A stretch of 64,000 nucleotides of DNA from Candidatus Poseidoniales archaeon. Its GTDB lineage: Archaea; Thermoplasmatota; Poseidoniia; Poseidoniales; Thalassarchaeaceae. The stretch is taken from contig DUAE01000032.1 of NCBI GenBank assembly GCA_012960975.1, forward strand, positions 1 to 64,000, given 5' to 3'. Below the pieces are notes generated by a model. It ran no database searches, was not told where the DNA came from, and was given only the letters and a program-made list of their open reading frames with translations. This document shows, one piece after another, positions 1 to 64,000 of this stretch (positions within the stretch are counted from its first letter, which is position 1; every line of letters starts with the position of its first letter). The position numbers were made by a program, and so were the translations under genes.

Positions 1-21
1 ATGGGCTATCAGTGGGCCCTT

Positions 22-158
22 TCAGACGCTAGCGATACATTAGATAATCAGAGCATAGTATAATCGATTAACAGTCTAATCAATGGGTTTCTGCATAGAC
101 CCATGAGTTAGCAATTGCTGAATTAAAGGGTTATCAGTCCCCCCTTTCAGAGGATAGC
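22..158 (+). repeat. Copy A of a ~137-bp repeat (inverted partner at 1910-2045)
   Basis: The reverse complement of 1910-2045 aligns to this segment almost without gaps, with about 11 mismatches by eye. A shared core covers a CGCTAGCG end, TAATCGATTAACAGT and CAATGGGTTT. A further short inverted match to its own core, GCAGAAACCCATTG, lies at 217-230, so the element can also form a local hairpin. The paired inverted copies bracket a lipoprotein gene and a small SHOCT-like gene. This could be a MITE-like non-autonomous element or the ends of a mobile cassette. No transposase is visible nearby. Confidence 0.8.
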
Positions 159-292
159 CTATGAAAGGACCCACAGATAGCCCAATAATTCGACAGTCGC
201 AATCGGAGGGGCCTGAGCAGAAACCCATTGTTTCACTCATAAAAAACTTAATCCATACTTAGATTCATAAAAGCAACACTACAGGATGTTGT

Positions 293-1477
293 ATGCGTAT
301 CGTAGCAACAATGATGATTTTGATAATGTTGACTTCTACACTTTCCGGATGTACTAGTGATGAGGATGAAAACATAATCGAGATTGGAATAATTTCTCCA
401 GTGGAAGGTGATTGGGGTGAAGGAAAAATACAAGTTTCGATAGCTACAAAAATGACTAAATCAGAGACTATCGAAATTTGGATTAACAATAATTATTATT
501 CTACTGAGGAGTTAGGAGTCATCAAAGATTTCAATATCGACAGTTCTCTTTTTTCTTATGGTTCTTCATCACCTGTTAACTTAAATATTGAATTAAGACA
601 TCAAAATGAAAGTATTTCAGAAGTAAATATAACGGCACTATTCCCTCAGCAAATGACATTCTGGTCATCGGAAGATATTCAACCAGAATTCGATTTAAAT
701 GGAGAATTATTATTCAAATCAAGTAGAGGTCTAGAATCGGGAATGTATGAAATTTATCATTTTAATCCAGGCATTACTATACCTAGTAAAATATCTACAG
801 GACAAGAGTATCACGGATACCCTGGGCCCTCTCCTGATGGGACGCACGCAGTCTTTAATTCACGTGTCGTTGATGATGCAGGAGATAATCAGATGGAAAT
901 ATTCACTGTGAATATATCGACTGGAGAGAGTGTTAGATTAACTGACAACCCCGCATTTGACGATTCTGGACGTTGGAGTCCCGATGGTTCAGAGATAATC
1001 TTTTACTCCAATAGAGACGGCACTATGGATCTATGGAAGGTATCTGTAAATGAATCAGGCTATCCATTAGGTGATGCTGTGAAAGTTTTAGATAGTGATG
1101 CAAGAGAACATTGTGGACGTTGGTCTTTTGATGGCGAATATATCGTCTATGAAAGCGATAAGACTGGTATTAATCATCTTTGGATGATAACTTCTGATGG
1201 ACTTAATGAAACACAACTTACGTTTGATGGCAATCAAAATGGTTACCCTGCGTGGCACCCTAATGGCGATTATATTGTTTACAATAAGCAAACATCTACC
1301 AGTTCTAATTTACATATACTTTCTTTATTAGATGGTGAAACAAAAAGACTGACTATGCATCAAATGGGTATTGATGCTCATCCAACATGGTCTGCAGACG
1401 GGAAATATATTGCTTTCCATTCTGATCGTGCAGGGGATTTTGATATATGGATTGTAGAAATTCCATTAACGATATAA
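293..1477 (+). CDS. Lipoprotein with TolB/PD40-type beta-propeller repeats
   Basis: The predicted product has 394 residues and is secreted and lipid-anchored. A signal peptide ends in a lipobox (LSGC, Cys about 20), followed by an acidic linker. The C-terminal half carries at least five PD40-like repeats with the pattern W-S-(P/A)-DG-x-x-I-x-F-x-S-(N/D)-R-x-G, near residues 180, 225, 270, 318 and 360, which is typical of TolB/DPP-type propellers. Residues 30-150 are not recognised. Such proteins bind peptides or polysaccharides, and no enzymatic residues are visible. The gene lies alone between the inverted repeat copies and is noticeably more AT-rich than the housekeeping genes downstream, which suits an accessory cassette. 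Confidence 0.8.
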   Translation: MRIVATMMILIMLTSTLSGCTSDEDENIIEIGIISPVEGDWGEGKIQVSIATKMTKSETIEIWINNNYYSTEELGVIKDFNIDSSLFSYGSSSPVNLNIELRHQNESISEVNITALFPQQMTFWSSEDIQPEFDLNGELLFKSSRGLESGMYEIYHFNPGITIPSKISTGQEYHGYPGPSPDGTHAVFNSRVVDDAGDNQMEIFTVNISTGESVRLTDNPAFDDSGRWSPDGSEIIFYSNRDGTMDLWKVSVNESGYPLGDAVKVLDSDAREHCGRWSFDGEYIVYESDKTGINHLWMITSDGLNETQLTFDGNQNGYPAWHPNGDYIVYNKQTSTSSNLHILSLLDGETKRLTMHQMGIDAHPTWSADGKYIAFHSDRAGDFDIWIVEIPLTI

Positions 1478-1592
1478 TCGATATATTCAATCATCCAATT
1501 GGAACGACACCCCTTGCGATTACATACGAGCGGAAGGGTACCCTCTGTGATAAAAAGATAAGATTATTAAGCATAATCTTCAACCAGAATAC

Positions 1593-1889
1593 ATGACTAA
1601 AGACAAACTGAAAACCACCACAAAGAATCCACGATTTCTCTACATAATGGTGCTGAGCAACGACGGCGACGACGTGAATATTCGCATCCCACTAATCCTT
1701 GTTAAATTGTTAATGAAATTCCATCACTTCATCCCCAGTAGTGCTAGGAAAGCCATGGAGAACGAGGGCTTCGATCTAAACCAATTCATAGAAGAAGTCC
1801 CTACAGAGGAGTTGTTGGAAGCTGTCAAGGAATTCGACGTGAACATCGTCAGCAGTGACGGTGACACTGTCAGAATATTCTGCGAGTGA
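1593..1889 (+). CDS. Small SHOCT-like domain protein
   Basis: This is a 98-residue protein without a signal or membrane segment. After a basic N-terminus it shows a beta strand with VNIRIP, a hydrophobic helix (LVKLLMKF), then 'IPSSARKAMENEGFDL' and a C-terminal strand ending in 'DTVRIFCE'. This layout matches the SHOCT-like domain found at the N-terminus of YvlB/LiaX-type proteins, here as a stand-alone unit. Function unknown. It is the second gene between the inverted repeats, and its better GC content and codon use differ from the upstream lipoprotein. Confidence 0.6.
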   Translation: MTKDKLKTTTKNPRFLYIMVLSNDGDDVNIRIPLILVKLLMKFHHFIPSSARKAMENEGFDLNQFIEEVPTEELLEAVKEFDVNIVSSDGDTVRIFCE

Positions 1890-1909
1890 ATCTACAAATC
1901 CCATCGTCC

Positions 1910-2045
1910 GTAGCCTCTGAAAGGACGGACTGAAAACCCATTAATTCAGCAATTGCTAACTCATGGGTCTAAGCACAAACCCATTGATTTGACTGTTAAT
2001 CGATTATACTATGCTCTGATTATCTGATTTTTCGCTAGCGTCTGA
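1910..2045 (-). repeat. Copy B of the ~137-bp repeat, inverted
   Basis: This is the reverse complement of 22-158, roughly 92 percent identical by eye. The outer end carries CGCTAGCG in both copies. It fills most of the gap between the SHOCT-like gene and the next ORF. The remaining 2046-2158 shows no recognisable feature. Confidence 0.8.
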
Positions 2046-2158
2046 ATCATCGTCTCCCGCATCGAGCATAGGAACAATAGATAGAAGCACCCGCAGTTGA
2101 TAGAGTTACATTGGGATGAATTCGTCAATTTTAAAACACTCTCCCACTACGCTTACCC

Positions 2159-2425
2159 ATGGATGACAAATGGGGGAAATGGATAGCCAGCAAGTGTACG
2201 AGATACTTTGATTCGATCGAGGATGCCACTGACTATTTGAATGAGAGAGATTACTCTGGCAAGGTCCTTCGATCACCTGAGGGAATCATAGTTGTTTGCT
2301 GCGCGTACCCAGATGGGTTTTACCAAGATGTGGTTACTGTCGTAGATATATGCGATGGAAGTGAAGCTGACTCCCTCACTGAGGAGGAAAATGCGCCGAT
2401 CTCCTGTGATTGTAGTTCTCCCTAG
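2159..2425 (+). CDS. Hypothetical small acidic Cys-containing protein
   Basis: The 88-residue product is not recognised. It is acidic and has no signal peptide or membrane segment. It contains seven or so cysteines, including adjacent pairs (VCC, DCS near the C-terminus), so metal binding or a disulfide-rich fold is possible but unproven. The central segment 'YFDSIEDATDYLNERDYSGKV' has the look of a small alpha/beta domain. The gene stands alone in the repeat-rich accessory region, and coding status rests mainly on an uninterrupted frame and plausible composition. Confidence 0.4.
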   Translation: MDDKWGKWIASKCTRYFDSIEDATDYLNERDYSGKVLRSPEGIIVVCCAYPDGFYQDVVTVVDICDGSEADSLTEEENAPISCDCSSP

Positions 2426-2492
2426 GAGCCCTGTAGTCCCAAAATGACCCGTATGTGACTCAATGGGTACCCATGAGACCACAGGTAATCGG

Positions 2493-2505
2493 AAGGGGGG
2501 CCCAT
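2493..2505 (+). repeat. GGGCCC-centred motif, copy 1
   Basis: AAGGGGGGCCCA at 2493-2504 recurs exactly at 5517-5528 and with one change at 3469-3480. All three lie in intergenic DNA of the accessory region. A weaker relative (GGAAGGGTACCCTC) lies at 1532-1545. Role unknown. Confidence 0.5.
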
Positions 2506-2629
2506 ACGATTAGCAGTGGATATCGTATTCATAGACGTCAATTTAACAAAGTGGATTCAATAGATTTTTCGACCTCTGACCATTGCAATTATTCAAAAAA
2601 GAATACTCATCAGATAGAAATGAATTCAT

Positions 2630-3337
2630 ATGGCGACATCGTTTTTAGAGAATCAAAATTGTGCTGAAGAAATACATCGCGTAATTGAAACTGCAAACTC
2701 TGAACTGACAATTATTACACCTTACATAGATTTAGGTCCAAGAATGAAAGGATCATTTAATGTTGCTAGAGGTAAAGGAGTCATAATCAAATTAATCACG
2801 AGGTGGAAGAAAAAATTCTCTGCTAAGGATGAGACGGAATTAGCATTCTTTACTGAATTAGGTGCAGAGATTATTTTTGTAGAAAGGTTACATTCAAAGT
2901 TATTTCTAAATGAAAATAGTGGTGTTTTAAGTTCTATGAATATGCTAGATGGTTCTGCTCATCACAGTCAAGAAATTGGAATTTTTACAAATGATACTGG
3001 GTTGGTTACATCATACAAGGGATACGCTGAACGTTTGGGGAGTTCTGCTGTGACTTCACAATACGCACCTGCTAAATCAACGGCAAAAAATGCACCCTCA
3101 CAAAAGAAAAAATCCAAAGAAACAGCATATTGTATAAGGACTGGAGAACAGATTAAATTCAACATTAAAATGCCTTTCAATAAAAAATCATTTGTCTCTT
3201 GGAATCGATTCAAGAATCCTGAATTCAATGAACAATTTTGTCATTTTTCTGGTGAAAAATCAAATGGTGAAACTTCATACTCTAGACCAATATTAAAGAA
3301 AAATTGGACTAAGGCGAAGAAGAAATTCAAATTCTAA
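2630..3337 (+). CDS. Phospholipase-D-like protein with degenerate C-terminal zinc ribbon
   Basis: This 235-residue protein starts with the PLD-superfamily pattern 'ANSELTIITPYI' (about 20-33). It carries one HxK motif, 'LHSKLFLNENSGVLSSMNM' (about 87-105), the half-site used by dimeric PLD-type nucleases and phosphodiesterases. The C-terminal 70 residues follow the outline of the Cys-rich module common behind such domains (YCIRxG...SFVSWNRFKNPEF...CHFSGE), but most expected cysteines are replaced (CIRT, CHFS), so zinc binding is probably lost. The gene is AT-rich and stands alone between repeat copies. It could act on DNA, RNA or lipid, and the sequence does not decide. Confidence 0.65.
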   Translation: MATSFLENQNCAEEIHRVIETANSELTIITPYIDLGPRMKGSFNVARGKGVIIKLITRWKKKFSAKDETELAFFTELGAEIIFVERLHSKLFLNENSGVLSSMNMLDGSAHHSQEIGIFTNDTGLVTSYKGYAERLGSSAVTSQYAPAKSTAKNAPSQKKKSKETAYCIRTGEQIKFNIKMPFNKKSFVSWNRFKNPEFNEQFCHFSGEKSNGETSYSRPILKKNWTKAKKKFKF

Positions 3338-3374
3338 TATTGCCGAATATAATAGTATTATTATCAAAATTATC

Positions 3375-3447
3375 GGTTTCTGCATAGACCCATGAGTTTG
3401 AAATTACTGAATTAATGGTTTTGCAGTCCGCCCTTTCAGAGGCTACC
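3375..3447 (+). repeat. Copy C, partial, of the accessory-region repeat
   Basis: This matches the inner half of copy A (GGTTTCTGCATAGACCCATGAG, then ACTGAATTAATGG and CCTTTCAGAGGCTA) in the same orientation. The outer half, which carries the CGCTAGCG end, is missing. The flanking stretch 3338-3587 holds no gene. Confidence 0.7.
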
Positions 3448-3468
3448 CTAATTGATGAATACATCTAC

Positions 3469-3480
3469 AAGGGGTGCCCA
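3469..3480 (+). repeat. GGGCCC-centred motif, variant copy
   Basis: AAGGGGTGCCCA differs at one base from the copies at 2493 and 5517. It is intergenic, about 20 bases after repeat copy C. Confidence 0.4.
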
Positions 3481-3571
3481 ATATATATCCGTATCATTAA
3501 CTGCTATCTTTCATGATGTAGGCAGATTTCATGCCACACATAGTGACGGGTAAATGTTAATTGTCATAACT

Positions 3572-3580
3572 AGGAGGAGG
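3572..3580 (+). promoter_or_regulatory. Strong Shine-Dalgarno sequence
   Basis: AGGAGGAGG lies seven bases before the ATG at 3588. It is the clearest ribosome binding site in the window and fixes the start of the DUF3592-like gene. Confidence 0.7.
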
Positions 3581-3587
3581 AATAATT

Positions 3588-4574
3588 ATGGAAATCTCCG
3601 TTGTTCCTAAACTTGGCTTTAGGACGAAAAATGCTAGGCACGTTTTACTCGCTTTAGTCACGTTAGTGTTCTTCGTGTTGATGGTTTTAATTCCTTGGAG
3701 TGATTGTTATCATCAATTAGGCACCTCTGACTGGGAAGAAGTCGAAACAACTATCGATGTTTCAGAGATTAGAGAATACGAGTCATGTCTCGATGAAGGA
3801 GGTTGTTCTACCAGTAAATACCCCTACATCAGATATTCCTATTCTGTAGATGGAGTGTCTTACAGTGATGATGATATTGTCCTGTTCCCCTTGGATAGGG
3901 GCGATTATGGATTCAGCACATCACTTATTGATGAATATCCCTATGGTTCACAAACCACTGCTTATTACAACTCAGAAGATCCTAATCAAGCAGTCCTGAT
4001 GAAGGGTTTTTTAGGTGTTTTACCAGTAATTAACATGCTAATGGGAATAGTGATTTTTTCGTTTGCTGTGATAGTTATTTTCCTAATTGTCTGGAAGGTA
4101 CTATTCCATATTCAACCTAGAAAAAACAAGGAAAAGGCAGAAAAACAGTATGTAGATGACATAGATGATGAAAGAGAAGAACGGGAACAGCGTCTAAAAC
4201 TTAGAACCGCAAGAAAGGTAGAGAGTTTTCAGGGACAAAGTAAGGTTCTGTCGTTTCAAATCGACGGTGAGAAGGGAGATATTGAAGTTAGGAATGTAGT
4301 GGACATATTTGATTCTCCATTCATTACTCGTCTTTTGGAAACTTTAGATAAGGGTATTCTGTTTCTAGAAGATACTCATGATATGGGACGAAACTTAGAG
4401 TTCCGATATACACTTGTGAAGGGCGACTTGGTGTTGGAGATAGGGGAATTTGTAGGCGAGGAATTGATTCGCGAGCAATCAATTAATATGGATTATCACC
4501 CAAGTGATGCCATAGATTTCGTCACAAAGGCCCTAAAATTGGCTACTCCTGAAACTGACGAGTGGTGGAAGTAG
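3588..4574 (+). CDS. DUF3592-like membrane protein
   Basis: The 328-residue protein has two membrane helices (about 20-38 and 142-168). Between them is an exposed domain with the DUF3592 pattern: 'DWEEVETTIDVSEI', a tyrosine-rich 'YIRYSYSVDGVSYS', then 'YPYGSQTTAYYNSEDPNQAVL'. After the second helix comes a charged coiled-coil stretch (KEKAEKQYVDDIDDEREEREQ) and a ~110-residue soluble domain that is not recognised. The extracytoplasmic part holds a CLDEGGC pair that could form a disulfide. Function unknown. Its stop codon abuts the convergent lipoprotein gene. Confidence 0.7.
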   Translation: MEISVVPKLGFRTKNARHVLLALVTLVFFVLMVLIPWSDCYHQLGTSDWEEVETTIDVSEIREYESCLDEGGCSTSKYPYIRYSYSVDGVSYSDDDIVLFPLDRGDYGFSTSLIDEYPYGSQTTAYYNSEDPNQAVLMKGFLGVLPVINMLMGIVIFSFAVIVIFLIVWKVLFHIQPRKNKEKAEKQYVDDIDDEREEREQRLKLRTARKVESFQGQSKVLSFQIDGEKGDIEVRNVVDIFDSPFITRLLETLDKGILFLEDTHDMGRNLEFRYTLVKGDLVLEIGEFVGEELIREQSINMDYHPSDAIDFVTKALKLATPETDEWWK

Positions 4575-4575
4575 A

Positions 4576-5466
4576 TTACAGATTATTCTCACAAGTATTT
4601 CCATTATTATCTGAATTAGTTCCGTCTGGGCAGATTGTATTGTACCACTGAACACCAGTCAGGTCGGCACCAGTCAGGTTGGCACCAGTCAGGTCGGCAA
4701 AACCCAGGCTGGCATAAATCAGGGCGGCATTACTCAGGTCGGCATTATGCAGGTCGACATAGCCCAGGTTGGCATAAATCAGGTTGGCATTACTCAGGTT
4801 TGCATTACCCAGGGCGGCTTCATACAGGTTGGCATAATATAGGTCGGCATTACTCAGGTCGGCATAATACAGGTTGGCTTCATACAGGGTGGCAAATCGC
4901 AGAGAGGCACCATTCAGGTCGGCATAAACCAGGTCGGCATTACTCAGGTCGGCATTACTCAGGTTGGCACCAGTCAGATCGGCAAAACTCAGGTCGGCGA
5001 AACTCAGGTCCATATATGCCCAGTTAACTGTATGATTTACCCAGTTAATTTCATTCATCAAATCTGTTGTTGCAGTAGTTAAATCAGAACTTATGTTGTT
5101 GATTTGATATTGCATTTGAAGGAACATCATATAATACATTTCTATCACATTATCAACTGCATCTAATTCTTCTTCCATACCAGAGATGTTGCTTAGTAAA
5201 ATTGCAATAGTTGCATTGAGGTTTTCCAGTTCAGCTTCTAGTTCAGCAATGCGTGATTCGTCAGCATCCATGGCATCAGTCCCATCAGCACCTTCAACTC
5301 CATCAGGACCCGTTTCACCCTGTATTCCCTGCGCCCCAGGAGGTCCTTGTTCACCAGTCTCTCCTTGTGGGCCAGATATTCCTTCAGCCCCATCTGTTCC
5401 AGTACATCCCGCAAGAGCGGATGTTAACATTAGCAATACAATAATCATCGGTTTTAGTTGATTCAT
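4576..5466 (-). CDS. Lipoprotein with collagen-like, coiled-coil and pentapeptide-repeat regions
   Basis: The start at 5466 is chosen because it directly opens a lipoprotein signal ending in ALAGC; an upstream ATG at 5490 would add eight residues. The mature protein has four regions. First is a collagen-like Gly-X-Y stretch of about 15 triplets (GPQGETGEQGPPGAQG and similar). Next come an acidic heptad-rich coiled coil and a second hydrophobic/amphipathic segment. About 22 pentapeptide repeats of the A(D/N)L(S/Y)(N/Y) type follow and should form a right-handed beta helix. The end is a short Cys-containing tail (ICPDGTNSDNNGNTCENN). It is probably an elongated surface stalk or adhesin. Confidence 0.8.
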   Translation of the reverse strand: MNQLKPMIIVLLMLTSALAGCTGTDGAEGISGPQGETGEQGPPGAQGIQGETGPDGVEGADGTDAMDADESRIAELEAELENLNATIAILLSNISGMEEELDAVDNVIEMYYMMFLQMQYQINNISSDLTTATTDLMNEINWVNHTVNWAYMDLSFADLSFADLTGANLSNADLSNADLVYADLNGASLRFATLYEANLYYADLSNADLYYANLYEAALGNANLSNANLIYANLGYVDLHNADLSNAALIYASLGFADLTGANLTGADLTGVQWYNTICPDGTNSDNNGNTCENNL

Positions 5467-5516
5467 GTCCGTGGTCAATGGCCTAAGCATTTAGTAATTT
5501 TACTAACCATATCAAC

Positions 5517-5528
5517 AAGGGGGGCCCA
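5517..5528 (+). repeat. GGGCCC-centred motif, copy 2
   Basis: The 12-base AAGGGGGGCCCA is identical to 2493-2504. It lies between the pentapeptide lipoprotein start and the next gene, upstream of the lipoprotein on its coding strand. Confidence 0.45.
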
Positions 5529-5580
5529 AACCCTCAAGTCGGTGCTTCATCAGATATACAATTAGTATACTAGAATACAT

Positions 5581-6294
5581 TCAGTTATTCGGTTTTACTT
5601 TACCACAATTTCGCCCAATACGATATGAAGTTGTTTTCGGGCGCCAAAAAATACCTGTGGCCAATCCAAGAATTATCCCTCCAAGAATCAGCCCAGGCCA
5701 GCCCGTCTGAATGTAGCCATCTGTGGCATTGAAGTAAGCCCAAATGAATGAGGGGGTCACGCCTGCAATAATCACGACTGATACTTCTTCACGAATAAGT
5801 TTGGCAGTATCACGCTGAGAAGGTAATCTCGGTGGATTAGAATCGCGCTCACTCAATTTCTCAACGCGCGTCAGACGGACATATTCCGGCTCTGGCTGTT
5901 GAGAGTTAATGAGAGAAGTTTTCGACACTCCTCCTTTCCATTTTTTTGCAATTCGAAAAGTCCAATCGTCATGTGACATCGGACGACCATCGAGTTCTTT
6001 GCCCCAATAATCTCCCCTAAATCGATCTGATAAATTCTCAAATTCATCACTTCCTCCAACCGCACCTTGCTCAAATGCTAATTGCCATTCTGATTCCGAA
6101 GCAACCCTGCAATCATTTGATTCAAGCAGAGGTTTTGCTTCGTCAATATGGACAGGTTTTCTGCTAATCTCAAAATCATACTTCAACTCGACCATGTGAC
6201 GAGGCCCGGCATCACCGAATAGAATTGAGCGATTCTGACTACCAATCTCTGCGCGCCCGGGTTCAACCCCGATCCACTCGATTTCCATGCTCAT
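5581..6294 (-). CDS. SUMF1/FGE-like domain with C-terminal membrane helices
   Basis: The 237-residue product opens with 'EWIGVEPGRAEIGS', a run containing 'GPRHMVELKYDFEISRKPV', and then 'RVASESEWQLAFEQGAVGG'. These correspond to conserved blocks of the formylglycine-generating-enzyme/SUMF1 fold (VxPGxFxMGS, PxHxVxLxxFxIxxxPVT, RLPSEAEWExA), but the domain is shortened and no catalytic Cys pair is visible. It therefore looks like a non-catalytic, lectin-like version. Two membrane segments (about 172-190 and 196-215) and a basic tail follow. The start codon overlaps the end of the ABC transporter gene by four bases, so the two are probably translated together and may interact. Confidence 0.55.
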   Translation of the reverse strand: MSMEIEWIGVEPGRAEIGSQNRSILFGDAGPRHMVELKYDFEISRKPVHIDEAKPLLESNDCRVASESEWQLAFEQGAVGGSDEFENLSDRFRGDYWGKELDGRPMSHDDWTFRIAKKWKGGVSKTSLINSQQPEPEYVRLTRVEKLSERDSNPPRLPSQRDTAKLIREEVSVVIIAGVTPSFIWAYFNATDGYIQTGWPGLILGGIILGLATGIFWRPKTTSYRIGRNCGKVKPNN

Positions 6295-8162
6295 TCCTCA
6301 GTATCAATTTGTCCAGTCTGAATTGACCATTGTGATGCGTATACATTGTCATTGGTAATAAGTTCGTTATGGATTCCTCTCTCGACAATGAACCCATCGA
6401 CCATTGCAACAATTTCATTCGCATTACGAATGGTCGCCAAACGGTGTGCAACTGCAATCGTAATTCGGTGCTTTCCTTTTCCTCCACCAAACAAAGATTG
6501 TTGAATTCGCTTTTCGGTTTCAGCGTCTAGAGCAGCAGAGGCCTCATCGAGGATAAGAACATCTGGATCCATCAATAGTGCACGAGCCAAACTGATACGA
6601 GCACGCTGGCCTCCAGATAATCTCACGCCGCGGTCTCCAACTTCTGTGTGCATCCCTTCGGGCATTACCGAAATGAATTCCCAAGCACCTGAAGTCTCCA
6701 AAGCAGTCTGCACCTCTGCATCACTAGCTTCACGAGCGTAGGCGACGTTATCACGGACTGAGCCGAAGAAGAGGAATGGGTCTTGAGAAACGAATCCAAT
6801 ACGATTACGTACAGATTCTATTGAGAAATCAGTGATGTTTCTCCCGTTGATACGAACTTCTCCTTGACCTGGAACATAAAATCTCTCAACCAGTTTGAGA
6901 ATGGTAGACTTACCCGCGCCAGTATGGCCCATAACTCCGAGAAAGTCTCCAGACTTCGCTTCGAAAGAAACATTATTTACGACATTTATTTCTGTATTTG
7001 GATAAGCAAATGTCACATCATTAAAAGAGATTGATTCGATTGGACCATCTAGTTCAATCGCACCAGGCTCATCAACAATTGATGGTTCCAAATCGATGAG
7101 TGCAAAGACTCGACGAGAAGCTGCCTCACCTCGTTGTATCTGATTAAGCAACATTCCCATAATGAACATAGGCATCGTCATTCTGGTTGAAATTAATAAA
7201 AATGTAACAAATTGACCTACGGAAATTTCACCTGAATTCATCAACCACCCACCGGCGGAAACTAGCAAACCAAATGAAATTCCTGCAACGACATAAATCC
7301 CTGGAAGGAAGCGGTTTCGAAGTGCTGAAGCTTGAATCGCCTGATCTCGATATTCTGCACTCTCGCCAGACACCCTTGATTGTTCATATTCAGTCGCATT
7401 GTATGCTTGAACGACGATAATTCCTGACAAAACATTCTCCAAAATAGCGACGATACCTCCGGTACTCTCTCGCTGTTTCTTGTACCGACGTTGAACTCGT
7501 GTCGAGAACCAAACTACCATCGGAAGAATTAGTAGGAGCGGAGCAAAAAGAATTACAGCCAATTTAGGTGACATCCAAAACAGTATACCAAACGAAGCTG
7601 AAAACGTTATCACAATACGGATTATACTAGTACTTGCATCAGAAACTAAATCCTCAAGTTGAGCTACATCTGCAGACAGTACCGACATTAAATTTCCAGA
7701 TTGCCGTGTTTCGAAATATGAAGCTTCCATTCTCATCAAACTGGCAGTCGCATCCATGCGTATGTCGTGCTGAACCCGATAAGCGGTAGATTGCCAAAGA
7801 AATTCACCAATTCCCTGAGAAATTGCAAGGAATAAAAATCCGGAGAATATCAAAAGTCCAAATCCGACCTCAACCGAAGGGAGGAAATTTGAATTTACCA
7901 ATGCTTCAATACGAGAATCTGTAAAAATTCCACTCGAATAATAATCTGCTGCCATCCCGATTGCGATGAATGGAATGAGATCGAATGCACGTGCTAAAGC
8001 ATTAGCTGCTACCGCTAAAGACGCACGTTGCCAATAGTTCGTGATATAAGGAATAACGCGGTAAATTTTCTTACCAATAATCTGTTTTTCCTCATCTAAA
8101 TCAGAAGAATCCTTAGACAAACCCACAGCCATCGCCCTAGTCATATAATCCCGTCCAGCCAA
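6291..8162 (-). CDS. ABC transporter, fused permease-ATPase (exporter type)
   Basis: This 623-residue half-transporter has a six-helix transmembrane domain (about 40-345) and a nucleotide-binding domain. Visible motifs are Walker A GHTGAGKST, Q-loop (VSQDPFLF), signature LSGGQRARISLARALL, Walker B VLILDEAS with the catalytic Glu, and H-loop (VAHRLATI). It matches the MsbA/BmrA-like multidrug and lipid exporter family at usual length. It presumably works as a homodimer, since no second half-transporter is adjacent. It is translationally coupled to the SUMF1-like membrane protein. Substrate unknown. Confidence 0.93.
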   Translation of the reverse strand: MAGRDYMTRAMAVGLSKDSSDLDEEKQIIGKKIYRVIPYITNYWQRASLAVAANALARAFDLIPFIAIGMAADYYSSGIFTDSRIEALVNSNFLPSVEVGFGLLIFSGFLFLAISQGIGEFLWQSTAYRVQHDIRMDATASLMRMEASYFETRQSGNLMSVLSADVAQLEDLVSDASTSIIRIVITFSASFGILFWMSPKLAVILFAPLLLILPMVVWFSTRVQRRYKKQRESTGGIVAILENVLSGIIVVQAYNATEYEQSRVSGESAEYRDQAIQASALRNRFLPGIYVVAGISFGLLVSAGGWLMNSGEISVGQFVTFLLISTRMTMPMFIMGMLLNQIQRGEAASRRVFALIDLEPSIVDEPGAIELDGPIESISFNDVTFAYPNTEINVVNNVSFEAKSGDFLGVMGHTGAGKSTILKLVERFYVPGQGEVRINGRNITDFSIESVRNRIGFVSQDPFLFFGSVRDNVAYAREASDAEVQTALETSGAWEFISVMPEGMHTEVGDRGVRLSGGQRARISLARALLMDPDVLILDEASAALDAETEKRIQQSLFGGGKGKHRITIAVAHRLATIRNANEIVAMVDGFIVERGIHNELITNDNVYASQWSIQTGQIDTEE

Positions 8163-8333
8163 ACCCCTTTGAATGCTTCATACATACGGTGTAGCCATCC
8201 TCTCAGACTACTAACACGATTATTATTTGAATTACAACAATAAAATAATTGTTAGGCACAAAATTCAATGAAAACAATTCTATTACTTTACGAATACGAG
8301 AATACCATTCATATTTCGAATCAGTAGACTGTC

Positions 8334-8408
8334 TGGTGCGCCCGCCGGGATTTGAACCCGGGACATGAGGTTGGAAACCTCAGGTGATAACCCCTTCACT
8401 ACAGGCGC
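8334..8408 (-). tRNA. tRNA-Gly (anticodon TCC), CCA encoded
   Basis: The minus strand folds into a full cloverleaf. The acceptor GCGCCTG pairs with CGGGCGC, the D stem is GTGA/TCAC, the anticodon stem TGAGG/CCTCA holds loop TTTCCAA (anticodon at 8373-8375), and the T arm is CCGGG-TTCAAAT-CCCGG. Discriminator A and the CCA tail are present in the DNA (8334-8337). No intron. Bases 8163-8333 and 8409-8487 around it hold nothing else recognisable. Confidence 0.95.
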
Positions 8409-8487
8409 GTTGGTCGCTCGACCTAAGACTCAGATATGACCGATTCGGTGCAAGTCCGTTCAAATGTGATGTGCTTTTCGCAATGTC

Positions 8488-8691
8488 ATGATGCTTCGCC
8501 AGAGGCTTGGAATTGCATTGATTATTATTTTCTTGCCAATTAACGGACCACTCTGGCGAATGCTTGCTGAAATCGCTGGTTTTCCGTTAAACATCGGCGA
8601 AGTTCAATTTTTCATTCTCTCGATTATTCTTTTTATCCTAGGCGGAATTATGACCTTCACTCCAAAGCTAAAAAACCCCTTTCAAGAATAG
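8488..8691 (+). CDS. Small two-helix membrane protein, hypothetical
   Basis: The 67-residue product has two hydrophobic helices (about 8-22 and 40-58) separated by a short loop, with a basic tail. Nothing identifies a family. It begins just after the tRNA on the opposite strand, and its end overlaps the convergent amidohydrolase gene by ten bases. Typical hydrophobic spacing and a good start support it as a gene. Confidence 0.5.
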   Translation: MMLRQRLGIALIIIFLPINGPLWRMLAEIAGFPLNIGEVQFFILSIILFILGGIMTFTPKLKNPFQE

Positions 8692-9569
8692 AGTTTGGTT
8701 GGCCAATTTGAATGAATATCCATCATTATTTGTGAGACCTCAGATTCGGTTTTTCCAAATTCAAGGAGGGCTCGACAAAGTTCCTGAGTTCTTTTTGGAA
8801 TTGTTTTGGGTCCGAGAACTGCTCCTGGGCGACGAGGATCATCAAGAAAATCTGTCTCCATACCCCAAGGCGAAGACGATTCATCAATCGAGGAGACCAA
8901 GGATTCGATACATCCCTTTCCAACACTTACAGTGCAGGCAAGTCCATTGGTGAATTGAGCACTTACGTCAGCAGGAGCATAATGACGAATTGTTCGATTT
9001 AGGGGCATACCTGCCCTTCCACAAATCTCAGCTAATTCCTGATATGTAGTCGAGCCATTATCTTCAACATGAAGTTGAACACTCGCACCAACCTTAGCAG
9101 CGCGACTCAAAACCTCGACGAGTAATTCGTTCGCAGCGTCCCAAATTTCTTCTGAAACTGGATAATGTGGCCGGCCGACCTCACCTAAGCAAACACAATC
9201 ACCACTCGAATAGAGTTCTAGCGCCAAATCTACCGCTTGCAAATGTAAATCGCTTGCTTTCGTCATACCTATTGTCAAAACTTGATGAGCCCATGCGACG
9301 GGATGTGGCCCTAATATCACCGATACTTGAATGTCAAACTTTGCTCGAACCTCATCCGCCATCACCAATGTATCAAGATAAACGGCTCGATATTCATCGA
9401 TATCAATTGGCAAATTCTCAAAATTTGGTTTGTGAACCAAGTTGATTGCTGTACCCCCAACTCGAACGAATTCTTCGACCGCATCAAGAAATCTATTTGA
9501 TCGATCCAGATGCATATGTTGGTCGAGTATCGGCCCAATCCAACGACCGTCTTTCAACATGGGCCTCAC
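8682..9569 (-). CDS. TatD-like metal-dependent hydrolase (archaeal COG1831 type)
   Basis: The 295-residue TIM-barrel amidohydrolase shows N-terminal metal motif 'DQHMHLDRS', a central 'GEVGRPHYPV', then 'VQLHVED', 'RHYAP' and a late Asp in 'METDFLDDPRRPG'. These are the five metal-ligand regions of the TatD/urease superfamily, in the spacing of the archaeal COG1831 group. The substrate is unknown; nuclease or phosphoesterase activity is possible. It is the last gene of a three-gene operon and its start overlaps the TBP-like gene by four bases (ATGA), which implies translational coupling. Confidence 0.8.
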   Translation of the reverse strand: MRPMLKDGRWIGPILDQHMHLDRSNRFLDAVEEFVRVGGTAINLVHKPNFENLPIDIDEYRAVYLDTLVMADEVRAKFDIQVSVILGPHPVAWAHQVLTIGMTKASDLHLQAVDLALELYSSGDCVCLGEVGRPHYPVSEEIWDAANELLVEVLSRAAKVGASVQLHVEDNGSTTYQELAEICGRAGMPLNRTIRHYAPADVSAQFTNGLACTVSVGKGCIESLVSSIDESSSPWGMETDFLDDPRRPGAVLGPKTIPKRTQELCRALLEFGKTESEVSQIMMDIHSNWPTKLYS

Positions 9570-10099
9570 GCCAGTGCGCCTTCTAATTCGAATCGTTTAA
9601 CCCAGTGCCGAATAGCCATCTCTGCTATTCGCTTCGAAGATTGCCCGAGTACGATTCCATGTCCATTATTGAACAAAATAATTTGCGCGCCGTGGCGACT
9701 AGCATCAATCCGTAGTGCATTGATATCGTAGTCTATATTAGCATCAGGAAATCTATCTGCCACTAATTCCAACAAGACCGCTCTGCCGATACTAAATTGC
9801 ACTATCATATCGCCCGAATCCATCATTAGCCATTCATTGGTCATCCCGAGTTTATACAATAATTCTTCAATTGCTAACCGGGCGACCTCACCTCTTGAAA
9901 TTCCGTGAACAAGCACGGTTCCTTCTGGTTCAATAACAAAAGTTGCGTGGGGTTCTTCGTGAGAGATTACAACGTATTCTCCACTCTTCGAGCCGCCGCC
10001 CAAAGTTACAGCCTCATCGTGGTCAATAGGTTCTGAAGGCGTGAAGCGAAAGGTCTGTGTTTCAACTTCAACACTTATCCTCTCATCAGCCAATTTCAT
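9566..10099 (-). CDS. TBP-fold protein, possible divergent TATA-binding-protein paralogue
   Basis: The start at 10099 is chosen because its ATG overlaps the upstream stop as ATGA; a longer frame would overlap that gene by 70 bases. The 177-residue product equals the usual length of archaeal TBP. Each half ends in the strand-strand-helix pattern of a TBP repeat. Half one has 'ATFVIEPEGTVLVHGIS' plus helix 'GEVARLAIEELLYKL'. Half two has 'AQIILFNNGHGIVLGQS' plus 'KRIAEMAIRHWVKRF', close to TBP's LIFxSGKxVxTGAKS. The DNA-contacting phenylalanines are not obvious, so DNA binding may be altered or lost. It could instead be another TBP-fold ligand-binding protein. Confidence 0.5.
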   Translation of the reverse strand: MKLADERISVEVETQTFRFTPSEPIDHDEAVTLGGGSKSGEYVVISHEEPHATFVIEPEGTVLVHGISRGEVARLAIEELLYKLGMTNEWLMMDSGDMIVQFSIGRAVLLELVADRFPDANIDYDINALRIDASRHGAQIILFNNGHGIVLGQSSKRIAEMAIRHWVKRFELEGALA

Positions 10100-10893
10100 T
10101 CCTCCGTGACGACCAATTCCACTTCCGGCCAAGACAATATTGCCTCCGACATCGAGGGCAGCCAAGCTTGATGGATGGGTACCAGTAGAGTTCTGTCCTG
10201 TGCTCCGCCGTCATCAACCCTACTATCGCACAGGTCTCTAAGTGCACCGCGTAATCTAGAGGCAAAACGGAGATTTCGCTCACTATTGAGCTCATCTGAA
10301 TTCCAGCGCTCCTCTTCTAGCCACCATGTTACTGAGGATGCTGAAGCTGCACCCAATTCGACATCAACATAATTGTTCTTTTCAATTTTTGATGGTGCTG
10401 CTCGACGATTGTTTTTCCAACGCTTCGATGTCCGAAGCGTTGCCAATAAATTGCCTAATCGAACCTGTTCATCTGCGCTCCTAGTGAGATAATCTTCCCA
10501 TATTTCGTCATCAAGATTTGGTTCAATTGAATAAATCGGCATCCCACCACGGGCATTTTCTGCATGTTTTATCAATCGAATTTGCTCTGGATCAGGAATA
10601 CTTGGACCATCGATTTCCAATTCTACTAAATCCGATACGAGTCGACCAAAAGCAGTTCCTGAAGTCAAGGCAGAATCTCGATGAATTCCGGGGCTATCTC
10701 TTTCTTGTTCTTCCTCGATTCGCCACTCGGCTAAATCATTGGATGATGCTAGTAGAGCCAAGCCATCCCAGGATTCTCGTGGACGAAGAGCGTTCGGCAT
10801 ACGTACACAAGGCAAATGTGGCCATAATACGATTTTCCCTCCATCTGGATCTGAAAAAATCACTGAGTCCCAAGTCAGGTGAGGTATGTCCAT
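10096..10893 (-). CDS. Conserved-looking hypothetical protein in TBP-like operon
   Basis: The 265-residue soluble acidic protein is not recognised. It has no signal peptide or membrane segment. Visible features are a Trp-rich N-terminal half (LTWDSVIF, VLWPHLPCVRMP, ESWDGLALLASS), a charged helical middle with a basic patch (TSKRWKNNRRAAPSK), and a hydrophobic C-terminal 'TLLVPIHQAWLPSM'. It is the first gene of the operon with the TBP-like protein and the TatD-like hydrolase, each joined by ATGA overlaps. A shared process for the three is therefore likely, but its nature is unknown. Confidence 0.6.
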   Translation of the reverse strand: MDIPHLTWDSVIFSDPDGGKIVLWPHLPCVRMPNALRPRESWDGLALLASSNDLAEWRIEEEQERDSPGIHRDSALTSGTAFGRLVSDLVELEIDGPSIPDPEQIRLIKHAENARGGMPIYSIEPNLDDEIWEDYLTRSADEQVRLGNLLATLRTSKRWKNNRRAAPSKIEKNNYVDVELGAASASSVTWWLEEERWNSDELNSERNLRFASRLRGALRDLCDSRVDDGGAQDRTLLVPIHQAWLPSMSEAILSWPEVELVVTEE

Positions 10894-10980
10894 GACACAC
10901 CCAATCGCTCCCTTCGGTTCAATTCAACGGTCGAAGAATCGTTAATTTCATTCATTCTCAATCTGATGCATTGAAGGCAG

Positions 10981-11454
10981 ATGCCTTCCCGAGACCGTTT
11001 GAGGAACATGGAACAACCCCACTCTCTCGAGCCAGTCATACAATTGAACGAAGTATTTCCTAGCCACACAAATGCACGAGATACTCTCTTCGGTGGGCGA
11101 TTAATGTCGATTATGGATACTGCTGCCGGCATGGCAGCGTCGAAATATGCACACCAGCAATTTGTTACTATTTCGGTCGACTCATTGAAATTCCGCCGAC
11201 CAGCATATCAAGGAGATGTAATTAGAACGACCTCGAAAGTGGTTTGGACCTCCCCACACACTGCAGGTGTCCACGTGATTTCTTGCAGGTTATCTAGAAG
11301 CGAATGGGTTGGTGAAGAAATCTGCTCTGGGTTCTTTTTTATGGTTGCAGTCGATAAAAATATGAAGCCAAGTAAAATTCCACAATTCACTCCTATGAAT
11401 GATGAAGAGCAAAATATGTGGAATGCAGCTCAAAAAGCTCGCGAAATGATGTGA
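10981..11454 (+). CDS. Acyl-CoA thioesterase, YciA/BFIT hotdog family
   Basis: The 157-residue protein has the single-hotdog thioesterase pattern: 'VFPSHTNARDTLFGGRLMSIMD' with the catalytic Asp, the central helix 'AAGMAASKYA', then 'FVTISVDSLKFRRPAYQGDVI'. It hydrolyses acyl-CoA to free acid and CoA in the cytoplasm. An alternative start at 11008 (MEQPHS) would fit the family equally well. The gene is divergent from the TBP-like operon and followed by a pseudo-GTPase gene on the same strand. It may serve the CoA-ester catabolism genes found later in the window, although it is not linked to them. Confidence 0.88.
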   Translation: MPSRDRLRNMEQPHSLEPVIQLNEVFPSHTNARDTLFGGRLMSIMDTAAGMAASKYAHQQFVTISVDSLKFRRPAYQGDVIRTTSKVVWTSPHTAGVHVISCRLSRSEWVGEEICSGFFFMVAVDKNMKPSKIPQFTPMNDEEQNMWNAAQKAREMM

Positions 11455-11557
11455 TGAAAAATATAGACTCAAACATCAACTTAATTTCGGATAAAACCTA
11501 AAATTCTGTCTTCGACCGAACCAATCGATTCAACAGGGGTAGTTCGGTCGGCGATTC

Positions 11558-12547
11558 ATGCCCGTACTCAATATCGCTTTCTCTGGTACTGAAGAATTGG
11601 CTCGCAGTATTGCGAAACGTAGCGATGTTAGAGATATCGAATCATATGTTTACAAAGAGGTCAGAGGTGGCACCACTCAAATCATCTCTTTACTCAGACC
11701 ACTGAAACACCCTGAGCGATTACGACCTTTGCTCTCAGTTCTGAATGTTGCAAAGGTCGGCCTTGTTGAAGTAACAAAAGTCGATGCTTCACTCGGAGAA
11801 ATTCTCGTTGCATTCGGATGTGCGGGAATCGAGGTTGGGCATGTGATTATCAATCCTGAACATGGAGGTTGGGTCGATCCTGACCAAGTGAAAATTATTC
11901 TATCTCAAGCAGGACTTGGAAATTGGAAACTACATGAATCAGTACCGGATGAACATGATTTACGAGAGCAATTATTCGCTCATTTAGACGAGGTTGAAAA
12001 TGATTCAGAGGGAGATTTAATTATTCCAGTCGACCAACATTTCAATGTCAAAGGAGTCGGTTTGGTCGCCATTGGATACGTTCAATCCGGAACCGTCAAC
12101 AAGCATGAAACGGTTCAGGTTTTGCCGGCTACTGAGAATGGCATCGTCCGTTCCTTACAGGTAATGGACGATGATGTCGACGCTGCAGTTTCTGGAGATC
12201 GTGTTGGTCTTGCTTTACGCAATTTGAGAGAGGAGGCACTTCATCGAGGATGTATGATTATTCATCTCGATACCAATGCTTTGGAAAAGCACAAAATTTC
12301 AAATTTCAAGTTGATCAAAGCACCTTTCCAAAATCGAGACCTTCACGAGGAAGATATCGTTCACGCGGCCGTTGATATGCAATTCACAGTCGGCCGCGTA
12401 AAAACAGTGAACGGAGAAGACATCACAGTAGAATGGGAGAGCCCTCTATGGCTGCGTTCTAAATCGAGTCCACCGGTTATCATCACCCAATTAGATGCAG
12501 CTCCAATGAGGATTATTGGTGTCGCTAAATCGATTCATTCGGCGTAA
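11558..12547 (+). CDS. EF1A/SelB-like protein lacking a functional GTPase domain
   Basis: The 329-residue protein begins 'LNIAFSGTEELARSIAKR', which sits where translational GTPases have NIAxxGHVDHGKST, but the P-loop GxxxxGK(S/T) is missing. The G2-G4 motifs (DxxG, NKxD) are also absent. From about residue 155 it shows an EF-Tu domain II-like barrel ('VDQHFNVKGVGLVAIGYVQSGTVNKHETV' compares to domain II) followed by a domain III-like barrel. It resembles the GTP-binding-deficient aSelB-like paralogues of archaea. A role in tRNA or ribosome binding without GTP hydrolysis is inferred only from the fold. Confidence 0.7.
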   Translation: MPVLNIAFSGTEELARSIAKRSDVRDIESYVYKEVRGGTTQIISLLRPLKHPERLRPLLSVLNVAKVGLVEVTKVDASLGEILVAFGCAGIEVGHVIINPEHGGWVDPDQVKIILSQAGLGNWKLHESVPDEHDLREQLFAHLDEVENDSEGDLIIPVDQHFNVKGVGLVAIGYVQSGTVNKHETVQVLPATENGIVRSLQVMDDDVDAAVSGDRVGLALRNLREEALHRGCMIIHLDTNALEKHKISNFKLIKAPFQNRDLHEEDIVHAAVDMQFTVGRVKTVNGEDITVEWESPLWLRSKSSPPVIITQLDAAPMRIIGVAKSIHSA

Positions 12548-12628
12548 GATTTTGACTTCAAAAAGAGGTCCCTCAACCTACTCGACTTGGCGAGTTGTTA
12601 TATCGTACAAGATTGGCTGCCGGTGCGG

Positions 12629-14383
12629 ATGCACGGTCTTGGGCGTAATGCCCGACCGGATGAGGGGATGTCGGAGTTATTCGGCAATCTATCTCTGGTC
12701 GGGTCGAGTGGGCGATTTGTCGCTGTTCTTACCAAACGTCAGTTAACGCTAGAACGATATGATGGCCATGGCATTCGACTCGACCTTGGCGCAATCTCAA
12801 GATTGCGAAATATACAGATTCCAAGTTTGCCTTCAAGCACCGTCCCTCTAGGAGGAGTTGCGGCATATCTCGGCACATTTGTTCTCGTAGCTCCATTCGG
12901 TCAAATCCTAGCCGCAACAGGTGTGCTTTCGATGGCATATTTCTTCATCTCCAAACGCTCAGTCTTGGTTATCGAGACTAGTGCAGGTGATCGCCATATC
13001 ATCTCAGGTAGCGAGGGAATATTACTTCGAATCTGCATGATGGTCGATAAGGTTCGACACGGCGCTACCATCGAAGAAGCGAAAATCGGTCTAGAAGATA
13101 TCGATCGAGAAATCCCACCATACCCTTCATTCACTGAAGCCGGCGGATTCTTACCCCAAACCAAAGGTTTACTCTCTGCACCCAAAATTGAGAATGATGT
13201 AAATGAATTCGGATCATTTGATCTCGGCCATACACCAAATGAAGTCGAGCGGCGGCCTACTCCAATTTATTCTTCAAGCCCTCCCATCGCACATGCTGTC
13301 CAGACTCAGCCTCCAATTATTCCCGATGTTACACCAAGCCAAACAAACAATTATTCTCGGCCGACTTGGGAAGAATCAACGAATCTTGAAGGTCAAACAC
13401 ATGAAGATCAATCTTCAGCATACGAGAAAACTTGGGGCAGAGAACAACCAGATTGGTATGCAGAGCAGGAACCTTCCCGAATCGATAGTGCATTATCTGA
13501 AGCCAATGATTCGATGGACCTATTCGGTGCAGGCGGTATCTTTGATGCCGAACCAGTAAGTTATCCCGCACCAAGTCCTGCTTCATCCCCGACAAATTAC
13601 TCGACACCGTCTACACCTGCTCCAGCAGCTTTCAACTACAGTGTAAGTGAGCCCAACAATGATAATCATCAAAATATCAATAATGAATATTCTCAACCTG
13701 TCGCTAGACGGCCGGTGTCGAGCTCGCAGATGATACGAGCAGCAAACAATCAATTAGGGGCTCCAAACACACCATACATCCCACATGGATTACCCGCACC
13801 GACAGAAGAAGCCGTTCGAGATGAATGCAAGCCAGGATTGGTTAGACAGGCTCGTGCACAGAAGGCATTAGCAGTCCGTGAAAATATTCGAGCGGCTTTA
13901 CCTGAGCCCACAGACATGGGTGATTATCCCGGAATTACGAACCTAGCGGGTTCGAGGGTGAATGGCCGAGTGCAAGTTCGCAACAAATCATCTGAGAGAA
14001 GAGTCAGCTGGTTTGAAAGTTTGATTCGACCAAAAGCAAAACCCATTCGTGTCCGTTCACAAACTTATGCTGCTGAGTACGGCGATTCTGATGGGACAAA
14101 TTCCGATGAATCATCTCGATTTCAAACGAACCAACATCTTCGTCTTCGCTCAGACCACACGCACCAGGCTGATACCGTTTCAAATATTCAAGAAATTGTT
14201 TCTGCCCAACCCTCGACCGCAAGAGACGCACTGAGTGCTGTTGTGAATCGTGTTTCACGAGGCGAAGAACATTCGCCTCGACAAATCCAAAACCCAAGTA
14301 ATACTCTTCGATTTAATCAATTACAACGAACCACTGATGAGGACGAGCCTGTTCATCTAAGACAAATTCGCCGGCTCGACTAA
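12629..14383 (+). CDS. Membrane protein with PH-like domain and long proline-rich tail
   Basis: The start is uncertain; ATG codons at 12629 and 12668 are both plausible. The N-terminal ~160 residues have a PH/GRAM-like strand pattern ('FVAVLTKRQLTLERYDGHGIRLDL', 'SVLVIETSAGDRHIISG') interrupted by a two-helix hydrophobic hairpin ('GGVAAYLGTFVLVAPFG', 'ILAATGVLSMAYFFI'). About 400 residues of low-complexity Pro/Ser/Asn-rich sequence follow, with an Arg-rich end. This suggests a membrane-tethered protein with a long disordered cytoplasmic tail. Function unknown; it looks lineage-specific. It follows the pseudo-GTPase gene closely on the same strand. Confidence 0.6.
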   Translation: MHGLGRNARPDEGMSELFGNLSLVGSSGRFVAVLTKRQLTLERYDGHGIRLDLGAISRLRNIQIPSLPSSTVPLGGVAAYLGTFVLVAPFGQILAATGVLSMAYFFISKRSVLVIETSAGDRHIISGSEGILLRICMMVDKVRHGATIEEAKIGLEDIDREIPPYPSFTEAGGFLPQTKGLLSAPKIENDVNEFGSFDLGHTPNEVERRPTPIYSSSPPIAHAVQTQPPIIPDVTPSQTNNYSRPTWEESTNLEGQTHEDQSSAYEKTWGREQPDWYAEQEPSRIDSALSEANDSMDLFGAGGIFDAEPVSYPAPSPASSPTNYSTPSTPAPAAFNYSVSEPNNDNHQNINNEYSQPVARRPVSSSQMIRAANNQLGAPNTPYIPHGLPAPTEEAVRDECKPGLVRQARAQKALAVRENIRAALPEPTDMGDYPGITNLAGSRVNGRVQVRNKSSERRVSWFESLIRPKAKPIRVRSQTYAAEYGDSDGTNSDESSRFQTNQHLRLRSDHTHQADTVSNIQEIVSAQPSTARDALSAVVNRVSRGEEHSPRQIQNPSNTLRFNQLQRTTDEDEPVHLRQIRRLD

Positions 14384-15349
14384 TTACAATCCTACAATGC
14401 TACGGTATCGGTCTAATCGAGCATGATATGGTCCGCGTCGAATTCCAGCAAGACCAGATGAGCCGATGCCTCCGATAGTGAAAGATGCAGTAATTGTACC
14501 ATGAATCAATGCGTTCCTGACAGTTTCGATTTCATTCAAAGCGCCTTTTCTTCCAACCAAGTTTCCAAGGAACGCTCCAGCAAAAGTATCACCACATCCA
14601 GTGGGGTCTACGATATCATCAGTCGGGTAAGCAGGCAGAGCGATTGCACCGAATGGGAATACTGCGAGAACTCCACTGCTCCCACGTTTTACAACGACAC
14701 AGCGAGGGCCAGGGCCAGCCGCTTCACCACCGTGAAGAGCGGCGCCTGAGCGAAGCCCCTTGATAGCTCGGAGTAAATTTTCATCGCTCGCAATCGCACA
14801 AACTTCCTCTTCATTTAAGATTGCGATATCGACTTTACGAAGAGCTTCGCAAAGGGTAGGGCGCTCATTATCAATCCACAACATGAAGGAATCGAGTGCG
14901 GTAATTTCGGCCGAAGGGCATTGATCTAGTACCGCGATTTGAGTTGCAGGATGCGTATTCGCACAAAATAAGATAGACGGGGAAGTCCAAGCATCCGGAA
15001 TTTCCGGTTTGAAATCAGAAAGAACATTCACATCAGTAGAAATCGTTTCGACTTCTTCCATCGAACCATGATATTTACCAGACCATCGAAACGTTTCACC
15101 ATCCCGCATCACTACTCCGGCAAGATTTATTCCAGATGCTTCTAATTTGAGTTGATCCGAGCTGGAAAAATCTCGACCTACTGCACTCACTATACCTATT
15201 CTTTCCTGATTTTTTCTGACATTGGGCATATGAAAACAAGAGGATAATCCTGCATAAACTGCTGCTCCGCCTAATAGATCAGAACCGGATGTTTCTGGAG
15301 TTTCAATATCATCATAACCGATGCTGCCAACAATTACCATCTCCATCAT
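14384..15349 (-). CDS. PfkB-family carbohydrate/nucleoside kinase
   Basis: The 321-residue ribokinase-fold protein shows the N-terminal 'VIVGSIGYDD' with 'LLGGAAVYAG' and the C-terminal PfkB signature 'DPTGCGDTFAGAFLG', whose Asp is the catalytic base. An Asn-Glu-Glu motif ('AILNEEEV') for Mg/phosphate handling is present. It phosphorylates a sugar or nucleoside hydroxyl with ATP, and the exact substrate cannot be read. Its start overlaps the stop of the biotin carboxylase gene (ATGA), so the pair is an operon even though the biochemical link is unclear. Confidence 0.88.
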   Translation of the reverse strand: MMEMVIVGSIGYDDIETPETSGSDLLGGAAVYAGLSSCFHMPNVRKNQERIGIVSAVGRDFSSSDQLKLEASGINLAGVVMRDGETFRWSGKYHGSMEEVETISTDVNVLSDFKPEIPDAWTSPSILFCANTHPATQIAVLDQCPSAEITALDSFMLWIDNERPTLCEALRKVDIAILNEEEVCAIASDENLLRAIKGLRSGAALHGGEAAGPGPRCVVVKRGSSGVLAVFPFGAIALPAYPTDDIVDPTGCGDTFAGAFLGNLVGRKGALNEIETVRNALIHGTITASFTIGGIGSSGLAGIRRGPYHARLDRYRSIVGL

Positions 15350-16692
15350 TTCACCCCGTGTAGTAAATTTGGATGATCGTCCAAATATTTGATTGTAATT
15401 TCTCGTTGACAGAAATCGGGTTCAGCAAGAATTGCCCGATGTAACGGAATTAATGTATCGACGCCGAGTACAAGTGTTTCTGATAAAGCGGCGTCGAGCT
15501 TCGAAATTGCTTCGTCTCTGCTCGGAGCCCAAACGATTAATTTCGCCAGTAAACTATCGAAGGAAGCAGGCATATCATAGCCCGTATGAGCATGAGTATC
15601 AACACGAACACCTGGGCCACCAGGCCAATGACATTCCCATATTTTTCCAGGAGAAGGAGTTAGAGTCACAGGGTTCTCTGCGTTCAATCTTACCTGAATC
15701 GCGTGACCGGTGATGTGAATATCTTCTTGAGATAAACTCAATGACTCACCCGCTGCAATCTTGATTCCCATTGCAACTAAATCAGTGCCCGTGATCATCT
15801 CGGTCACCGTATGCTCGACCTGAACTCGTGGATTTACCTCTAAGAAATAGAAATCACCGTGAACATCTCGGAGAAATTCGAAGGTCGCCAAACCTTGGTA
15901 TCCCACAGATTCGGCTCCTGCGACTACCTTCGCACCAATTTCGGCTCTGACTTCCTCTGATAGCCATGGTCCTTCTTCGAGAATTTTTTGATGTCGGCGC
16001 TGAATTGAGCAAAATCTCTCGCCGAAATGAATAGCGCTTTTTCCATCGCCAAGAACTTGAAATTCGATGTGCTGCGCACCTTCAATGAATTTTTCTAGGA
16101 ATACTCTCTCATCTCCAAAAGCTGAGAGAGCACGCCCTTGACATAATCGCAGAGCTGCTTCAAATTCATCAGCAGATTCGACCACTTGCATGCCAATGCC
16201 GCCACCGCCGGCTGCAGCTTTGATGATGACTGGGAAACCGATTTCTGTGGCCATCGAGATTGCTTCCGAGGAATCCGAGATTGGCCCATCCGTTCCTTTC
16301 GCAACAGGTAATCCAGCTTTCACCATAACTTTTCTCGCGGTAATTTTGTCGCCGAGCGCCCTCAGAACATCTGGACTGGGGCCTATGAAAGTGATTCCTT
16401 CTTCGGCCAAACGCTCAGCAAAGGTTGGGTTTTCTGCTAAGAAACCATATCCGGGATGAACAGCATCTGCACCAATCTCTTTCGCTGCAGAAACAATCGC
16501 TTCGATATCGAGGTAACTTGCGAGAGGATCTGCGTGGGGTATGAATACACCTTCATCTGCGAATCGAACTGGCATCGAGAGTCGGTCCTCTTGACCGTAA
16601 ACAACTGCAACTTCGATTCCTAAACTTCGGCATGCGCGGAGGATACGCAACGCGATTTCTCCGCGATTTGCAATCAGAACCCGCCTGAACAT
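15346..16692 (-). CDS. accC: Biotin carboxylase subunit of an acyl-CoA carboxylase
   Basis: The 448-residue protein covers the full biotin carboxylase fold: N-terminal 'MFRRVLIANRGEIALRILRA', 'VHPGYGFLAENP', ATP-grasp glycine loop 'KAAAGGGGIGMQVV', 'FLEVNPRVQVEHTVTEM' and the C-terminal 'ASFDSLLAKLIVWA'. It carboxylates biotin on a carrier protein using ATP and bicarbonate. No biotin carrier or carboxyltransferase gene is in this window, so those partners must lie elsewhere. It is co-transcribed with the PfkB kinase. Acetyl-, propionyl- or another acyl-CoA cannot be decided from this subunit. Confidence 0.93.
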   Translation of the reverse strand: MFRRVLIANRGEIALRILRACRSLGIEVAVVYGQEDRLSMPVRFADEGVFIPHADPLASYLDIEAIVSAAKEIGADAVHPGYGFLAENPTFAERLAEEGITFIGPSPDVLRALGDKITARKVMVKAGLPVAKGTDGPISDSSEAISMATEIGFPVIIKAAAGGGGIGMQVVESADEFEAALRLCQGRALSAFGDERVFLEKFIEGAQHIEFQVLGDGKSAIHFGERFCSIQRRHQKILEEGPWLSEEVRAEIGAKVVAGAESVGYQGLATFEFLRDVHGDFYFLEVNPRVQVEHTVTEMITGTDLVAMGIKIAAGESLSLSQEDIHITGHAIQVRLNAENPVTLTPSPGKIWECHWPGGPGVRVDTHAHTGYDMPASFDSLLAKLIVWAPSRDEAISKLDAALSETLVLGVDTLIPLHRAILAEPDFCQREITIKYLDDHPNLLHGVK

Positions 16693-16760
16693 CGATTCAA
16701 TCCAAGAGCAACAATCCTATGAGAGATTCCCTCTGGGTATTGGTAGAAAAGATGTATCAA

Positions 16761-18041
16761 TCAGTAAACATCGCGCAGGTAGCGCTTTTCTGATTTCATC
16801 ATGCCATCCTCGACATAGGATTTCGCCTCATCTTCAGACATGCCACCATATTCAGCACAGATTCCAATCAGGGTTTTGTGAACATCTTTAGCCATGCGAG
16901 ATTTATCACCGCAGACATAGAAGTATCCTCCATTGTCTAACCAATTCCAAATTTCTTCCCCATGTTTCTTCATCAAATGTTGAACATATACTTTCTCTGT
17001 GCCATCTCGAGACCATGCAAGGTCATGCTTGTCGAGGACTCCACGCTCCTTCCAATCATCCATTTCTTCTTTGTAATAATACTCGCCAGATTCAGTCCTG
17101 TCACCGAAAAATAGCCAATTTCTACCCTGATCACCATTAATATCTCGTTGTTGTAAGAAAGCTCTGAAAGGTGCGATTCCAGTCCCTGGACCGACCATGA
17201 TACAATCAGTTTTGCCATCCTCAGGGAGGATGAACGACCGAGTGGGTGACATGAAAACTCCAATCGAAGTTTCGCCGGCCGTACAACGGTCGGCGAGGAA
17301 TCCAGTCGTCAATCCGGTACGGTCGCGGTCGTGATAGGAATATCGAACGATGCCGACGGTAAGGTGAACTGTGCCTTTTTCATGTTCTGGGCTGCTAGCA
17401 ATCGAATAAAGACGAGGTTTGAGACGATTCATGCCCTCAATGAACTCTTGTGGAGTGAAACCGATATGCCCGAAATCGCCCAAAGCATCGAGATAATCGC
17501 GAGTCCACATGTAATCTTCCATTTCCTTCGAATCGGAAGTCAAATTATTCCACAATTCTTCCGCATAATCATTTGGTGAGCAAATTTCTGTATATCCTAC
17601 TGGGACATCCTCGCCCTCTCCTGAGCCATCCCAGGAAAGGATGGAGGATCCATCTACTGTCGAAGTTCTGACGCGCTTTACAATACTAATCGATATCCTT
17701 CCATCTCCTGATGCTACGCGAGAACCGAGTCCAACCAACCACTTCTTTGAAACTCGGTGAATTTCGTAACGGTAGGTCAGAGCATCTCGTAATTCACAAG
17801 GGCCTAGATGAGTCTCGACCTCTTCTTCGCCAGTGAATCCCCCAAGAGATAGTAATTCTTCTACCATATCCAATGGACAGGTGGGAATTATCCCTAGAGC
17901 ATCTCCTGCTTTGTATTCAAGCCCAGAATCACCTAAATCGAAAACCATATGGCGAGTTTCTTTTCGAGAACCCTCTCCATTTAGAACATAATTATTAGTG
18001 AGTTTCGAATTATATGGGTTCTTAGCGCTCCAATTCGACAT
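16761..18041 (-). CDS. CysJ-type NADPH-dependent FAD reductase without flavodoxin domain
   Basis: The 426-residue protein contains the diflavin-reductase FAD domain ('YKAGDALGIIPTCP', FAD motif 'RLYSIASSP', 'TTGFLADR') and the NADP domain ('GPGTGIAPFRAFLQQR', 'YVCGDKSRMAKDVH', final aromatic Tyr in 'YLRDVY'). It lacks the N-terminal flavodoxin of CysJ and P450 reductase, so it should pass electrons from NADPH to a separate ferredoxin or flavodoxin. BoxA, the reductase of benzoyl-CoA epoxidase, has a comparable reductase half. Service to the BoxB-like protein at 33178 is a possible but unproven role. It is a single gene. Confidence 0.85.
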   Translation of the reverse strand: MSNWSAKNPYNSKLTNNYVLNGEGSRKETRHMVFDLGDSGLEYKAGDALGIIPTCPLDMVEELLSLGGFTGEEEVETHLGPCELRDALTYRYEIHRVSKKWLVGLGSRVASGDGRISISIVKRVRTSTVDGSSILSWDGSGEGEDVPVGYTEICSPNDYAEELWNNLTSDSKEMEDYMWTRDYLDALGDFGHIGFTPQEFIEGMNRLKPRLYSIASSPEHEKGTVHLTVGIVRYSYHDRDRTGLTTGFLADRCTAGETSIGVFMSPTRSFILPEDGKTDCIMVGPGTGIAPFRAFLQQRDINGDQGRNWLFFGDRTESGEYYYKEEMDDWKERGVLDKHDLAWSRDGTEKVYVQHLMKKHGEEIWNWLDNGGYFYVCGDKSRMAKDVHKTLIGICAEYGGMSEDEAKSYVEDGMMKSEKRYLRDVY

Positions 18042-18142
18042 GAAATCATCTTCCTGTTGAGTCGGGCGAATCGTAGACCATTTATGAAAGGATGCGGAAT
18101 TAGTACTATACAGTGATGAGGTTACAGCGATGAAGTCAAGTC

Positions 18143-18961
18143 ATGACCGCCTCATCACAGCCCATGGCGCGAGTGCAGTTCCTCGGAACAGGCAATGCAT
18201 TTTCACCCGCTGGCCGGATGAATGCATTAGTGTTAATCGATGAGAAAATTCTCGTCGATGCGCCGCCGACACTAATGCCTCAATTGCGGCAGGAAAATAT
18301 TTCACCAGCAGAAATTGAGCACCTATTGATTACACATTGGCACGCGGATCATGTCTTCGGTTTTCCATTTCTGATGCTAGATAGGCATCATGTCTCAGAT
18401 CCTAGCCAAGAGAGAAATCTAACCGTCCACTTAAGGCCTGAAGGAAGAAAATTACTTGAATCAATTACTGAATTAGGCTTTCCTGGCTCTATTGATAAAG
18501 GAACCTTGTCAGTCATCAAATGGAATGAAAACGAAATCACTGATCTAGAAAATTCTGATTGGAAATTTGAGCGATTCAAGGTTTGCCATACCCCTGAAAC
18601 AGATCCTCATGGATACGAGTTAACACACTCAAGTGGTTTTGTATTTCTTCACACTGGCGACTCAGGCCCGTGTGAAGAAATCGAAGCTAGAGCCAGTAGG
18701 GCTGATGTGATTCTCGTCGAAATGGGTGTACCAAATTTTGTCAAAAGCCCTCACCACCACACACCGAATGACATTGCCGCGCTCGCTGAAAGATTTCCTA
18801 ATTCAAAGATTCTTGTGACTCATAATTTTGCTAGTTCTGAATCGGAAGCAAATGGTTTCCCAAAACCAAAACTCGCCAATTCGATTGTACAGTTAGAAGA
18901 TGGTGACGAGATGATTATTAGTGAAAATAGCGAAATAAAATTTGTTAAAAAAAACATTTGA
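18143..18961 (+). CDS. Metallo-beta-lactamase-fold hydrolase, RNase Z-like
   Basis: The 272-residue protein has 'FLGTGNAFSPAGRMNALVLI', Asp in 'LVDAPP', and the zinc motif 'THWHADHVFGFP'. Later ligands include His in 'CHTPETDPHGYE', Asp in 'FLHTGDSGP', and a final His in 'ILVTHNFAS'. This is the arrangement of the RNase Z/arylsulfatase-like branch of the family. It lacks the exosite arm of true tRNase Z, so an RNA or small ester substrate is equally possible. The gene lies immediately before the non-coding stretch that precedes orc1/cdc6. Confidence 0.8.
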   Translation: MTASSQPMARVQFLGTGNAFSPAGRMNALVLIDEKILVDAPPTLMPQLRQENISPAEIEHLLITHWHADHVFGFPFLMLDRHHVSDPSQERNLTVHLRPEGRKLLESITELGFPGSIDKGTLSVIKWNENEITDLENSDWKFERFKVCHTPETDPHGYELTHSSGFVFLHTGDSGPCEEIEARASRADVILVEMGVPNFVKSPHHHTPNDIAALAERFPNSKILVTHNFASSESEANGFPKPKLANSIVQLEDGDEMIISENSEIKFVKKNI

Positions 18962-19359
18962 AAATTTACAATGGTTATAATCAATAATATTACAATCACC
19001 ATATTGAATTATAACCTCGACCAAAATTATAACATATTTAGTTTCATTCCAAAGTGAATATTATGAGTATTAATGTCCTTTGGGCCATTTACTGTAAACA
19101 TCGGGCTTTAGTGTGAAATTCTCATTGGAAGAAAATGTTAAAAACAGTCACTAAAGCGATAATTACTAGTTAGAAGCCCATGATTACCGTGGGTTAATTC
19201 ATCCATTAAACCCATGCGCAATCCTCGTCAATCAAAGAGAGAGATTGGAATGTTTTATTATCCCGAAGTCCTTCGTGAGTAATCCGTGTAATCCGGCTCA
19301 CCTCTCTTTGAGAGGAATGAGTGGTGGTTTACTATTGGATTGGAAATTGGTGTTAAAAA
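18962..19359. other. Candidate replication origin upstream of orc1/cdc6
   Basis: This gene-free stretch of about 400 bases is AT-rich at its left end. It holds four TTGGAA-type motifs reminiscent of origin recognition boxes: 19047-19052 inverted, then 19125-19130, 19245-19250 and 19340-19345 direct. A perfect 9-bp inverted pair GCTTTAGTG/CACTAAAGC (19105-19113 and 19149-19157) encloses the second motif. An imperfect GGGTTAA/TTAAACCC palindrome spans 19191-19213, and a CCTCTC-TTT-GAGAGG hairpin covers 19301-19315. In archaea, origins usually adjoin orc1/cdc6. Inference only. Confidence 0.45.
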
Positions 19360-20598
19360 ATGAGTGGGAATATTTTCGAGAAGATTCTCGGACAAGATTC
19401 ACTTTTCATCGATAGAAAAGCATTTGATCACGCTTTCGAACCTTCTCGACTCCCTCACCGCGATCATGAAGTCGAAGCTCTTGTTCGTAATTTAGTCGAT
19501 GCTCTAAACGGCCATATTCCATCGAACATGTTACTCTATGGAGTCCCCGGTTCAGGCAAGACAGTTGTGACAAGATTCGTCCTCGGTCAATTGCTAGAAA
19601 AGGGTAAGGAAATGGGACATCCGGTAAATACCTACGAAATTAATTGTAGAAATGTTGACACAAAATATAGGGTTGTTCAAACCCTTGCTACGCAACTTCA
19701 CCAACGTGGAGATACTCCGATCCCATTTACAGGCTGGCCAACTGATCGCGTTCTCGAAACATTGCTTCATCGTATGGATAGAGCAGGTGGTGTGCATATT
19801 CTTGTTCTCGACGAGATCGACAATCTCGTCGCTAAAGCAGGCTCAGACCTTCTTTACAGCCTAACTAACATGAACACTCTTTTAACCAACGCGCGATGTT
19901 GTATTATAGGCATCAGCAATGACCTTCACTTCACTCAAGAACTCGACCCTCGTGTCAGTTCAAGATTGAGTCAAGAGGATGTTGTGTTCCATCCATATGG
20001 TGCTCCTGAAATTAAAGATATTTTACAGGAGCGAGTTAGATCAGGATTACGAACCGATATTTTGGATGGTGGCGTGATTGAACTCTGTGCGGGTCTAGCG
20101 GCTCAAGAACACGGAGATGCTCGCCGTGCTCTCGACCTGTTACGAATTTCGGTTCAAAAAGCTGAGCAACGCTCACAGACAAAAGTCGACCCTCGTCACG
20201 TACGATTAGCTCAAAGTCAATTAGAGCACGATCAGGTTACGCCAATTCTTCGAACTTTACCACTTCATCAGAAAGTTGTACTTTTCTCCATTCGGCTGAA
20301 TGAAGAAAATGGATTACGAAATATCTCGACCGGAGAAATTTTCCGAACCTATGCAGAGGCTTGTATGAAAATTGAGATCGAGCCTCTGACGCCACGGCGA
20401 ATATCATCACTCCTCAATGAATTGGATACGCTCGGGCTCATCATGGCTAGAAATGTTAGCAAAGGCCGTGGCGGAAGAAGTAAACAAGTTAACTCTGCAA
20501 TTCCAAAAGCAATAGACGCAATCGCAATTATGGGAGAAAATGAACCTCTAATCGACGAAGCAAGTCAAGGCAGATATATGCTCCAAGGTAAATTGTGA
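19360..20598 (+). CDS. cdc6: Origin recognition / initiator protein Orc1/Cdc6
   Basis: The 412-residue AAA+ ATPase has Walker A 'YGVPGSGKTVV', Walker B 'VLDEIDNLV', sensor 1 'IGISND' and sensor 2 'GDARRALDLL'. A C-terminal winged helix (about 320-400) includes 'LTPRRISSLLNELDTLGLI'. It is full length for the family. It binds origin recognition boxes and loads the MCM helicase. The adjacent 400-base non-coding stretch is the obvious candidate target. Confidence 0.95.
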   Translation: MSGNIFEKILGQDSLFIDRKAFDHAFEPSRLPHRDHEVEALVRNLVDALNGHIPSNMLLYGVPGSGKTVVTRFVLGQLLEKGKEMGHPVNTYEINCRNVDTKYRVVQTLATQLHQRGDTPIPFTGWPTDRVLETLLHRMDRAGGVHILVLDEIDNLVAKAGSDLLYSLTNMNTLLTNARCCIIGISNDLHFTQELDPRVSSRLSQEDVVFHPYGAPEIKDILQERVRSGLRTDILDGGVIELCAGLAAQEHGDARRALDLLRISVQKAEQRSQTKVDPRHVRLAQSQLEHDQVTPILRTLPLHQKVVLFSIRLNEENGLRNISTGEIFRTYAEACMKIEIEPLTPRRISSLLNELDTLGLIMARNVSKGRGGRSKQVNSAIPKAIDAIAIMGENEPLIDEASQGRYMLQGKL

Positions 20599-20656
20599 AT
20601 TTAACTCACTCCTGAAAGCGTTATACCGAAAGGGTAGGTCGCCGACCTCGATAACC

Positions 20657-21172
20657 ATGGTTCAAACCGACTGGAAAGAAGCTTTGACTCGCCCTAGTTG
20701 CACTGCATCAACAGCCGCTCTTTTGATTGGAGTTTGGGTTATTGGACTCACCATTATCAATATCGTTCAGGGTGCATATTCACCAGATCACAAGGTATTG
20801 TGGTTCGGTTTTCTGACAGGGGGAGTTTCAAATTCAACAGATATGGCATTTGTTATCGATGACGCCTTCTTCGGCATCATCGGTGCTGCTTTAATCGCTA
20901 TAGGATACAAAGGATTGGAAAATTCACGCGAAGATGGCGCCGCAGCAGGAATTTTCGGCATCTTTCAGGGCGCATTTATCGCCGACCTATTCTCAAGTGA
21001 AAATGGATTCACCAACACAATCGCATCTTGGTTAGTGACTCTCGGAATTGGATTTTACTTATACTGGAGCGTATTAAACACAACTTGGGTTGACCCTGGG
21101 GTCTACTCAGTAATGATCGTCTTCGTCACATTTGGATTTGGCTTGCGCGTAATGACAAAAGCAGAAAACTGA
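20657..21172 (+). CDS. Multi-pass membrane protein, hypothetical
   Basis: The 171-residue protein has about five hydrophobic helices: 20-38 'AALLIGVWVIGLTIINIV', then near 75-88, 100-113, 122-137 and 147-162. The N-terminus carries a short charged segment. There are no conserved catalytic residues and no family is recognised. It follows cdc6 on the same strand at 58 bases and may share a transcript. Confidence 0.6.
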   Translation: MVQTDWKEALTRPSCTASTAALLIGVWVIGLTIINIVQGAYSPDHKVLWFGFLTGGVSNSTDMAFVIDDAFFGIIGAALIAIGYKGLENSREDGAAAGIFGIFQGAFIADLFSSENGFTNTIASWLVTLGIGFYLYWSVLNTTWVDPGVYSVMIVFVTFGFGLRVMTKAEN

Positions 21173-21199
21173 ATACGATTAATATTCAATCGTTGTGAT

Positions 21200-22213
21200 T
21201 TATTCTGAACTAAAGGCATTTAGCAATCTACGGCACCTTGTTTTAGAATCAATTCCGGTCAGCCGTAGAACTACTCCTCGATGGGGCTGACCGTAGAGAA
21301 CTACGCTACCGATTGGAGCGAGAGGGTGTAAGAATAGTGGAGCTAGATCCTCCTCTCCATCGACAATGATTAGAGTTGATTCATCGTTATGATAATTCAC
21401 CATCGCGATTTCGCAGGCGTCTAGAAGTGATGGTGTGAGCTTTCCAGGAGGATTGATACAATTCAGAATATTATCGAAATTAGATTGATTAATATCATCA
21501 TATCCATGCCATTTTTGCCTCTGTGTTTTTTCATCAATTAATCCTATGTCGGCATTTATCCCAACCAGTTGCAACCCTAGAATTGTAACATCACCGACCC
21601 CTATGATTGGGCTTGCACCATCCCCTGCTACCTCTAAGGCACCGAGGATTGCAACCGATAAATCATCCTCTGGTCCTTCACAAAGAATGCCAAAGGGATC
21701 TTTCAACTTAGATTCGATTTCCTTTGTGAGGGTGATAACTCCCTGTCGAGAATTTTTAGGAATCCAAGAATTCCCTTCAGAATCAATTTCACCTGCTCGA
21801 ATTCTCGAACTTGAAATTGGTTTACCATCATGAGCTTCTACATATTCAGCCTGAATGATTTCAAGCACCCCTAATCCATTTTTCTGACGTTGTAAATTAA
21901 TCTCTTCGCAGTTTGCCCTTGTTTCAGAAGTACAAATTATTGCTCCGGCTTCCGAATGAGTTGGTGCTGGTCCAACATTGTCTTCAAGTGAATTTATACT
22001 CAAGGATGAACTCAAATCTTCACCGATAAAATTCAACAATTCAGCAGCACGCTCATCCCAGGAAAGAATTCGAGAGTCCTTTGCCTGAACTAACCTATCG
22101 CTAGTCATCCAAACTTCTAATTTCTGGCATTTTTCAAGACCGGCGAGCAGAAGTGAATGGTGCCCAGCATGGAATCTGTCGAAGGTCCCCCCGATGAGGC
22201 CGATGCTGTGCAT
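21200..22213 (-). CDS. Fused phosphopantetheine adenylyltransferase and GTP-dependent dephospho-CoA kinase
   Basis: Residues 1-150 match the archaeal CoaD family: nucleotidyltransferase motif 'GGTFDRFHAGHHSLL', later 'KPISSSRIRAGEI'. Residues 165-337 match DUF359, the archaeal GTP-dependent dephospho-CoA kinase, with 'ILCEGPEDDLS', 'IGVGDVTILGL', 'IIVDGEEDLA' and 'VVLYGQPHRGVV'. The protein would therefore carry out the last two steps of CoA synthesis, 4'-phosphopantetheine to dephospho-CoA to CoA, the second with GTP. The two halves are separate genes in many archaea. Start and length fit both domains fully. Confidence 0.85.
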   Translation of the reverse strand: MHSIGLIGGTFDRFHAGHHSLLLAGLEKCQKLEVWMTSDRLVQAKDSRILSWDERAAELLNFIGEDLSSSLSINSLEDNVGPAPTHSEAGAIICTSETRANCEEINLQRQKNGLGVLEIIQAEYVEAHDGKPISSSRIRAGEIDSEGNSWIPKNSRQGVITLTKEIESKLKDPFGILCEGPEDDLSVAILGALEVAGDGASPIIGVGDVTILGLQLVGINADIGLIDEKTQRQKWHGYDDINQSNFDNILNCINPPGKLTPSLLDACEIAMVNYHNDESTLIIVDGEEDLAPLFLHPLAPIGSVVLYGQPHRGVVLRLTGIDSKTRCRRLLNAFSSE

Positions 22214-22294
22214 TGGTTGTCAGCAAGACTCGCCCATCTTGAGGACTGCGGAAGCGCGAGGTCTTCGAATTTTTAGAAAAGCACTGCTGAATCG

Positions 22295-22302
22295 AAAAAA
22301 AA
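22295..22302 (-). terminator. Poly-T terminator of the ncRNA
   Basis: Eight T residues on the minus strand directly follow CGGGGCACACTC. A run of T is the usual intrinsic termination signal of archaeal RNA polymerase. No coding gene ends here. Confidence 0.6.
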
Positions 22303-22604
22303 GAGTGTGCCCCGGGATGTAACGGTTTCCTTCACAGCAATGCTCCGGCTCCTGACCCCACCCCAGGACGTATGTTGGACTGTGTGGTAGTCCCTAGAAT
22401 CATCCCTTTTGGTCAACAGGGGACCTATCACAATCCTAGTCGTCCATTTTGCGCCAGTGGTCATTCCCGAGGGTCACACTGGTCTTCGACGGACGACAGG
22501 CCCAATTCTGTGGTACCGAGTGTCATCCTTCATCTTCCGGCATGGAGATTTCGTCGACGCGGTGTTGCCAGTTGGGCAACGCCGCCTCCCAAGTCCTCTC
22601 TATG
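22303..22604 (-). ncRNA. Unidentified structured non-coding RNA, about 300 nt
   Basis: Bases 22214-22664 hold no credible gene, yet are GC-rich and full of complementary arms. On the minus strand, a TATA-like element at 22626-22634 lies about 26 bases before the proposed 5' end, and a T8 run closes the unit. Clear stems are GCGG-C-GTTGCC / GGCAAC-A-CCGC (22559-22585), GTCGTCC / GGACGAC, and CCAGTG / CACTGG nested within it. Length would suit SRP RNA or RNase P RNA. However, the SRP helix-8 GGAA region and the RNase P CR-I GAGGAAAGTC were not found, so identity is left open. Confidence 0.55.
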
Positions 22605-22625
22605 AAGGCATCGTTTGTCTAAAAA

Positions 22626-22634
22626 CTATAAAAA
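22626..22634 (-). promoter_or_regulatory. TATA-like promoter element of the ncRNA
   Basis: The minus strand reads TTTTTATAG, about 26 bases before the proposed RNA 5' end near 22604. It lies between the ncRNA and the end of the large wHTH gene. Confidence 0.5.
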
Positions 22635-22664
22635 TGAATGAAAAATCATATTGGAAACCTTTCT

Positions 22665-25295
22665 TCAAAGATTAATCGACAATAATTCAGGATGGAAACC
22701 AGTCTTTTTTGCTAATAATCTCTCACCGACCGCTGAATCTCCAATTAACGCCGATTCAGGACTAATATCGGGCCAGCGGTCGAGAGGTTGAGCTAACCAT
22801 CCAACCAATGGATGGGTTCGTCCAGGTATTGGTGAACGATTCTCGACAACAGATTCTATTGCATCTAATAAATCCAATAATGAATCTGCAGACACTGACA
22901 ATCCTTCTCGCTGCCTTCTACCCCTTAATTGTCGAGCCAGAGAAGAATATAGTTCTGAATCGCAACCCGGATGTTCGAACCCGCTCAGACCAGGTGCTTG
23001 GCTTGGCTCCCCTATTGGCCGCAGAATTACCGCTGACCAAGGCAGGGATTTTTCTATCAACCAATCAGTTGCGTCATCAAATTCTAGAATATTCTTCAAA
23101 AATTCAGGAGCAACTGGAGCCCACCAGTCTTTCGGTAAATGCTCGACAACTCTTTCTAAATCATCCAAACTCAATGGCACGTCGTCCAACATCCTATCCA
23201 CCAATTTTGACCAAAGGCGTAAATCATGCCCCTCGGGTAGATTTTTGCTTGTAGACAAAATTCCTTGGAGAATTGGGCCAAAATCTATCGCTCTACCTCG
23301 CTTTGGTGAATACATCCACGATACACCCTCTAGAGCAGCCAACGAACGACTTGGAGGGTGAGTTAACCATGCTTCCATTGCCCATTTGAGCAAATCCTCA
23401 TGCATTTCAATTGGAATCCAAGGTGCATTTGCAAGGAATTGAGCAGCGACCCAAGCAGCACCCTGTGAAGCTGCTGCTGGATCAACAGCGGGTCGGATCC
23501 TTAATGCAATCTCAGGTCTTTCTCTTATTTTTCGTTGAATATCTATAGAATAGTGATTCAATACCATCTCTGGGGCTTCATTGGCTAGTTCAGACAACCT
23601 CTCTAATGGTATAAAATCCAAATCGAATAAAATCATCCAATCGGCATCCAATCGAGTTCTCAATCTCTGCCATCGTGGCCATCTCGTCCCATGTGGTGAT
23701 GCAATCCAAGCTGCAATAGGATATGCCGCCTCCATTTGGTTCGCCCAATCTTCGTTACCATTCGGATATTGGGCAACAGCAGAATTTACCATTGAGAGAT
23801 AGCCTGATTTGAGCTGCTGTGCCTCACAATCATATATTTCTGATAGGCCGACAATTTGCCATGGTGTAGGTGCAGTACCAATCTTTTCATCCAAAATTGG
23901 AGTGGTTTGAGAAAGTTGATCGAGGAGACGAATTGGAATTGATAATCCAGTAGTCGAAGTGAGTTTCAACCAAGGAAGTGGACGAAATGAATCGATTTCA
24001 AGTACATCCATGGCCTCAAATTGCGATTTTTTTTGTTCTGAAATAATCAATCTTAATTTCGGATGAATAGAAATTGAAGAAAATACATCAGTAGGTAGCC
24101 CAGAATTCAACTCCAAAACCAATGGCGGTTTGTCCTCTTCTGCTAAAGACCATCTAATCAAAGATTCAACAGCTGAATTTTCTATACCTCTAGTTTCTAA
24201 AATTCTGATTCCGCTTTCGGCTTCTGTAAATATTGAATTCCCCCAATCTCTTCTAAATCGTCTCCAAGTTGATTCATCCGTTCGAATTTTTTTTGTAGAA
24301 ACAATTCTATCACGAAGAGATTGAACGCGTTTTCGTCGCTCTGCTTCTGATAATCTTGGATGGGCACGTTGAATCCAAAAGTCAAGTGCAGATAATGGGT
24401 ATTCATCGCCTTCGGCATCAATGCCAGATAAATCAGCAATGACTAGAGAATTAATTCTAGCCGTCCTCAACAACATCGATTTTGAAAGTCGGTCAGCTAA
24501 GATTGCACAAATCGGAACCTTAGGTCTGACATCTTGGGTTAATTCATGAACTGCTCCTAAAACCCAATCTCCTCTATGATAGGAGTTCTCAGGCAATGGG
24601 GGTGATTGGCCAGAACTTGGTGAATCAAACCAATGCCCTGGAGCTATCGCAATAGGCAAATCAGATTGAACCAATTTCGCTCTGATAATGCCGATTACAG
24701 TCGGCGTTTCAACATAGGATTCGATTCTAGATGGATCGGAGGTAGGCGGTGGTGATTCCGATATTTCCCTCGATTCCAAATCGAACCAACGAGGTGAACG
24801 TTCACGAAGGATGGCCCAATTCCACCGAACCCCTTCATTTCCACTGGAATTAGTATCTTCATTCAATCTGCCAGGAGGACGATTTGGAATCAAGACCATC
24901 GGCTCTAATAATGACGAAGTTAAGCCGATTAAAACATTTTCACCATCTCGATCCAATAAGCAGAATTTACCCTCTTCCCGAGGTAATGGTAACGCCTCAA
25001 GTGCCCGAGCTAATTCATCAGAGCGGATTACACCCCAACCTAACTCAGTTAGATGAAGCCTCCCTCCTCTACTACCTACAGCGGCATCACTAGCGACCAG
25101 TCCATCGTTTCTCAGTCGTCTAAGCTCCGCTGATGCGTGAGGGACTTGTAAATTCACATCCCTTGCTAGAGCACTTACCGTATCTCCACCGTCAGTTAAT
25201 CGATTCAGAAGTCGACGACGGTGGCGGCTACGTATTTTTATCGGAGCTGAAGCGATTTCTGGATTTGATTCGATTTCAGACTCGTTCGACACCAT
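22665..25295 (-). CDS. Large protein with N-terminal winged-helix domain, otherwise unknown
   Basis: The 876-residue soluble protein begins, after a 20-residue acidic leader, with a MarR/ArsR-like winged helix at about 25-95: 'SRHRRRLLNRLTDGGDTVSALARDV', 'PHASAELRRLRNDGLVAS', then wing 'GSRGGRLHLTELG'. The following 780 residues are not recognised. They are rich in Trp, Leu and Pro, with helical segments such as 'LSEAERRKRVQSLRDRIVS' and 'PLSLDDLERVVEHLPKDWW'. It could be a transcription factor with a large sensory or scaffold region. It is a single gene upstream of the ncRNA on the same strand. Confidence 0.65.
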   Translation of the reverse strand: MVSNESEIESNPEIASAPIKIRSRHRRRLLNRLTDGGDTVSALARDVNLQVPHASAELRRLRNDGLVASDAAVGSRGGRLHLTELGWGVIRSDELARALEALPLPREEGKFCLLDRDGENVLIGLTSSLLEPMVLIPNRPPGRLNEDTNSSGNEGVRWNWAILRERSPRWFDLESREISESPPPTSDPSRIESYVETPTVIGIIRAKLVQSDLPIAIAPGHWFDSPSSGQSPPLPENSYHRGDWVLGAVHELTQDVRPKVPICAILADRLSKSMLLRTARINSLVIADLSGIDAEGDEYPLSALDFWIQRAHPRLSEAERRKRVQSLRDRIVSTKKIRTDESTWRRFRRDWGNSIFTEAESGIRILETRGIENSAVESLIRWSLAEEDKPPLVLELNSGLPTDVFSSISIHPKLRLIISEQKKSQFEAMDVLEIDSFRPLPWLKLTSTTGLSIPIRLLDQLSQTTPILDEKIGTAPTPWQIVGLSEIYDCEAQQLKSGYLSMVNSAVAQYPNGNEDWANQMEAAYPIAAWIASPHGTRWPRWQRLRTRLDADWMILFDLDFIPLERLSELANEAPEMVLNHYSIDIQRKIRERPEIALRIRPAVDPAAASQGAAWVAAQFLANAPWIPIEMHEDLLKWAMEAWLTHPPSRSLAALEGVSWMYSPKRGRAIDFGPILQGILSTSKNLPEGHDLRLWSKLVDRMLDDVPLSLDDLERVVEHLPKDWWAPVAPEFLKNILEFDDATDWLIEKSLPWSAVILRPIGEPSQAPGLSGFEHPGCDSELYSSLARQLRGRRQREGLSVSADSLLDLLDAIESVVENRSPIPGRTHPLVGWLAQPLDRWPDISPESALIGDSAVGERLLAKKTGFHPELLSINL

Positions 25296-25550
25296 TCTGC
25301 ACCCCCGAATTAATCTAGCATCCTTCTCTGTATTAAATTATCGTTTGAAGTTACATTTCATTACACATTTCTTATGCAAAAATTAACACTTTCATTTCCG
25401 CACCACTCAAAGGTGTGGAAAATACACTTAATTATACAACAACATGTAACTAATTGAGTCAAAGAGTTGCAGAATGGTTATATTACCCCCCGCCGTCCTG
25501 TGGTCATCGGACCGGTTTCGGCGCTCGATTACTTACAGAGGACAAGAAAA

Positions 25551-25823
25551 ATGGACGCGGGATCAATACGAACCCTACTCAGAAAATACCTCACAGAGCG
25601 ACCGCGGAACACAACTGAGATTAGCCAGTGGATTAACCTCCGAGATGGAACTAATCCTATTGATTTTGATCTTGCAAAGATGCTTGAATCAGACGCTTCG
25701 ATCGTTCGTATCGGCCGCGTCAGAAAAAGCGGTATGATAGAACAGGAATCACCACTTTCGGAATGGGCGACCGAAGAGTGGGTAGCTCATCATGAGCGGA
25801 ACCAGTCTGTAAAAAAGGAGTGA
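25551..25823 (+). CDS. Small winged-helix-like protein, tandem copy 1
   Basis: The start at 25551 (MDAGSIRTLL) is chosen because it gives a length and layout matching the next gene; a longer frame opens at 25467. The 90-residue product has helix 'SIRTLLRKYLTERPRNTTEISQWIN' and then 'DLAKMLESDASIVRIGRVRKSG', a helix-turn-helix and wing-like outline. The downstream gene shows the same block order, so the two are tandem paralogues. The 170 bases upstream (25296-25466) are AT-rich and likely hold the promoter. Confidence 0.6.
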   Translation: MDAGSIRTLLRKYLTERPRNTTEISQWINLRDGTNPIDFDLAKMLESDASIVRIGRVRKSGMIEQESPLSEWATEEWVAHHERNQSVKKE

Positions 25824-25828
25824 TAAAA

Positions 25829-26080
25829 GTGAGAACAACAAGACTACGACAGAAAATAAAGAAGTTCCTCGATGTAAGAGGAGAGGCAAATACCACTGAA
25901 ATTCTTGAGCATGTCAACTCAACGATGCGACACGGCACAACCCCACAACAACTAGGGAATGTACTCTCAAAGGATAAAGACATCATGAAGATTGGGAATA
26001 CCAAGCGTGGAGGGGCACTTTCTGGCCGATACGAGATTTGCGTCTGGCAACTTCGACCTGGTGCTCTAGACGAAAATTGA
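25829..26080 (+). CDS. Small winged-helix-like protein, tandem copy 2
   Basis: A GGAG at 25817-25820 is well spaced for the GTG at 25829; a GTG at 25820 is possible but lies on the ribosome site. The 83-residue product contains 'RLRQKIKKFLDVRGEANTTE' then 'ILEHVN', 'GTTPQQLGNVLSKDKDIMKIG', parallel to the preceding protein (TEI, N, GT.P, L...L..D..I..IG). Function is probably DNA binding, inferred from the fold outline. The overlap or near overlap with copy 1 implies an operon. Confidence 0.6.
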   Translation: MRTTRLRQKIKKFLDVRGEANTTEILEHVNSTMRHGTTPQQLGNVLSKDKDIMKIGNTKRGGALSGRYEICVWQLRPGALDEN

Positions 26081-26180
26081 TTTGTTTTCAACAAGTATCA
26101 ACTAAACAAAGCCTCGATGATGAACACTCCCTTCATTGAGTTGAATTCTCTAATTCATCAAAAAATCAAAATAGAAATAA

Positions 26181-27200
26181 TTAGTTTTCAAGATCTACAG
26201 ACCAATTACCACTGCGCGCCAAACTATTCATTTTCGCACGGTGATTGAAAACTTCTTGACTTCGTTGGGCCGAATTTTCATAATCACCAGCCCATGAATT
26301 AAGTGCGTTCGCAAGAAGAGCTCTGCCGTATGAATACGAAAGTTGCCATGGGTGCTTTATATCCATAGAGTTCATCAAATTCAGATGAGCAGTTGCATCT
26401 TCATCTGATTGACCGCCTGAGAGAAATACTACCCCTGCTAAATTATGAGGCACATTCGCAGTCAAGCAATCAACAGTCATCATTGCCACCTCTTCCCTAG
26501 ATATTTGTTCTGCACAATCATTGCCTGCGATAATCATATTCGGTTTGAGTAATGCGCCGGGTAAATGAACTCCCTGAATAGAGCAAGCGATGAACGTCGC
26601 CTCTAGTATTTCTGCTGAAACATTGTAGCAACGCTGTGCATCGTGATCTCCAGACATCAAAACTTCTGGCTCAATAATTGGGACTAGCCCTTGTTCCTGA
26701 CAGATTGCAGCATATCTTGCGAGTGCATGCGCATTTGTCGAAATGTTCGCAGCGCTCGGCATACCTTCTCCGATTGCGATTACAGCCCGCCATTTTGCGA
26801 AACGAGCGCCCATCGAGAAATATTCAGCACACCTCTCGCGCAATCCATCTAATCCCTCCGTGACCATCTCACCATCATGATGCGCGAGTTCTTTCGCGCC
26901 TGTGTCCACCTTTATTCCTGGATGAACACCACGAGCGGTGAGAGCTGCTGGCACAGATGTGCCGTCAGCCATTTTTTGTCGAATCGTCTCATCGAAGAGA
27001 ATAACTCCACTAATTGCCGATTCGTAGCCATTCGTCTCGAATAAATTAGTTCGATACGCACGTCGGGCTTCAACCGATGGTTCAATTCCTACCGCTTCAA
27101 GTCTACTCGACATCGTACCATTACTCTCATCAGCAGCAAGAATTCCTTTGCCAGCAACGACGAGTTCGCTCGCGGTTTTTTCAAGAAGTGCAGTGTCCAT
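26181..27200 (-). CDS. Fructose-bisphosphate aldolase, class I (eukaryote/bacterial aldolase type)
   Basis: The 339-residue TIM barrel matches the classical class I aldolase family: 'GKGILAADESNGTMSSRL', 'GVILFDETIRQKMADG', 'RFAKWRAVIAIG' with the active-site Lys, 'PIIEPEVLMSGDHD', and the Schiff-base Lys in 'GALLKPNMI'. It interconverts fructose-1,6-bisphosphate with dihydroxyacetone phosphate and glyceraldehyde-3-phosphate. Most archaea use a different, DhnA-type aldolase or a bifunctional FBP aldolase/phosphatase, so this type suggests transfer. It sits next to the class II fructose-bisphosphatase on the same strand, pointing to gluconeogenesis. Confidence 0.93.
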   Translation of the reverse strand: MDTALLEKTASELVVAGKGILAADESNGTMSSRLEAVGIEPSVEARRAYRTNLFETNGYESAISGVILFDETIRQKMADGTSVPAALTARGVHPGIKVDTGAKELAHHDGEMVTEGLDGLRERCAEYFSMGARFAKWRAVIAIGEGMPSAANISTNAHALARYAAICQEQGLVPIIEPEVLMSGDHDAQRCYNVSAEILEATFIACSIQGVHLPGALLKPNMIIAGNDCAEQISREEVAMMTVDCLTANVPHNLAGVVFLSGGQSDEDATAHLNLMNSMDIKHPWQLSYSYGRALLANALNSWAGDYENSAQRSQEVFNHRAKMNSLARSGNWSVDLEN

Positions 27201-27273
27201 ATCAGAACCTCATCCTCACGTAGGGACTAACAGAAATGAAGGCATCGCCGAACTATTCCGTATAATAGCACGT

Positions 27274-28221
27274 TCATCGAATGTTAGAAACGAATTTATG
27301 AATGCCATTCGCCACATCGATAACTTCTGATTCAACCGAATATCGCCCATCTTCTAACAATTCTACTCCTTTACTTCGACCGTCACAAACACCCGTTCCG
27401 ATGAAAATCGCATCAGGGGAAGAACAGAGGGCATCTCGACGCCATAATCTCTCAATATCACCGTCTATCATTTGCTCGGCGCGTTCTCGATGGCCGGCAT
27501 TTTTGAAGACAAGACGCCCCTCGAATGGAGCGCCGAGGCCACGAAGGGCAGTTGCAGTGATTACGCCTTCTGGGGCGGCGCCAATTCCCATCAGCATGTC
27601 AATTTCCGAATTAGGATCGGCAGCATTTAGCGCTGCCGAAACATCCCCATCACCGATAAGCACGACATTGACTGAAAGGTCACGGAGCTCCTTGATCAAT
27701 ATCTCGTGGCGAGGTCGATCCATGACGACAACATTCAATTCGCTCGCAGATTTATCAAGTCCATCTGAAGCAGCTTCGATATTGTAAGCAGTCGGCTCAT
27801 CGAGTGAAATATTTCCCAATAATTCAGCAGGTCCAGCTATTTTGTTCATGTAACAATCTGGAGCATGTAGAAGGTTTCCTCGGGGAGCAGCAGCCAGAAC
27901 TGCCATCGCGTTTGGCAAATCATATGCAACGTGATTTGTACATTCAAGAGGGTCGACTGCGATATCGATTGAAGGGGCATTCGAATCATTCTGTAGGGAG
28001 CCAAGAGGCTCACCAATCCAAAGCATCGGTGCATCGTCGCGCTCACCTTCACCGATTGCGACTCGTCCATCGAATGGCACAGTATCGAAAACTGTGCGCA
28101 TGGCTTCGACTGCAGCACCATCAGCAGCTTTGCCATCGCCTTTACCTCGCCAAGCTGCTGCTGCAATAGCGGCCGCTTCACACGCTTCGAGGAAGTATCG
28201 TTCCAAATCGGCTGTTGCCAT
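27274..28221 (-). CDS. glpX: Fructose-1,6-bisphosphatase class II (GlpX type)
   Basis: The 315-residue protein carries 'GEGERDDAPMLWIGEPLG', the metal motif 'IAVDPLECTN', 'NLLHAPDCYMNKIAG' and 'MGIGAAPEGVITATALR', all marks of GlpX. It removes the 1-phosphate from fructose-1,6-bisphosphate, the committed step of gluconeogenesis. The usual DPLEGT is DPLECT here, a small change next to metal-binding residues. It lies 73 bases upstream of the aldolase and probably forms an operon with it. Confidence 0.93.
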   Translation of the reverse strand: MATADLERYFLEACEAAAIAAAAWRGKGDGKAADGAAVEAMRTVFDTVPFDGRVAIGEGERDDAPMLWIGEPLGSLQNDSNAPSIDIAVDPLECTNHVAYDLPNAMAVLAAAPRGNLLHAPDCYMNKIAGPAELLGNISLDEPTAYNIEAASDGLDKSASELNVVVMDRPRHEILIKELRDLSVNVVLIGDGDVSAALNAADPNSEIDMLMGIGAAPEGVITATALRGLGAPFEGRLVFKNAGHRERAEQMIDGDIERLWRRDALCSSPDAIFIGTGVCDGRSKGVELLEDGRYSVESEVIDVANGIHKFVSNIR

Positions 28222-28293
28222 GAAGCGGCCGAGATGTAATCAGCATTCAATCATACGGGTGATTAGAGTTCAATGTAAGATTCAAAACAGGAG

Positions 28294-28767
28294 TTATTTT
28301 GACTCGCCTTTACTCTTCTTAATGACCCGAACACCCTCAATTTGAGAAGTTGGATATTGTCCATTTTCATCCTTCTCAATCGATTTTAACATATCCCAAG
28401 CACAGAGTAATCCTGCGTTTACACCACAAAGTGCCTCCATTTCAACACCTGTTGTCCAGTGAGTGCGAACACTGACCGTGCAACGAACTCCATTCTCTTC
28501 GATTGCCCAATTAATCGTGCAACCTTCAATAGGAATTGGGTGACAGTGAGGAATCAATCGAGGTGTTTCTTTCACCGCTTGAATTGCTGCGATGGTTGAC
28601 GCCTCACGGACATCTCCTTTTGGTGAGCGGCCATTTTCAACGACATCTATTCCTGCTTCGGAGAGAATAAGTAACCCCGTTGCAATAGCTTCACGCGCCA
28701 CGACAGGTTTAGCACCAACATCGATAATTCCGGTCCACGATTTCTCCACCCTCTCACCTACCAACAA
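28294..28767 (-). CDS. moaC: Cyclic pyranopterin monophosphate synthase MoaC
   Basis: The 157-residue protein has the MoaC blocks 'RVEKSWTGIIDVG', 'AREAIATGLLIL', 'KGDVREASTIAAIQA', the active-site 'LIPHCHPIPIEGC' and 'TGVEMEALCGVNAGLLCAWDM'. It converts the MoaA product to cyclic pyranopterin monophosphate in molybdenum cofactor synthesis. Full length for the family. MoaE is encoded 1.7 kb away on the same strand, separated by an inserted ferredoxin and desaturase-like pair on the opposite strand. Confidence 0.94.
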   Translation of the reverse strand: MLVGERVEKSWTGIIDVGAKPVVAREAIATGLLILSEAGIDVVENGRSPKGDVREASTIAAIQAVKETPRLIPHCHPIPIEGCTINWAIEENGVRCTVSVRTHWTTGVEMEALCGVNAGLLCAWDMLKSIEKDENGQYPTSQIEGVRVIKKSKGESK

Positions 28768-28814
28768 CTCCTCGGGGTCACCACTCCCTATTCAGATAAG
28801 CGGATTTTACACAT

Positions 28815-29129
28815 ATGGTTGAAAATAAACAGGAATCTGAAATAGTAGCCCAACATAGGCCATACATGTCTAAATCCTTCCGGGACCAAGCAACACCGGG
28901 AGAGGTGCCTCAACTTGAGTCTGGTATCAATCATGATAGACCGATTACCGATGGTCTGAAATTGCAGGTAATCGATCATTTATGCGTCGGGTGTTCCTAT
29001 TGTGAAATGGCTTGTCAAGATGATGCTTTGGTAGTAATTGGATTGTGTAAAGTAAACCAAGAAAAATGCACGGACTGCTTGAGATGTCTTCTTTGGTGCC
29101 CTACTGGGGCGCTGGTCTATGATAAATAA
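28815..29129 (+). CDS. Two-cluster ferredoxin (2 x 4Fe-4S)
   Basis: The 104-residue protein has a ~50-residue N-terminal leader and then two cluster motifs. The first is 'CVGCSYCEMAC' (CxxCxxCxxxC) and the second is 'CTDCLRCLLWCP' (CxxCxxCxxxCP). It is a low-potential electron carrier. It sits 16 bases before a CrtI-like FAD oxidoreductase on the same strand, so the two are very likely partners. The leader has no signal or membrane features. Confidence 0.88.
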   Translation: MVENKQESEIVAQHRPYMSKSFRDQATPGEVPQLESGINHDRPITDGLKLQVIDHLCVGCSYCEMACQDDALVVIGLCKVNQEKCTDCLRCLLWCPTGALVYDK

Positions 29130-29145
29130 TCAATGAGGATTTGTA

Positions 29146-30501
29146 ATGGGTAAACCAAAGGCAATTGTAATTGGTTCAGGAGTTGGTGGTCTAGGTGCTG
29201 CTGCAAAATTAGCTCAAACCGGCCAATTCAACGTCTCAGTTTACGAACGGCTAGCATTTGCAGGTGGCCGGTTCACACAGCACGACCATGATGGTTTTCA
29301 AATTCCAACCGGGGCAGTCCACATGATACCTCATGGCCTAAGAGGGCCTTTTGCCAAGTTGATGCTTGGAAAGAAAAGTGCTGGTGGATTAGATCTTGGC
29401 CGACACGGAGTCGAATTTCTACCAACATCTGCCTATGCATGTCAAATAAAAAATAACAAAGTAATGAGCGCGAATTCCCCCCTAGGAATTATGAAATGGT
29501 TTCCTGTAATAAACGCTCTAAATTTACCAAGATTGTTGGCTACTCGCGCGAATAAGCCGTGGGGAGAGAGAGATTTGAATAACGGAAAACTTTGGATGAA
29601 AAAATATTTCACAAATGATTTTATCGATTTTATGGACGCATTTTCAAACTTTGCCGTAAGCCTGCGTTTCGATCAAATGCCAGCATCGGCTGTAGTCAAA
29701 ATAATGCAAAACGCATTTTGGAGTGGACGACCTTGTGTTCCGAAATCAGGTTGTAAAGGAATTATTGATGGGCTGAGGAGTGATTTGAAAGAAAATGGGG
29801 CTAGGGTGAAATTGTCTAATGAAGTTATGGAAATTTTACCAGGAGATGCAGAGGAGTCAACAAAGAAACATCGTTTTTGCATCGGGATTCGCAGAAGAGG
29901 TCGAGAGGAAGCAAAGTGGATTGGAGCAGATTCAATCATCTACAATGGAGGGCACCCTAACTTACTAAAATCCCTCTCAGATGACTTCGAAATCGATAGT
30001 GAAATAACAAGTAAAATAGAAAATACACAAGCTGTGGGGGGAATCGGTTTCGTATTTTCCCTCGATGAAAAGATCCCTCATCAAAATAGTGGCGTAACAA
30101 TGATTCCTAACCTAGAGAGAGTTGGTGGTTACGTAATCCCAACCTTTACTGAACCGAGTTTGGCTCCAGAAGGGAAACACATGATGATAACTCACCAATT
30201 CGTGCCGGATGACAATATTCAATCAGAGATAGTGAAAGGCAGAGAAGACCTCTATGATTCAATCCCTTGGTTAGCGAATCACGGAGAGGAAATTGCAGTT
30301 CATTCCTATCACAGGAATTGGCCATGTAATCGGGCGCCGCAAGGTGCTGAATTACCCAGAGATATAGGTGTCGAAGGAATCAGACTTGTCGGTGATGGAG
30401 TTAAGGGACATGGATGGATGATGGTTGAAGGGGTTGCTTCTAGCGTAGATCCTGCAGTAAAAGAAGTCAGTCGGTTGATGAATTCTGGTCGGTTAACCTA
30501 A
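29146..30501 (+). CDS. Phytoene-desaturase-like FAD oxidoreductase
   Basis: The 451-residue protein opens with the dinucleotide motif 'AIVIGSGVGGLGAAAKLAQTG' and 'YERLAFAGGRFTQHDHDGF', typical of CrtI/carotene isomerase-like FAD enzymes. It ends with the second FAD contact region, 'GIRLVGDGVKGHGWMMVEGV'. The substrate could be a carotenoid, a polyprenyl lipid or another large alkene. The ferredoxin gene directly upstream suggests a reductive reaction, for example saturation of an isoprenoid double bond, rather than oxygen-linked desaturation. That is inference. The end overlaps the convergent moaE gene by nine bases. Confidence 0.78.
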   Translation: MGKPKAIVIGSGVGGLGAAAKLAQTGQFNVSVYERLAFAGGRFTQHDHDGFQIPTGAVHMIPHGLRGPFAKLMLGKKSAGGLDLGRHGVEFLPTSAYACQIKNNKVMSANSPLGIMKWFPVINALNLPRLLATRANKPWGERDLNNGKLWMKKYFTNDFIDFMDAFSNFAVSLRFDQMPASAVVKIMQNAFWSGRPCVPKSGCKGIIDGLRSDLKENGARVKLSNEVMEILPGDAEESTKKHRFCIGIRRRGREEAKWIGADSIIYNGGHPNLLKSLSDDFEIDSEITSKIENTQAVGGIGFVFSLDEKIPHQNSGVTMIPNLERVGGYVIPTFTEPSLAPEGKHMMITHQFVPDDNIQSEIVKGREDLYDSIPWLANHGEEIAVHSYHRNWPCNRAPQGAELPRDIGVEGIRLVGDGVKGHGWMMVEGVASSVDPAVKEVSRLMNSGRLT

Positions 30502-30915
30502 TCCTGCTTTCCAAATTTCACCATCTAAACGAACTTCTTTTTTCCATAATGGCGCTTGGGCTTTCAATTCAGAAATTAGCCAAGAACAAGCTTCGAACCC
30601 TTCAGCTCGATGAGGGCTGCCAACATGAATACAAACGATTGGCTCGCTGGGCTCAACAACACCGATTCTATGAGCGATTACAATCGAGGAAACTCCAAAT
30701 CGTTCTGCTGCGTTTTCAGAAATTTCTCGAAGTACTATCGATAATTTCTCCTCCCACGCATCGAATTCGAGGCGCTCCACCTCAACCCCATCATCCTCAC
30801 CTCTGGTATGGCCGACAAAGGAAACTACACTACCACAACCATCCAAATCTAACAGGTTGCGTAAGAGTTCTGGGTCGAGGTCAGTAGAGAGGACTTCGAC
30901 GGCGATGCTGGTCAT
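30493..30915 (-). CDS. moaE: Molybdopterin synthase catalytic subunit MoaE
   Basis: The 140-residue protein shows 'CGSVVSFVGHTRGEDDG', 'LEFDAWEEKLSIVLREI', 'IAHRIGVVEPSEPIV' and 'VHVGSPHRAEGFEACSWLISELK...PLWKKE', the MoaE pattern with its active-site lysines. It transfers sulfur from MoaD thiocarboxylate to make molybdopterin. No MoaD-like small protein is visible in this window. It is functionally linked to the nearby moaC. Confidence 0.94.
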   Translation of the reverse strand: MTSIAVEVLSTDLDPELLRNLLDLDGCGSVVSFVGHTRGEDDGVEVERLEFDAWEEKLSIVLREISENAAERFGVSSIVIAHRIGVVEPSEPIVCIHVGSPHRAEGFEACSWLISELKAQAPLWKKEVRLDGEIWKAGLG

Positions 30916-30994
30916 GATTCGGCTAATCCAGCATCACCCTTCAATGCCACGGAGTGGAGGAACCATTCAAACAGGACTGCAGATTCGCTAAGCC

Positions 30995-32218
30995 ATGTCT
31001 GAGCGAATCGACATCCTCGGCGCTGGTCTTTCAGGCCTAGCTGCTGCAACGATTCTGGCTCGTGAAGGCAAAGAAGTTCACGTCCACGATATTCGCGCAG
31101 ATAGTGGAGCGAGATTCGATGGAGATTTCCAAGGAATTGAAAATTGGACTAGTGATATTGACTTTTTCGATGAGATGCGAAGTTGGGGGCTTGATCCTGA
31201 TGAATTCAAATCAAACGGATTTGGAATCATTGATCTCATCCACCCAGACAATGTCATCACTCAACCGGTTACCGATGGCTACGCTTTCAGAGTTGTCGAG
31301 CGTGGGACGGATCCGCACTGCATTGATCAAGGATTCAAGAAAATGGCACTCGCCGCAGGCGTAAACATTCACTACAATGTGAAAAAAGACCCAAATGAGT
31401 GCCAAATCATTGCCGCCGGACCAAAAGATTCCAGCGCAATCGCATTTGGCGAAATTTTCCACACGGACCATCCAAATCATGTCGCCTTCCAACTCAATGA
31501 CAAATTGGCACCAGGAGCATATTCATACCTGATTATTATCGATGGTATCGGTTTAATTTGCACTTGTTTGTGGCGGCAACAAAAAAAATCTAGTCGTTAC
31601 CTCAACGAAACCATCGCTTGGTATGATGAGCACTACGAACTCAACCGGCAACCGATTAAACGAGTCGGCGGTAAAGGAGATTTTTCAATCCCTAACAAAT
31701 ATATTCACGATGGCAAAATCTACGTCGGCGAAGCTGGGGGATTACAGGATTTTATGTGGGGATTCGGAATGCGCTATGCGATAACAAGCGGAGTTTATGC
31801 TGCAAAATCAATACTTGGTGAATGCGATTATGAAAAGGAGATTCGTAAACAACTCCTACCCTTAGTAAAAACTAGTGCAATCAACCGATTTTTGATGAAT
31901 CGCGTGGGAGATAGAGTATTCAAACAAATTGCAAATCACTGGATGCGAAACCAGAAGAAAACCGGCGATGGACTGACATTCATGAAATGGGTTTACCAGC
32001 CCGGAATTTTTCGTCGAGCGCTCTGGCCAATCGTCAAACTCGGCATGCTCCGCAAAAAAACTCTAATCGATGGTAGAACAGTTCATCGCATGCCCTTTCG
32101 AAAACCATTGGCTAGGGATGTTTGGGAACCGAGCGAGGGTGCAAAAGCCATAGGAAATCAGTGGAAAAATGCAAGAAAGGATGGGGGAAACCTGTCTTTC
32201 GGTGAAACTGATGTGTAA
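30995..32218 (+). CDS. FAD-dependent reductase, geranylgeranyl-reductase-like
   Basis: The 407-residue protein begins 'IDILGAGLSGLAAATILAREG' (Rossmann FAD motif). Its later FAD loop, 'YVGEAGGLQDFMWGFGMRYA', matches GGR-family G(D/E)AAGxxxPxxGxGI. Spacing and C-terminal length fit archaeal geranylgeranyl reductase-like enzymes, which saturate isoprenoid chains of membrane lipids, but the GD of the loop is GE here. Another aromatic or lipid substrate is possible. It is the gene just before the crotonase/BoxB group on the same strand, with a 56-base gap. Confidence 0.72.
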   Translation: MSERIDILGAGLSGLAAATILAREGKEVHVHDIRADSGARFDGDFQGIENWTSDIDFFDEMRSWGLDPDEFKSNGFGIIDLIHPDNVITQPVTDGYAFRVVERGTDPHCIDQGFKKMALAAGVNIHYNVKKDPNECQIIAAGPKDSSAIAFGEIFHTDHPNHVAFQLNDKLAPGAYSYLIIIDGIGLICTCLWRQQKKSSRYLNETIAWYDEHYELNRQPIKRVGGKGDFSIPNKYIHDGKIYVGEAGGLQDFMWGFGMRYAITSGVYAAKSILGECDYEKEIRKQLLPLVKTSAINRFLMNRVGDRVFKQIANHWMRNQKKTGDGLTFMKWVYQPGIFRRALWPIVKLGMLRKKTLIDGRTVHRMPFRKPLARDVWEPSEGAKAIGNQWKNARKDGGNLSFGETDV

Positions 32219-32274
32219 TTTTTATTTTCAAAACTCTCCGTTTTATTCATTAACGAATCCTCAGTGGCACGGCT

Positions 32275-33132
32275 ATGATATCATGGCCTAGCCTTGAACC
32301 AATGCCAAATAACCTCGTAAATTACGGTGTTACTGAAAATGGAATAGCAATTATCGAACTCGCTTCGAACTCGTCAGGTGCTCCTCTCGAAGATGGCGAG
32401 ATTGGCCCGAATACCTACACTCATGAAATGATGCGAGACATAGACACAGCTGTCGTCAAGGCTCGCTTCGATGACGATGTAACCGTTATCGTTTTCACTG
32501 GTCATGGGCAGAAATTTTTCTCGGCTGGTGCAAGTATTCAGATGTTGAATTCAGTCACTCCTGGGTTCAAGTACAATTTCTGTCTACACGCGAACGAGAC
32601 CCTTTCCCGCCTTGAGCAGACACCGAAATTAGTTATCTGTGCAATCAACGGTCACGCAGTAGGCGGCGGATTAGAAATCGCAATGGCTTGCGATATTCGT
32701 ATCGCTCGCAAAGATGCTGGGAAATGTGGACTTCCAGAGATTAACCTCGGTGTTCTCGCCGGAACTGGTGGAACCGCTCGCCTAACCCGCCTCATTGGCA
32801 AGGCTCGCGCTCTCGAATACATGGTTAGCGGTGAATTAATGGCTTTTGAAAAGGCTAAGGAAATCGATCTTGTCAATGATGTATGGGATGGGTCACTCGA
32901 AGATTTCCGACAAGACATCCTCGATTATGCAACTCAATACACTCTTCCATTCAAGGCGACGATGGCTGTTGGAAACATCAAGCGCTCATGCCAATCAGGC
33001 CCAGAAATGCCTTTCGAATACCACCTCGCACTCGAGCGTGAGTTGCAAGCAGCACTATTCCACAGTAACGATGCGAAGGAAGGAATCTCGGCATATGCTG
33101 AGCGCCGAACGCCTCGCTTCGTCGGTAACTGA
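32275..33132 (+). CDS. Enoyl-CoA hydratase/isomerase family protein (with BoxB-like epoxidase)
   Basis: The 285-residue crotonase has the oxyanion region 'AINGHAVGGGLEIAMACDIRIA' and 'GLPEINLGVLAGTGGTARL' with both catalytic Glu residues of hydratases in place. It ends with 'GISAYAERRTPRFVGN', typical of the family. It precedes the BoxB-like gene by 45 bases. In the box pathway the next enzyme, BoxC, is a larger crotonase-fold ring-opening lyase; this is only half that size, so a hydration or ring-opening role is open. Start 32299 (MPNNLVNY) is an alternative. Confidence 0.85.
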   Translation: MISWPSLEPMPNNLVNYGVTENGIAIIELASNSSGAPLEDGEIGPNTYTHEMMRDIDTAVVKARFDDDVTVIVFTGHGQKFFSAGASIQMLNSVTPGFKYNFCLHANETLSRLEQTPKLVICAINGHAVGGGLEIAMACDIRIARKDAGKCGLPEINLGVLAGTGGTARLTRLIGKARALEYMVSGELMAFEKAKEIDLVNDVWDGSLEDFRQDILDYATQYTLPFKATMAVGNIKRSCQSGPEMPFEYHLALERELQAALFHSNDAKEGISAYAERRTPRFVGN

Positions 33133-33177
33133 TATTCATATTTAGAGTGTGAAAAGAAAAACACAGTCGGTGAAATT

Positions 33178-34320
33178 ATGACAGAAACAGAAATAGTTGA
33201 AGATTACACACCAAACTTCGAACAATGGATTAAAGATTTCAGTGAATGGCAGACTCGTATTGGTTTTGATCCTTCTTGGTTAGGCGATTATCGATTTGAT
33301 ATCAAATTCGATTGGGATACCGCAGGAGAAATAATCGAATTTGGAGATTTTGAAGGAATGCCAAAATGGTCACGCCGTTTGCAAATCCCACAACAGAGCA
33401 TTCGCGATGCGATCATCAGCATGGTTAGTGTCCAAGGCGATACCGAATTCGCAAGTGTAGAACAACAAAATCACCTGCTCGAAACCGCACCTACCGAATA
33501 CGACAAAAAATCTGCATTACGGATAATGTGCGAAGAACAGCGACACGGTTGGCAAATGGCTTACCTGCTATGCACTTTCTTCGGTGAGCACGGCGTTCGT
33601 GAAGCTTCAAAATTGCTTGAGCGAAACGCTCAGGAAGGAACAAGAATTCTCGGCTCCTTCAATGCTCCAATCGACCATTGGTTGGATTTCTTCTGCTTCA
33701 CTCACTTCATCGACCGGGATGGCAAATACCAATTGAAGATGTTGAGCACTTCCTCATTCAAACCTCTTGCAGCGTCTATGGGACCAATGCTGAAGGAAGA
33801 ATCATTCCATCTGGGCACCGGTGCTAACGGTTTGCGTCGAATCGTCAAGCAAGGAGTGATTCCATGCTCATTACTCCAGAAATACATCAACAAATGGGTA
33901 AGCACTGGTCTCGATCTTTTCGGAACCGACGATTCGAGCTCCGCTCAATGGGCTTATGTTTATGGCGTGAAAGGACGCTATGATGAGCGAGAGAGTGATG
34001 AGGAAGCAGACCGACTTCACCTCAATGAGGCGAGCCGTGAACTTTACTTTCAGGAATTGAACGAAGAAATGCGACGGATTTCAGCACCGCGTAAAGATGG
34101 TGAGCCGGAGTTGTTCATCCCATCCGACAAATTCAACCGCGGCATTGGAAAATATTTTGGAAAGAAATTCACATTAGAAGGTGAGGCATTTGAAGGAAAC
34201 CAAGAAGAGTGGGAAGCATATGTTGAAGAAAATCTTCCAACCGATGCTGACGAAGATCGTTTGATGAATGATTACATGCAACAAGAATGGATTCAATACC
34301 GTGAATGGAAGGGCAACTAA
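33178..34320 (+). CDS. Diiron aromatic-acyl-CoA epoxidase, BoxB-like
   Basis: The 380-residue protein matches BoxB, the oxygenase of aerobic benzoyl-CoA degradation: 'FASVEQQNHLLE' (Glu95), 'CEEQRHGWQMAYLL' (Glu120, His123), 'NAPIDHWLDFF', and 'PMLKEESFHLGTGANGLRR' (Glu208, His211). Together these supply the carboxylate and two ExxH ligands of a ferritin-like diiron site. BoxB proteins are about 90 residues longer. The expected reaction is O2- and reductant-dependent epoxidation of a CoA-bound aromatic ring. No BoxA reductase is adjacent; the FAD reductase at 16761 and the ferredoxin at 28815 are candidates. Crotonase genes flank it. Confidence 0.85.
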   Translation: MTETEIVEDYTPNFEQWIKDFSEWQTRIGFDPSWLGDYRFDIKFDWDTAGEIIEFGDFEGMPKWSRRLQIPQQSIRDAIISMVSVQGDTEFASVEQQNHLLETAPTEYDKKSALRIMCEEQRHGWQMAYLLCTFFGEHGVREASKLLERNAQEGTRILGSFNAPIDHWLDFFCFTHFIDRDGKYQLKMLSTSSFKPLAASMGPMLKEESFHLGTGANGLRRIVKQGVIPCSLLQKYINKWVSTGLDLFGTDDSSSAQWAYVYGVKGRYDERESDEEADRLHLNEASRELYFQELNEEMRRISAPRKDGEPELFIPSDKFNRGIGKYFGKKFTLEGEAFEGNQEEWEAYVEENLPTDADEDRLMNDYMQQEWIQYREWKGN

Positions 34321-34340
34321 GTTCGTATTGTGGTGATTTG

Positions 34341-34901
34341 ATGCAACACGTAGCATTATTGGCTTTCGATAAAGAAAAATGCAAACCATTTTTTGATGGA
34401 TTGACGGAATTTTTCAATGAGCATCATCATTCTGAATCTCAAAATTCCGATGGATACGAAACTCTACTCTACAAAGTTCACCGACCTTTCGACGATAATA
34501 TGTTGGACTTGATCGATGAATGGATGGGGTTATCGAAGCGTGATTGGCGAGATGAAACCACTCGCGAGGTAAAATTAGCAATGTATGCAATTCGATATCC
34601 AGATACGCTTCTTCTCGATTCGTTTACTGAAAAAGCCCGCTCCGATTTAACGAGACTTTCAGCTTACCTTCACTTCACCCAACATACCTACGCGATTTGG
34701 GATGAGGATACACGCCTAGGATTGGCTAAGTTAGGGATTGAAATTCCAGCGACCGAAGTCGCTGACCCATTCATTTACGGCGCTTATGTTTCTGCAATTG
34801 AATTGCTCAAAGATGTCGCTCCTTTCACTTGCTTCCTAGAACATGATGTACCAAGACAGCGGTTATTCCAAGCCGCACTAGCAGCATATGGAAGAACATA
34901 A
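34341..34901 (+). CDS. Unknown protein in the BoxB-like operon
   Basis: The start at 34341 (MQHVALLAFD) lies 20 bases after the boxB stop and avoids overlap. The 186-residue soluble, acidic and mostly helical protein is not recognised. Visible segments include 'KCKPFFDGLTEFFNEHHHSES', 'ARSDLTRLSAYLHFTQHTYAIWDEDTRLGLAKLG' and 'PFTCFLEHDVPRQRLFQAAL'. Several His and Asp residues are scattered without a clear metal motif. Its place between epoxidase and 3-hydroxyacyl-CoA dehydrogenase suggests a role in the same pathway, perhaps a stabilising or accessory subunit. Confidence 0.65.
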   Translation: MQHVALLAFDKEKCKPFFDGLTEFFNEHHHSESQNSDGYETLLYKVHRPFDDNMLDLIDEWMGLSKRDWRDETTREVKLAMYAIRYPDTLLLDSFTEKARSDLTRLSAYLHFTQHTYAIWDEDTRLGLAKLGIEIPATEVADPFIYGAYVSAIELLKDVAPFTCFLEHDVPRQRLFQAALAAYGRT

Positions 34902-34964
34902 ATTCAAGCATTTCTTTTCTGTTCAATGAGTTTGGCTTATGTTGCATATTCGCCTCGGCCACTC

Positions 34965-35855
34965 ATGGACGTGCGTGTAGTCACAGTCATCGGCGCTGGC
35001 ACAATGGGCGCTGGCATAGCACAAGTTTGCGCTCAAACAGGTTGGGAAACTCGACTTTTCGATGCTTTTCCGAAGGGATTGGAAAGAGGTATGGGGATTA
35101 TTGATGCATTCTGGGACAAAGGTATTGCTCGTGGAAAAACCACGGTTGAGCAAAAGGCCGAATGGTCGGCAAATTTGAGTGCGTATTCAGATATGGCTGA
35201 AGCGGTAACTGGCACCGATTTAGTAATTGAAGCAGTTCCAGAAATTCTCAAGTTAAAGCAGAACATATTCTGTGAATTAGAAAATTTAGCACCCGTGCAT
35301 GCCATCCTTGCTACCAATACATCTGGGCTTCCAATTTCGGCAATTGCCCAAGCAACCGGCTGTGCTGATAGAATCGTTGGAATGCACTTTTTCAATCCAG
35401 TTCCAATCATGAATTTACTCGAGCTTATTCGCCATGACAAATGTTCTGAATCAACCATTACAGCCGCGCAATTAATCGGTTCAGCAATGGGTAAAACTAC
35501 AATTTTGGTAAACGATGTGGCTGGATTTGCAACTAGTAGACTTGGCGTCACACTAGGTAATGAAGCGATCAAAATGCTTGCTGATGGTGTTGCGAGCGCT
35601 GCTGATATCGACACAGCAATGCATCTTGGTTATCGGCATCCAATGGGACCACTTGAGTTGAGTGATCTAGTTGGATTGGATGTTCGTAGAGATATTCTGA
35701 ACAACCTCGCAGAGGCATTCAACGATGATTCTTACCGCCCTCATCCACTACTCGATGCGCTTGTAGCAGAGGGAAGTCTTGGGAAAAAATCAGGCAAGGG
35801 GATTTACGATTGGTCAACAGGTCAAAAAATCGAGCGAAGCGATTTACCGATGTGA
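34965..35855 (+). CDS. 3-hydroxyacyl-CoA dehydrogenase (PaaH/Hbd-like)
   Basis: The start at 34965 is chosen because it places 'VTVIGAGTMGAGIAQVCAQ' at the N-terminus, as in the family. The protein shows the catalytic 'ATNTSGLPISAIA', 'VGMHFFNPVPIMNLLELI' with the active-site His, and 'LSDLVGLDVRRDILNNL' from the C-terminal domain. It oxidises an L-3-hydroxyacyl-CoA to the 3-ketoacyl-CoA with NAD. In aromatic-CoA routes this is the step after hydration of the opened ring. It follows the unknown BoxB-linked gene on the same strand. Confidence 0.93.
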   Translation: MDVRVVTVIGAGTMGAGIAQVCAQTGWETRLFDAFPKGLERGMGIIDAFWDKGIARGKTTVEQKAEWSANLSAYSDMAEAVTGTDLVIEAVPEILKLKQNIFCELENLAPVHAILATNTSGLPISAIAQATGCADRIVGMHFFNPVPIMNLLELIRHDKCSESTITAAQLIGSAMGKTTILVNDVAGFATSRLGVTLGNEAIKMLADGVASAADIDTAMHLGYRHPMGPLELSDLVGLDVRRDILNNLAEAFNDDSYRPHPLLDALVAEGSLGKKSGKGIYDWSTGQKIERSDLPM

Positions 35856-35860
35856 GTTGA

Positions 35861-36121
35861 ATGGAAGCGATTTGGGTCGAATCGATTGGAATACTTGCTG
35901 GAATTCTTGGCGTAATCGCTTGGATTCCACAAATTCAAGAGGTCTGGATTGAGAAACAACACGAGGGGATATCACTGCCTACTTTTTATTTGGTTTCTAC
36001 AGCCTTAACATTATGGTTGGTCTACGGATTATTAGTTGAATCGACTGCGATGATTCTCGCAAATATCGCTGCGATAGGTTGTATTCTATCGATAATAATT
36101 GGTGTCAAAAAACTGCGCTAA
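35861..36121 (+). CDS. SemiSWEET-type PQ-loop small transporter
   Basis: The 86-residue protein has three transmembrane helices with the family signature 'VIAWIPQIQEVW' (PQ-loop Pro-Gln) after helix 1 and 'LWLVYGLLVES' in helix 3. SemiSWEETs work as dimers and move sugars or similar small solutes down a gradient. It lies five bases after the dehydrogenase gene, so it belongs to the same transcript. Its substrate could be relevant to the CoA-ester pathway or incidental. Confidence 0.85.
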   Translation: MEAIWVESIGILAGILGVIAWIPQIQEVWIEKQHEGISLPTFYLVSTALTLWLVYGLLVESTAMILANIAAIGCILSIIIGVKKLR

Positions 36122-36127
36122 AATGGC

Positions 36128-36925
36128 TTATTCTTCTTCGAAAGCACCGAAAACCGGTTTCCGCTTTTCAAGGAAAGCAGTTATTCCCTCAGCGAAATCC
36201 GGTGTTAGAGAAGATGCAGTAATCAATGCTCGCTCAAACTCTAATTGCGTCTCCATGAAAGTCGATGTCGACGCATCGAGAAGTTGCTTTGTAGAACGGC
36301 GACTCATCTCAGCCCAACTACCCCATTTAGCTGCAATTGCCACAGCCCGCTCGACTAAATCATCTGGCTCAGCCAGTTCATCAACCGCACCAAATTCGAG
36401 TGCTTGCTCGCCAGTCCATGGCTTGTTATCGAAGAAAAAACGTTTTGCTCGTTGCGAGCCAACAAGCCGAGGAAGTAACCAGGTCGTGCCACCATCAGGT
36501 GAAAGTCCCAGCGAGAAAAACGCCGGAGCTAACTTTGCTTGTGGCACGCAGACTCGGTAATCTGCAACTAAAGCAAGCCCGAGTCCTCCACCAGCAGCAG
36601 CACCGTTAATTGCGGCAATAAACACAGTCTCAGATCCGCGAATCTTTAATTCCAGTGGGTGTAAGATTCCAGTAAGGTTATCGACGACTTCACCGATGGT
36701 TCCGTCGTCGATACAAGATGCAAAATCATCGATATCAGCACCGGAGCAAAAAAAATTCCCAGTGCCGGTCATGACGATGGCTCGAACACTTAAATCATCT
36801 AACAAGCCTTCAAATATTTCAGCCATCATCTGCATAGAATCTATCGAAAATGCATTTCGACTAGTTGCTGCGGAAAGAGTCACCAAAGCAACTCCGTTTT
36901 CGAGATGGTCGACGGCGAAGGTCAT
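36128..36925 (-). CDS. PaaG-like enoyl-CoA isomerase
   Basis: The 265-residue crotonase-fold protein has 'AAINGAAAGGGLGLALVADYRV', where the first hydratase Glu is replaced by Gly, and 'FFSLGLSPDGGTTWLLPRLVG'. The Asp of SPDGG takes the place of the second Glu. This pairing is the hallmark of PaaG-type isomerases, which turn ring epoxides of phenylacetyl-CoA into oxepin-CoA and shift double bonds. A matching role downstream of the BoxB-like enzyme is plausible. It is encoded on the opposite strand from its neighbours. Confidence 0.8.
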   Translation of the reverse strand: MTFAVDHLENGVALVTLSAATSRNAFSIDSMQMMAEIFEGLLDDLSVRAIVMTGTGNFFCSGADIDDFASCIDDGTIGEVVDNLTGILHPLELKIRGSETVFIAAINGAAAGGGLGLALVADYRVCVPQAKLAPAFFSLGLSPDGGTTWLLPRLVGSQRAKRFFFDNKPWTGEQALEFGAVDELAEPDDLVERAVAIAAKWGSWAEMSRRSTKQLLDASTSTFMETQLEFERALITASSLTPDFAEGITAFLEKRKPVFGAFEEE

Positions 36926-36994
36926 GTATTGTGGGTTAGGGGCTCTCTACTTGAAATGCATGAATGTGATAAGTCGGGGCTTAATCGCCTAATC

Positions 36995-38413
36995 ATGTTC
37001 GCACGTGAGAAGCTGTACATCGATGGTCAATGGGTGGATGCAAGTGGTGAAGGGATTATCGAAGTCATCAATCCAGCAAATGAAGAATTGATTGGGACTA
37101 TCCCCGTTGGAAACGCTACTGATATTGACAAGGCGGTCTCTGCTGCACGTCGGGCGTTCCCCGCCTGGTCACAGAGTACAATTGAAGAGAGAATCGAAAT
37201 TTTAAATCGAATCTCGGCAGCAATCAAAGATCGTGGCGAAGAATTTGCTCAATTGATTACTGCCGAAGTCGGTACACCGATTAACTACTGCAGAATGGCG
37301 ATGGTCGGCACGCCGAGAGTCGTTTCCCGCTCTTATGCGAAGATTTTGGAAACCTATGAATGGGAGCACGAAGTAAGAAATTCGCTAGTTGTCAAGGAAC
37401 CTATCGGTGTGGTTGGCATGATTACTCCGTGGAATTTTCCGCTTCACCAAATTATTGGCAAAGTTGCTCCGGCTATTGCTGCTGGGTGTACGATGGTACT
37501 CAAACCCTCAAAAGAAGCGCCTCTCAACGCTTTCATTTTAGCTGAGATTTTAGATGAAATCGGCTTACCTGCCGGAGTTTTTAATCTTGTATCAGGCCAC
37601 GGTCGTGATATCGGTGAAACAATATCTGCTCATCCCGATATCGACATGGTCAGTTTCACTGGCTCTACTGGAGCCGGTGTAAGCGTCAGTGAAGGTGCAG
37701 CACCGACAGTCAAGCGCGTCACCCTTGAATTGGGTGGAAAGAGTGCCAATATTGTTCTTGATGATGCAAACTTTGGACGTGCTGCTTCAGCAGCTGTCCA
37801 TGCTTGTTTCTCTAATACCGGCCAAGAATGCTCAGCGCTGACGCGATTATTAATTCCAGAATCAAATCGTGACGAGATCGTTGAAATTGTCGCTGCGAAA
37901 GTTGCGAACTATAGTGTAGGAGACCCTCTTGATGAATCGAATCGCTGCGGGCCAGTCGCAAGTAAAAAGCAACAAGACACGGTGACTCATTATATCCAAA
38001 CCGCAATAGATGAGGGGGCAACACTAATCGCCGGCGGTTTGGGGAGCCCAGAGGGACTAGATTCAGGATATTTTGTCAAGCCAACAGCCTTCGCTGATGT
38101 CACCAGAGAAATGACTCTCTTCCGCGAGGAAGTTTTCGGCCCGGTTTTGGCAATCACCACTTTTTCAAGTATCGAAGAGGCGATTGATTTAGCCAATGAT
38201 TCGGATTATGGGTTATCAGGTGGAGTTTGGTCAGGAGACGAAGAGCGAGCAATGGCAGTTGCTCGACAATTGCGAACTGGACAAGTTAGCATCAACGGTG
38301 GCGCGTTCAACACGAACGCTCCTTTTGGCGGTTATAAATTATCAGGAAATGGCCGAGAATTAGGCGAACACGGACTTGATGAATTTCTTGAAATCAAGTC
38401 TATTCAGCGCTGA
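36995..38413 (+). CDS. Aldehyde dehydrogenase
   Basis: The start at 36995 (MFAREKLYIDGQW) is chosen because longer frames overlap the divergent crotonase gene and the family begins like this. The ~472-residue protein has the catalytic Glu in 'VTLELGGKSANIV', the nucleophilic Cys in 'NTGQECSALTRL', and NAD site 'FTGSTGAG'. It oxidises an aldehyde to the acid with NAD(P). Both the box pathway (3,4-dehydroadipyl-CoA semialdehyde, BoxD) and the paa pathway (PaaZ) need such an enzyme after ring opening. Its placement fits that job. Substrate is not proven. Confidence 0.93.
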   Translation: MFAREKLYIDGQWVDASGEGIIEVINPANEELIGTIPVGNATDIDKAVSAARRAFPAWSQSTIEERIEILNRISAAIKDRGEEFAQLITAEVGTPINYCRMAMVGTPRVVSRSYAKILETYEWEHEVRNSLVVKEPIGVVGMITPWNFPLHQIIGKVAPAIAAGCTMVLKPSKEAPLNAFILAEILDEIGLPAGVFNLVSGHGRDIGETISAHPDIDMVSFTGSTGAGVSVSEGAAPTVKRVTLELGGKSANIVLDDANFGRAASAAVHACFSNTGQECSALTRLLIPESNRDEIVEIVAAKVANYSVGDPLDESNRCGPVASKKQQDTVTHYIQTAIDEGATLIAGGLGSPEGLDSGYFVKPTAFADVTREMTLFREEVFGPVLAITTFSSIEEAIDLANDSDYGLSGGVWSGDEERAMAVARQLRTGQVSINGGAFNTNAPFGGYKLSGNGRELGEHGLDEFLEIKSIQR

Positions 38414-38422
38414 GGTGAGCGA

Positions 38423-39004
38423 ATGGTTGGCCGATTATTGGTCATTGCAGGGGCGAGTGGAGTCGGGAAATCGACACTGACCGCTCGGGTAGCTGCTTCA
38501 CTTGAATTCAACAAAGTCGTCTCGACTGATACAATTCGAGAAACACTACGCACACAAATCTCAGTAGAGGAATCACCAGCTCTGCACCGCTCATCATTCC
38601 AACCCGGCGGCAATAATACAATTGCGGACTGGAATGATACAATCATCCCACTTTCCGATTCAATTTTTGCAGTAATCGAACGCGCTAAAAAGCGTGGCTC
38701 GGACTTACTTATCGAAGGGGTTCACATCGCGCCTAGTCTCAAACTTCTTGATGATTGGCGGGCTCATGGAGGCACTGCATGTGGTGTTCTATTGGTCGTC
38801 GAAGACTCTGATGAACATCTGATGATGATTACACGTCGACAACAGCATAATGGTCGACCAGCGCGACATTATCTCAGGCATTTTAATAGGATTCGAGAGA
38901 TAAATCATCGATTGACCTCTCTAGCAATAAAAATTGATTGGATTGTAATCGATGTCACGACTGAAAATGATCCGATTGGGTTAATCGAATCAAATTTCGA
39001 TTGA
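38423..39004 (+). CDS. 2-phosphoglycerate-kinase-like P-loop kinase
   Basis: The 193-residue protein has Walker A 'VIAGASGVGKSTLTARVA', then 'VVSTDTIRETLRTQISVEESPAL', and 'DLLIEGVHIAP'. These are the marks of archaeal 2-phosphoglycerate kinase (COG2074), which makes 2,3-bisphosphoglycerate, precursor of the solute cyclic 2,3-diphosphoglycerate. It is shorter than some family members, which carry an extra N-terminal ATP-cone domain. It starts ten bases after the aldehyde dehydrogenase gene. Its function here may be unrelated to the neighbouring catabolic genes. Confidence 0.75.
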   Translation: MVGRLLVIAGASGVGKSTLTARVAASLEFNKVVSTDTIRETLRTQISVEESPALHRSSFQPGGNNTIADWNDTIIPLSDSIFAVIERAKKRGSDLLIEGVHIAPSLKLLDDWRAHGGTACGVLLVVEDSDEHLMMITRRQQHNGRPARHYLRHFNRIREINHRLTSLAIKIDWIVIDVTTENDPIGLIESNFD

Positions 39005-39023
39005 AAAGATTTCAAAGATGCTA

Positions 39024-39860
39024 TCAGCGACCAACCCAATTTGCCGATTTACGCTCAAGGAAGGCAGAAACACCGATTTCCTTGTCCTCCGTATCGAAAA
39101 GTGCCACGAACTCAGATCGCTCAGCTAGAACTCCTTCGCTAAATGGTAAATCCAATGCTGCGCGAACCGCTCTTTTTGCTACCTTGATTGTATATGGTGA
39201 TTTTTTTGCAATATTTTCAGCCAATGCCATCGTCGTCGCCTCAAGTTCATCTGGAGTTGCAACAGCATTAACCAAGCCGTTTTGAAGGGCTGTTTCAGCA
39301 TCGACCATCTCTCCGGTCATCACCATTTCGAGGGCTTTTCCATAGCCGAGCAGCCTACATAATCGTTGGGTACCTCCACCGCCAGGAATCAAGCCGAGAT
39401 TAATTTCGGGTGTGCCAAATTTCGCTCTAGTCGAAGCAACTCGAAGATCACAAGAAAGTGCTAATTCTGCTCCACCGCCAAGAGCGAATCCATCTACCAT
39501 CGCGATGGTAGGTTTGGTCAAATTCCACACGCGTTCCCAAGCATTATTTTCAAAAAATGGTAAAACTTCATCAGAACTTTTACCAGCAAATTCTGAGATG
39601 TCAGCACCCGCTGCAAAGGCAGCTGGCTTTGGCCTCTTTCCTTCCGGCGCTGGTAGTGGCGCAGCACCACGGATAACAACCACACGAATATTGTCGTCAG
39701 CTTCCGCACGAGAACAAGCATCTCTCAATAACTCATGCGATTCAGTATTCAGAGCATTCAGTTTGCTAGGTCGGTTGAGAGTCCATACCGAAATTACTCC
39801 ACCTTCAGGGCTAGAGCCCTCTACCAGTATATCATTTACCAACAAAACATCCTCGCTCAT
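39024..39860 (-). CDS. Enoyl-CoA hydratase (crotonase family)
   Basis: The start at 39860 (MSEDVLLVND) is chosen for family length; an ATG at 39932 overlaps the upstream gene by four bases and remains possible. The protein has 'MVDGFALGGGAELALSCDLRVA' and 'GTPEINLGLIPGGGGTQRL', with both catalytic Glu residues, and ends 'VSAFLERKSANWVGR'. It hydrates a 2-enoyl-CoA to the 3-hydroxyacyl-CoA. With the dehydrogenase at 34965 it could complete the lower part of ring-product oxidation. A thiolase is not present in the window. Confidence 0.9.
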   Translation of the reverse strand: MSEDVLLVNDILVEGSSPEGGVISVWTLNRPSKLNALNTESHELLRDACSRAEADDNIRVVVIRGAAPLPAPEGKRPKPAAFAAGADISEFAGKSSDEVLPFFENNAWERVWNLTKPTIAMVDGFALGGGAELALSCDLRVASTRAKFGTPEINLGLIPGGGGTQRLCRLLGYGKALEMVMTGEMVDAETALQNGLVNAVATPDELEATTMALAENIAKKSPYTIKVAKRAVRAALDLPFSEGVLAERSEFVALFDTEDKEIGVSAFLERKSANWVGR

Positions 39861-39928
39861 TGTATCGACGGAGAGGCGTTCGGGCTTCAATTTACGCGTA
39901 AGCGAACTTAGAATCCGAGGCCGGGAAC

Positions 39929-40912
39929 TCATTCACTAGGTGGTTCAGAGGGAGGAGGCAGAGGAGGTAATCCAGGGGGAGGGGGCAGGGGAGGAAGACC
40001 AGGGGGTGGAGGAGGTGGAGGTGAGCCTGGAGGAGGGAATTCAGCAGAACCCGGTGGTGGGAATGGCTGTAGATCAACAGAACGTTCTTCAGTTTTTTGA
40101 GACTTTTTCTCAACTTCAAGTGGCACTCTTAATTTCAAAATTCTTTCTTCATCGATGCGAACATAAGTTATGCCAATAGGCTTGCTATCATCCACTTCTT
40201 GAGATCCTTCAAGCACTGTCAAACCATGATTAGGGTCATCCAGTAGAGTAGCTAAATCCTCTCCATCTTCAACATCCGCCCACATTCTTGCTTTCGCCGC
40301 ACGTCGGTAGGCCAAGGCCATCCTTCTCTTGCGTTCTATGGATGCGCGGATTGCTGCTCTTTTCTGCCTGCGCTCTTCGACGAAAGACTCGACTTCAGTT
40401 TCCATCTCTGACTGAGCGTCTGAGGAGATAACAAATTTCTCAGCTAATTTGGTGCCTTCAGCGGCTTGAGCTCCGACTGAATCAGGAAGTGGAGGCATAG
40501 ATGGAGCTACAGTAGGTGGTGGTGGAAGCAGAGGGGGGTCTTGTTGTGGAGGGGCTGGCATTCCAGGTGGTGCTGGCATTGCTGGTGGTGCTGGCATTGC
40601 TGGTTGAGCAATTTTTCCACGACTTCGCTCAATCTTTTCTTGGCGGCGCTCGCTAGCACCCTCCAATTCAACAACGGGCGGTGGTATTTCCGGTTCTACT
40701 ATTACTTCCTCAATTGATGTTTCTGAAATCTTAGATTTTTTTGGTAAAGGTGCTCTAGATTTCCCAGAAAACATTAGAGTTGCGAGGATGGCTAATAGCA
40801 CGACAGCGCTAGCGATTTGGCTAATTTGGTTAAGAGTTCCTTGCAAAATTAAGAACATAAATCCTCCACCAAATATTGAGAACCAACCGAATAGCCGAAG
40901 CAGAGATGCCAT
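39929..40912 (-). CDS. Membrane-anchored protein with proline-rich low-complexity regions
   Basis: The 327-residue protein has two N-terminal membrane helices (about 5-25 and 30-48) and then a cytoplasmic tail. The tail holds two proline-rich stretches: 'PAMPAPPAMPAPPGMPAPP' and, at the very end, repeats of GLPPLPPPP. Between these lies a charged helical part ('EEVESFVEERRQKRAAIRASI'-like) and a short globular stretch around 'VTYVRIDEERILKLRVPLEV'-type sequence. No family is recognised. It may be a scaffold protein, similar in style to the product at 12629. Confidence 0.6.
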   Translation of the reverse strand: MASLLRLFGWFSIFGGGFMFLILQGTLNQISQIASAVVLLAILATLMFSGKSRAPLPKKSKISETSIEEVIVEPEIPPPVVELEGASERRQEKIERSRGKIAQPAMPAPPAMPAPPGMPAPPQQDPPLLPPPPTVAPSMPPLPDSVGAQAAEGTKLAEKFVISSDAQSEMETEVESFVEERRQKRAAIRASIERKRRMALAYRRAAKARMWADVEDGEDLATLLDDPNHGLTVLEGSQEVDDSKPIGITYVRIDEERILKLRVPLEVEKKSQKTEERSVDLQPFPPPGSAEFPPPGSPPPPPPPGLPPLPPPPGLPPLPPPSEPPSE

Positions 40913-40944
40913 CTTATCGAGTCCTCTGAAACGGTACTATGCCT

Positions 40945-41538
40945 TCACTTTGACGGGGCGCTGAGAGACTCTATGAGTCTCATCATAGCTTTTGCGCGAT
41001 GGGATGTCATATCCTTTTCGCTCTCTTTCATCTCAGCATATGTTCGACCATCGCCGGATTTAGGTATGAAAATTGGATCATAACCAAATCCATTCGTTCC
41101 TCGTATTTCCAAAGCGAGTTCGCCTCGGCATATTCCAATGCTTCTCCAAACATTTTCGCCATCGGAAAGAATGGAGACTGCGCGATATTCTGCTCCTCGT
41201 GATTTAGAATTCACCATTAATTTGAGAATTCCATCAAGGCCTACTTCAGCTTCAATATCTGATGAATTTGCACCAGGCCATTCATCAAAATCATCAATAA
41301 AAATTCCAGAATCTTCAACTAAAATCGAACTTCCCTCAAATTCAGTTCCCAAAATTAACTCCAGAGCCTGTTCAATCTTAGATTCAGCAACGTGCTCCAA
41401 TCCAAACTCCTTCGGTTCGATAAATTCCGGCCTGTTACCATCGATAACCAATCCTTCAACAGTATGGCCAAGCGGTTCTAGAATAGATTTGGCTTCGTGA
41501 ATTTTATTTGAGTTTCCTGTCGCAAATAGAATCCTCAA
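40945..41538 (-). CDS. XTP/dITP pyrophosphatase (RdgB/HAM1 family)
   Basis: The 197-residue protein starts 'RILFATGNSNKIHEAKSIL', carries 'LVEDSGIFIDDFDEWPGANS' and 'GFGYDPIFIPKSGDGRTYAEM', and ends with the 'KDMTSHRAKAM' block. All are marks of the house-cleaning nucleotide pyrophosphatase that removes XTP and dITP. It lies ten bases after the Bud32 gene on the same strand; this gene pair is common in archaea. Confidence 0.94.
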   Translation of the reverse strand: MRILFATGNSNKIHEAKSILEPLGHTVEGLVIDGNRPEFIEPKEFGLEHVAESKIEQALELILGTEFEGSSILVEDSGIFIDDFDEWPGANSSDIEAEVGLDGILKLMVNSKSRGAEYRAVSILSDGENVWRSIGICRGELALEIRGTNGFGYDPIFIPKSGDGRTYAEMKESEKDMTSHRAKAMMRLIESLSAPSK

Positions 41539-41547
41539 AATCTCACC

Positions 41548-42213
41548 TCAGGCATGGTATCTAACACGGCTTCTAATCGAATTAAAACGGTTGATTACTT
41601 CATTCGCACTTGGCCCATCTACACCACCTGAATCAGCAGATTGGTAACCCTCTATCATTACATCTAAAGCTGATTCTATCCTATAATGACTAGCTGTTAA
41701 ACACTCGCTGAGCACTTGTAAATCAAGGCCAAGTTGCTCTACTTCGGGGACAATTTTTGCGAGGCCGAAGTCAATAAGTGTGAGATGCCCCTCATCATCG
41801 ATTAATACATTGTGAGTAGTAAGATCACCATGAGAAAAATTTTGTTCGTGAAGACGGCGAATCAAACAACCAAATTTGCTGATTTCATCCAATCCTGCAG
41901 ACCCATCATTGAGAGCCTCATACAATGGCCGACCTTTGATCAACGATAGAAGCATCCAGCCCTCATCGAGATCAAAGTCCAATAACGAGGGTGTAGGAAT
42001 TTTCGAGTTATACAATTTCATCAAAACTCGTGCCTCGACCGAAAGTCGTTGTCTAGTCAACCTTCTATCCAAATCGGGATGTCGATAAGCACGTGGATTC
42101 CGCATTTTCAAGACCGCCGACCTGCCCAACCACGAGCCAGAAGTTACGGTCGCTTCGGCGCCGTGATGTATGACTTTGTCAGCAATCCACATAGGAATAG
42201 CACCGCCAACCAT
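41548..42213 (-). CDS. bud32: Bud32/PRPK-type kinase of the KEOPS complex
   Basis: The start at 42213 is a choice among ATGs at 42249, 42231, 42213 and 42192; the first overlaps the divergent nadA start. The ~220-residue small kinase has 'GAEATVTSGSWLGRSAVLKMR', the catalytic 'FSHGDLTTHNVLID' and 'LIDFGLAKIVPEVEQLGLDL', matching Bud32. It supports threonylcarbamoyladenosine formation on tRNA together with Kae1. The RdgB gene follows closely, while Kae1 is not in this window. Confidence 0.92.
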   Translation of the reverse strand: MVGGAIPMWIADKVIHHGAEATVTSGSWLGRSAVLKMRNPRAYRHPDLDRRLTRQRLSVEARVLMKLYNSKIPTPSLLDFDLDEGWMLLSLIKGRPLYEALNDGSAGLDEISKFGCLIRRLHEQNFSHGDLTTHNVLIDDEGHLTLIDFGLAKIVPEVEQLGLDLQVLSECLTASHYRIESALDVMIEGYQSADSGGVDGPSANEVINRFNSIRSRVRYHA

Positions 42214-42240
42214 GTCAATCCGAGAGGACATACCTTGAAA

Positions 42241-43359
42241 ATGGTTCAACCTGACGAAAGTTCGGATTATATGCCAATGGACATGCCTGCGGCCCCTACG
42301 CCTCGAGGAACCGTCATACCTCTGACTTACTCTGACAAAGAGTTGGATGATGAATCTCAGCGCTTATTTTCTGCGATAAAACAGCCTAGGAGATGGACAT
42401 TAGATGTATGCCAAACCATCGCCCCATATACCTTGGAAATTAATCGGTTAAAGCGTGAAAAAGAGGTTTATTTAATCGCACATTCTTATCAAACTCCAGA
42501 TATTGTTTATGGTGTCGCAGATGAAGTTGCTGACAGTTATTCGCTGTCTAAATCAGCTCGCGACGCCGAACAAAAAATTATCCTTTTTTCCAGTGTTCGG
42601 TTCATGGCGGAGACAGCAAAAATACTCAGTCCGCACAAATTAGTACTACATCCATCACCCGAAGCGGGATGCTCACTTTCAGAGAGTATTACCGCACAGG
42701 ATGTCAAAGATATTCGCGCTAAATATCCTGGTGTTCCAATCGCTTGTTACATCAATACGACTGCAGCGGTGAAAGCCGAAGTTGATGTTTGTGTCACCAG
42801 TAGTAATTATCTGAAAATTTGTGAAAAATTACCAGGAAACAAACTCATTTTCGTGCCAGATAAGTTCATGGGAAAGCATCTGCAAAACGCATTAGCAGGT
42901 AAAAAAGAAGTCCTCATTTATGATGGTGAATGTGAGGTTCATGCTATTTTTACTGGAAAAAAGGTACGTTCATGGAAGGAAAGCGCTTCTAAAGCAGGTT
43001 ATGATTTGATGGTTCTGAGCCACCCTGAATGTGATGCCGATGTTCTCGAAGAGAGTGATATCATTGGTAGTAGCGAAGTTTTGATGACTGAGGCCATTCG
43101 CCTTGGAAAGGAAGGGAAAAATGACATCATGCTAATAACAGAATGTGGCACTGCGGATCGAATTCAAGCTGAAACTGATTCTGAATTGAATTTGGTCGGT
43201 ACATGTGTAATGTGTCGTCATATGAAGGCAACACAATTAGAAGATATCTTACAAGCACTGAGAGAACCGTTGCCCGATCAAATCATTGAACTCGATGATG
43301 AGGTAATCGTACGAGCAAAGAAAAGCCTCGATGAAATGTTTCGTTACGCCGAAATGTGA
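42241..43359 (+). CDS. nadA: Quinolinate synthase NadA
   Basis: The start at 42241 is chosen because earlier in-frame starts reach into the divergent bud32 gene. The ~372-residue protein has 'VYLIAHSYQTPDIVYGVADEVADS', 'HPSPEAGCSLSE', 'ECGTADRI' and 'GTCVMCRHMKATQLEDIL'. The cysteines in AGCS, TECG and GTCVMC match the cluster ligands of NadA. It condenses iminoaspartate with dihydroxyacetone phosphate to give quinolinate for NAD synthesis. Confidence 0.94.
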   Translation: MVQPDESSDYMPMDMPAAPTPRGTVIPLTYSDKELDDESQRLFSAIKQPRRWTLDVCQTIAPYTLEINRLKREKEVYLIAHSYQTPDIVYGVADEVADSYSLSKSARDAEQKIILFSSVRFMAETAKILSPHKLVLHPSPEAGCSLSESITAQDVKDIRAKYPGVPIACYINTTAAVKAEVDVCVTSSNYLKICEKLPGNKLIFVPDKFMGKHLQNALAGKKEVLIYDGECEVHAIFTGKKVRSWKESASKAGYDLMVLSHPECDADVLEESDIIGSSEVLMTEAIRLGKEGKNDIMLITECGTADRIQAETDSELNLVGTCVMCRHMKATQLEDILQALREPLPDQIIELDDEVIVRAKKSLDEMFRYAEM

Positions 43360-43361
43360 TT

Positions 43362-45449
43362 TCAGCGCTTTTTCTCTATGGTTATCTGATGCGCCCAGAC
43401 AATAAGAAGTGGAATCATCATAACAATTGCACATTGTAAAATTACAGAAGAGTACTCTTCGAAAGTAATGTCAAGGGAATGTATTTTCAATTCAATAATC
43501 CCTTCATCATCTGTTTCAATCCAAGCAACTGCGTTCATCAAGACATTCGGTTGGGCGTGATCAATATCCTCATCATTTGTAATTTGGGTTGTAATATTGA
43601 GTGCAATCTTGTGTAAAAAAACATCGTTTGCGGATGAAGCACCAACATCAGGGTTTGGATCGAAGCGAGGAATTTGTAGAAACACGATTTGGCCATGAGC
43701 GATACTCGGTGAACTCGCTGGCCAAGCCGGATCGGAGAGCAATAATTGCTCACCGGTCACCGTATCGATTAGGATTACACGGTTTACTGGACCAACATCG
43801 ACTACAGCTAGAATATGTCTTCCATCCATCGCTAAATCTATGATTGTTGAGTGTTTATAGTCAACTTCTATGCCGTAAATATCAGTGAGATGTTGGTCAA
43901 TTATTTCATCAGAAAATTCTTGGATTGCGATTTGAATCGCTAAGCTAGGGTTGAATGGCGAAGAAATGTTCACTGCCGGTCCAAATTCTGTTTCAATCGC
44001 CCATGCTATCTTTGATCCAGCAGCATCAATTATTGTGAAATCTGTTGAGTTAATGGTAACTGTAATGGATTCTTCCCTATCATCTATAACCATAAGTTGA
44101 TTATTTTGCACATAAGCGATATATGGAATTCCATCTGAAGAATAACCAACCGATAAATCATTGATTGCGATTATTTCAAACCGAGAGAATTTAGGTTCGA
44201 TTATTACTGATTGAGTACCATTAAGTTCAAAATAATCAATTCGATTTTGGCCAAATAATACTAAAGAATCGCCTGAAATTTCAATATTAGGCATACTTCC
44301 CCAGTCTTGACCACCGGCAGTTATCGAAACCTCTTCACTTACATTCCAAATGGTTACTAGAAATTCTCCAGCCGCAGGCTCTTCAACACCTATCACCCAG
44401 CCTTCTGAGCCTGCTGCATGACTCGGAGTTACACCTTCAATAGGGAATGACTGATGGGTAGCATCCCACAATAGTACGGTACCCGTTAACATCATCAAAG
44501 TAACTATTATTGCCTTTGTTTGAGTTGTACTAGGTTTTTGAATTGGCTTGAAACTGTCCGCAACCATTTTCCAAGATTTATTCAGCCAATCGGTTGGATT
44601 ATCAATAATATGAGCCAATCTTCGAGAAAATAATCGTTCATCGGCGAAGCGCCAGAACGGTTCGTGAACTTTTGCAGTAATTTGGACCGCTATCCCGCCG
44701 ATGATGATTCCGCCAAGAATATCGAGAACCCAATGGATTCCAAGATAAAGAATTGCAAACCCAGTCAAAGCGATGTAAACTACCAAAGCTCGACGGAAAA
44801 CTATCCATCGATTGTCCTCATCCCACAATTCATATGTCAACCAAATAGCGAACGGTAGGCCTATGTGTAAGCTTGGCATTCCATTAGTAAAAGGATCGAT
44901 TTGCGTGAACCAATTGTGTATTTCTGGGGTCAAATCATAAGCGATTGTATCCATCATCGGAATGTAATCACCCGTGACTCGAACATTGAAGAAAAGATAG
45001 AAAGGAACTGCTAAAATATAAACGAAAAACATCGATAGAGAAACCCTATCGGCCATGTACCTGTCATCAAAATAAATCGGATAAACGAAAGATGCAAAAG
45101 TTGCTGTCATGAATCCCAACACATAAAAATGAGTCATGCCAACAGAAAGAAGAGTATTTTCGCTGGCTTGTTGAATCGACAGAACAATATCGCCCTCGAC
45201 CGCATATACATATGGAGTAAGGTCGAGGTAAGTATTTGCCATCAATATCCTGTCTAACTGGTCGAGCAAATCTTTCCACATATATATCGAGAAAACGATG
45301 ATCATATGAGCCCAGTATCTTCGAAACATATCGATGAAACCAGATATGCTAATCTTGGCGTAATTCGGTTTGAAAATCGGCATTAATGCCAAGGTTATAA
45401 CAATCGCACCAGTAATCCAAGTCAGGTAAATTCCGCTACCCGTGGCCAT
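43362..45449 (-). CDS. PAP2-superfamily membrane phosphatase/transferase fused to a propeller-like domain
   Basis: Residues 1-265 hold six or so membrane helices with the PAP2_3 signature 'NGMPSLHIGLPFAIW' and 'YLGIHWVLDILGGIIIGG', including the catalytic His and Asp, as in inositolphosphorylceramide-synthase-like enzymes. A further helix lies near 320-337. The remaining ~330 residues form an exposed beta-rich region with WD/propeller-like units ('DSLVLFGQNRIDYFELNG', 'SKIAWAIETEFGP', 'AVAWIETDDEG'), and a last helix (about 670-688) returns through the membrane. It may transfer a lipid head group and bind a partner outside the cell. Confidence 0.75.
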   Translation of the reverse strand: MATGSGIYLTWITGAIVITLALMPIFKPNYAKISISGFIDMFRRYWAHMIIVFSIYMWKDLLDQLDRILMANTYLDLTPYVYAVEGDIVLSIQQASENTLLSVGMTHFYVLGFMTATFASFVYPIYFDDRYMADRVSLSMFFVYILAVPFYLFFNVRVTGDYIPMMDTIAYDLTPEIHNWFTQIDPFTNGMPSLHIGLPFAIWLTYELWDEDNRWIVFRRALVVYIALTGFAILYLGIHWVLDILGGIIIGGIAVQITAKVHEPFWRFADERLFSRRLAHIIDNPTDWLNKSWKMVADSFKPIQKPSTTQTKAIIVTLMMLTGTVLLWDATHQSFPIEGVTPSHAAGSEGWVIGVEEPAAGEFLVTIWNVSEEVSITAGGQDWGSMPNIEISGDSLVLFGQNRIDYFELNGTQSVIIEPKFSRFEIIAINDLSVGYSSDGIPYIAYVQNNQLMVIDDREESITVTINSTDFTIIDAAGSKIAWAIETEFGPAVNISSPFNPSLAIQIAIQEFSDEIIDQHLTDIYGIEVDYKHSTIIDLAMDGRHILAVVDVGPVNRVILIDTVTGEQLLLSDPAWPASSPSIAHGQIVFLQIPRFDPNPDVGASSANDVFLHKIALNITTQITNDEDIDHAQPNVLMNAVAWIETDDEGIIELKIHSLDITFEEYSSVILQCAIVMMIPLLIVWAHQITIEKKR

Positions 45450-45510
45450 AGTATCACATTCTTCGGAGATGCCCGACCGTCATCAATACGACCCATTCAA
45501 GATTTGACAA

Positions 45511-46524
45511 TCAAGAAATATTAACCGTTGGACTGCGAGACTGTTCAAGTGTAATCAGAACCTTTTCAACGACTTTGTCGAAGGCTTTTGCAGTTTCTCC
45601 CTCGGGATCAGCGACAATTCGATGAACTCCGTCGTCCCCACCACGAACAATTCCTGGATCGAATGGTAATGCTCCAAGGAAAGGAACCTCAAGATCTGTT
45701 GCTGCATCTGCTCCACCGCCAGCTTTGAAAATGTCTAATGTCAGCGACCAATTTCCTTCTGTATCAGTGGTCGCTTCGATCGGCACGCCGCTCGGTCCCT
45801 GAATTGTAATCGACGAATTTGGCTGGGCTGAACCTTGAATAGTATAACCACTCATATTTTCAACAACGCCAATAACTGGAATCGAAATCGTCTTTGCAAA
45901 ATTAATCGATTTACGGCTATCCAATAATGCAACTTCCTGAGGTGTGGTCACAATCACCACGCCGTCAATTGATGGCAAACTCTGAGTGACCGTTAACGGC
46001 TCATCGCTTGTCCCTGGAGGGAAATCGATAATCAGCGCATCAAGTTCTCCCCATTCTACATCACCGATGAATTGATTGATTGCCCCAAGTTTGATTGGAC
46101 CTCTCCAAATCACTGGCTTATCCGGATCTTCGATGAGGAAACCCATCGAAATGACCTTGATTCCATAAGCTCCAATCGCGGGATGTATTCTTCCTTCCTC
46201 GACGTGAAGATCGACGTTATCGAGGCCGAGCATTTTCGGAACATTAGGTCCAGTAATATCAATATCCATGATTCCTACCTTCTTGCCCCGACGGGCAAGT
46301 GATAGTGCTAATCCGACTGCAACGGTCGATTTACCAACCCCACCTTTTCCAGAAAGAACCATGATTTTATGTTTGATATCAGTTTCTAATTTCTGCATGC
46401 GCATTTTGCGTTGCATCTGTTGATAGGCTTGTTCCATCTGAGCTTTCTGCTCATGAGATGCCTCTGGTTTCTGCACTTCCTCGATTGTATCGCCTTGGTG
46501 ATGGCTAATCGGCATGTCTCCCAT
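45511..46524 (-). CDS. Mrp/NBP35-type Fe-S carrier ATPase with Ig-like insertion
   Basis: The 337-residue protein has an N-terminal helical leader, deviant P-loop 'VLSGKGGVGKSTVAVGLALS', 'DIDITGPNVPKMLG' and 'ALIIDFPPGTSDEPLTVTQSLP', the standard Mrp/ApbC core. Family members continue from VENMS with a CPHCG segment that holds the bridging Fe-S cluster. Here 'VENMSGY' is followed by residues 228-263, which look like part of a bacterial Ig (Big) domain ('SAQPNSSITIQGPSG', 'TTDTEGNWSLT'), and then 'DIFKAGGG' resumes the normal frame. The CxxC motif is absent. ATPase function appears intact, but classical Fe-S binding is doubtful. Confidence 0.88.
   Translation of the reverse strand: MGDMPISHHQGDTIEEVQKPEASHEQKAQMEQAYQQMQRKMRMQKLETDIKHKIMVLSGKGGVGKSTVAVGLALSLARRGKKVGIMDIDITGPNVPKMLGLDNVDLHVEEGRIHPAIGAYGIKVISMGFLIEDPDKPVIWRGPIKLGAINQFIGDVEWGELDALIIDFPPGTSDEPLTVTQSLPSIDGVVIVTTPQEVALLDSRKSINFAKTISIPVIGVVENMSGYTIQGSAQPNSSITIQGPSGVPIEATTDTEGNWSLTLDIFKAGGGADAATDLEVPFLGALPFDPGIVRGGDDGVHRIVADPEGETAKAFDKVVEKVLITLEQSRSPTVNIS
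45736..45843 (-). other. Ig-like insert replacing the CxxC segment of the Mrp ATPase
   Basis: The sub-region encodes residues about 228-263 of the Mrp-like protein. It keeps the reading frame and is flanked on both sides by conserved Mrp sequence. The pattern of a short strand, G-x-A-x-P-N-x-x-(V/I)-x-(V/I), a turn, and T-x-D-x-x-G-N-W-x-(L/F)-T is that of a Big-type surface domain, which is out of place in a cytosolic ATPase. Confidence 0.6.
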
Positions 46525-46652
46525 TGATTCTTGGGCAAGGTGGGGACTACTTCAACCTAATTCTGTAAAAAATCGAAGAAGAATCTTAAAAAAAATTTAT
46601 CTTATCGCAATTTATTAGATTAGTTCATTAATCCTCATCGTTATTGAAAAAT

Positions 46653-47018
46653 ATGCGGATACTTTTTGTCTGTGTTGGTAATACTTGCCGAAGCCAAATG
46701 GCTGAAGCACTAGCACGCGACAGAGGCCATTTTGCTCAGTCTGCGGGTACTCATCCCGGCACGCGAATCGCACCGAATGCAGTAGTTGTTCTGAATGAAT
46801 TAGGAATCAATGCAGAAGGGCAGACACCGAAATCAATCAATGATATCGATTCTGAAGGATTTGACCAAATAATCAGTATGGGTTGCGGAGTCAAATGTCC
46901 TTCGCTACCCATTTCAGCAGACTGGGGATTGGAAGACCCAGTTGGTCAGTCGATGATGGTATATCGATTAACCCGAGATCGGATTCGAACATTGCTCGAT
47001 GAACTCCCTCAAAGTTAG
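46653..47018 (+). CDS. ArsC-like arsenate reductase / low-molecular-weight phosphatase
   Basis: The start at 46653 is the first ATG; a TTG three codons earlier is less likely. The ~121-residue protein begins with the P-loop 'ILFVCVGNTCRSQMAEAL' and has 'MGCGVKCPSLPI' and 'DWGLEDPVGQSM' with the general acid Asp. The added CxxxxC in GCGVKC is typical of thioredoxin-coupled arsenate reductases. It either reduces arsenate to arsenite or acts as a tyrosine phosphatase. It is divergent from the Mrp gene across a 128-base AT-rich gap. Confidence 0.85.
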   Translation: MRILFVCVGNTCRSQMAEALARDRGHFAQSAGTHPGTRIAPNAVVVLNELGINAEGQTPKSINDIDSEGFDQIISMGCGVKCPSLPISADWGLEDPVGQSMMVYRLTRDRIRTLLDELPQS

Positions 47019-47059
47019 ACCGACGCTTAGAAAAGCGATTCTGGTTTCCCGGATTACAC

Positions 47060-47134
47060 ACGAGTGTAGTGTAGTGGTTATCACCGGGCGTTGCCAACGC
47101 CTGAACCCGGGTTCAAATCCCGGCACTCGTACCA
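47060..47134 (+). tRNA. tRNA-Gly (anticodon GCC), CCA encoded
   Basis: The cloverleaf is complete. Acceptor ACGAGTG pairs with CACTCGT, the D stem is GTG/CAC, the anticodon stem GGGCG/CGCCT holds loop TTGCCAA with anticodon at 47093-47095, and the T arm is CCGGG-TTCAAAT-CCCGG. Discriminator A and CCA are encoded. No intron. It is the second glycine tRNA of the window. Confidence 0.96.
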
Positions 47135-47150
47135 ATTCAGATTTAGATAA

Positions 47151-49520
47151 TCAGCGAGAGCGCATCTGATCTATCTGTGCTTGTGACCAGCCAGAAGCGA
47201 GCAATTGCTCATCGGTGTAAAGGGCTGCGGGATTTGCTGAAACATGGTGAGTTTGATCTTGCGGAAGAGATTCAGCAGACTTACCCTTGCCTTTTCTCAT
47301 CATCAAGATTGTTCCAGCTAATAGCCCAATTAATACTATTGCAATTAACGAGATATCGATGATCATATCGGTCGAAGTTTGCCAACGAGAAATGCTTGGA
47401 TATTCATCAGAATTATCTCCCGTCCCATCATTATCAGAATCTTTTGACTCAGACGCATCTAGTGGAAATGCATCATCTCCATCTAGAACTCCATCAGAAT
47501 CAGAATCAGCAAGTAAAGGATTTGTTCCGAGAGCGATTTCATCGACATCACTCAATCCGTCATTATCGTCATCTAAATCGGCTTCATTACCGATTCCATC
47601 GCCATCGCTATCGAGATGTTCTCCTGCATCAAATGGGAATGCATCTTCATCATCGACATATCCATCATTATCATCATCGGGATCGATTCCGTCGCAGAGC
47701 ATATCGTCATCATTATCCGCAGGAGTGACTGATGCATCCAATGAATCGCTGCCGCAAGATTCCTCGTCCGTATCCAACCAGCCATCGCCATCATCATCCA
47801 AATCAGCATTATCGCCGATTCCATCCTCATCGACATCTGCCCATTCACTTGAATCGAGTGGAAATTTATCGAATGCATCAGTCCACTTGTCACCATCGTC
47901 ATCGATGTCAACAGCATTGCACAAAGAATCACCATCGGTATCAATTGGATAACTCTCAGCATCGAATTGGTCGGTTAGGCAATCAATCTCATCTGAATCG
48001 AGCCACAAATCATTATCATCATCAGTATCAGCATTATCGCCAATCTCATCTGAATCGTAATCAGCCCATTCCGAACTATCACGTGGGAACATATCCTCAC
48101 CGTCATCATATCCATCGCCATCATCATCAGTATCGAGTGCATCACATTCGCCATCACCATCTAAATCAACTGGAAACTCTAAGGAATTGAGTGGGTCGGT
48201 ACCACAATCTGTTTCTAGGGTGTCAAGGACGCCATCATTATCATCATCGGTGTCGGCATTATTGCCGATTCCATCTGAATCTGAATCATCCCATTCCGAA
48301 CTATCTAGAGGAAAGTCATCCTCCAAATCTCTGACCCCATCATCATCATCATCGGAATCAATTTCATCACAAATTCCGTCGCCATCAGTATCAATCGGGT
48401 AACTTGACTGGTCATACTGATCGGTATTACAATTGATTTCATCATCATCGAGAGCACCATCATTATCATCATCTGTATCTGCGTTATCGCCGATACCATC
48501 GAGATCAAAATCGCTGCACTCAGTAGAATCTTCAGGGAATGAATCACTCTCATCAGGACAACCATCACCATCGGTATCGATTATAGGTGCACCTTGGTGA
48601 TTCCACATCAACATCTCGACTAAACCGGTGCTATTTTCAGCATCAAAATACATTCCAACTGCACTTCCCCATTCTGAATAAAGATATTTTCCAAGTAATT
48701 CACCAGTAGAACCATCATCTGTGATATTGTGAACATCGACTTCCATCACTTGAATACTGGTCGGTGAAGAACCTCCTTCAGCTTCATTATAGCCATCAAA
48801 TTCATTCCAAAAGGTTTGAACTCCGGTGAAAGAAACATTTTCCCAATAATAATCCGTGCCACTATCTTCGTATCTAGTGCCATTTTCATCGATTTCCACA
48901 TATGTAGAATTTTCCCAATTTTCTGATTGAATAATGAATGAGTCGCCAGTTCGAAGAATATCTTGAGCACCGATTTCCCAAAATGTAGTCGTTGTATTCT
49001 CCCAAATTTCTACTGCCTCTGTTCCACCAAGCATTCCAAAATCGTAGACAGAATCTTCATAATATTCTTCAACAATTTCTCGCCAATCTCCGCTGAAAGC
49101 TCGATATAGAGATTGATTGACCAAATAATCTATGTCGAATCTAACCGAATATGTTGTGTTAATTAGAGTCAAGTCCAGACCCATCCTCATTTCTCGAACA
49201 TGACAATCGCCTGAATAATTTCCAAAATTGCAAGGTTCGTCAGACAAATAGTAGAAGCCTGAATCGATGCGATACGAATTCAGGATAGCTTGATCCCAGA
49301 ATTCATCTTCCTCAATATCTTCTTTAGTCAAAGCGCCGATTTGTGCACCATCTAACTGAACATAATCACCGGGTTCGTGAGTCCAGGTGAGGTCTACTTC
49401 AATCTCAAGAGGTAATGGATCATCGGCAACAACATTGGTTGGAATCATCATCAAAAGAAAAAATAAGGCTATCAAAATGTGTGAAACTCTACTGAACACA
49501 GTAATATTGCTAGCACCCAA
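47151..49520 (-). CDS. Large secreted protein with thrombospondin-type-3-like Ca-binding repeats
   Basis: The 789-residue protein has a signal peptide (about 1-32) and an N-terminal ~290-residue domain that is beta-rich and not recognised. About 14 repeats of the D-x-D-x-D-G-x-x-D type follow ('DTDGDGICDEIDSDDDDDG' and similar), as in thrombospondin type 3, which bind Ca and make a rigid stalk. A single C-terminal helix (about 718-740) anchors it, with a short cytoplasmic tail ending 'YTDEQLLASGWSQAQIDQMR'. The tail resembles a short SHOCT-like oligomerisation motif. It is expected on the cell surface. Confidence 0.9.
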   Translation of the reverse strand: MGASNITVFSRVSHILIALFFLLMMIPTNVVADDPLPLEIEVDLTWTHEPGDYVQLDGAQIGALTKEDIEEDEFWDQAILNSYRIDSGFYYLSDEPCNFGNYSGDCHVREMRMGLDLTLINTTYSVRFDIDYLVNQSLYRAFSGDWREIVEEYYEDSVYDFGMLGGTEAVEIWENTTTTFWEIGAQDILRTGDSFIIQSENWENSTYVEIDENGTRYEDSGTDYYWENVSFTGVQTFWNEFDGYNEAEGGSSPTSIQVMEVDVHNITDDGSTGELLGKYLYSEWGSAVGMYFDAENSTGLVEMLMWNHQGAPIIDTDGDGCPDESDSFPEDSTECSDFDLDGIGDNADTDDDNDGALDDDEINCNTDQYDQSSYPIDTDGDGICDEIDSDDDDDGVRDLEDDFPLDSSEWDDSDSDGIGNNADTDDDNDGVLDTLETDCGTDPLNSLEFPVDLDGDGECDALDTDDDGDGYDDGEDMFPRDSSEWADYDSDEIGDNADTDDDNDLWLDSDEIDCLTDQFDAESYPIDTDGDSLCNAVDIDDDGDKWTDAFDKFPLDSSEWADVDEDGIGDNADLDDDGDGWLDTDEESCGSDSLDASVTPADNDDDMLCDGIDPDDDNDGYVDDEDAFPFDAGEHLDSDGDGIGNEADLDDDNDGLSDVDEIALGTNPLLADSDSDGVLDGDDAFPLDASESKDSDNDGTGDNSDEYPSISRWQTSTDMIIDISLIAIVLIGLLAGTILMMRKGKGKSAESLPQDQTHHVSANPAALYTDEQLLASGWSQAQIDQMRSR

Positions 49521-49590
49521 CCTATATTGTGGTTTGGACTTCGCGAAATATATTAAAATTGAGAATATTACTTTTGCGATAATTGATTAT

Positions 49591-52500
49591 TTACTCTAAT
49601 TCAGAATTTTTTAGAGTGATTACAATTCCAGTAATTGCAAGCATAGTAAGCAGGATTAAAACTCCCCAAATAAGTGCTGTTGTCATTTTTGCTGTCCAAA
49701 ATGTACTACTGGTTTCAGAATCTGTTTTCTCTAGATTCAAAACCACTTGTTGGTCTTCTTCAGCAGTGGTTGATAGATAGATATCGGTTCCTCGAATCAG
49801 AATTGTCATTTCACCTTCTGGCAAGCTCGACCGTGCATCGACAGAAAGGGTGTAAATTCCATCTGAAGCGATTCTGTCGCCACCAGTTCCATCGTCAACC
49901 ATCAAAAGCCATTGCTCAGATTGGCCGATAGGTGCAAGCCGGCCAATTTTTGCCTGCACCGAGGATATTCCATCAGGGTCGTCGATTAAGACTTCAATTA
50001 GTTGGGAAATAGGTGAACCATATTCTGGGACTGCGATATTTTCGCGAACTTCACCATTTCGATAAATCGATATTGTATCAACTATTGGTGCCTCATTCAA
50101 AATCGTTAATTGAGGCGCATCAACTAAATTCCCATCCATAATAATAGAATGAGAAAGCCTAGATGCTCCATCCAAATCAGTTAGGCGAATAGGTAAGAAC
50201 ATATCTCCTGGAATCATGCCGTTGGCGACAGTAAATTCTCCCTCCCAAATTGGTGGCGAGATTTCTGCATCAGATTGGATTAGTGAAATTACTTCACCAC
50301 CAAAACCAAGTAGATCAACCGAAATTGAAGCAATTCCATGACCGTCGATGGCTTGAACAGAAATTGATACCGAATCACCTCGATATACAACACTTGGACT
50401 GAATTGCAATGAAACCATTCGCGGTGCAGGATTCTCGATTCTTAGCACCGCTATTTCAGAAACTTGAGCCCAATAATCTCGAATTTCAACCTCGACATTC
50501 TCGGTACCATAAACCAAACCTGTTGCTTCGATTGCGGCTGTCCAAATATCATCGTGTATGACAAGATCACCAAAAAGTCCTCTATCAGAAAGTTGGACGA
50601 TGCCCAGACCATATGTGGTCAAATCCACCTCTACTTGTTGGACATCGGCATCGACATCTTCGATTACAGCCTCAAGGTGAGCCAAACCCCCTTCAGCGTA
50701 AAGAACGCCTTCACGAAAGCGCAACTCAATCAACTTAGGTTCAGTATTTTCATCGGAAGTAATAATCAGAGGTAAGTGAATCCTCTCGAGGGTTTGATTT
50801 TCAACAAGATAACTACCAACCATATCATTAATTGTTATTACTCGCCTAACTTCATCGACCAAACCAGCAAGTATTCCTTCGTTAATAACAGTCCCATTAG
50901 CCATACTATTTCCGCCATACTGGCCTCTCCAATTCATCACTACGACCTGATGTCCATCGACTGTTGAAGAACCAACTGATTCGGCGAACACATGCAAATT
51001 AATTTCATTTTCAAGAAGCCAAAAGGTGTCGCCCTCAATCAGAATTTCGGGAGCTGCACCTGATTCGCGGGTGATTGGTGTTGCATTTGCACTGGAAGAA
51101 ATCGGGGGATCTGATTCAGAAGGAATTGGTGAGTATTCGGGATATTCATCATTAGTACCATTTTCTTCGACATATTCGTAGCGAATTGTAGGTGAATCCC
51201 AATCGGCTTGTGGAACAGTATATTCGAATGTCAAATTGTGTTCTGCCTGAAATTCTTGGTCGATAGGGCCTATGGGGGTTGCTGAAACATTGAACCAATA
51301 TTCATTGTAAATTTTGTTAACTTCAAAATAATTCCCACTCGCATTCTGTTCTGTCGTCCTTTCATCGATAAATCGAACCATCCCAAAAGTACCTGATGCA
51401 TCACCATTATATTCACCATTAATACGAATTGTATCTGCAATAATTAAGCCATTACGATCTTCGTAATGCACATTATCAATCGTCCCATTTACAACGATAT
51501 AAGGTTGAGATTCTGAAGCTACAAATCCAAATTCGCCCTCTCCGACATACTTCAGAAGGCGTTCTTCTTGAACACCGTAAACCCATTTATCATTCATGCG
51601 GAATTCTTCTAATTCAAGCTCCGCATAATCGCCATCTCCCATTTGTATTTGTAACGTCATTTGAGCAATTAATTCGGTATCTTGTAAAGTTCGCTCACCA
51701 TTATAATCCTCATATTCAAAGAAAAATACTGGAACTATTCCAGATCCGGTCATCGACTCATTATCATCACCGGAATTGAAGTTAATCGAACCGTTTCCAT
51801 TCAATAATAGGTGTTCACTCAAATCATCATTTGCCAATGTCCGATTGTAAAGTGCATCAGTAACATCGATTTGAACAGCAATGGATTGGGAGTTGTTTTC
51901 AGTGAAAAACATCGAACCATTTCCAACCATTTCAAATTCTTGATTTAATAATTCTTGATCAAAATAAGTTTCATTTAACCATACTTTATCAAGTTCTAAA
52001 TAAAGTTGAATGGAGGTGTCATCTTCAAGGGAATTGATCGACAAAAAACCAGTGCCAAGTTCATTAGAAATTAGTGTGGATCCGATGCGTTGTTGCCAAC
52101 CTCGGCCGTTGAATTCAAGTTGAACATAGGAAGTTCGCTCACCATCGTCAGAGGAATCTGCGAGTCCTGAACTCCAAGTCGTAGTTCGGGTAATTTCATG
52201 GTCAGCAATAGGTTGATTCCAATTTGTAATACGCAATTCTCTACTACAAATTGCATCTTCAGTCATAACAGCAATCTCAATTTCATCACCAAACTCTGGA
52301 TCTTCAGCAAGCGTGATATCTATTTCTCCGCCAGCGATGAGGATATCAGATGAGTTACTGTCACCTACGATTATTTCACCTCGTTGATGTAATAGGGTCA
52401 CATTGACCTCATTTGGAGATGATCCATTCGAAAATGCAGGTTCAAATTCAACACGATATCGATGGATTAATTCCCATTCTGCATGAAGAATGTCTCCGTT

Positions 52501-52653
52501 CTCGTTTGGAATTGAAATCAAATCTCCCCTACCCCAATCGACAAAAATCGTACATTCTCGGTCACTGGAATGATCGTTCGCAGCCACCATCCCTGCCGGG
52601 CCGGTAAGAAGCAACATGCAGAGCACGAGAAGCGTGAACGATTGACGAGGCAC
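49591..52653 (-). CDS. Giant secreted protein with Ig/cadherin-like C-terminal half and membrane anchor
   Basis: The 1020-residue protein has a signal peptide (about 1-25) and a long beta-rich ectodomain. From about residue 640 several Ig-like units repeat, with phrases such as 'GLVYGTENVEVEIRDYWAQ', 'SVSISVQAIDGHGIASISVDL' and 'EVLIDDPDGISSVQAKIG', ending in 'DGIYTLSVDARSSLPEGEM'. One membrane helix lies near the end (about 985-1010) with a short tail. No catalytic motif is visible. It follows the Ca-binding surface protein on the same strand with a 70-base gap, so the pair may be co-expressed at the cell surface. Confidence 0.85.
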   Translation of the reverse strand: MPRQSFTLLVLCMLLLTGPAGMVAANDHSSDRECTIFVDWGRGDLISIPNENGDILHAEWELIHRYRVEFEPAFSNGSSPNEVNVTLLHQRGEIIVGDSNSSDILIAGGEIDITLAEDPEFGDEIEIAVMTEDAICSRELRITNWNQPIADHEITRTTTWSSGLADSSDDGERTSYVQLEFNGRGWQQRIGSTLISNELGTGFLSINSLEDDTSIQLYLELDKVWLNETYFDQELLNQEFEMVGNGSMFFTENNSQSIAVQIDVTDALYNRTLANDDLSEHLLLNGNGSINFNSGDDNESMTGSGIVPVFFFEYEDYNGERTLQDTELIAQMTLQIQMGDGDYAELELEEFRMNDKWVYGVQEERLLKYVGEGEFGFVASESQPYIVVNGTIDNVHYEDRNGLIIADTIRINGEYNGDASGTFGMVRFIDERTTEQNASGNYFEVNKIYNEYWFNVSATPIGPIDQEFQAEHNLTFEYTVPQADWDSPTIRYEYVEENGTNDEYPEYSPIPSESDPPISSSANATPITRESGAAPEILIEGDTFWLLENEINLHVFAESVGSSTVDGHQVVVMNWRGQYGGNSMANGTVINEGILAGLVDEVRRVITINDMVGSYLVENQTLERIHLPLIITSDENTEPKLIELRFREGVLYAEGGLAHLEAVIEDVDADVQQVEVDLTTYGLGIVQLSDRGLFGDLVIHDDIWTAAIEATGLVYGTENVEVEIRDYWAQVSEIAVLRIENPAPRMVSLQFSPSVVYRGDSVSISVQAIDGHGIASISVDLLGFGGEVISLIQSDAEISPPIWEGEFTVANGMIPGDMFLPIRLTDLDGASRLSHSIIMDGNLVDAPQLTILNEAPIVDTISIYRNGEVRENIAVPEYGSPISQLIEVLIDDPDGISSVQAKIGRLAPIGQSEQWLLMVDDGTGGDRIASDGIYTLSVDARSSLPEGEMTILIRGTDIYLSTTAEEDQQVVLNLEKTDSETSSTFWTAKMTTALIWGVLILLTMLAITGIVITLKNSELE

Positions 52654-52739
52654 AAGCCGTGCCTCTGTTCAACCAATTTCAATCAAACCCATTGATGATT
52701 AAATGAAAAAGCGACAATAGTCAAGAATAAATGAGAAAA

Positions 52740-53156
52740 TTAGAACAATGGTTCTTCCCAATCGTCGTCTTGACCGGACCTTTCACGCCATAATTCACGA
52801 GGCATATCGTTGTATATTCCAGCATAAGGGTCGACATCTACAGACTTCTTCTCACGTGAGTCCATAGCCGAAAGAGCGAAAGCTTCTGCCGATGATTTAA
52901 ATTTCCAATAATGGATGCGCCATTCTCGTCCATCCCAGAGCGTGGTTTCTTCCGACTCGGTCGTCAATAAATCATAATCTTGTAATTGATAGAACAAATT
53001 TCGATCTGTCGGTTCGAGAGCATTATCGATAATTCGATTTGAGAAGCCGAAAAAACCCAGTGCATGCTCAGCGATTGACTCGGCAACAATCACTTCCATG
53101 TCCTCGTCAACCTTACGACGAATCGCCTCAGTGAGTTGTGCTAGTGTTAGACCCAT
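52740..53156 (-). CDS. Small conserved archaeal protein (DUF6015-like)
   Basis: The start at 53156 (MGLTLAQLTEAI) removes a ten-residue unlikely leader. The ~138-residue soluble protein has 'LTEAIRRKVDEDMEVIVAESIAEHALGFFGF' and 'RIIDNALEPTDRNLFYQLQDYDLL', which recalls the archaeal DUF6015 family. 'WDGREWRIHYWKF' follows. A short acidic tail follows. The function is unknown and the family assignment is from memory of its 'RIIDN...DR.LFY.L' block. Confidence 0.6.
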   Translation of the reverse strand: MGLTLAQLTEAIRRKVDEDMEVIVAESIAEHALGFFGFSNRIIDNALEPTDRNLFYQLQDYDLLTTESEETTLWDGREWRIHYWKFKSSAEAFALSAMDSREKKSVDVDPYAGIYNDMPRELWRERSGQDDDWEEPLF

Positions 53157-53278
53157 TGGCTCCGCTCCAGTAGTGCATATATGCAAGGGCGTGACTTATC
53201 AACCATCCTTCGCTGTGGCCTAAAATTTTGATTTTGTTTCCCGAAGTGGTTAATGGAAGCCAATGATTCGACAGCCGC

Positions 53279-54217
53279 ATGGATGGCGAAACTACTCCAA
53301 CTTTTCTCGGGCTCGAGGAGTCCGAGTTCGCTCCTTGGGACGTTGTGTTATTGCAGATTCCATTCGAGATGACGACCAGTTACCGAGAAGGTACTGAGTT
53401 TGGTCCTGCTGCTTGTATCGAGGCATCATCCCAAGTCGAACTTTTTGACCCAATCTTACCTTCAAAATTGCCTTGTGGGATGAGAATTCATACCACTACG
53501 CCTTGGTCGAGTGAGGCTCCAACATTGTTAGACTCACTCGATTCTATTCGAGATTATGTTGCACCTTGGATGAATGGAGAACAATTTCCAATCGTTCTCG
53601 GTGGAGAACACGGAATTCTTCCGCCGTTAATGGCTGCTGTTTCCAATCACCCCGCTCTCGATGGTGATCTATCAAAACTAACGCTTATTCAAATCGATGC
53701 GCATGCAGATTTACGCGATGAGTTGAACGAAGAGCGGTTTTCTCATGGCACCGTAATTCGTCGCTCATTGGACGCGGGTGTAGGGAAAGTAATCCAAATT
53801 GGAGTGCGTGCTTATTGTGAAGAAGAAGCTGAGTTTATTGAATCGGATGAGCGTGTCGAAACTTGGTTTGCAAAAGATCTTTTCTCGGCCTCAATTAACA
53901 AAGCAGGATGGAAAAATTTGATCCAGCGAATTTGTGATATCGAAGGTGCAATTTGGCTAACATTCGATATCGACGGGCTTGATGGCTCCCTAGTCCCTGC
54001 AACTGGAACTCCAGTTCCGGGTGGACTTGCCCATTGGGGTGCTGTCGAAATAATCGAGAAACTCTTCTCGAACAAATCTGCGAATGTAATCGGAGCCGAT
54101 GTCAATGAAATATCAACATCTGAAGGAACCAATCTGACCGAATTTTCAGCAGCTCTAGTCGCAACGAAAATTCTAGCAGCCCATATTGCAGCAACTCTTG
54201 CACAGATTGGCGAATGA
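53279..54217 (+). CDS. Agmatinase/arginase-family ureohydrolase
   Basis: The 312-residue protein has all the Mn-ligand blocks: 'VLGGEHGILPPL', 'LIQIDAHADLRDEL', 'GTVIRRSLD' and 'WLTFDIDGLDGSLVPATGTPVPGGL'. Length and 'GTPVPGG' fit agmatinase (SpeB), which releases urea from agmatine to give putrescine, though arginase or another guanidino substrate is possible. The stop overlaps the carboxypeptidase start as ATGA. Confidence 0.9.
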   Translation: MDGETTPTFLGLEESEFAPWDVVLLQIPFEMTTSYREGTEFGPAACIEASSQVELFDPILPSKLPCGMRIHTTTPWSSEAPTLLDSLDSIRDYVAPWMNGEQFPIVLGGEHGILPPLMAAVSNHPALDGDLSKLTLIQIDAHADLRDELNEERFSHGTVIRRSLDAGVGKVIQIGVRAYCEEEAEFIESDERVETWFAKDLFSASINKAGWKNLIQRICDIEGAIWLTFDIDGLDGSLVPATGTPVPGGLAHWGAVEIIEKLFSNKSANVIGADVNEISTSEGTNLTEFSAALVATKILAAHIAATLAQIGE

Positions 54218-55590
54218 TTCAACATCAAACACTGACTAGCGGCGCTATGCGCCGCTCAGCAACAATCATTATTCTCACCTCATTGTTGCTGGCTTCAGCA
54301 GCGCCGATAGCAACGGCACAACAACCAGATATCATCCAAGAGCACTGGTATCACAGTTATCTCACTCTCACCGAAGACGTTCAAGCCTGGGCAGATGATT
54401 ACCCTGAAATTGTTCGACTTGTCAATGCTGGACAAACACTCCACGGCCGCAATCAATGGGTGGTACAAATTTCCGACTGGTCAGTCGATAACAAAACCGA
54501 TGGAACACAAAAAGAACAGGTGTACATCGATGGTGGTCACCACGGTAATGAACACCTGGGAACAGAACTGGCTTTCCTCACAGCAGAATTCTACATCGAA
54601 GGATGGGGCGCCGGAGATGATGAAGCAATCGAGGTTTTACAAAATACCGAATTACACATTATGATTTTACTGAATGCAGATGGAAATGATGTGGATAGTC
54701 GCTGGAATATGAATCAAGTCGATTTGAATCGAAATTACGACCACCATTGGACAACTGATGAATCACGCTCAGGAGATGGTCCGTTCAGTGAACCAGAAAC
54801 GAGAAATAACGCCGATTACATGAACGAATGGGTGATCGATGCCGACCTTTATGTCACGATGCACACCGGAACTTGGATTCTCGCCTATCCTTGGGGATTC
54901 ACCGGAGAAATGCCCTCAGACCGAGAATTGTTCGAGTATATTCGAGACACAATTCATGATGAAATTGACTCCGAGCTTCCCGTACGCAATGCAAACGCAG
55001 GAATTTACCCAACACACGGCACCTCGCGTGACTACGGCTATGGGGTCATGGGATATCCAACTTTTACTTTCGAAACCGATGATGAACAATTTCTATTGGG
55101 AACTTTTGAATCTCTTTCAGATCGGCTTTCGGTAGAGCTTGAAGTTATGAGATATCTGATTTCCAATGTGTGGTATTGGCGCGCTCGGTTGGATGTTGAG
55201 AGCCTCGAGATAAGTGGCCATACTGTCGAGGCTCACGTTGTTAATTCTGGCCAAGCGAGCACAGAAAATGCGACGATTCACTACCTTGATTCGGATGGTG
55301 AAGTATTGTGGCATTCTGAGCCCTTTTTGGTTAATGCAAGTAACCAAACACTAGTTTCACTCGATGCTACAAATTTGACTATGGTTGCCGATGGATCTTG
55401 GGCGATTCATTATCAGAAGCGAGTTATCGACTCTTCTATTTGGGTTGAGGAGACAATCGACAGTTCTGTTGTCAACTCAAAATCTGGAAGCAATGGATTT
55501 TTACCCGCACCATCGATTTTGCTTGGAATTATTGCTATATTTGCAGGTGCAATTAACCAGCGGAAAAACGATATTTTTGTAATAAAATGA
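54214..55590 (+). CDS. Secreted, membrane-anchored M14 zinc carboxypeptidase
   Basis: The start at 54214 overlaps the agmatinase stop by four bases; an internal ATG at 54247 opens the signal peptide more tightly. After the signal ('TIIILTSLLLASAAPIATAQ') come 'GGHHGNEHLGTELAF' (His and Glu zinc ligands), 'QVDLNRNYDHHW', and 'LYVTMHTGTW' with the third ligand His, then 'YPTFTFETDDEQ' with a Glu candidate. A beta-sandwich follows and a C-terminal 'APSILLGIIAIFAGAI' helix anchors it. It cuts C-terminal residues from peptides outside the cell, feeding protein-degrading nutrition. Confidence 0.9.
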   Translation: MIQHQTLTSGAMRRSATIIILTSLLLASAAPIATAQQPDIIQEHWYHSYLTLTEDVQAWADDYPEIVRLVNAGQTLHGRNQWVVQISDWSVDNKTDGTQKEQVYIDGGHHGNEHLGTELAFLTAEFYIEGWGAGDDEAIEVLQNTELHIMILLNADGNDVDSRWNMNQVDLNRNYDHHWTTDESRSGDGPFSEPETRNNADYMNEWVIDADLYVTMHTGTWILAYPWGFTGEMPSDRELFEYIRDTIHDEIDSELPVRNANAGIYPTHGTSRDYGYGVMGYPTFTFETDDEQFLLGTFESLSDRLSVELEVMRYLISNVWYWRARLDVESLEISGHTVEAHVVNSGQASTENATIHYLDSDGEVLWHSEPFLVNASNQTLVSLDATNLTMVADGSWAIHYQKRVIDSSIWVEETIDSSVVNSKSGSNGFLPAPSILLGIIAIFAGAINQRKNDIFVIK

Positions 55591-55679
55591 GATTTGTTTC
55601 GGAAAAAATACGATTAATGCAGTTTTTCAATAGCAATCCTTTGTAAAGCAGGCCGTTATCCGCAGGTTTAGTGGAAGTC

Positions 55680-57191
55680 ATGAAAACAAACGTAAGCGCA
55701 TTTAATAAACCTAGAGACATAATGATTATTCCCGTTTTCGAAGGAATTAACAAGGCCCCAAATCATTCGACATCGGGCCTTGGTCGCGGCGCAAGTATCC
55801 CCGTGAAAGCCGCAGCAGCAAGTGAAGCATGTTCGGGTAAACTAGGAAAATCACTCAATATTTGGACCAAGGGTTGCCAAGTGATTTTCGTCGGTGTCGG
55901 CGATGCTAGAAAATTAACTCACAAAACAGCTAGAGACACCGGAGCGAAAACTTTTGCAAAATTATCAAAAAGGTATGGAACAAATGTATCAATTCGTTTT
56001 ACATCCGGTTGGAAAACCGATATGATGGCAGCATTTACTGAAGGGATGATTCTCAGAGATTACAAATTTGACAAATATCAGAAGCAAGATGAAGAGAAGG
56101 AAGACGAGGGTGAATGGTCTCTTGAATGTCAAACTTCAGACCGTCACCTCGAATTGCTTGCTGCAGCGGTTGCAAAATCAGTTGCAGTAGCAACTGGAGT
56201 CCACATCGCTCGCGACCTAGGAAACGAGCCAGCGAACAAACTCTACCCTGAAGAATATGGTATCAGAGCACTCGAATGGGCGGAAGGAAAGGCGAATGTC
56301 GAAGTTGAAGTTTGGGATTATGCCCGACTCCAAAAAGAAGGAATGCACGGTCTTATTGCAGTAGGAAAGGGAAGCATACACAAACCATGCATGGTCTTTT
56401 TCAGACTAAATCCCAATGCTCAGAAAGATGACCAAGTCCCGTGTATAGTTGGTAAAGGGATCACTTTTGATTCAGGTGGTATTTCGATTAAGGGTAGTGC
56501 TGGTATGGATGAGATGAAACTCGATATGCATGGTGCTGCTACCGTTTTCGGTTTATTCCAAGCACTGTATGCAACCGGTTACAATGGACGAGTCAACGGT
56601 ATTGCTTGCATGGCAGAGAACATGCTTAGTGCAGAGGCATACCGACCAGGAGATGTCATTGATACCTACTCTGGTAAGACAATCGAGGTTCTCAATACCG
56701 ATGCTGAAGGTCGCAATGTTCTCGCCGATGGTCTTTGGAAGGCAGGAGAATTTAATCCCTCATATATTGTTGATTTAGCAACACTAACGGGTTCAATTGT
56801 CGTTGCTCTTGGACATGAAGCAACAGGACTATTCTCCAATGATGCTTCATTGACAAAGAGATTGCAAGAGGTGGGTGATTCTGAAGATGAAATCGCTTGG
56901 CCTATGCCCCTATTACCGGCTTTTGAGAAGCAAATGACCTCATCCAAGATTGCTGATGTTCGAAACCAAGGCAAGAGCCGTTGGGGTGGTGCCAGTCAGG
57001 CTGCAGGCTTCCTGAAACAATTTGTTCAGGAACGCCCTGATGCTGATGGGATTGAGTCTCAGATTCCTTGGGCGCATTTGGACATAGCCGGGACTGCTGG
57101 CATTTGGGCCACTACAACAAATCCTCTCGTAGGACATGGGGCGACAGGGATTCAGGTTCGCGCTTTGCACCGACTAATTACAGAATATTGA
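55680..57191 (+). CDS. Leucyl aminopeptidase (M17 family)
   Basis: The start at 55680 (MKTNVSAF) is the first ATG; a GTG three codons earlier is less likely. The ~503-residue protein has 'VGKGITFDSGGISIKGSAGMDEMK' with metal Lys and Asp, 'MAENMLSAEAYRPGDV' and the signature 'NTDAEGRNVLADGL'. It is the usual hexameric cytosolic enzyme that removes N-terminal residues from peptides. Following the secreted carboxypeptidase, it fits uptake and full breakdown of peptides. Confidence 0.94.
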   Translation: MKTNVSAFNKPRDIMIIPVFEGINKAPNHSTSGLGRGASIPVKAAAASEACSGKLGKSLNIWTKGCQVIFVGVGDARKLTHKTARDTGAKTFAKLSKRYGTNVSIRFTSGWKTDMMAAFTEGMILRDYKFDKYQKQDEEKEDEGEWSLECQTSDRHLELLAAAVAKSVAVATGVHIARDLGNEPANKLYPEEYGIRALEWAEGKANVEVEVWDYARLQKEGMHGLIAVGKGSIHKPCMVFFRLNPNAQKDDQVPCIVGKGITFDSGGISIKGSAGMDEMKLDMHGAATVFGLFQALYATGYNGRVNGIACMAENMLSAEAYRPGDVIDTYSGKTIEVLNTDAEGRNVLADGLWKAGEFNPSYIVDLATLTGSIVVALGHEATGLFSNDASLTKRLQEVGDSEDEIAWPMPLLPAFEKQMTSSKIADVRNQGKSRWGGASQAAGFLKQFVQERPDADGIESQIPWAHLDIAGTAGIWATTTNPLVGHGATGIQVRALHRLITEY

Positions 57192-57254
57192 GTCTATCCA
57201 ACCAATTCATAGCCGAGAAATAACAAGATTGCGACTACGATTATATCACGCGAT

Positions 57255-57533
57255 TTAATTCTCTTCAACTACTTCAAAGTCTACATCAATCGATTTTGAA
57301 GAGAGGGGTTCTTGAGGAATGAATAGCCAAAGAACACCATAAATCAACAAACCTGGTAAGATCCCTGAAAGGAGTGTTCCAATCACATATACAGCTCTAG
57401 TTAGAGTATTATCGAATCCATACCGGTTAGCAAACGCAGCACAAACACCGAAGATAATTCGGCCATTTCGCGGCCGGAAAAATGGTTTAACACCTGTCTT
57501 AATTTTCTTCAGCGATTCGCTCATCAGATTCAC
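57255..57533 (-). CDS. PspC-domain membrane protein
   Basis: The 92-residue protein has the PspC pattern: '[22 protein letters not shown]', '[14 protein letters not shown]' and '[15 protein letters not shown]', with two hydrophobic stretches. PspC senses envelope stress in bacteria. It overlaps the end of dnaK by four bases, so in this organism it is in the chaperone operon. Confidence 0.85.
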
Positions 57534-59413
57534 TCTTCATCTGAATCGACGACTTCAAAGTCTGCCTCGACGACACCGTCGTCATCAGCTTCATCTCCGC
57601 CTTCAGCGCCTTCATTCTCTGCCATTTCAGCAGCAGCTGCTTCGTAGAGTTTTGATGAAAGAGCATGCATTAATTCTTCGAGTTCCTTTATTCGGGCCTG
57701 AATTCCAGCCTCATCCAAATCTTCGTCTGCAACCTGAACCTCGTCACGAATAATCATCGATTCGAGTTCCTTCAATTTATCCATAACTGGGTCGATGACA
57801 TCTTCAGATAACTTGTCCTTAGTTTCCTCAATGGTTCGGCGGGTTTGGTAAACAATACTATCTGCAGTGTTGCGAAGTTCGACACGAGCCTTTCTACGCT
57901 TGTCATCTTCTGCGAAGTTTTCTGCATCTGCAATTTTTTGCTTAATATCATCATCACTGAGAGAAGATTGACCCTCAATCTTAATCGATTGCTCGGTTCC
58001 AGTTCCCAAATCCTTAGCGGAAACACTGACAATTCCATTTGCATCGATATCGAAAGTTACCTCGATTTGAGGTAATCCACGAGGAGCAGGGGGGATTCCC
58101 ATCAAGTGGAATCGACCGAGCGTGATATTATCATTCGCGAACTCACGCTCGCCTTGTAAGACGTGAACTTCGACCGCTGGTTGATTATCTGACGCCGTCG
58201 AAAACGTTTCTGAGCGTCGTGACGGAATCGTCGTATTGCGCTCAATCATCGTCGTCATAATACCGCCGAGTGTCTCGATCCCGAGAGTTAGTGGAGTAAC
58301 ATCGAGAAGCAGAACATCAGTTACACCTTCATCACCGATGATGATTCCAGCTTGTAGAGCAGCTCCAACAGCAACTGCTTCATCAGGATTAATTCCCTTG
58401 AATGGAGCCTTGCCAACTTCTTTTTCGATTGCTTCTTGAACAGCAGGTACACGAGTTGAACCACCGACGAGGAGAACCTTGTCGACACTACCCTTACTAA
58501 GACCTGAATCCTTCATCGCCTGGCGAGTTGGACTCATCGTGCGTTCTACTAATTCAGAAATCAAATCTTCAAATTTTGCTCTTGAAAGAGACAAATCCAG
58601 ATGCTCAGGTTGTCCATCGACCATAGTGATAAATGGAAGATTGATCTGAGAGGTATTTGTTCCTGATAATTCGATTTTTGCTTTTTCAGCTGCCTCTCGA
58701 AGGCGGCTCATCGCTTGCAAGTCCTTCGACAAATCGATTCCGGATGACTTCTTGAATTCAGCAAGAATCCAATCGACTACAACTGCATCGAAGTCATCAC
58801 CACCAAGGCGATTATCACCGCTAGTGGCCTTGACTTCAATCTGTGGCTGACCATCAACTTGGTAAATCTCAAGAATGGAAATATCGAATGTTCCACCGCC
58901 GAGATCGAAGACAAGAATCGTTTGATCATCGTCCTTGTCGACACCATACGCAAGCGCAGCGGCGGTCGGCTCGTTAATGATGCGAAGAACTTCTAATCCA
59001 GCGATACGCCCAGCATCTTGAGTCGCTTTTCGCTGTGCATCGCTGAAGTAAGCCGGACAAGTAATGACAGCTTGCTTGACCTCTTGTCCGAGGTACGCCT
59101 CAGCATCCACCTTCAACTTCTGCAAAATAAATGCAGAAATCTCTTGAGGCGTGTAATTCTTTTTGTCGATTTTTTGGGTCCAATCTGTCCCCATTTCCCT
59201 CTTAACAGAAAGAATCGTTCTAGCTGAATTCGTCACGGCTTGACGCTTAGCAGTCACACCGACTAATCGCTCTCCATCCTTTGTAAAAGCAACCACAGAC
59301 GGGGTCGTACGTGAACCCTCCGAGTTAGCGATGACCACTGCTTGGCCACCTTCCAGTGTTGCTACGCAGCTATTTGTTGTTCCAAGATCTATTCCAATTA
59401 CTGGTGTACTCAT
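57530..59413 (-). CDS. dnaK: Hsp70 chaperone DnaK
   Basis: The start at 59413 ([14 protein letters not shown]) is chosen because it fits the family; an upstream ATG adds nine residues and overlaps the Hsp20-like gene. The ~627-residue protein has phosphate loop '[12 protein letters not shown]', '[11 protein letters not shown]', '[12 protein letters not shown]', linker-region '[19 protein letters not shown]' and a substrate-binding domain ending '[11 protein letters not shown]'. Full length. No dnaJ or grpE gene is next to it, unlike usual operons, while Hsp20-like and PspC genes are. Confidence 0.96.
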
Positions 59414-59436
59414 ATTATTCATCTCCTTATTTTCTC

Positions 59437-60045
59437 TCACTCATTTCCGAGTTCGAATGTGATATCGAGAATACCGTTATTTAGGCTCCACTCGACTATT
59501 TTTGACGCTTTTTGTGGCAAATCAAATCGCCTAAATGGACGAAGTTGCGTCTTCTTCATCAATTGAACAACGGTACCACCATCACTCAAATTTAATTCTA
59601 ATTCAGATTGTTTCAATCCTTCTTGACGACTTACATCAATAGTAACATACATTCTGTTTTCATGGACATAAATATCATCGCAAGGAAGTAATACATATTC
59701 ATCTTCTTCCTCAGCTTCTGCTTCGACAACATTTACTTCTTTGTCGACTTTAATATCAATTCCCATATTTTTGAATAAATTCGCAAATCCATCAGGACCA
59801 TTCATCATCGTTTCCATTTGTTTACGTAATTCTTCAGGGTTGCTGTTCACATCGACCCGCATCTCCGTATTAGCGAGTTTTTCAGGATCAATTCCCATTT
59901 TCTCAAACTGCTCACGAATCTGCCCCATCATTTGTTGGAGCAGTTTAACATCGATTGGCATACCCATATCGCTGAACATTTTGGCCATTTCCTCTAGGAT
60001 TTGATCCTCCCAATCATCGCTGCCAGATTCAGTCATTTCTACCAC
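59437..60045 (-). CDS. Hsp20/alpha-crystallin-like protein upstream of dnaK
   Basis: The 202-residue protein has an acidic, helical N-terminal half with '[17 protein letters not shown]' and '[18 protein letters not shown]', then an alpha-crystallin-like beta sandwich: '[20 protein letters not shown]', '[15 protein letters not shown]' and '[14 protein letters not shown]'. The classical I-x-I tail motif is not evident. It presumably holds unfolded proteins for DnaK, whose gene follows in the same operon. It is divergent from the thermosome gene across a palindrome. Confidence 0.78.
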
Positions 60046-60081
60046 TACTCAACTTGAGGTTGTATAGACGGAGTCGGCAGG

Positions 60082-60089
60082 CATATATG
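60082..60089 (-). promoter_or_regulatory. TATA-like box for the hsp20-dnaK operon
   Basis: CATATATG on the minus strand lies about 40 bases before the Hsp20-like start. Spacing leaves a short untranslated leader. It is next to the palindrome at 60100-60117. Confidence 0.45.
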
Positions 60090-60099
60090 AACCTCACGG

Positions 60100-60117
60100 A
60101 ATTTAGAATTCTAAATT
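60100..60117. promoter_or_regulatory. 18-bp perfect palindrome between hsp20-dnaK and thermosome
   Basis: AATTTAGAATTCTAAATT reads the same on both strands. It sits upstream of both divergent chaperone transcription units, close to the TATA-like box of the hsp20 side. This is where a dimeric heat-shock regulator would bind; inference from position and symmetry. Confidence 0.5.
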
Positions 60118-60238
60118 TGTATTACTTAGTGGCCTGATTTTACAATTTATTGAAGTCTTAAATTGAAAAAATAAATGATATCGGATGAAATTTGATGATG
60201 AACGGTTTCAAATCATGCAGGTCGGTCGGCGAGTTTGC

Positions 60239-61849
60239 ATGAGTGAAGCCGACCACGATGTGGCTTTGGAAGACACCGACCGTGTTCAGGGGCGTACAGC
60301 GTTAGTTCGAAACGTTGCTGCTGCGGTCGCATTATCCGGCGCGGTCAGATCAACACTCGGTCCGCGCGGAATGGACAAAATGCTTGTCGACGATTCGGGA
60401 GAAGTCCTTGTTACTAATGATGGTGTGACGGTTTTAGAGACTGCAAAGGTCGAACATCCAACTGCTAATTTGTTGATTGCAGCATCTAGCGCACAGGATA
60501 GGGATGCTCGAGATGGAACGACCACAACTGTAATTTTGATGGCAGAGATGCTACAAAACGCACTCGAATTGGTCCGAACAGGAGTTCATCCTACAATAAT
60601 TGTGAATGGTTTTCAAATCGCTAACGAAGAGGCTCTTACCGAATTGGATAGATTGGCTCGTGCTCCAAAAAATGATGCTGAACACCGTGCGGTCGTCTCG
60701 ACTTCTTTAGCTGGAAAAATCGATACGAAATTAGTTCAACACTTGACTGATTTGGCACTTGAAGCAGCAGCAACTCTGATTGGTGAAGATGGTGGTGAAG
60801 ACCTTGAGAGATTGCGTATCAAGCGGTTACAAATCTCAGATGGAGTTGCATTAGAAAGTGAATTAATCCCTGGCCTATTCATCGCAAAAACTCGAACTGA
60901 TATCTCTTCGGATGCAGAGAGTGAAGGTGGAAAAATTGCTATCATCGATGGGGCACTCGAGGTTGCGAAACTCGAATTTGATGCACATATCGAGGTTCAC
61001 AGCGCTGGCGTCTTACGTGGATTCCACGAACGGGACGAAGAAAATCTTCGAACGATGGTTGACCAACTCTCTGAATTAGATATCGAATTACTCGTCGTTC
61101 GAGATGGTATCGCAGACGAGGTGATACCTATGTTAACAGCGGCAGGAATTACCGCTTATCGCCGTTTTGAGCGAGAGGATTTAGAGCGGCTTGCTCGAAT
61201 GACTGGAGCAAGGATGGTTCGCGATACAAAGCGCATGACTATGGGTGATGTTGGTATCTATACAAAACGAAGTGAGAGAGTCATTGGAGGTGTCAAATAC
61301 ACACGAATTGAAGCCGATAAAGGAGGAGCGATGACCGTCCTCTTGAAAGGTACATCTCCCGAACTTCGTGAAGAGGTTAGTAGAGCATTTAGCGATGCAC
61401 TAGGTGTTGCCCACCGTCTCAATCTAAATCCAAATATACTACCAGGAGGTGGAGCAACACAAACTCATCTCGCAAGACATCTTCGATCTTTTGCAACAAC
61501 ACAATCTGGCCGCGAACAAATGGCGATTGAAGCATTCGCGGCTGCATTAGAAATCGTTCCTCGAACTCTCGCACAAAATGCTGGGCGAGATCCGATCGAC
61601 GAAATTCTTGCACTTTCAGCAGCCCAAGCAAATGACCAAGACAACGGTGCTTGGATAGGTATTGACGGAATCGAAGGAGTTGTTACAAGGATGGATAAAA
61701 TGGGTATTATCGACCCATTATTCGTCGTAAGTCATGCAATTTCTGGTGCGACAACAGCAGCGATCTCAGTTCTCAGAATCGATGATGTTCTTTGGGCAAA
61801 ACAGGGTCCACAAACACCAGATTGGTCGGATCAGATTGAAGATAATTGA
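60239..61849 (+). CDS. Thermosome / group II chaperonin subunit
   Basis: The start at 60239 (MSEADHDVALEDTD) is chosen over an ATG at 60185, because an AT-rich TATA-like stretch lies at about 60163-60175, too close to the earlier ATG. The ~536-residue protein has 'LGPRGMDKMLVDDSGEVLVTNDGVT', 'VGIYTKRSERVIGG', 'PGGGATQTHLARHLRSFA' and 'LAQNAGRDPID'. The ATP-site GDGTT motif reads RDGTTTT here: Asp and Thr residues remain, the first Gly is replaced. It folds cytosolic proteins in a double ring. The C-terminal GGM-type tail is absent. Confidence 0.94.
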   Translation: MSEADHDVALEDTDRVQGRTALVRNVAAAVALSGAVRSTLGPRGMDKMLVDDSGEVLVTNDGVTVLETAKVEHPTANLLIAASSAQDRDARDGTTTTVILMAEMLQNALELVRTGVHPTIIVNGFQIANEEALTELDRLARAPKNDAEHRAVVSTSLAGKIDTKLVQHLTDLALEAAATLIGEDGGEDLERLRIKRLQISDGVALESELIPGLFIAKTRTDISSDAESEGGKIAIIDGALEVAKLEFDAHIEVHSAGVLRGFHERDEENLRTMVDQLSELDIELLVVRDGIADEVIPMLTAAGITAYRRFEREDLERLARMTGARMVRDTKRMTMGDVGIYTKRSERVIGGVKYTRIEADKGGAMTVLLKGTSPELREEVSRAFSDALGVAHRLNLNPNILPGGGATQTHLARHLRSFATTQSGREQMAIEAFAAALEIVPRTLAQNAGRDPIDEILALSAAQANDQDNGAWIGIDGIEGVVTRMDKMGIIDPLFVVSHAISGATTAAISVLRIDDVLWAKQGPQTPDWSDQIEDN

Positions 61850-62793
61850 AGACCCGCAATCATCGCATCACAGAGTGCATCAAGGTCATACTCGGCTCGC
61901 CAACCCCAATCCTGTCTCGCCAACTCATCATCAATTGAATCAGGCCAAGAGTCGGCATATTCCTGCCGAACATCCGGTTTGAAGTCACAAGTGAAATCGG
62001 GAACTCGGGCTGCCACAGCATCAGCTAACTCGGCAGCAGTGAACGAAATACCTGCAATATTGTATCCCACCCGCGATTCGCCAAGACTCTCTGCGGGTGC
62101 ATCCATGAGTGAAATCGTCGCGCGTATCGCATCATCCATGTACATCATTGGAAGACGTGTATCAGCGCGAACAAAACAGTCGTAGTGTCCATTCGCGAGA
62201 GCCTCGTGGAAGATGTCAACGGCGTAGTCAGTCGTGCCACCACCAGCCGGGGCCTTGTAGGAAATCAGACCAGGATAACGAATCCCACGCACATCAATTC
62301 CATATTGATTCCAGTAATTCCTCGCCAATCGCTCTCCAGTCACTTTTGTACGTCCATAAACGGTTGTCGGGTTCAATGGCGTAACCTGTGGTGCATGATT
62401 TGGAGAATCTGGACCAAACACGGCAATCGAAGATGGTGTGTAGACGCGCAGAGAATGTTTTCGAGCGGCCTCAAGAACTGTAATCAGACCTCCCACATTA
62501 ACCCGCTCGGCCAACTCCGGAAATTTCTCAGCAGACACGCTCAAAAGTGCCGCAAGATGGTAAACCAATCCGATGCCTTCCTCAACGATTACAGCATCGA
62601 AGGCATCGGCATCAATCACGCTCAGATGCCGATAATGGCCACCGATAACCACTGGATGATCGGGCATATCGCGGACATCACTGGCGACTACCGCATCTAT
62701 CCCGAACCGAGCGCGCAGCGCCTCTACTAATTCCGTGCCAATCTGCCCTAAGGCACCAGTAACCAAGATTCGGTTCCCAGTAGTAGCCTCCAT
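61831..62793 (-). CDS. SDR-type L-threonine 3-dehydrogenase-like epimerase
   Basis: The start at 62793 (MEATTGNRILVTGALG) is chosen because it puts the NAD motif 'ILVTGALGQIG' near the N-terminus. The ~320-residue protein has 'LVYHLAALLSV', the catalytic 'TVYGRTKVTGE' (Tyr and Lys) and 'DVRGIRYPGLISYKAPAGGG', 'DYAVDIFHEAL', 'TRLPMMYMDDAIRATI', matching the short-chain threonine dehydrogenases related to GalE. It oxidises threonine to 2-amino-3-ketobutyrate. It overlaps the end of the thermosome gene by 19 bases, convergent. Confidence 0.9.
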   Translation of the reverse strand: MEATTGNRILVTGALGQIGTELVEALRARFGIDAVVASDVRDMPDHPVVIGGHYRHLSVIDADAFDAVIVEEGIGLVYHLAALLSVSAEKFPELAERVNVGGLITVLEAARKHSLRVYTPSSIAVFGPDSPNHAPQVTPLNPTTVYGRTKVTGERLARNYWNQYGIDVRGIRYPGLISYKAPAGGGTTDYAVDIFHEALANGHYDCFVRADTRLPMMYMDDAIRATISLMDAPAESLGESRVGYNIAGISFTAAELADAVAARVPDFTCDFKPDVRQEYADSWPDSIDDELARQDWGWRAEYDLDALCDAMIAGLQLSSI

Positions 62794-62940
62794 CGTGCCC
62801 TCGGAAGTCAGGCGACACTTAGAGTTGCGAGATATTTTGTTCAAAGTTTGAAGTGAAGTTGACGAATTGAGCCATATTTTAACTGAATACAAGCCAATGT
62901 TCATAGGAGAGATATATCGGCTTCAAACCCCGTTGATTGC

Positions 62941-64000
62941 ATGAAGTATGTCATTGTCACGGGAGGAGTTCTATCTGGACTCGGAAAAGGAATTACCGCT
63001 TCGAGCATTGGGGTTTTGTTAAAATCCGCTGGACTGCACCTCACCTCAATCAAAATCGATCCCTATCTAAATTGTGATGCAGGAACCATGTCGCCCTTCG
63101 AACACGGCGAAGTTTTCGTTTTGGATGACGGTGGCGAGGTCGACCTTGATTTAGGGAATTATGAGCGGTTCCTCGATGTTGCTCTCGCTCGTGAAAATAA
63201 TATCACTACAGGTAAGGTGTATGCGAATGTTATCGAGAAGGAGCGTCGCGGAGATTATCTCGGCAAGACCGTCCAAGTCGTGCCGCACATTACCAATGAA
63301 ATTCAGGATTGGATTGAGCGTGTTGCAAATGTCTGTAGCGACGGTTCTGGAAAAACTCCAGATGTTTGTGTTATCGAATTAGGTGGAACCGTCGGTGATA
63401 TCGAAAGCGCGCCATTCGTCGAAGCACTTCGGCAATTTCAGTTTAGAGTTGGTAAGGAAAACGTCTGCTTCGTACACGTCAGCTTGGTCCCAGTTATGGG
63501 CCCAGTTGGTGAACAAAAGACTAAGCCTACCCAACACACAGTGAAGGAATTAAGAGGACTCGGAATTATTCCAGATATTCTCGTCTGCCGCTCGGAGAAA
63601 CCTCTCGAAATGGAAACCCGAGCGAAATTAGCTGCTTTCTGTCATGTCGCAGAAGATGCTGTCGTCTCAGCTCACGACGTTTCGAATTTGTATCAAATCC
63701 CAATTTCACTCTACGAACAATCGGTTCTTGGCAAGGTAAGCCAACAACTCGGTTTTACTGTTCCAGACTCGCTGCCTAAACTCGATGAGTGGAAGGTAAT
63801 GGCTGACAAAATCGATAGTCTCGAAGAAGAAGTTCATATTGCCATGGTTGGCAAATATACAGGGCTTTCGGATTCCTACCTCTCGGTTATCAAAGCTCTG
63901 CAGCATAGCGCTTTTGTTGTAAATAGAAAGTTAGTAATCGATTGGATCGAATCCACTGATCTCGACCCAACCGAAGATTCAGAAAATCATGATGAAGCGT
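62941..64000 (+). CDS. pyrG: CTP synthase, partial (cut by window end)
   Basis: The frame is open from 62941 to the last base. It starts '[21 protein letters not shown]', with '[23 protein letters not shown]', '[15 protein letters not shown]', '[12 protein letters not shown]' and '[14 protein letters not shown]' of the amidoligase domain. It continues to '[24 protein letters not shown]', the beginning of the glutamine amidotransferase domain. About 353 of some 530 residues are visible. It makes CTP from UTP, ATP and glutamine. Confidence 0.95.

Follow-up and report, generated by a model that had tools for sequence, protein, structure and literature searches.

The window, the whole stretch of DNA that was analysed, comprises 64,000 nucleotides of a contig from a Candidatus Poseidoniales archaeon. 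Its minus strand carries three tandemly overlapping genes, and these, their junctions and the positions in the middle gene referred to below are as follows.

10096..10893, minus strand: gene 1, 265 amino acids, ATG start
9566..10099, minus strand: gene 2, encoding TBPL, a 177-residue TBP paralogue predicted to be without a TATA-binding surface, ATG start
8682..9569, minus strand: gene 3, encoding a predicted TatD-family metal-dependent hydrolase with a complete active site, 295 amino acids, GTG start
10096..10099, minus strand: ATGA overlap of the gene 1 stop and the gene 2 start, read from the sequence
9566..9569, minus strand: GTGA overlap of the gene 2 stop and the gene 3 start, read from the sequence
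10894..10980, no strand assigned: divergent intergenic region of 87 bp, presumed to be the promoter of the trio from its position between gene 1 and the thioesterase gene
9905..9907, minus strand: His65 of TBPL, which stands where TBP has the DNA-contacting Thr124; His in 34 of 34 orthologues
9929..9931, minus strand: Glu57 of TBPL, at the Phe116 (N.L5.1) position of TBP, Asp or Glu in 34 of 34 orthologues

An earlier, sequence-only reading of this DNA had each gene overlapping the next as ATGA. This is correct for genes 1 and 2 (10096–10099), but the junction of genes 2 and 3 (9566–9569) is GTGA, and in close relatives the TatD gene starts with ATG, 4 nt past the stop of the TBP-like gene. 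A thioesterase gene, which starts at 10981 on the plus strand, diverges from the trio across the 87 bp, and a small convergent ORF meets the trio on its downstream side.

Conservation of the trio

The middle gene was found in 58 of 60 relatives, including all 24 near-complete genomes; of the two relatives without it, one is 52% complete, and in the other a contig terminates right at the first gene. The gene order is constant in the loci of the order that were read, none of which splits the trio, and the intergenic gaps are mostly −4 to +10 nt (at locus L046 the TatD gene was masked by the longest-ORF filter and was shown by tblastn). The partners of the TBP-like gene had been described as not being transcription proteins, and a hydrolase and a protein without transcription homology are indeed its constant companions across the order. 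When ten neighbourhoods were compared, only the trio genes were common to both families of the order. Family f2 and genus g8 of family f1 have other flanking genes in common, and in genus g1 the flanks are wholly different; the trio has therefore moved or been kept as a block. A chance grouping is ruled out because the trio is conserved in the members of the order examined. The dN/dS values for the closest species pair are 0.13, 0.09 and 0.10 for the trio genes and 0.05 for canonical TBP, and the trio is under purifying selection. A defence or phage origin was considered and rejected, since the three genes have no PADLOC or PHROGs match and the unit occurs throughout the sampled order; no copy of gene 1 was found on viral contigs.

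Throughout family f2 (loci L046–L065) the trio lies between a gene for a very large protein (about 1500 amino acids) and a ketosynthase-like gene.

TBP homology and DNA contacts of the middle protein

Taken alone, TBPL of the window matches the Pfam TBP profile (PF00352) at 23.6 bits (cut-off 22.9). TBP is matched by all 34 orthologues tested (best 6e-12), and at E≤0.1 the orthologue profile retrieves 35 sequences from the PDB, of which almost all are named TBP. The predicted structure of 9566–10099 (AF2 pLDDT 94.6) is a two-lobed TBP saddle whose best 44 PDB matches are all TBP chains (TM 0.75–0.87), followed by a sharp drop. A strand and a helix close each lobe of the model (E62–67/H70–83 and E147–153/H156–172), in agreement with the sequence-only reading of a TBP-sized product with both halves ending in a strand-helix pattern. 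Archaeal TBPs (PDB 1pcz, 1ais and 1mp9) superpose over the full length with TM 0.85–0.87, and sequence homology spans both lobes, although the identity is just 12–18%. Together, the sequence matches and the modelled fold identify TBPL as a real TBP homologue.

The contact positions of TBP were located in TBPL by aligning it with archaeal TBPs and are numbered as in yeast TBP. In all 34 orthologues F99 is deleted together with its stirrup, the F116 position is Asp or Glu, the F190 position is Leu, Ile or Val and the T124 position is His. T215 is kept in 7 of the 34 and N69 in 21, and N159, R105, R196 and K127 are lost. The only DNA-inserting aromatic to survive is at the F207 position (C.L5.1, second lobe), which is F or W in every orthologue. 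The second stirrup is shortened, and of the residues that contact TFB, E186 is kept in 12 of 34 while the E188 position is acidic in 32 of 34. In place of the first-lobe DNA face there are conserved polar residues, R18, D/E57 and H65. TBPL thus differs from archaeal TBPs in being encoded alongside a hydrolase and in lacking three of the four DNA-inserting phenylalanines, Thr124, in most orthologues Thr215, and the basic contact residues; in canonical Poseidoniales TBPs the contacts are intact (30 of 30). In the published nomenclature F116 is N.L5.1 and the TFB-contact glutamates are C.L3.2 and C.L3.4, and the L5.1 aromatic is a universal nucleic-acid contact of TBP lobes, a position reported to touch the duplex both in TBP and in RNase H3 (PMC7221094). 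Judged by these positions, TATA binding has been lost by TBPL.

A canonical TBP is encoded on another contig of the same genome, with its lobes matched at 90 and 82 bits, and a separate canonical TBP is present in 58 of the 60 relatives. When the order's two families are compared, this protein is 84–87% identical, against about 27–33% for TBPL. The suggestion that the middle protein might be a divergent general factor is therefore rejected, given a separate, strongly conserved canonical TBP and the loss of the TATA-contacting residues.

In a combined alignment the canonical TBP at L001 1480–2193 (genome G000, contig C28) has an insert of ~50 residues inside its second lobe.

The TatD and gene 1 partners

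The gene 3 product matches the TatD profile PF01026 at 5e-20, and the profile is also matched by all 25 members of its family that were compared, so that the proposed pairing of a TBP fold with a metal hydrolase is upheld on both sides. H18, H20, H89, E130, H167, H196, E238 and D240 are invariant in all 25 and correspond, by motif order rather than by structure, to H6, H8, H63, E92, H128, H153, E202 and D204 of S. aureus TatD (SAV0491), a Mg-dependent DNase and RNase for which these eight active-site residues are listed (PMC7201278). With all eight shared, the active site of the trio TatD appears intact and the protein is a predicted hydrolase. It differs from SAV0491 in belonging to an archaeal subfamily with the extra invariant motifs GPHP and DDxxRPGAVLGP, and a search of PDB sequences gave no relative at E≤0.001.

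Gene 1 has no match in Pfam, NCBIfam, PHROGs or the PDB by sequence. Its model (AF2 pLDDT 93.5) gave, as the top three Foldseek matches, chains of Tetrahymena complex IV annotated as TraB family protein (probability 0.84–0.92, E 0.03–0.09, TM 0.46–0.49), and a TraB-family subunit is noted in the paper on the Tetrahymena respiratory complex. The best fold match to the TraB/PrgY/GumN family (PF01963; Tetrahymena 7w5z_E) has the same order of strands and helices. An hhalign comparison of the gene 1 profile with real TraB was weak (E 0.013, compared with 0.47 for an unrelated control), and the sole alignment falls on the C-terminal ERD...GAGH region. Real TraB proteins carry both the GxxH and the GAGH histidine motifs; the gene 1 alignment has no invariant His and neither GxxH (GTAH) nor GAGH. 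No gene 1 member is matched by PF01963 at E<1, and a PF01963 search of genome G000 recovered the real TraB gene, encoded elsewhere in the genome, and missed gene 1. Assignment of gene 1 to a recognised family is therefore rejected. Tentatively, gene 1 probably encodes an inactivated TraB fold rather than a member of that family. Gene 1 was found in all 64 sampled genomes of the order and in none from the rest of the sampled phylum Thermoplasmatota, and it is a new protein family that is specific to the Poseidoniales within that sample.

Proposed origin and possible role of the trio

The phylum was searched with TatD and TBP profiles and the loci were read (about eight of the 83 genomes being judged from coordinates only). 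In 19 of these 83 genomes from outside the order, representing 11 families, a TBP gene immediately precedes this TatD gene in the same orientation, at a distance of no more than about 100 bp, and in four further genomes the two genes lie within 1.5 kb. Outside the Poseidoniales the TatD-linked TBP is often canonical. In families such as f6 and f23 no other TBP was found in the genome, and therefore it is the general factor that stands paired with TatD there. Genomes of family f11 have separate canonical TBPs plus a degenerate TatD-linked copy, in which F116 and F190 are replaced by Leu and T124 by His (5 of 5). A tree joins TBPL with these f11 proteins (95/82), on long branches for which the program warns of a possible artefact, and the TBPL profile also scores better against them than against canonical TBPs (E 7e-11 versus 3e-8); descent from one degenerate ancestor and convergence are both candidate accounts. 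No particular canonical TBP was picked out by the trees as the parent of TBPL. The tbp–tatD pairing is older than the sequence of the window by itself could show.

Two variants of this arrangement were also seen. In genome G129 of family f28 a 97-residue single-lobe TBP ORF lies directly upstream of TatD (L229:1244–1534), and loci L184, L185 and L186 (families f16 and f34) have tandem TBP genes, one canonical and one divergent.

We propose, with a confidence that falls a little short of even, that an old tbp–tatD pair gave rise to the trio when its TBP left promoters and took on an adaptor role for the TatD enzyme, so that the operon now provides TatD with two dedicated non-catalytic partners. 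The ancestor of TBPL would most likely have been a TBP encoded directly upstream of tatD. In the Poseidoniales lineage the protein has, by its residues, lost the promoter-binding face, and a second tbp has kept the general-factor role. Both non-catalytic proteins would associate with TatD, choosing its substrate or presenting it to the enzyme. The second lobe of TBPL, with its C.L5.1 aromatic kept, may hold duplex nucleic acid as does the single TBP-like lobe of RNase H3; the remodelled first lobe may be a protein-docking face, and gene 1 presumably provides a structural or regulatory subunit. That the pair was kept after its TBP lost promoter binding argues that this TBP serves TatD beyond transcription, although co-regulation alone might account for it. 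The arrangement suggests a three-protein complex rather than a transcription factor, possibly a DNA- or RNA-processing module. What counts against an adaptor is the acidity of the three proteins in this genome (pI 4.7–5.1), which is atypical of strong nucleic-acid binders, although the phylum's canonical TBPs are acidic too (mean pI 5.4). A bolder version, which we consider unlikely, is that a two-lobed TBP was turned from promoter recognition to picking substrates for a TatD nuclease, as a subunit of its own. It would have built on a physical association of TBP and TatD that is ancient and persists with genuine TBP in other Thermoplasmatota. If true, the general transcription factor of archaea would itself be partnered by a nuclease.

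TatD-superfamily enzymes, and those of the TatD fold generally, are diverse and include non-nucleases, which leaves room for a TBPL that serves TatD purely as a protein scaffold or as a regulatory subunit, making no nucleic-acid contact, with a small-molecule or tRNA-linked TatD substrate. The acidity of the trio proteins and the polar R18, D/E57 and H65 on the former DNA face of the first lobe fit such a role; the universally retained F/W at C.L5.1, a general nucleic-acid contact of TBP lobes (PMC7221094), and the complete set of catalytic residues of a TatD with demonstrated DNase and RNase activity do not, and we give it a minority chance. A specialised transcription factor is a rather poor prospect in our estimate, whether it recognised an alternative promoter element or acted as a decoy titrating TFB or canonical TBP, and was encoded with TatD by chance. 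Several TBP paralogues contribute to promoter choice in many archaea (review PMC7289017), and the acidic E188 position and second-lobe aromatic would suit such a protein. Yet its orthologues uniformly lack F99, F116 and F190, and T124, R105, R196 and K127 are lost as well, E186 is kept in a third of cases or so (12 of 34), it evolves far faster than canonical TBP, and its partners throughout the order are a hydrolase and a protein without transcription homology. That the genes merely persist as one transcription unit by evolutionary inertia, their proteins working separately, we regard as very improbable. Other families do have canonical TBPs, surely functional ones, next to tatD, but the trio stays intact in genus g1 although all its other neighbours there are different, no locus read in the order splits it, and degenerate TBPs stand beside TatD in at least two lineages.

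A parallel to the adaptor that we favour is the N-terminal TBP-like domain of RNase H3, with the RnlA toxin, in which a TBP-fold lobe likewise works with a nuclease; in RNase H3 the conserved L5.1 aromatic contacts duplex nucleic acid (PMC4132731, PMC7221094). There, however, a single lobe is fused to the nuclease, whereas TBPL is two-lobed and separate, beside an unrelated TIM-barrel hydrolase. Haloarchaeal TBPs and vertebrate TBPL1/TLP are likewise duplicated TBPs beside a canonical copy, but those paralogues act in transcription, and vertebrate TBPL1 has Trp at N.L5.1 (PMC7221094) where Poseidoniales TBPL has Asp or Glu.

In archaea and eukaryotes few proteins are as conserved as TBP, and to our knowledge the paralogues described to date all remain in transcription. 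An order-wide paralogue that lacks the DNA contacts and is bound to a hydrolase by synteny would be a case of TBP departing from transcription with its two-lobed form kept, and the adjacency of tbp and tatD over 11 families makes it testable whether archaeal TBP has a TatD-family partner. A literature search, thin on subscription papers and so weak as evidence, gave no paper joining TBP, TatD and archaea and none on TBP with Poseidoniales. The TBP fold and the TatD hydrolase are known; the literature searched describes neither their combination nor a degenerate TBP with two lobes, nor the third, order-specific protein.

Elsewhere in the window, the plus-strand gene at 11558–12547 matches EF-Tu domain 2 (PF03144), and its N-terminal part matches no GTPase family; it may be a relative of translation factors whose G domain is degenerate. 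The minus-strand gene at 4576–5490 encodes a protein in which a collagen-like GxxG stretch precedes pentapeptide-like repeats (ADLSNADL...).
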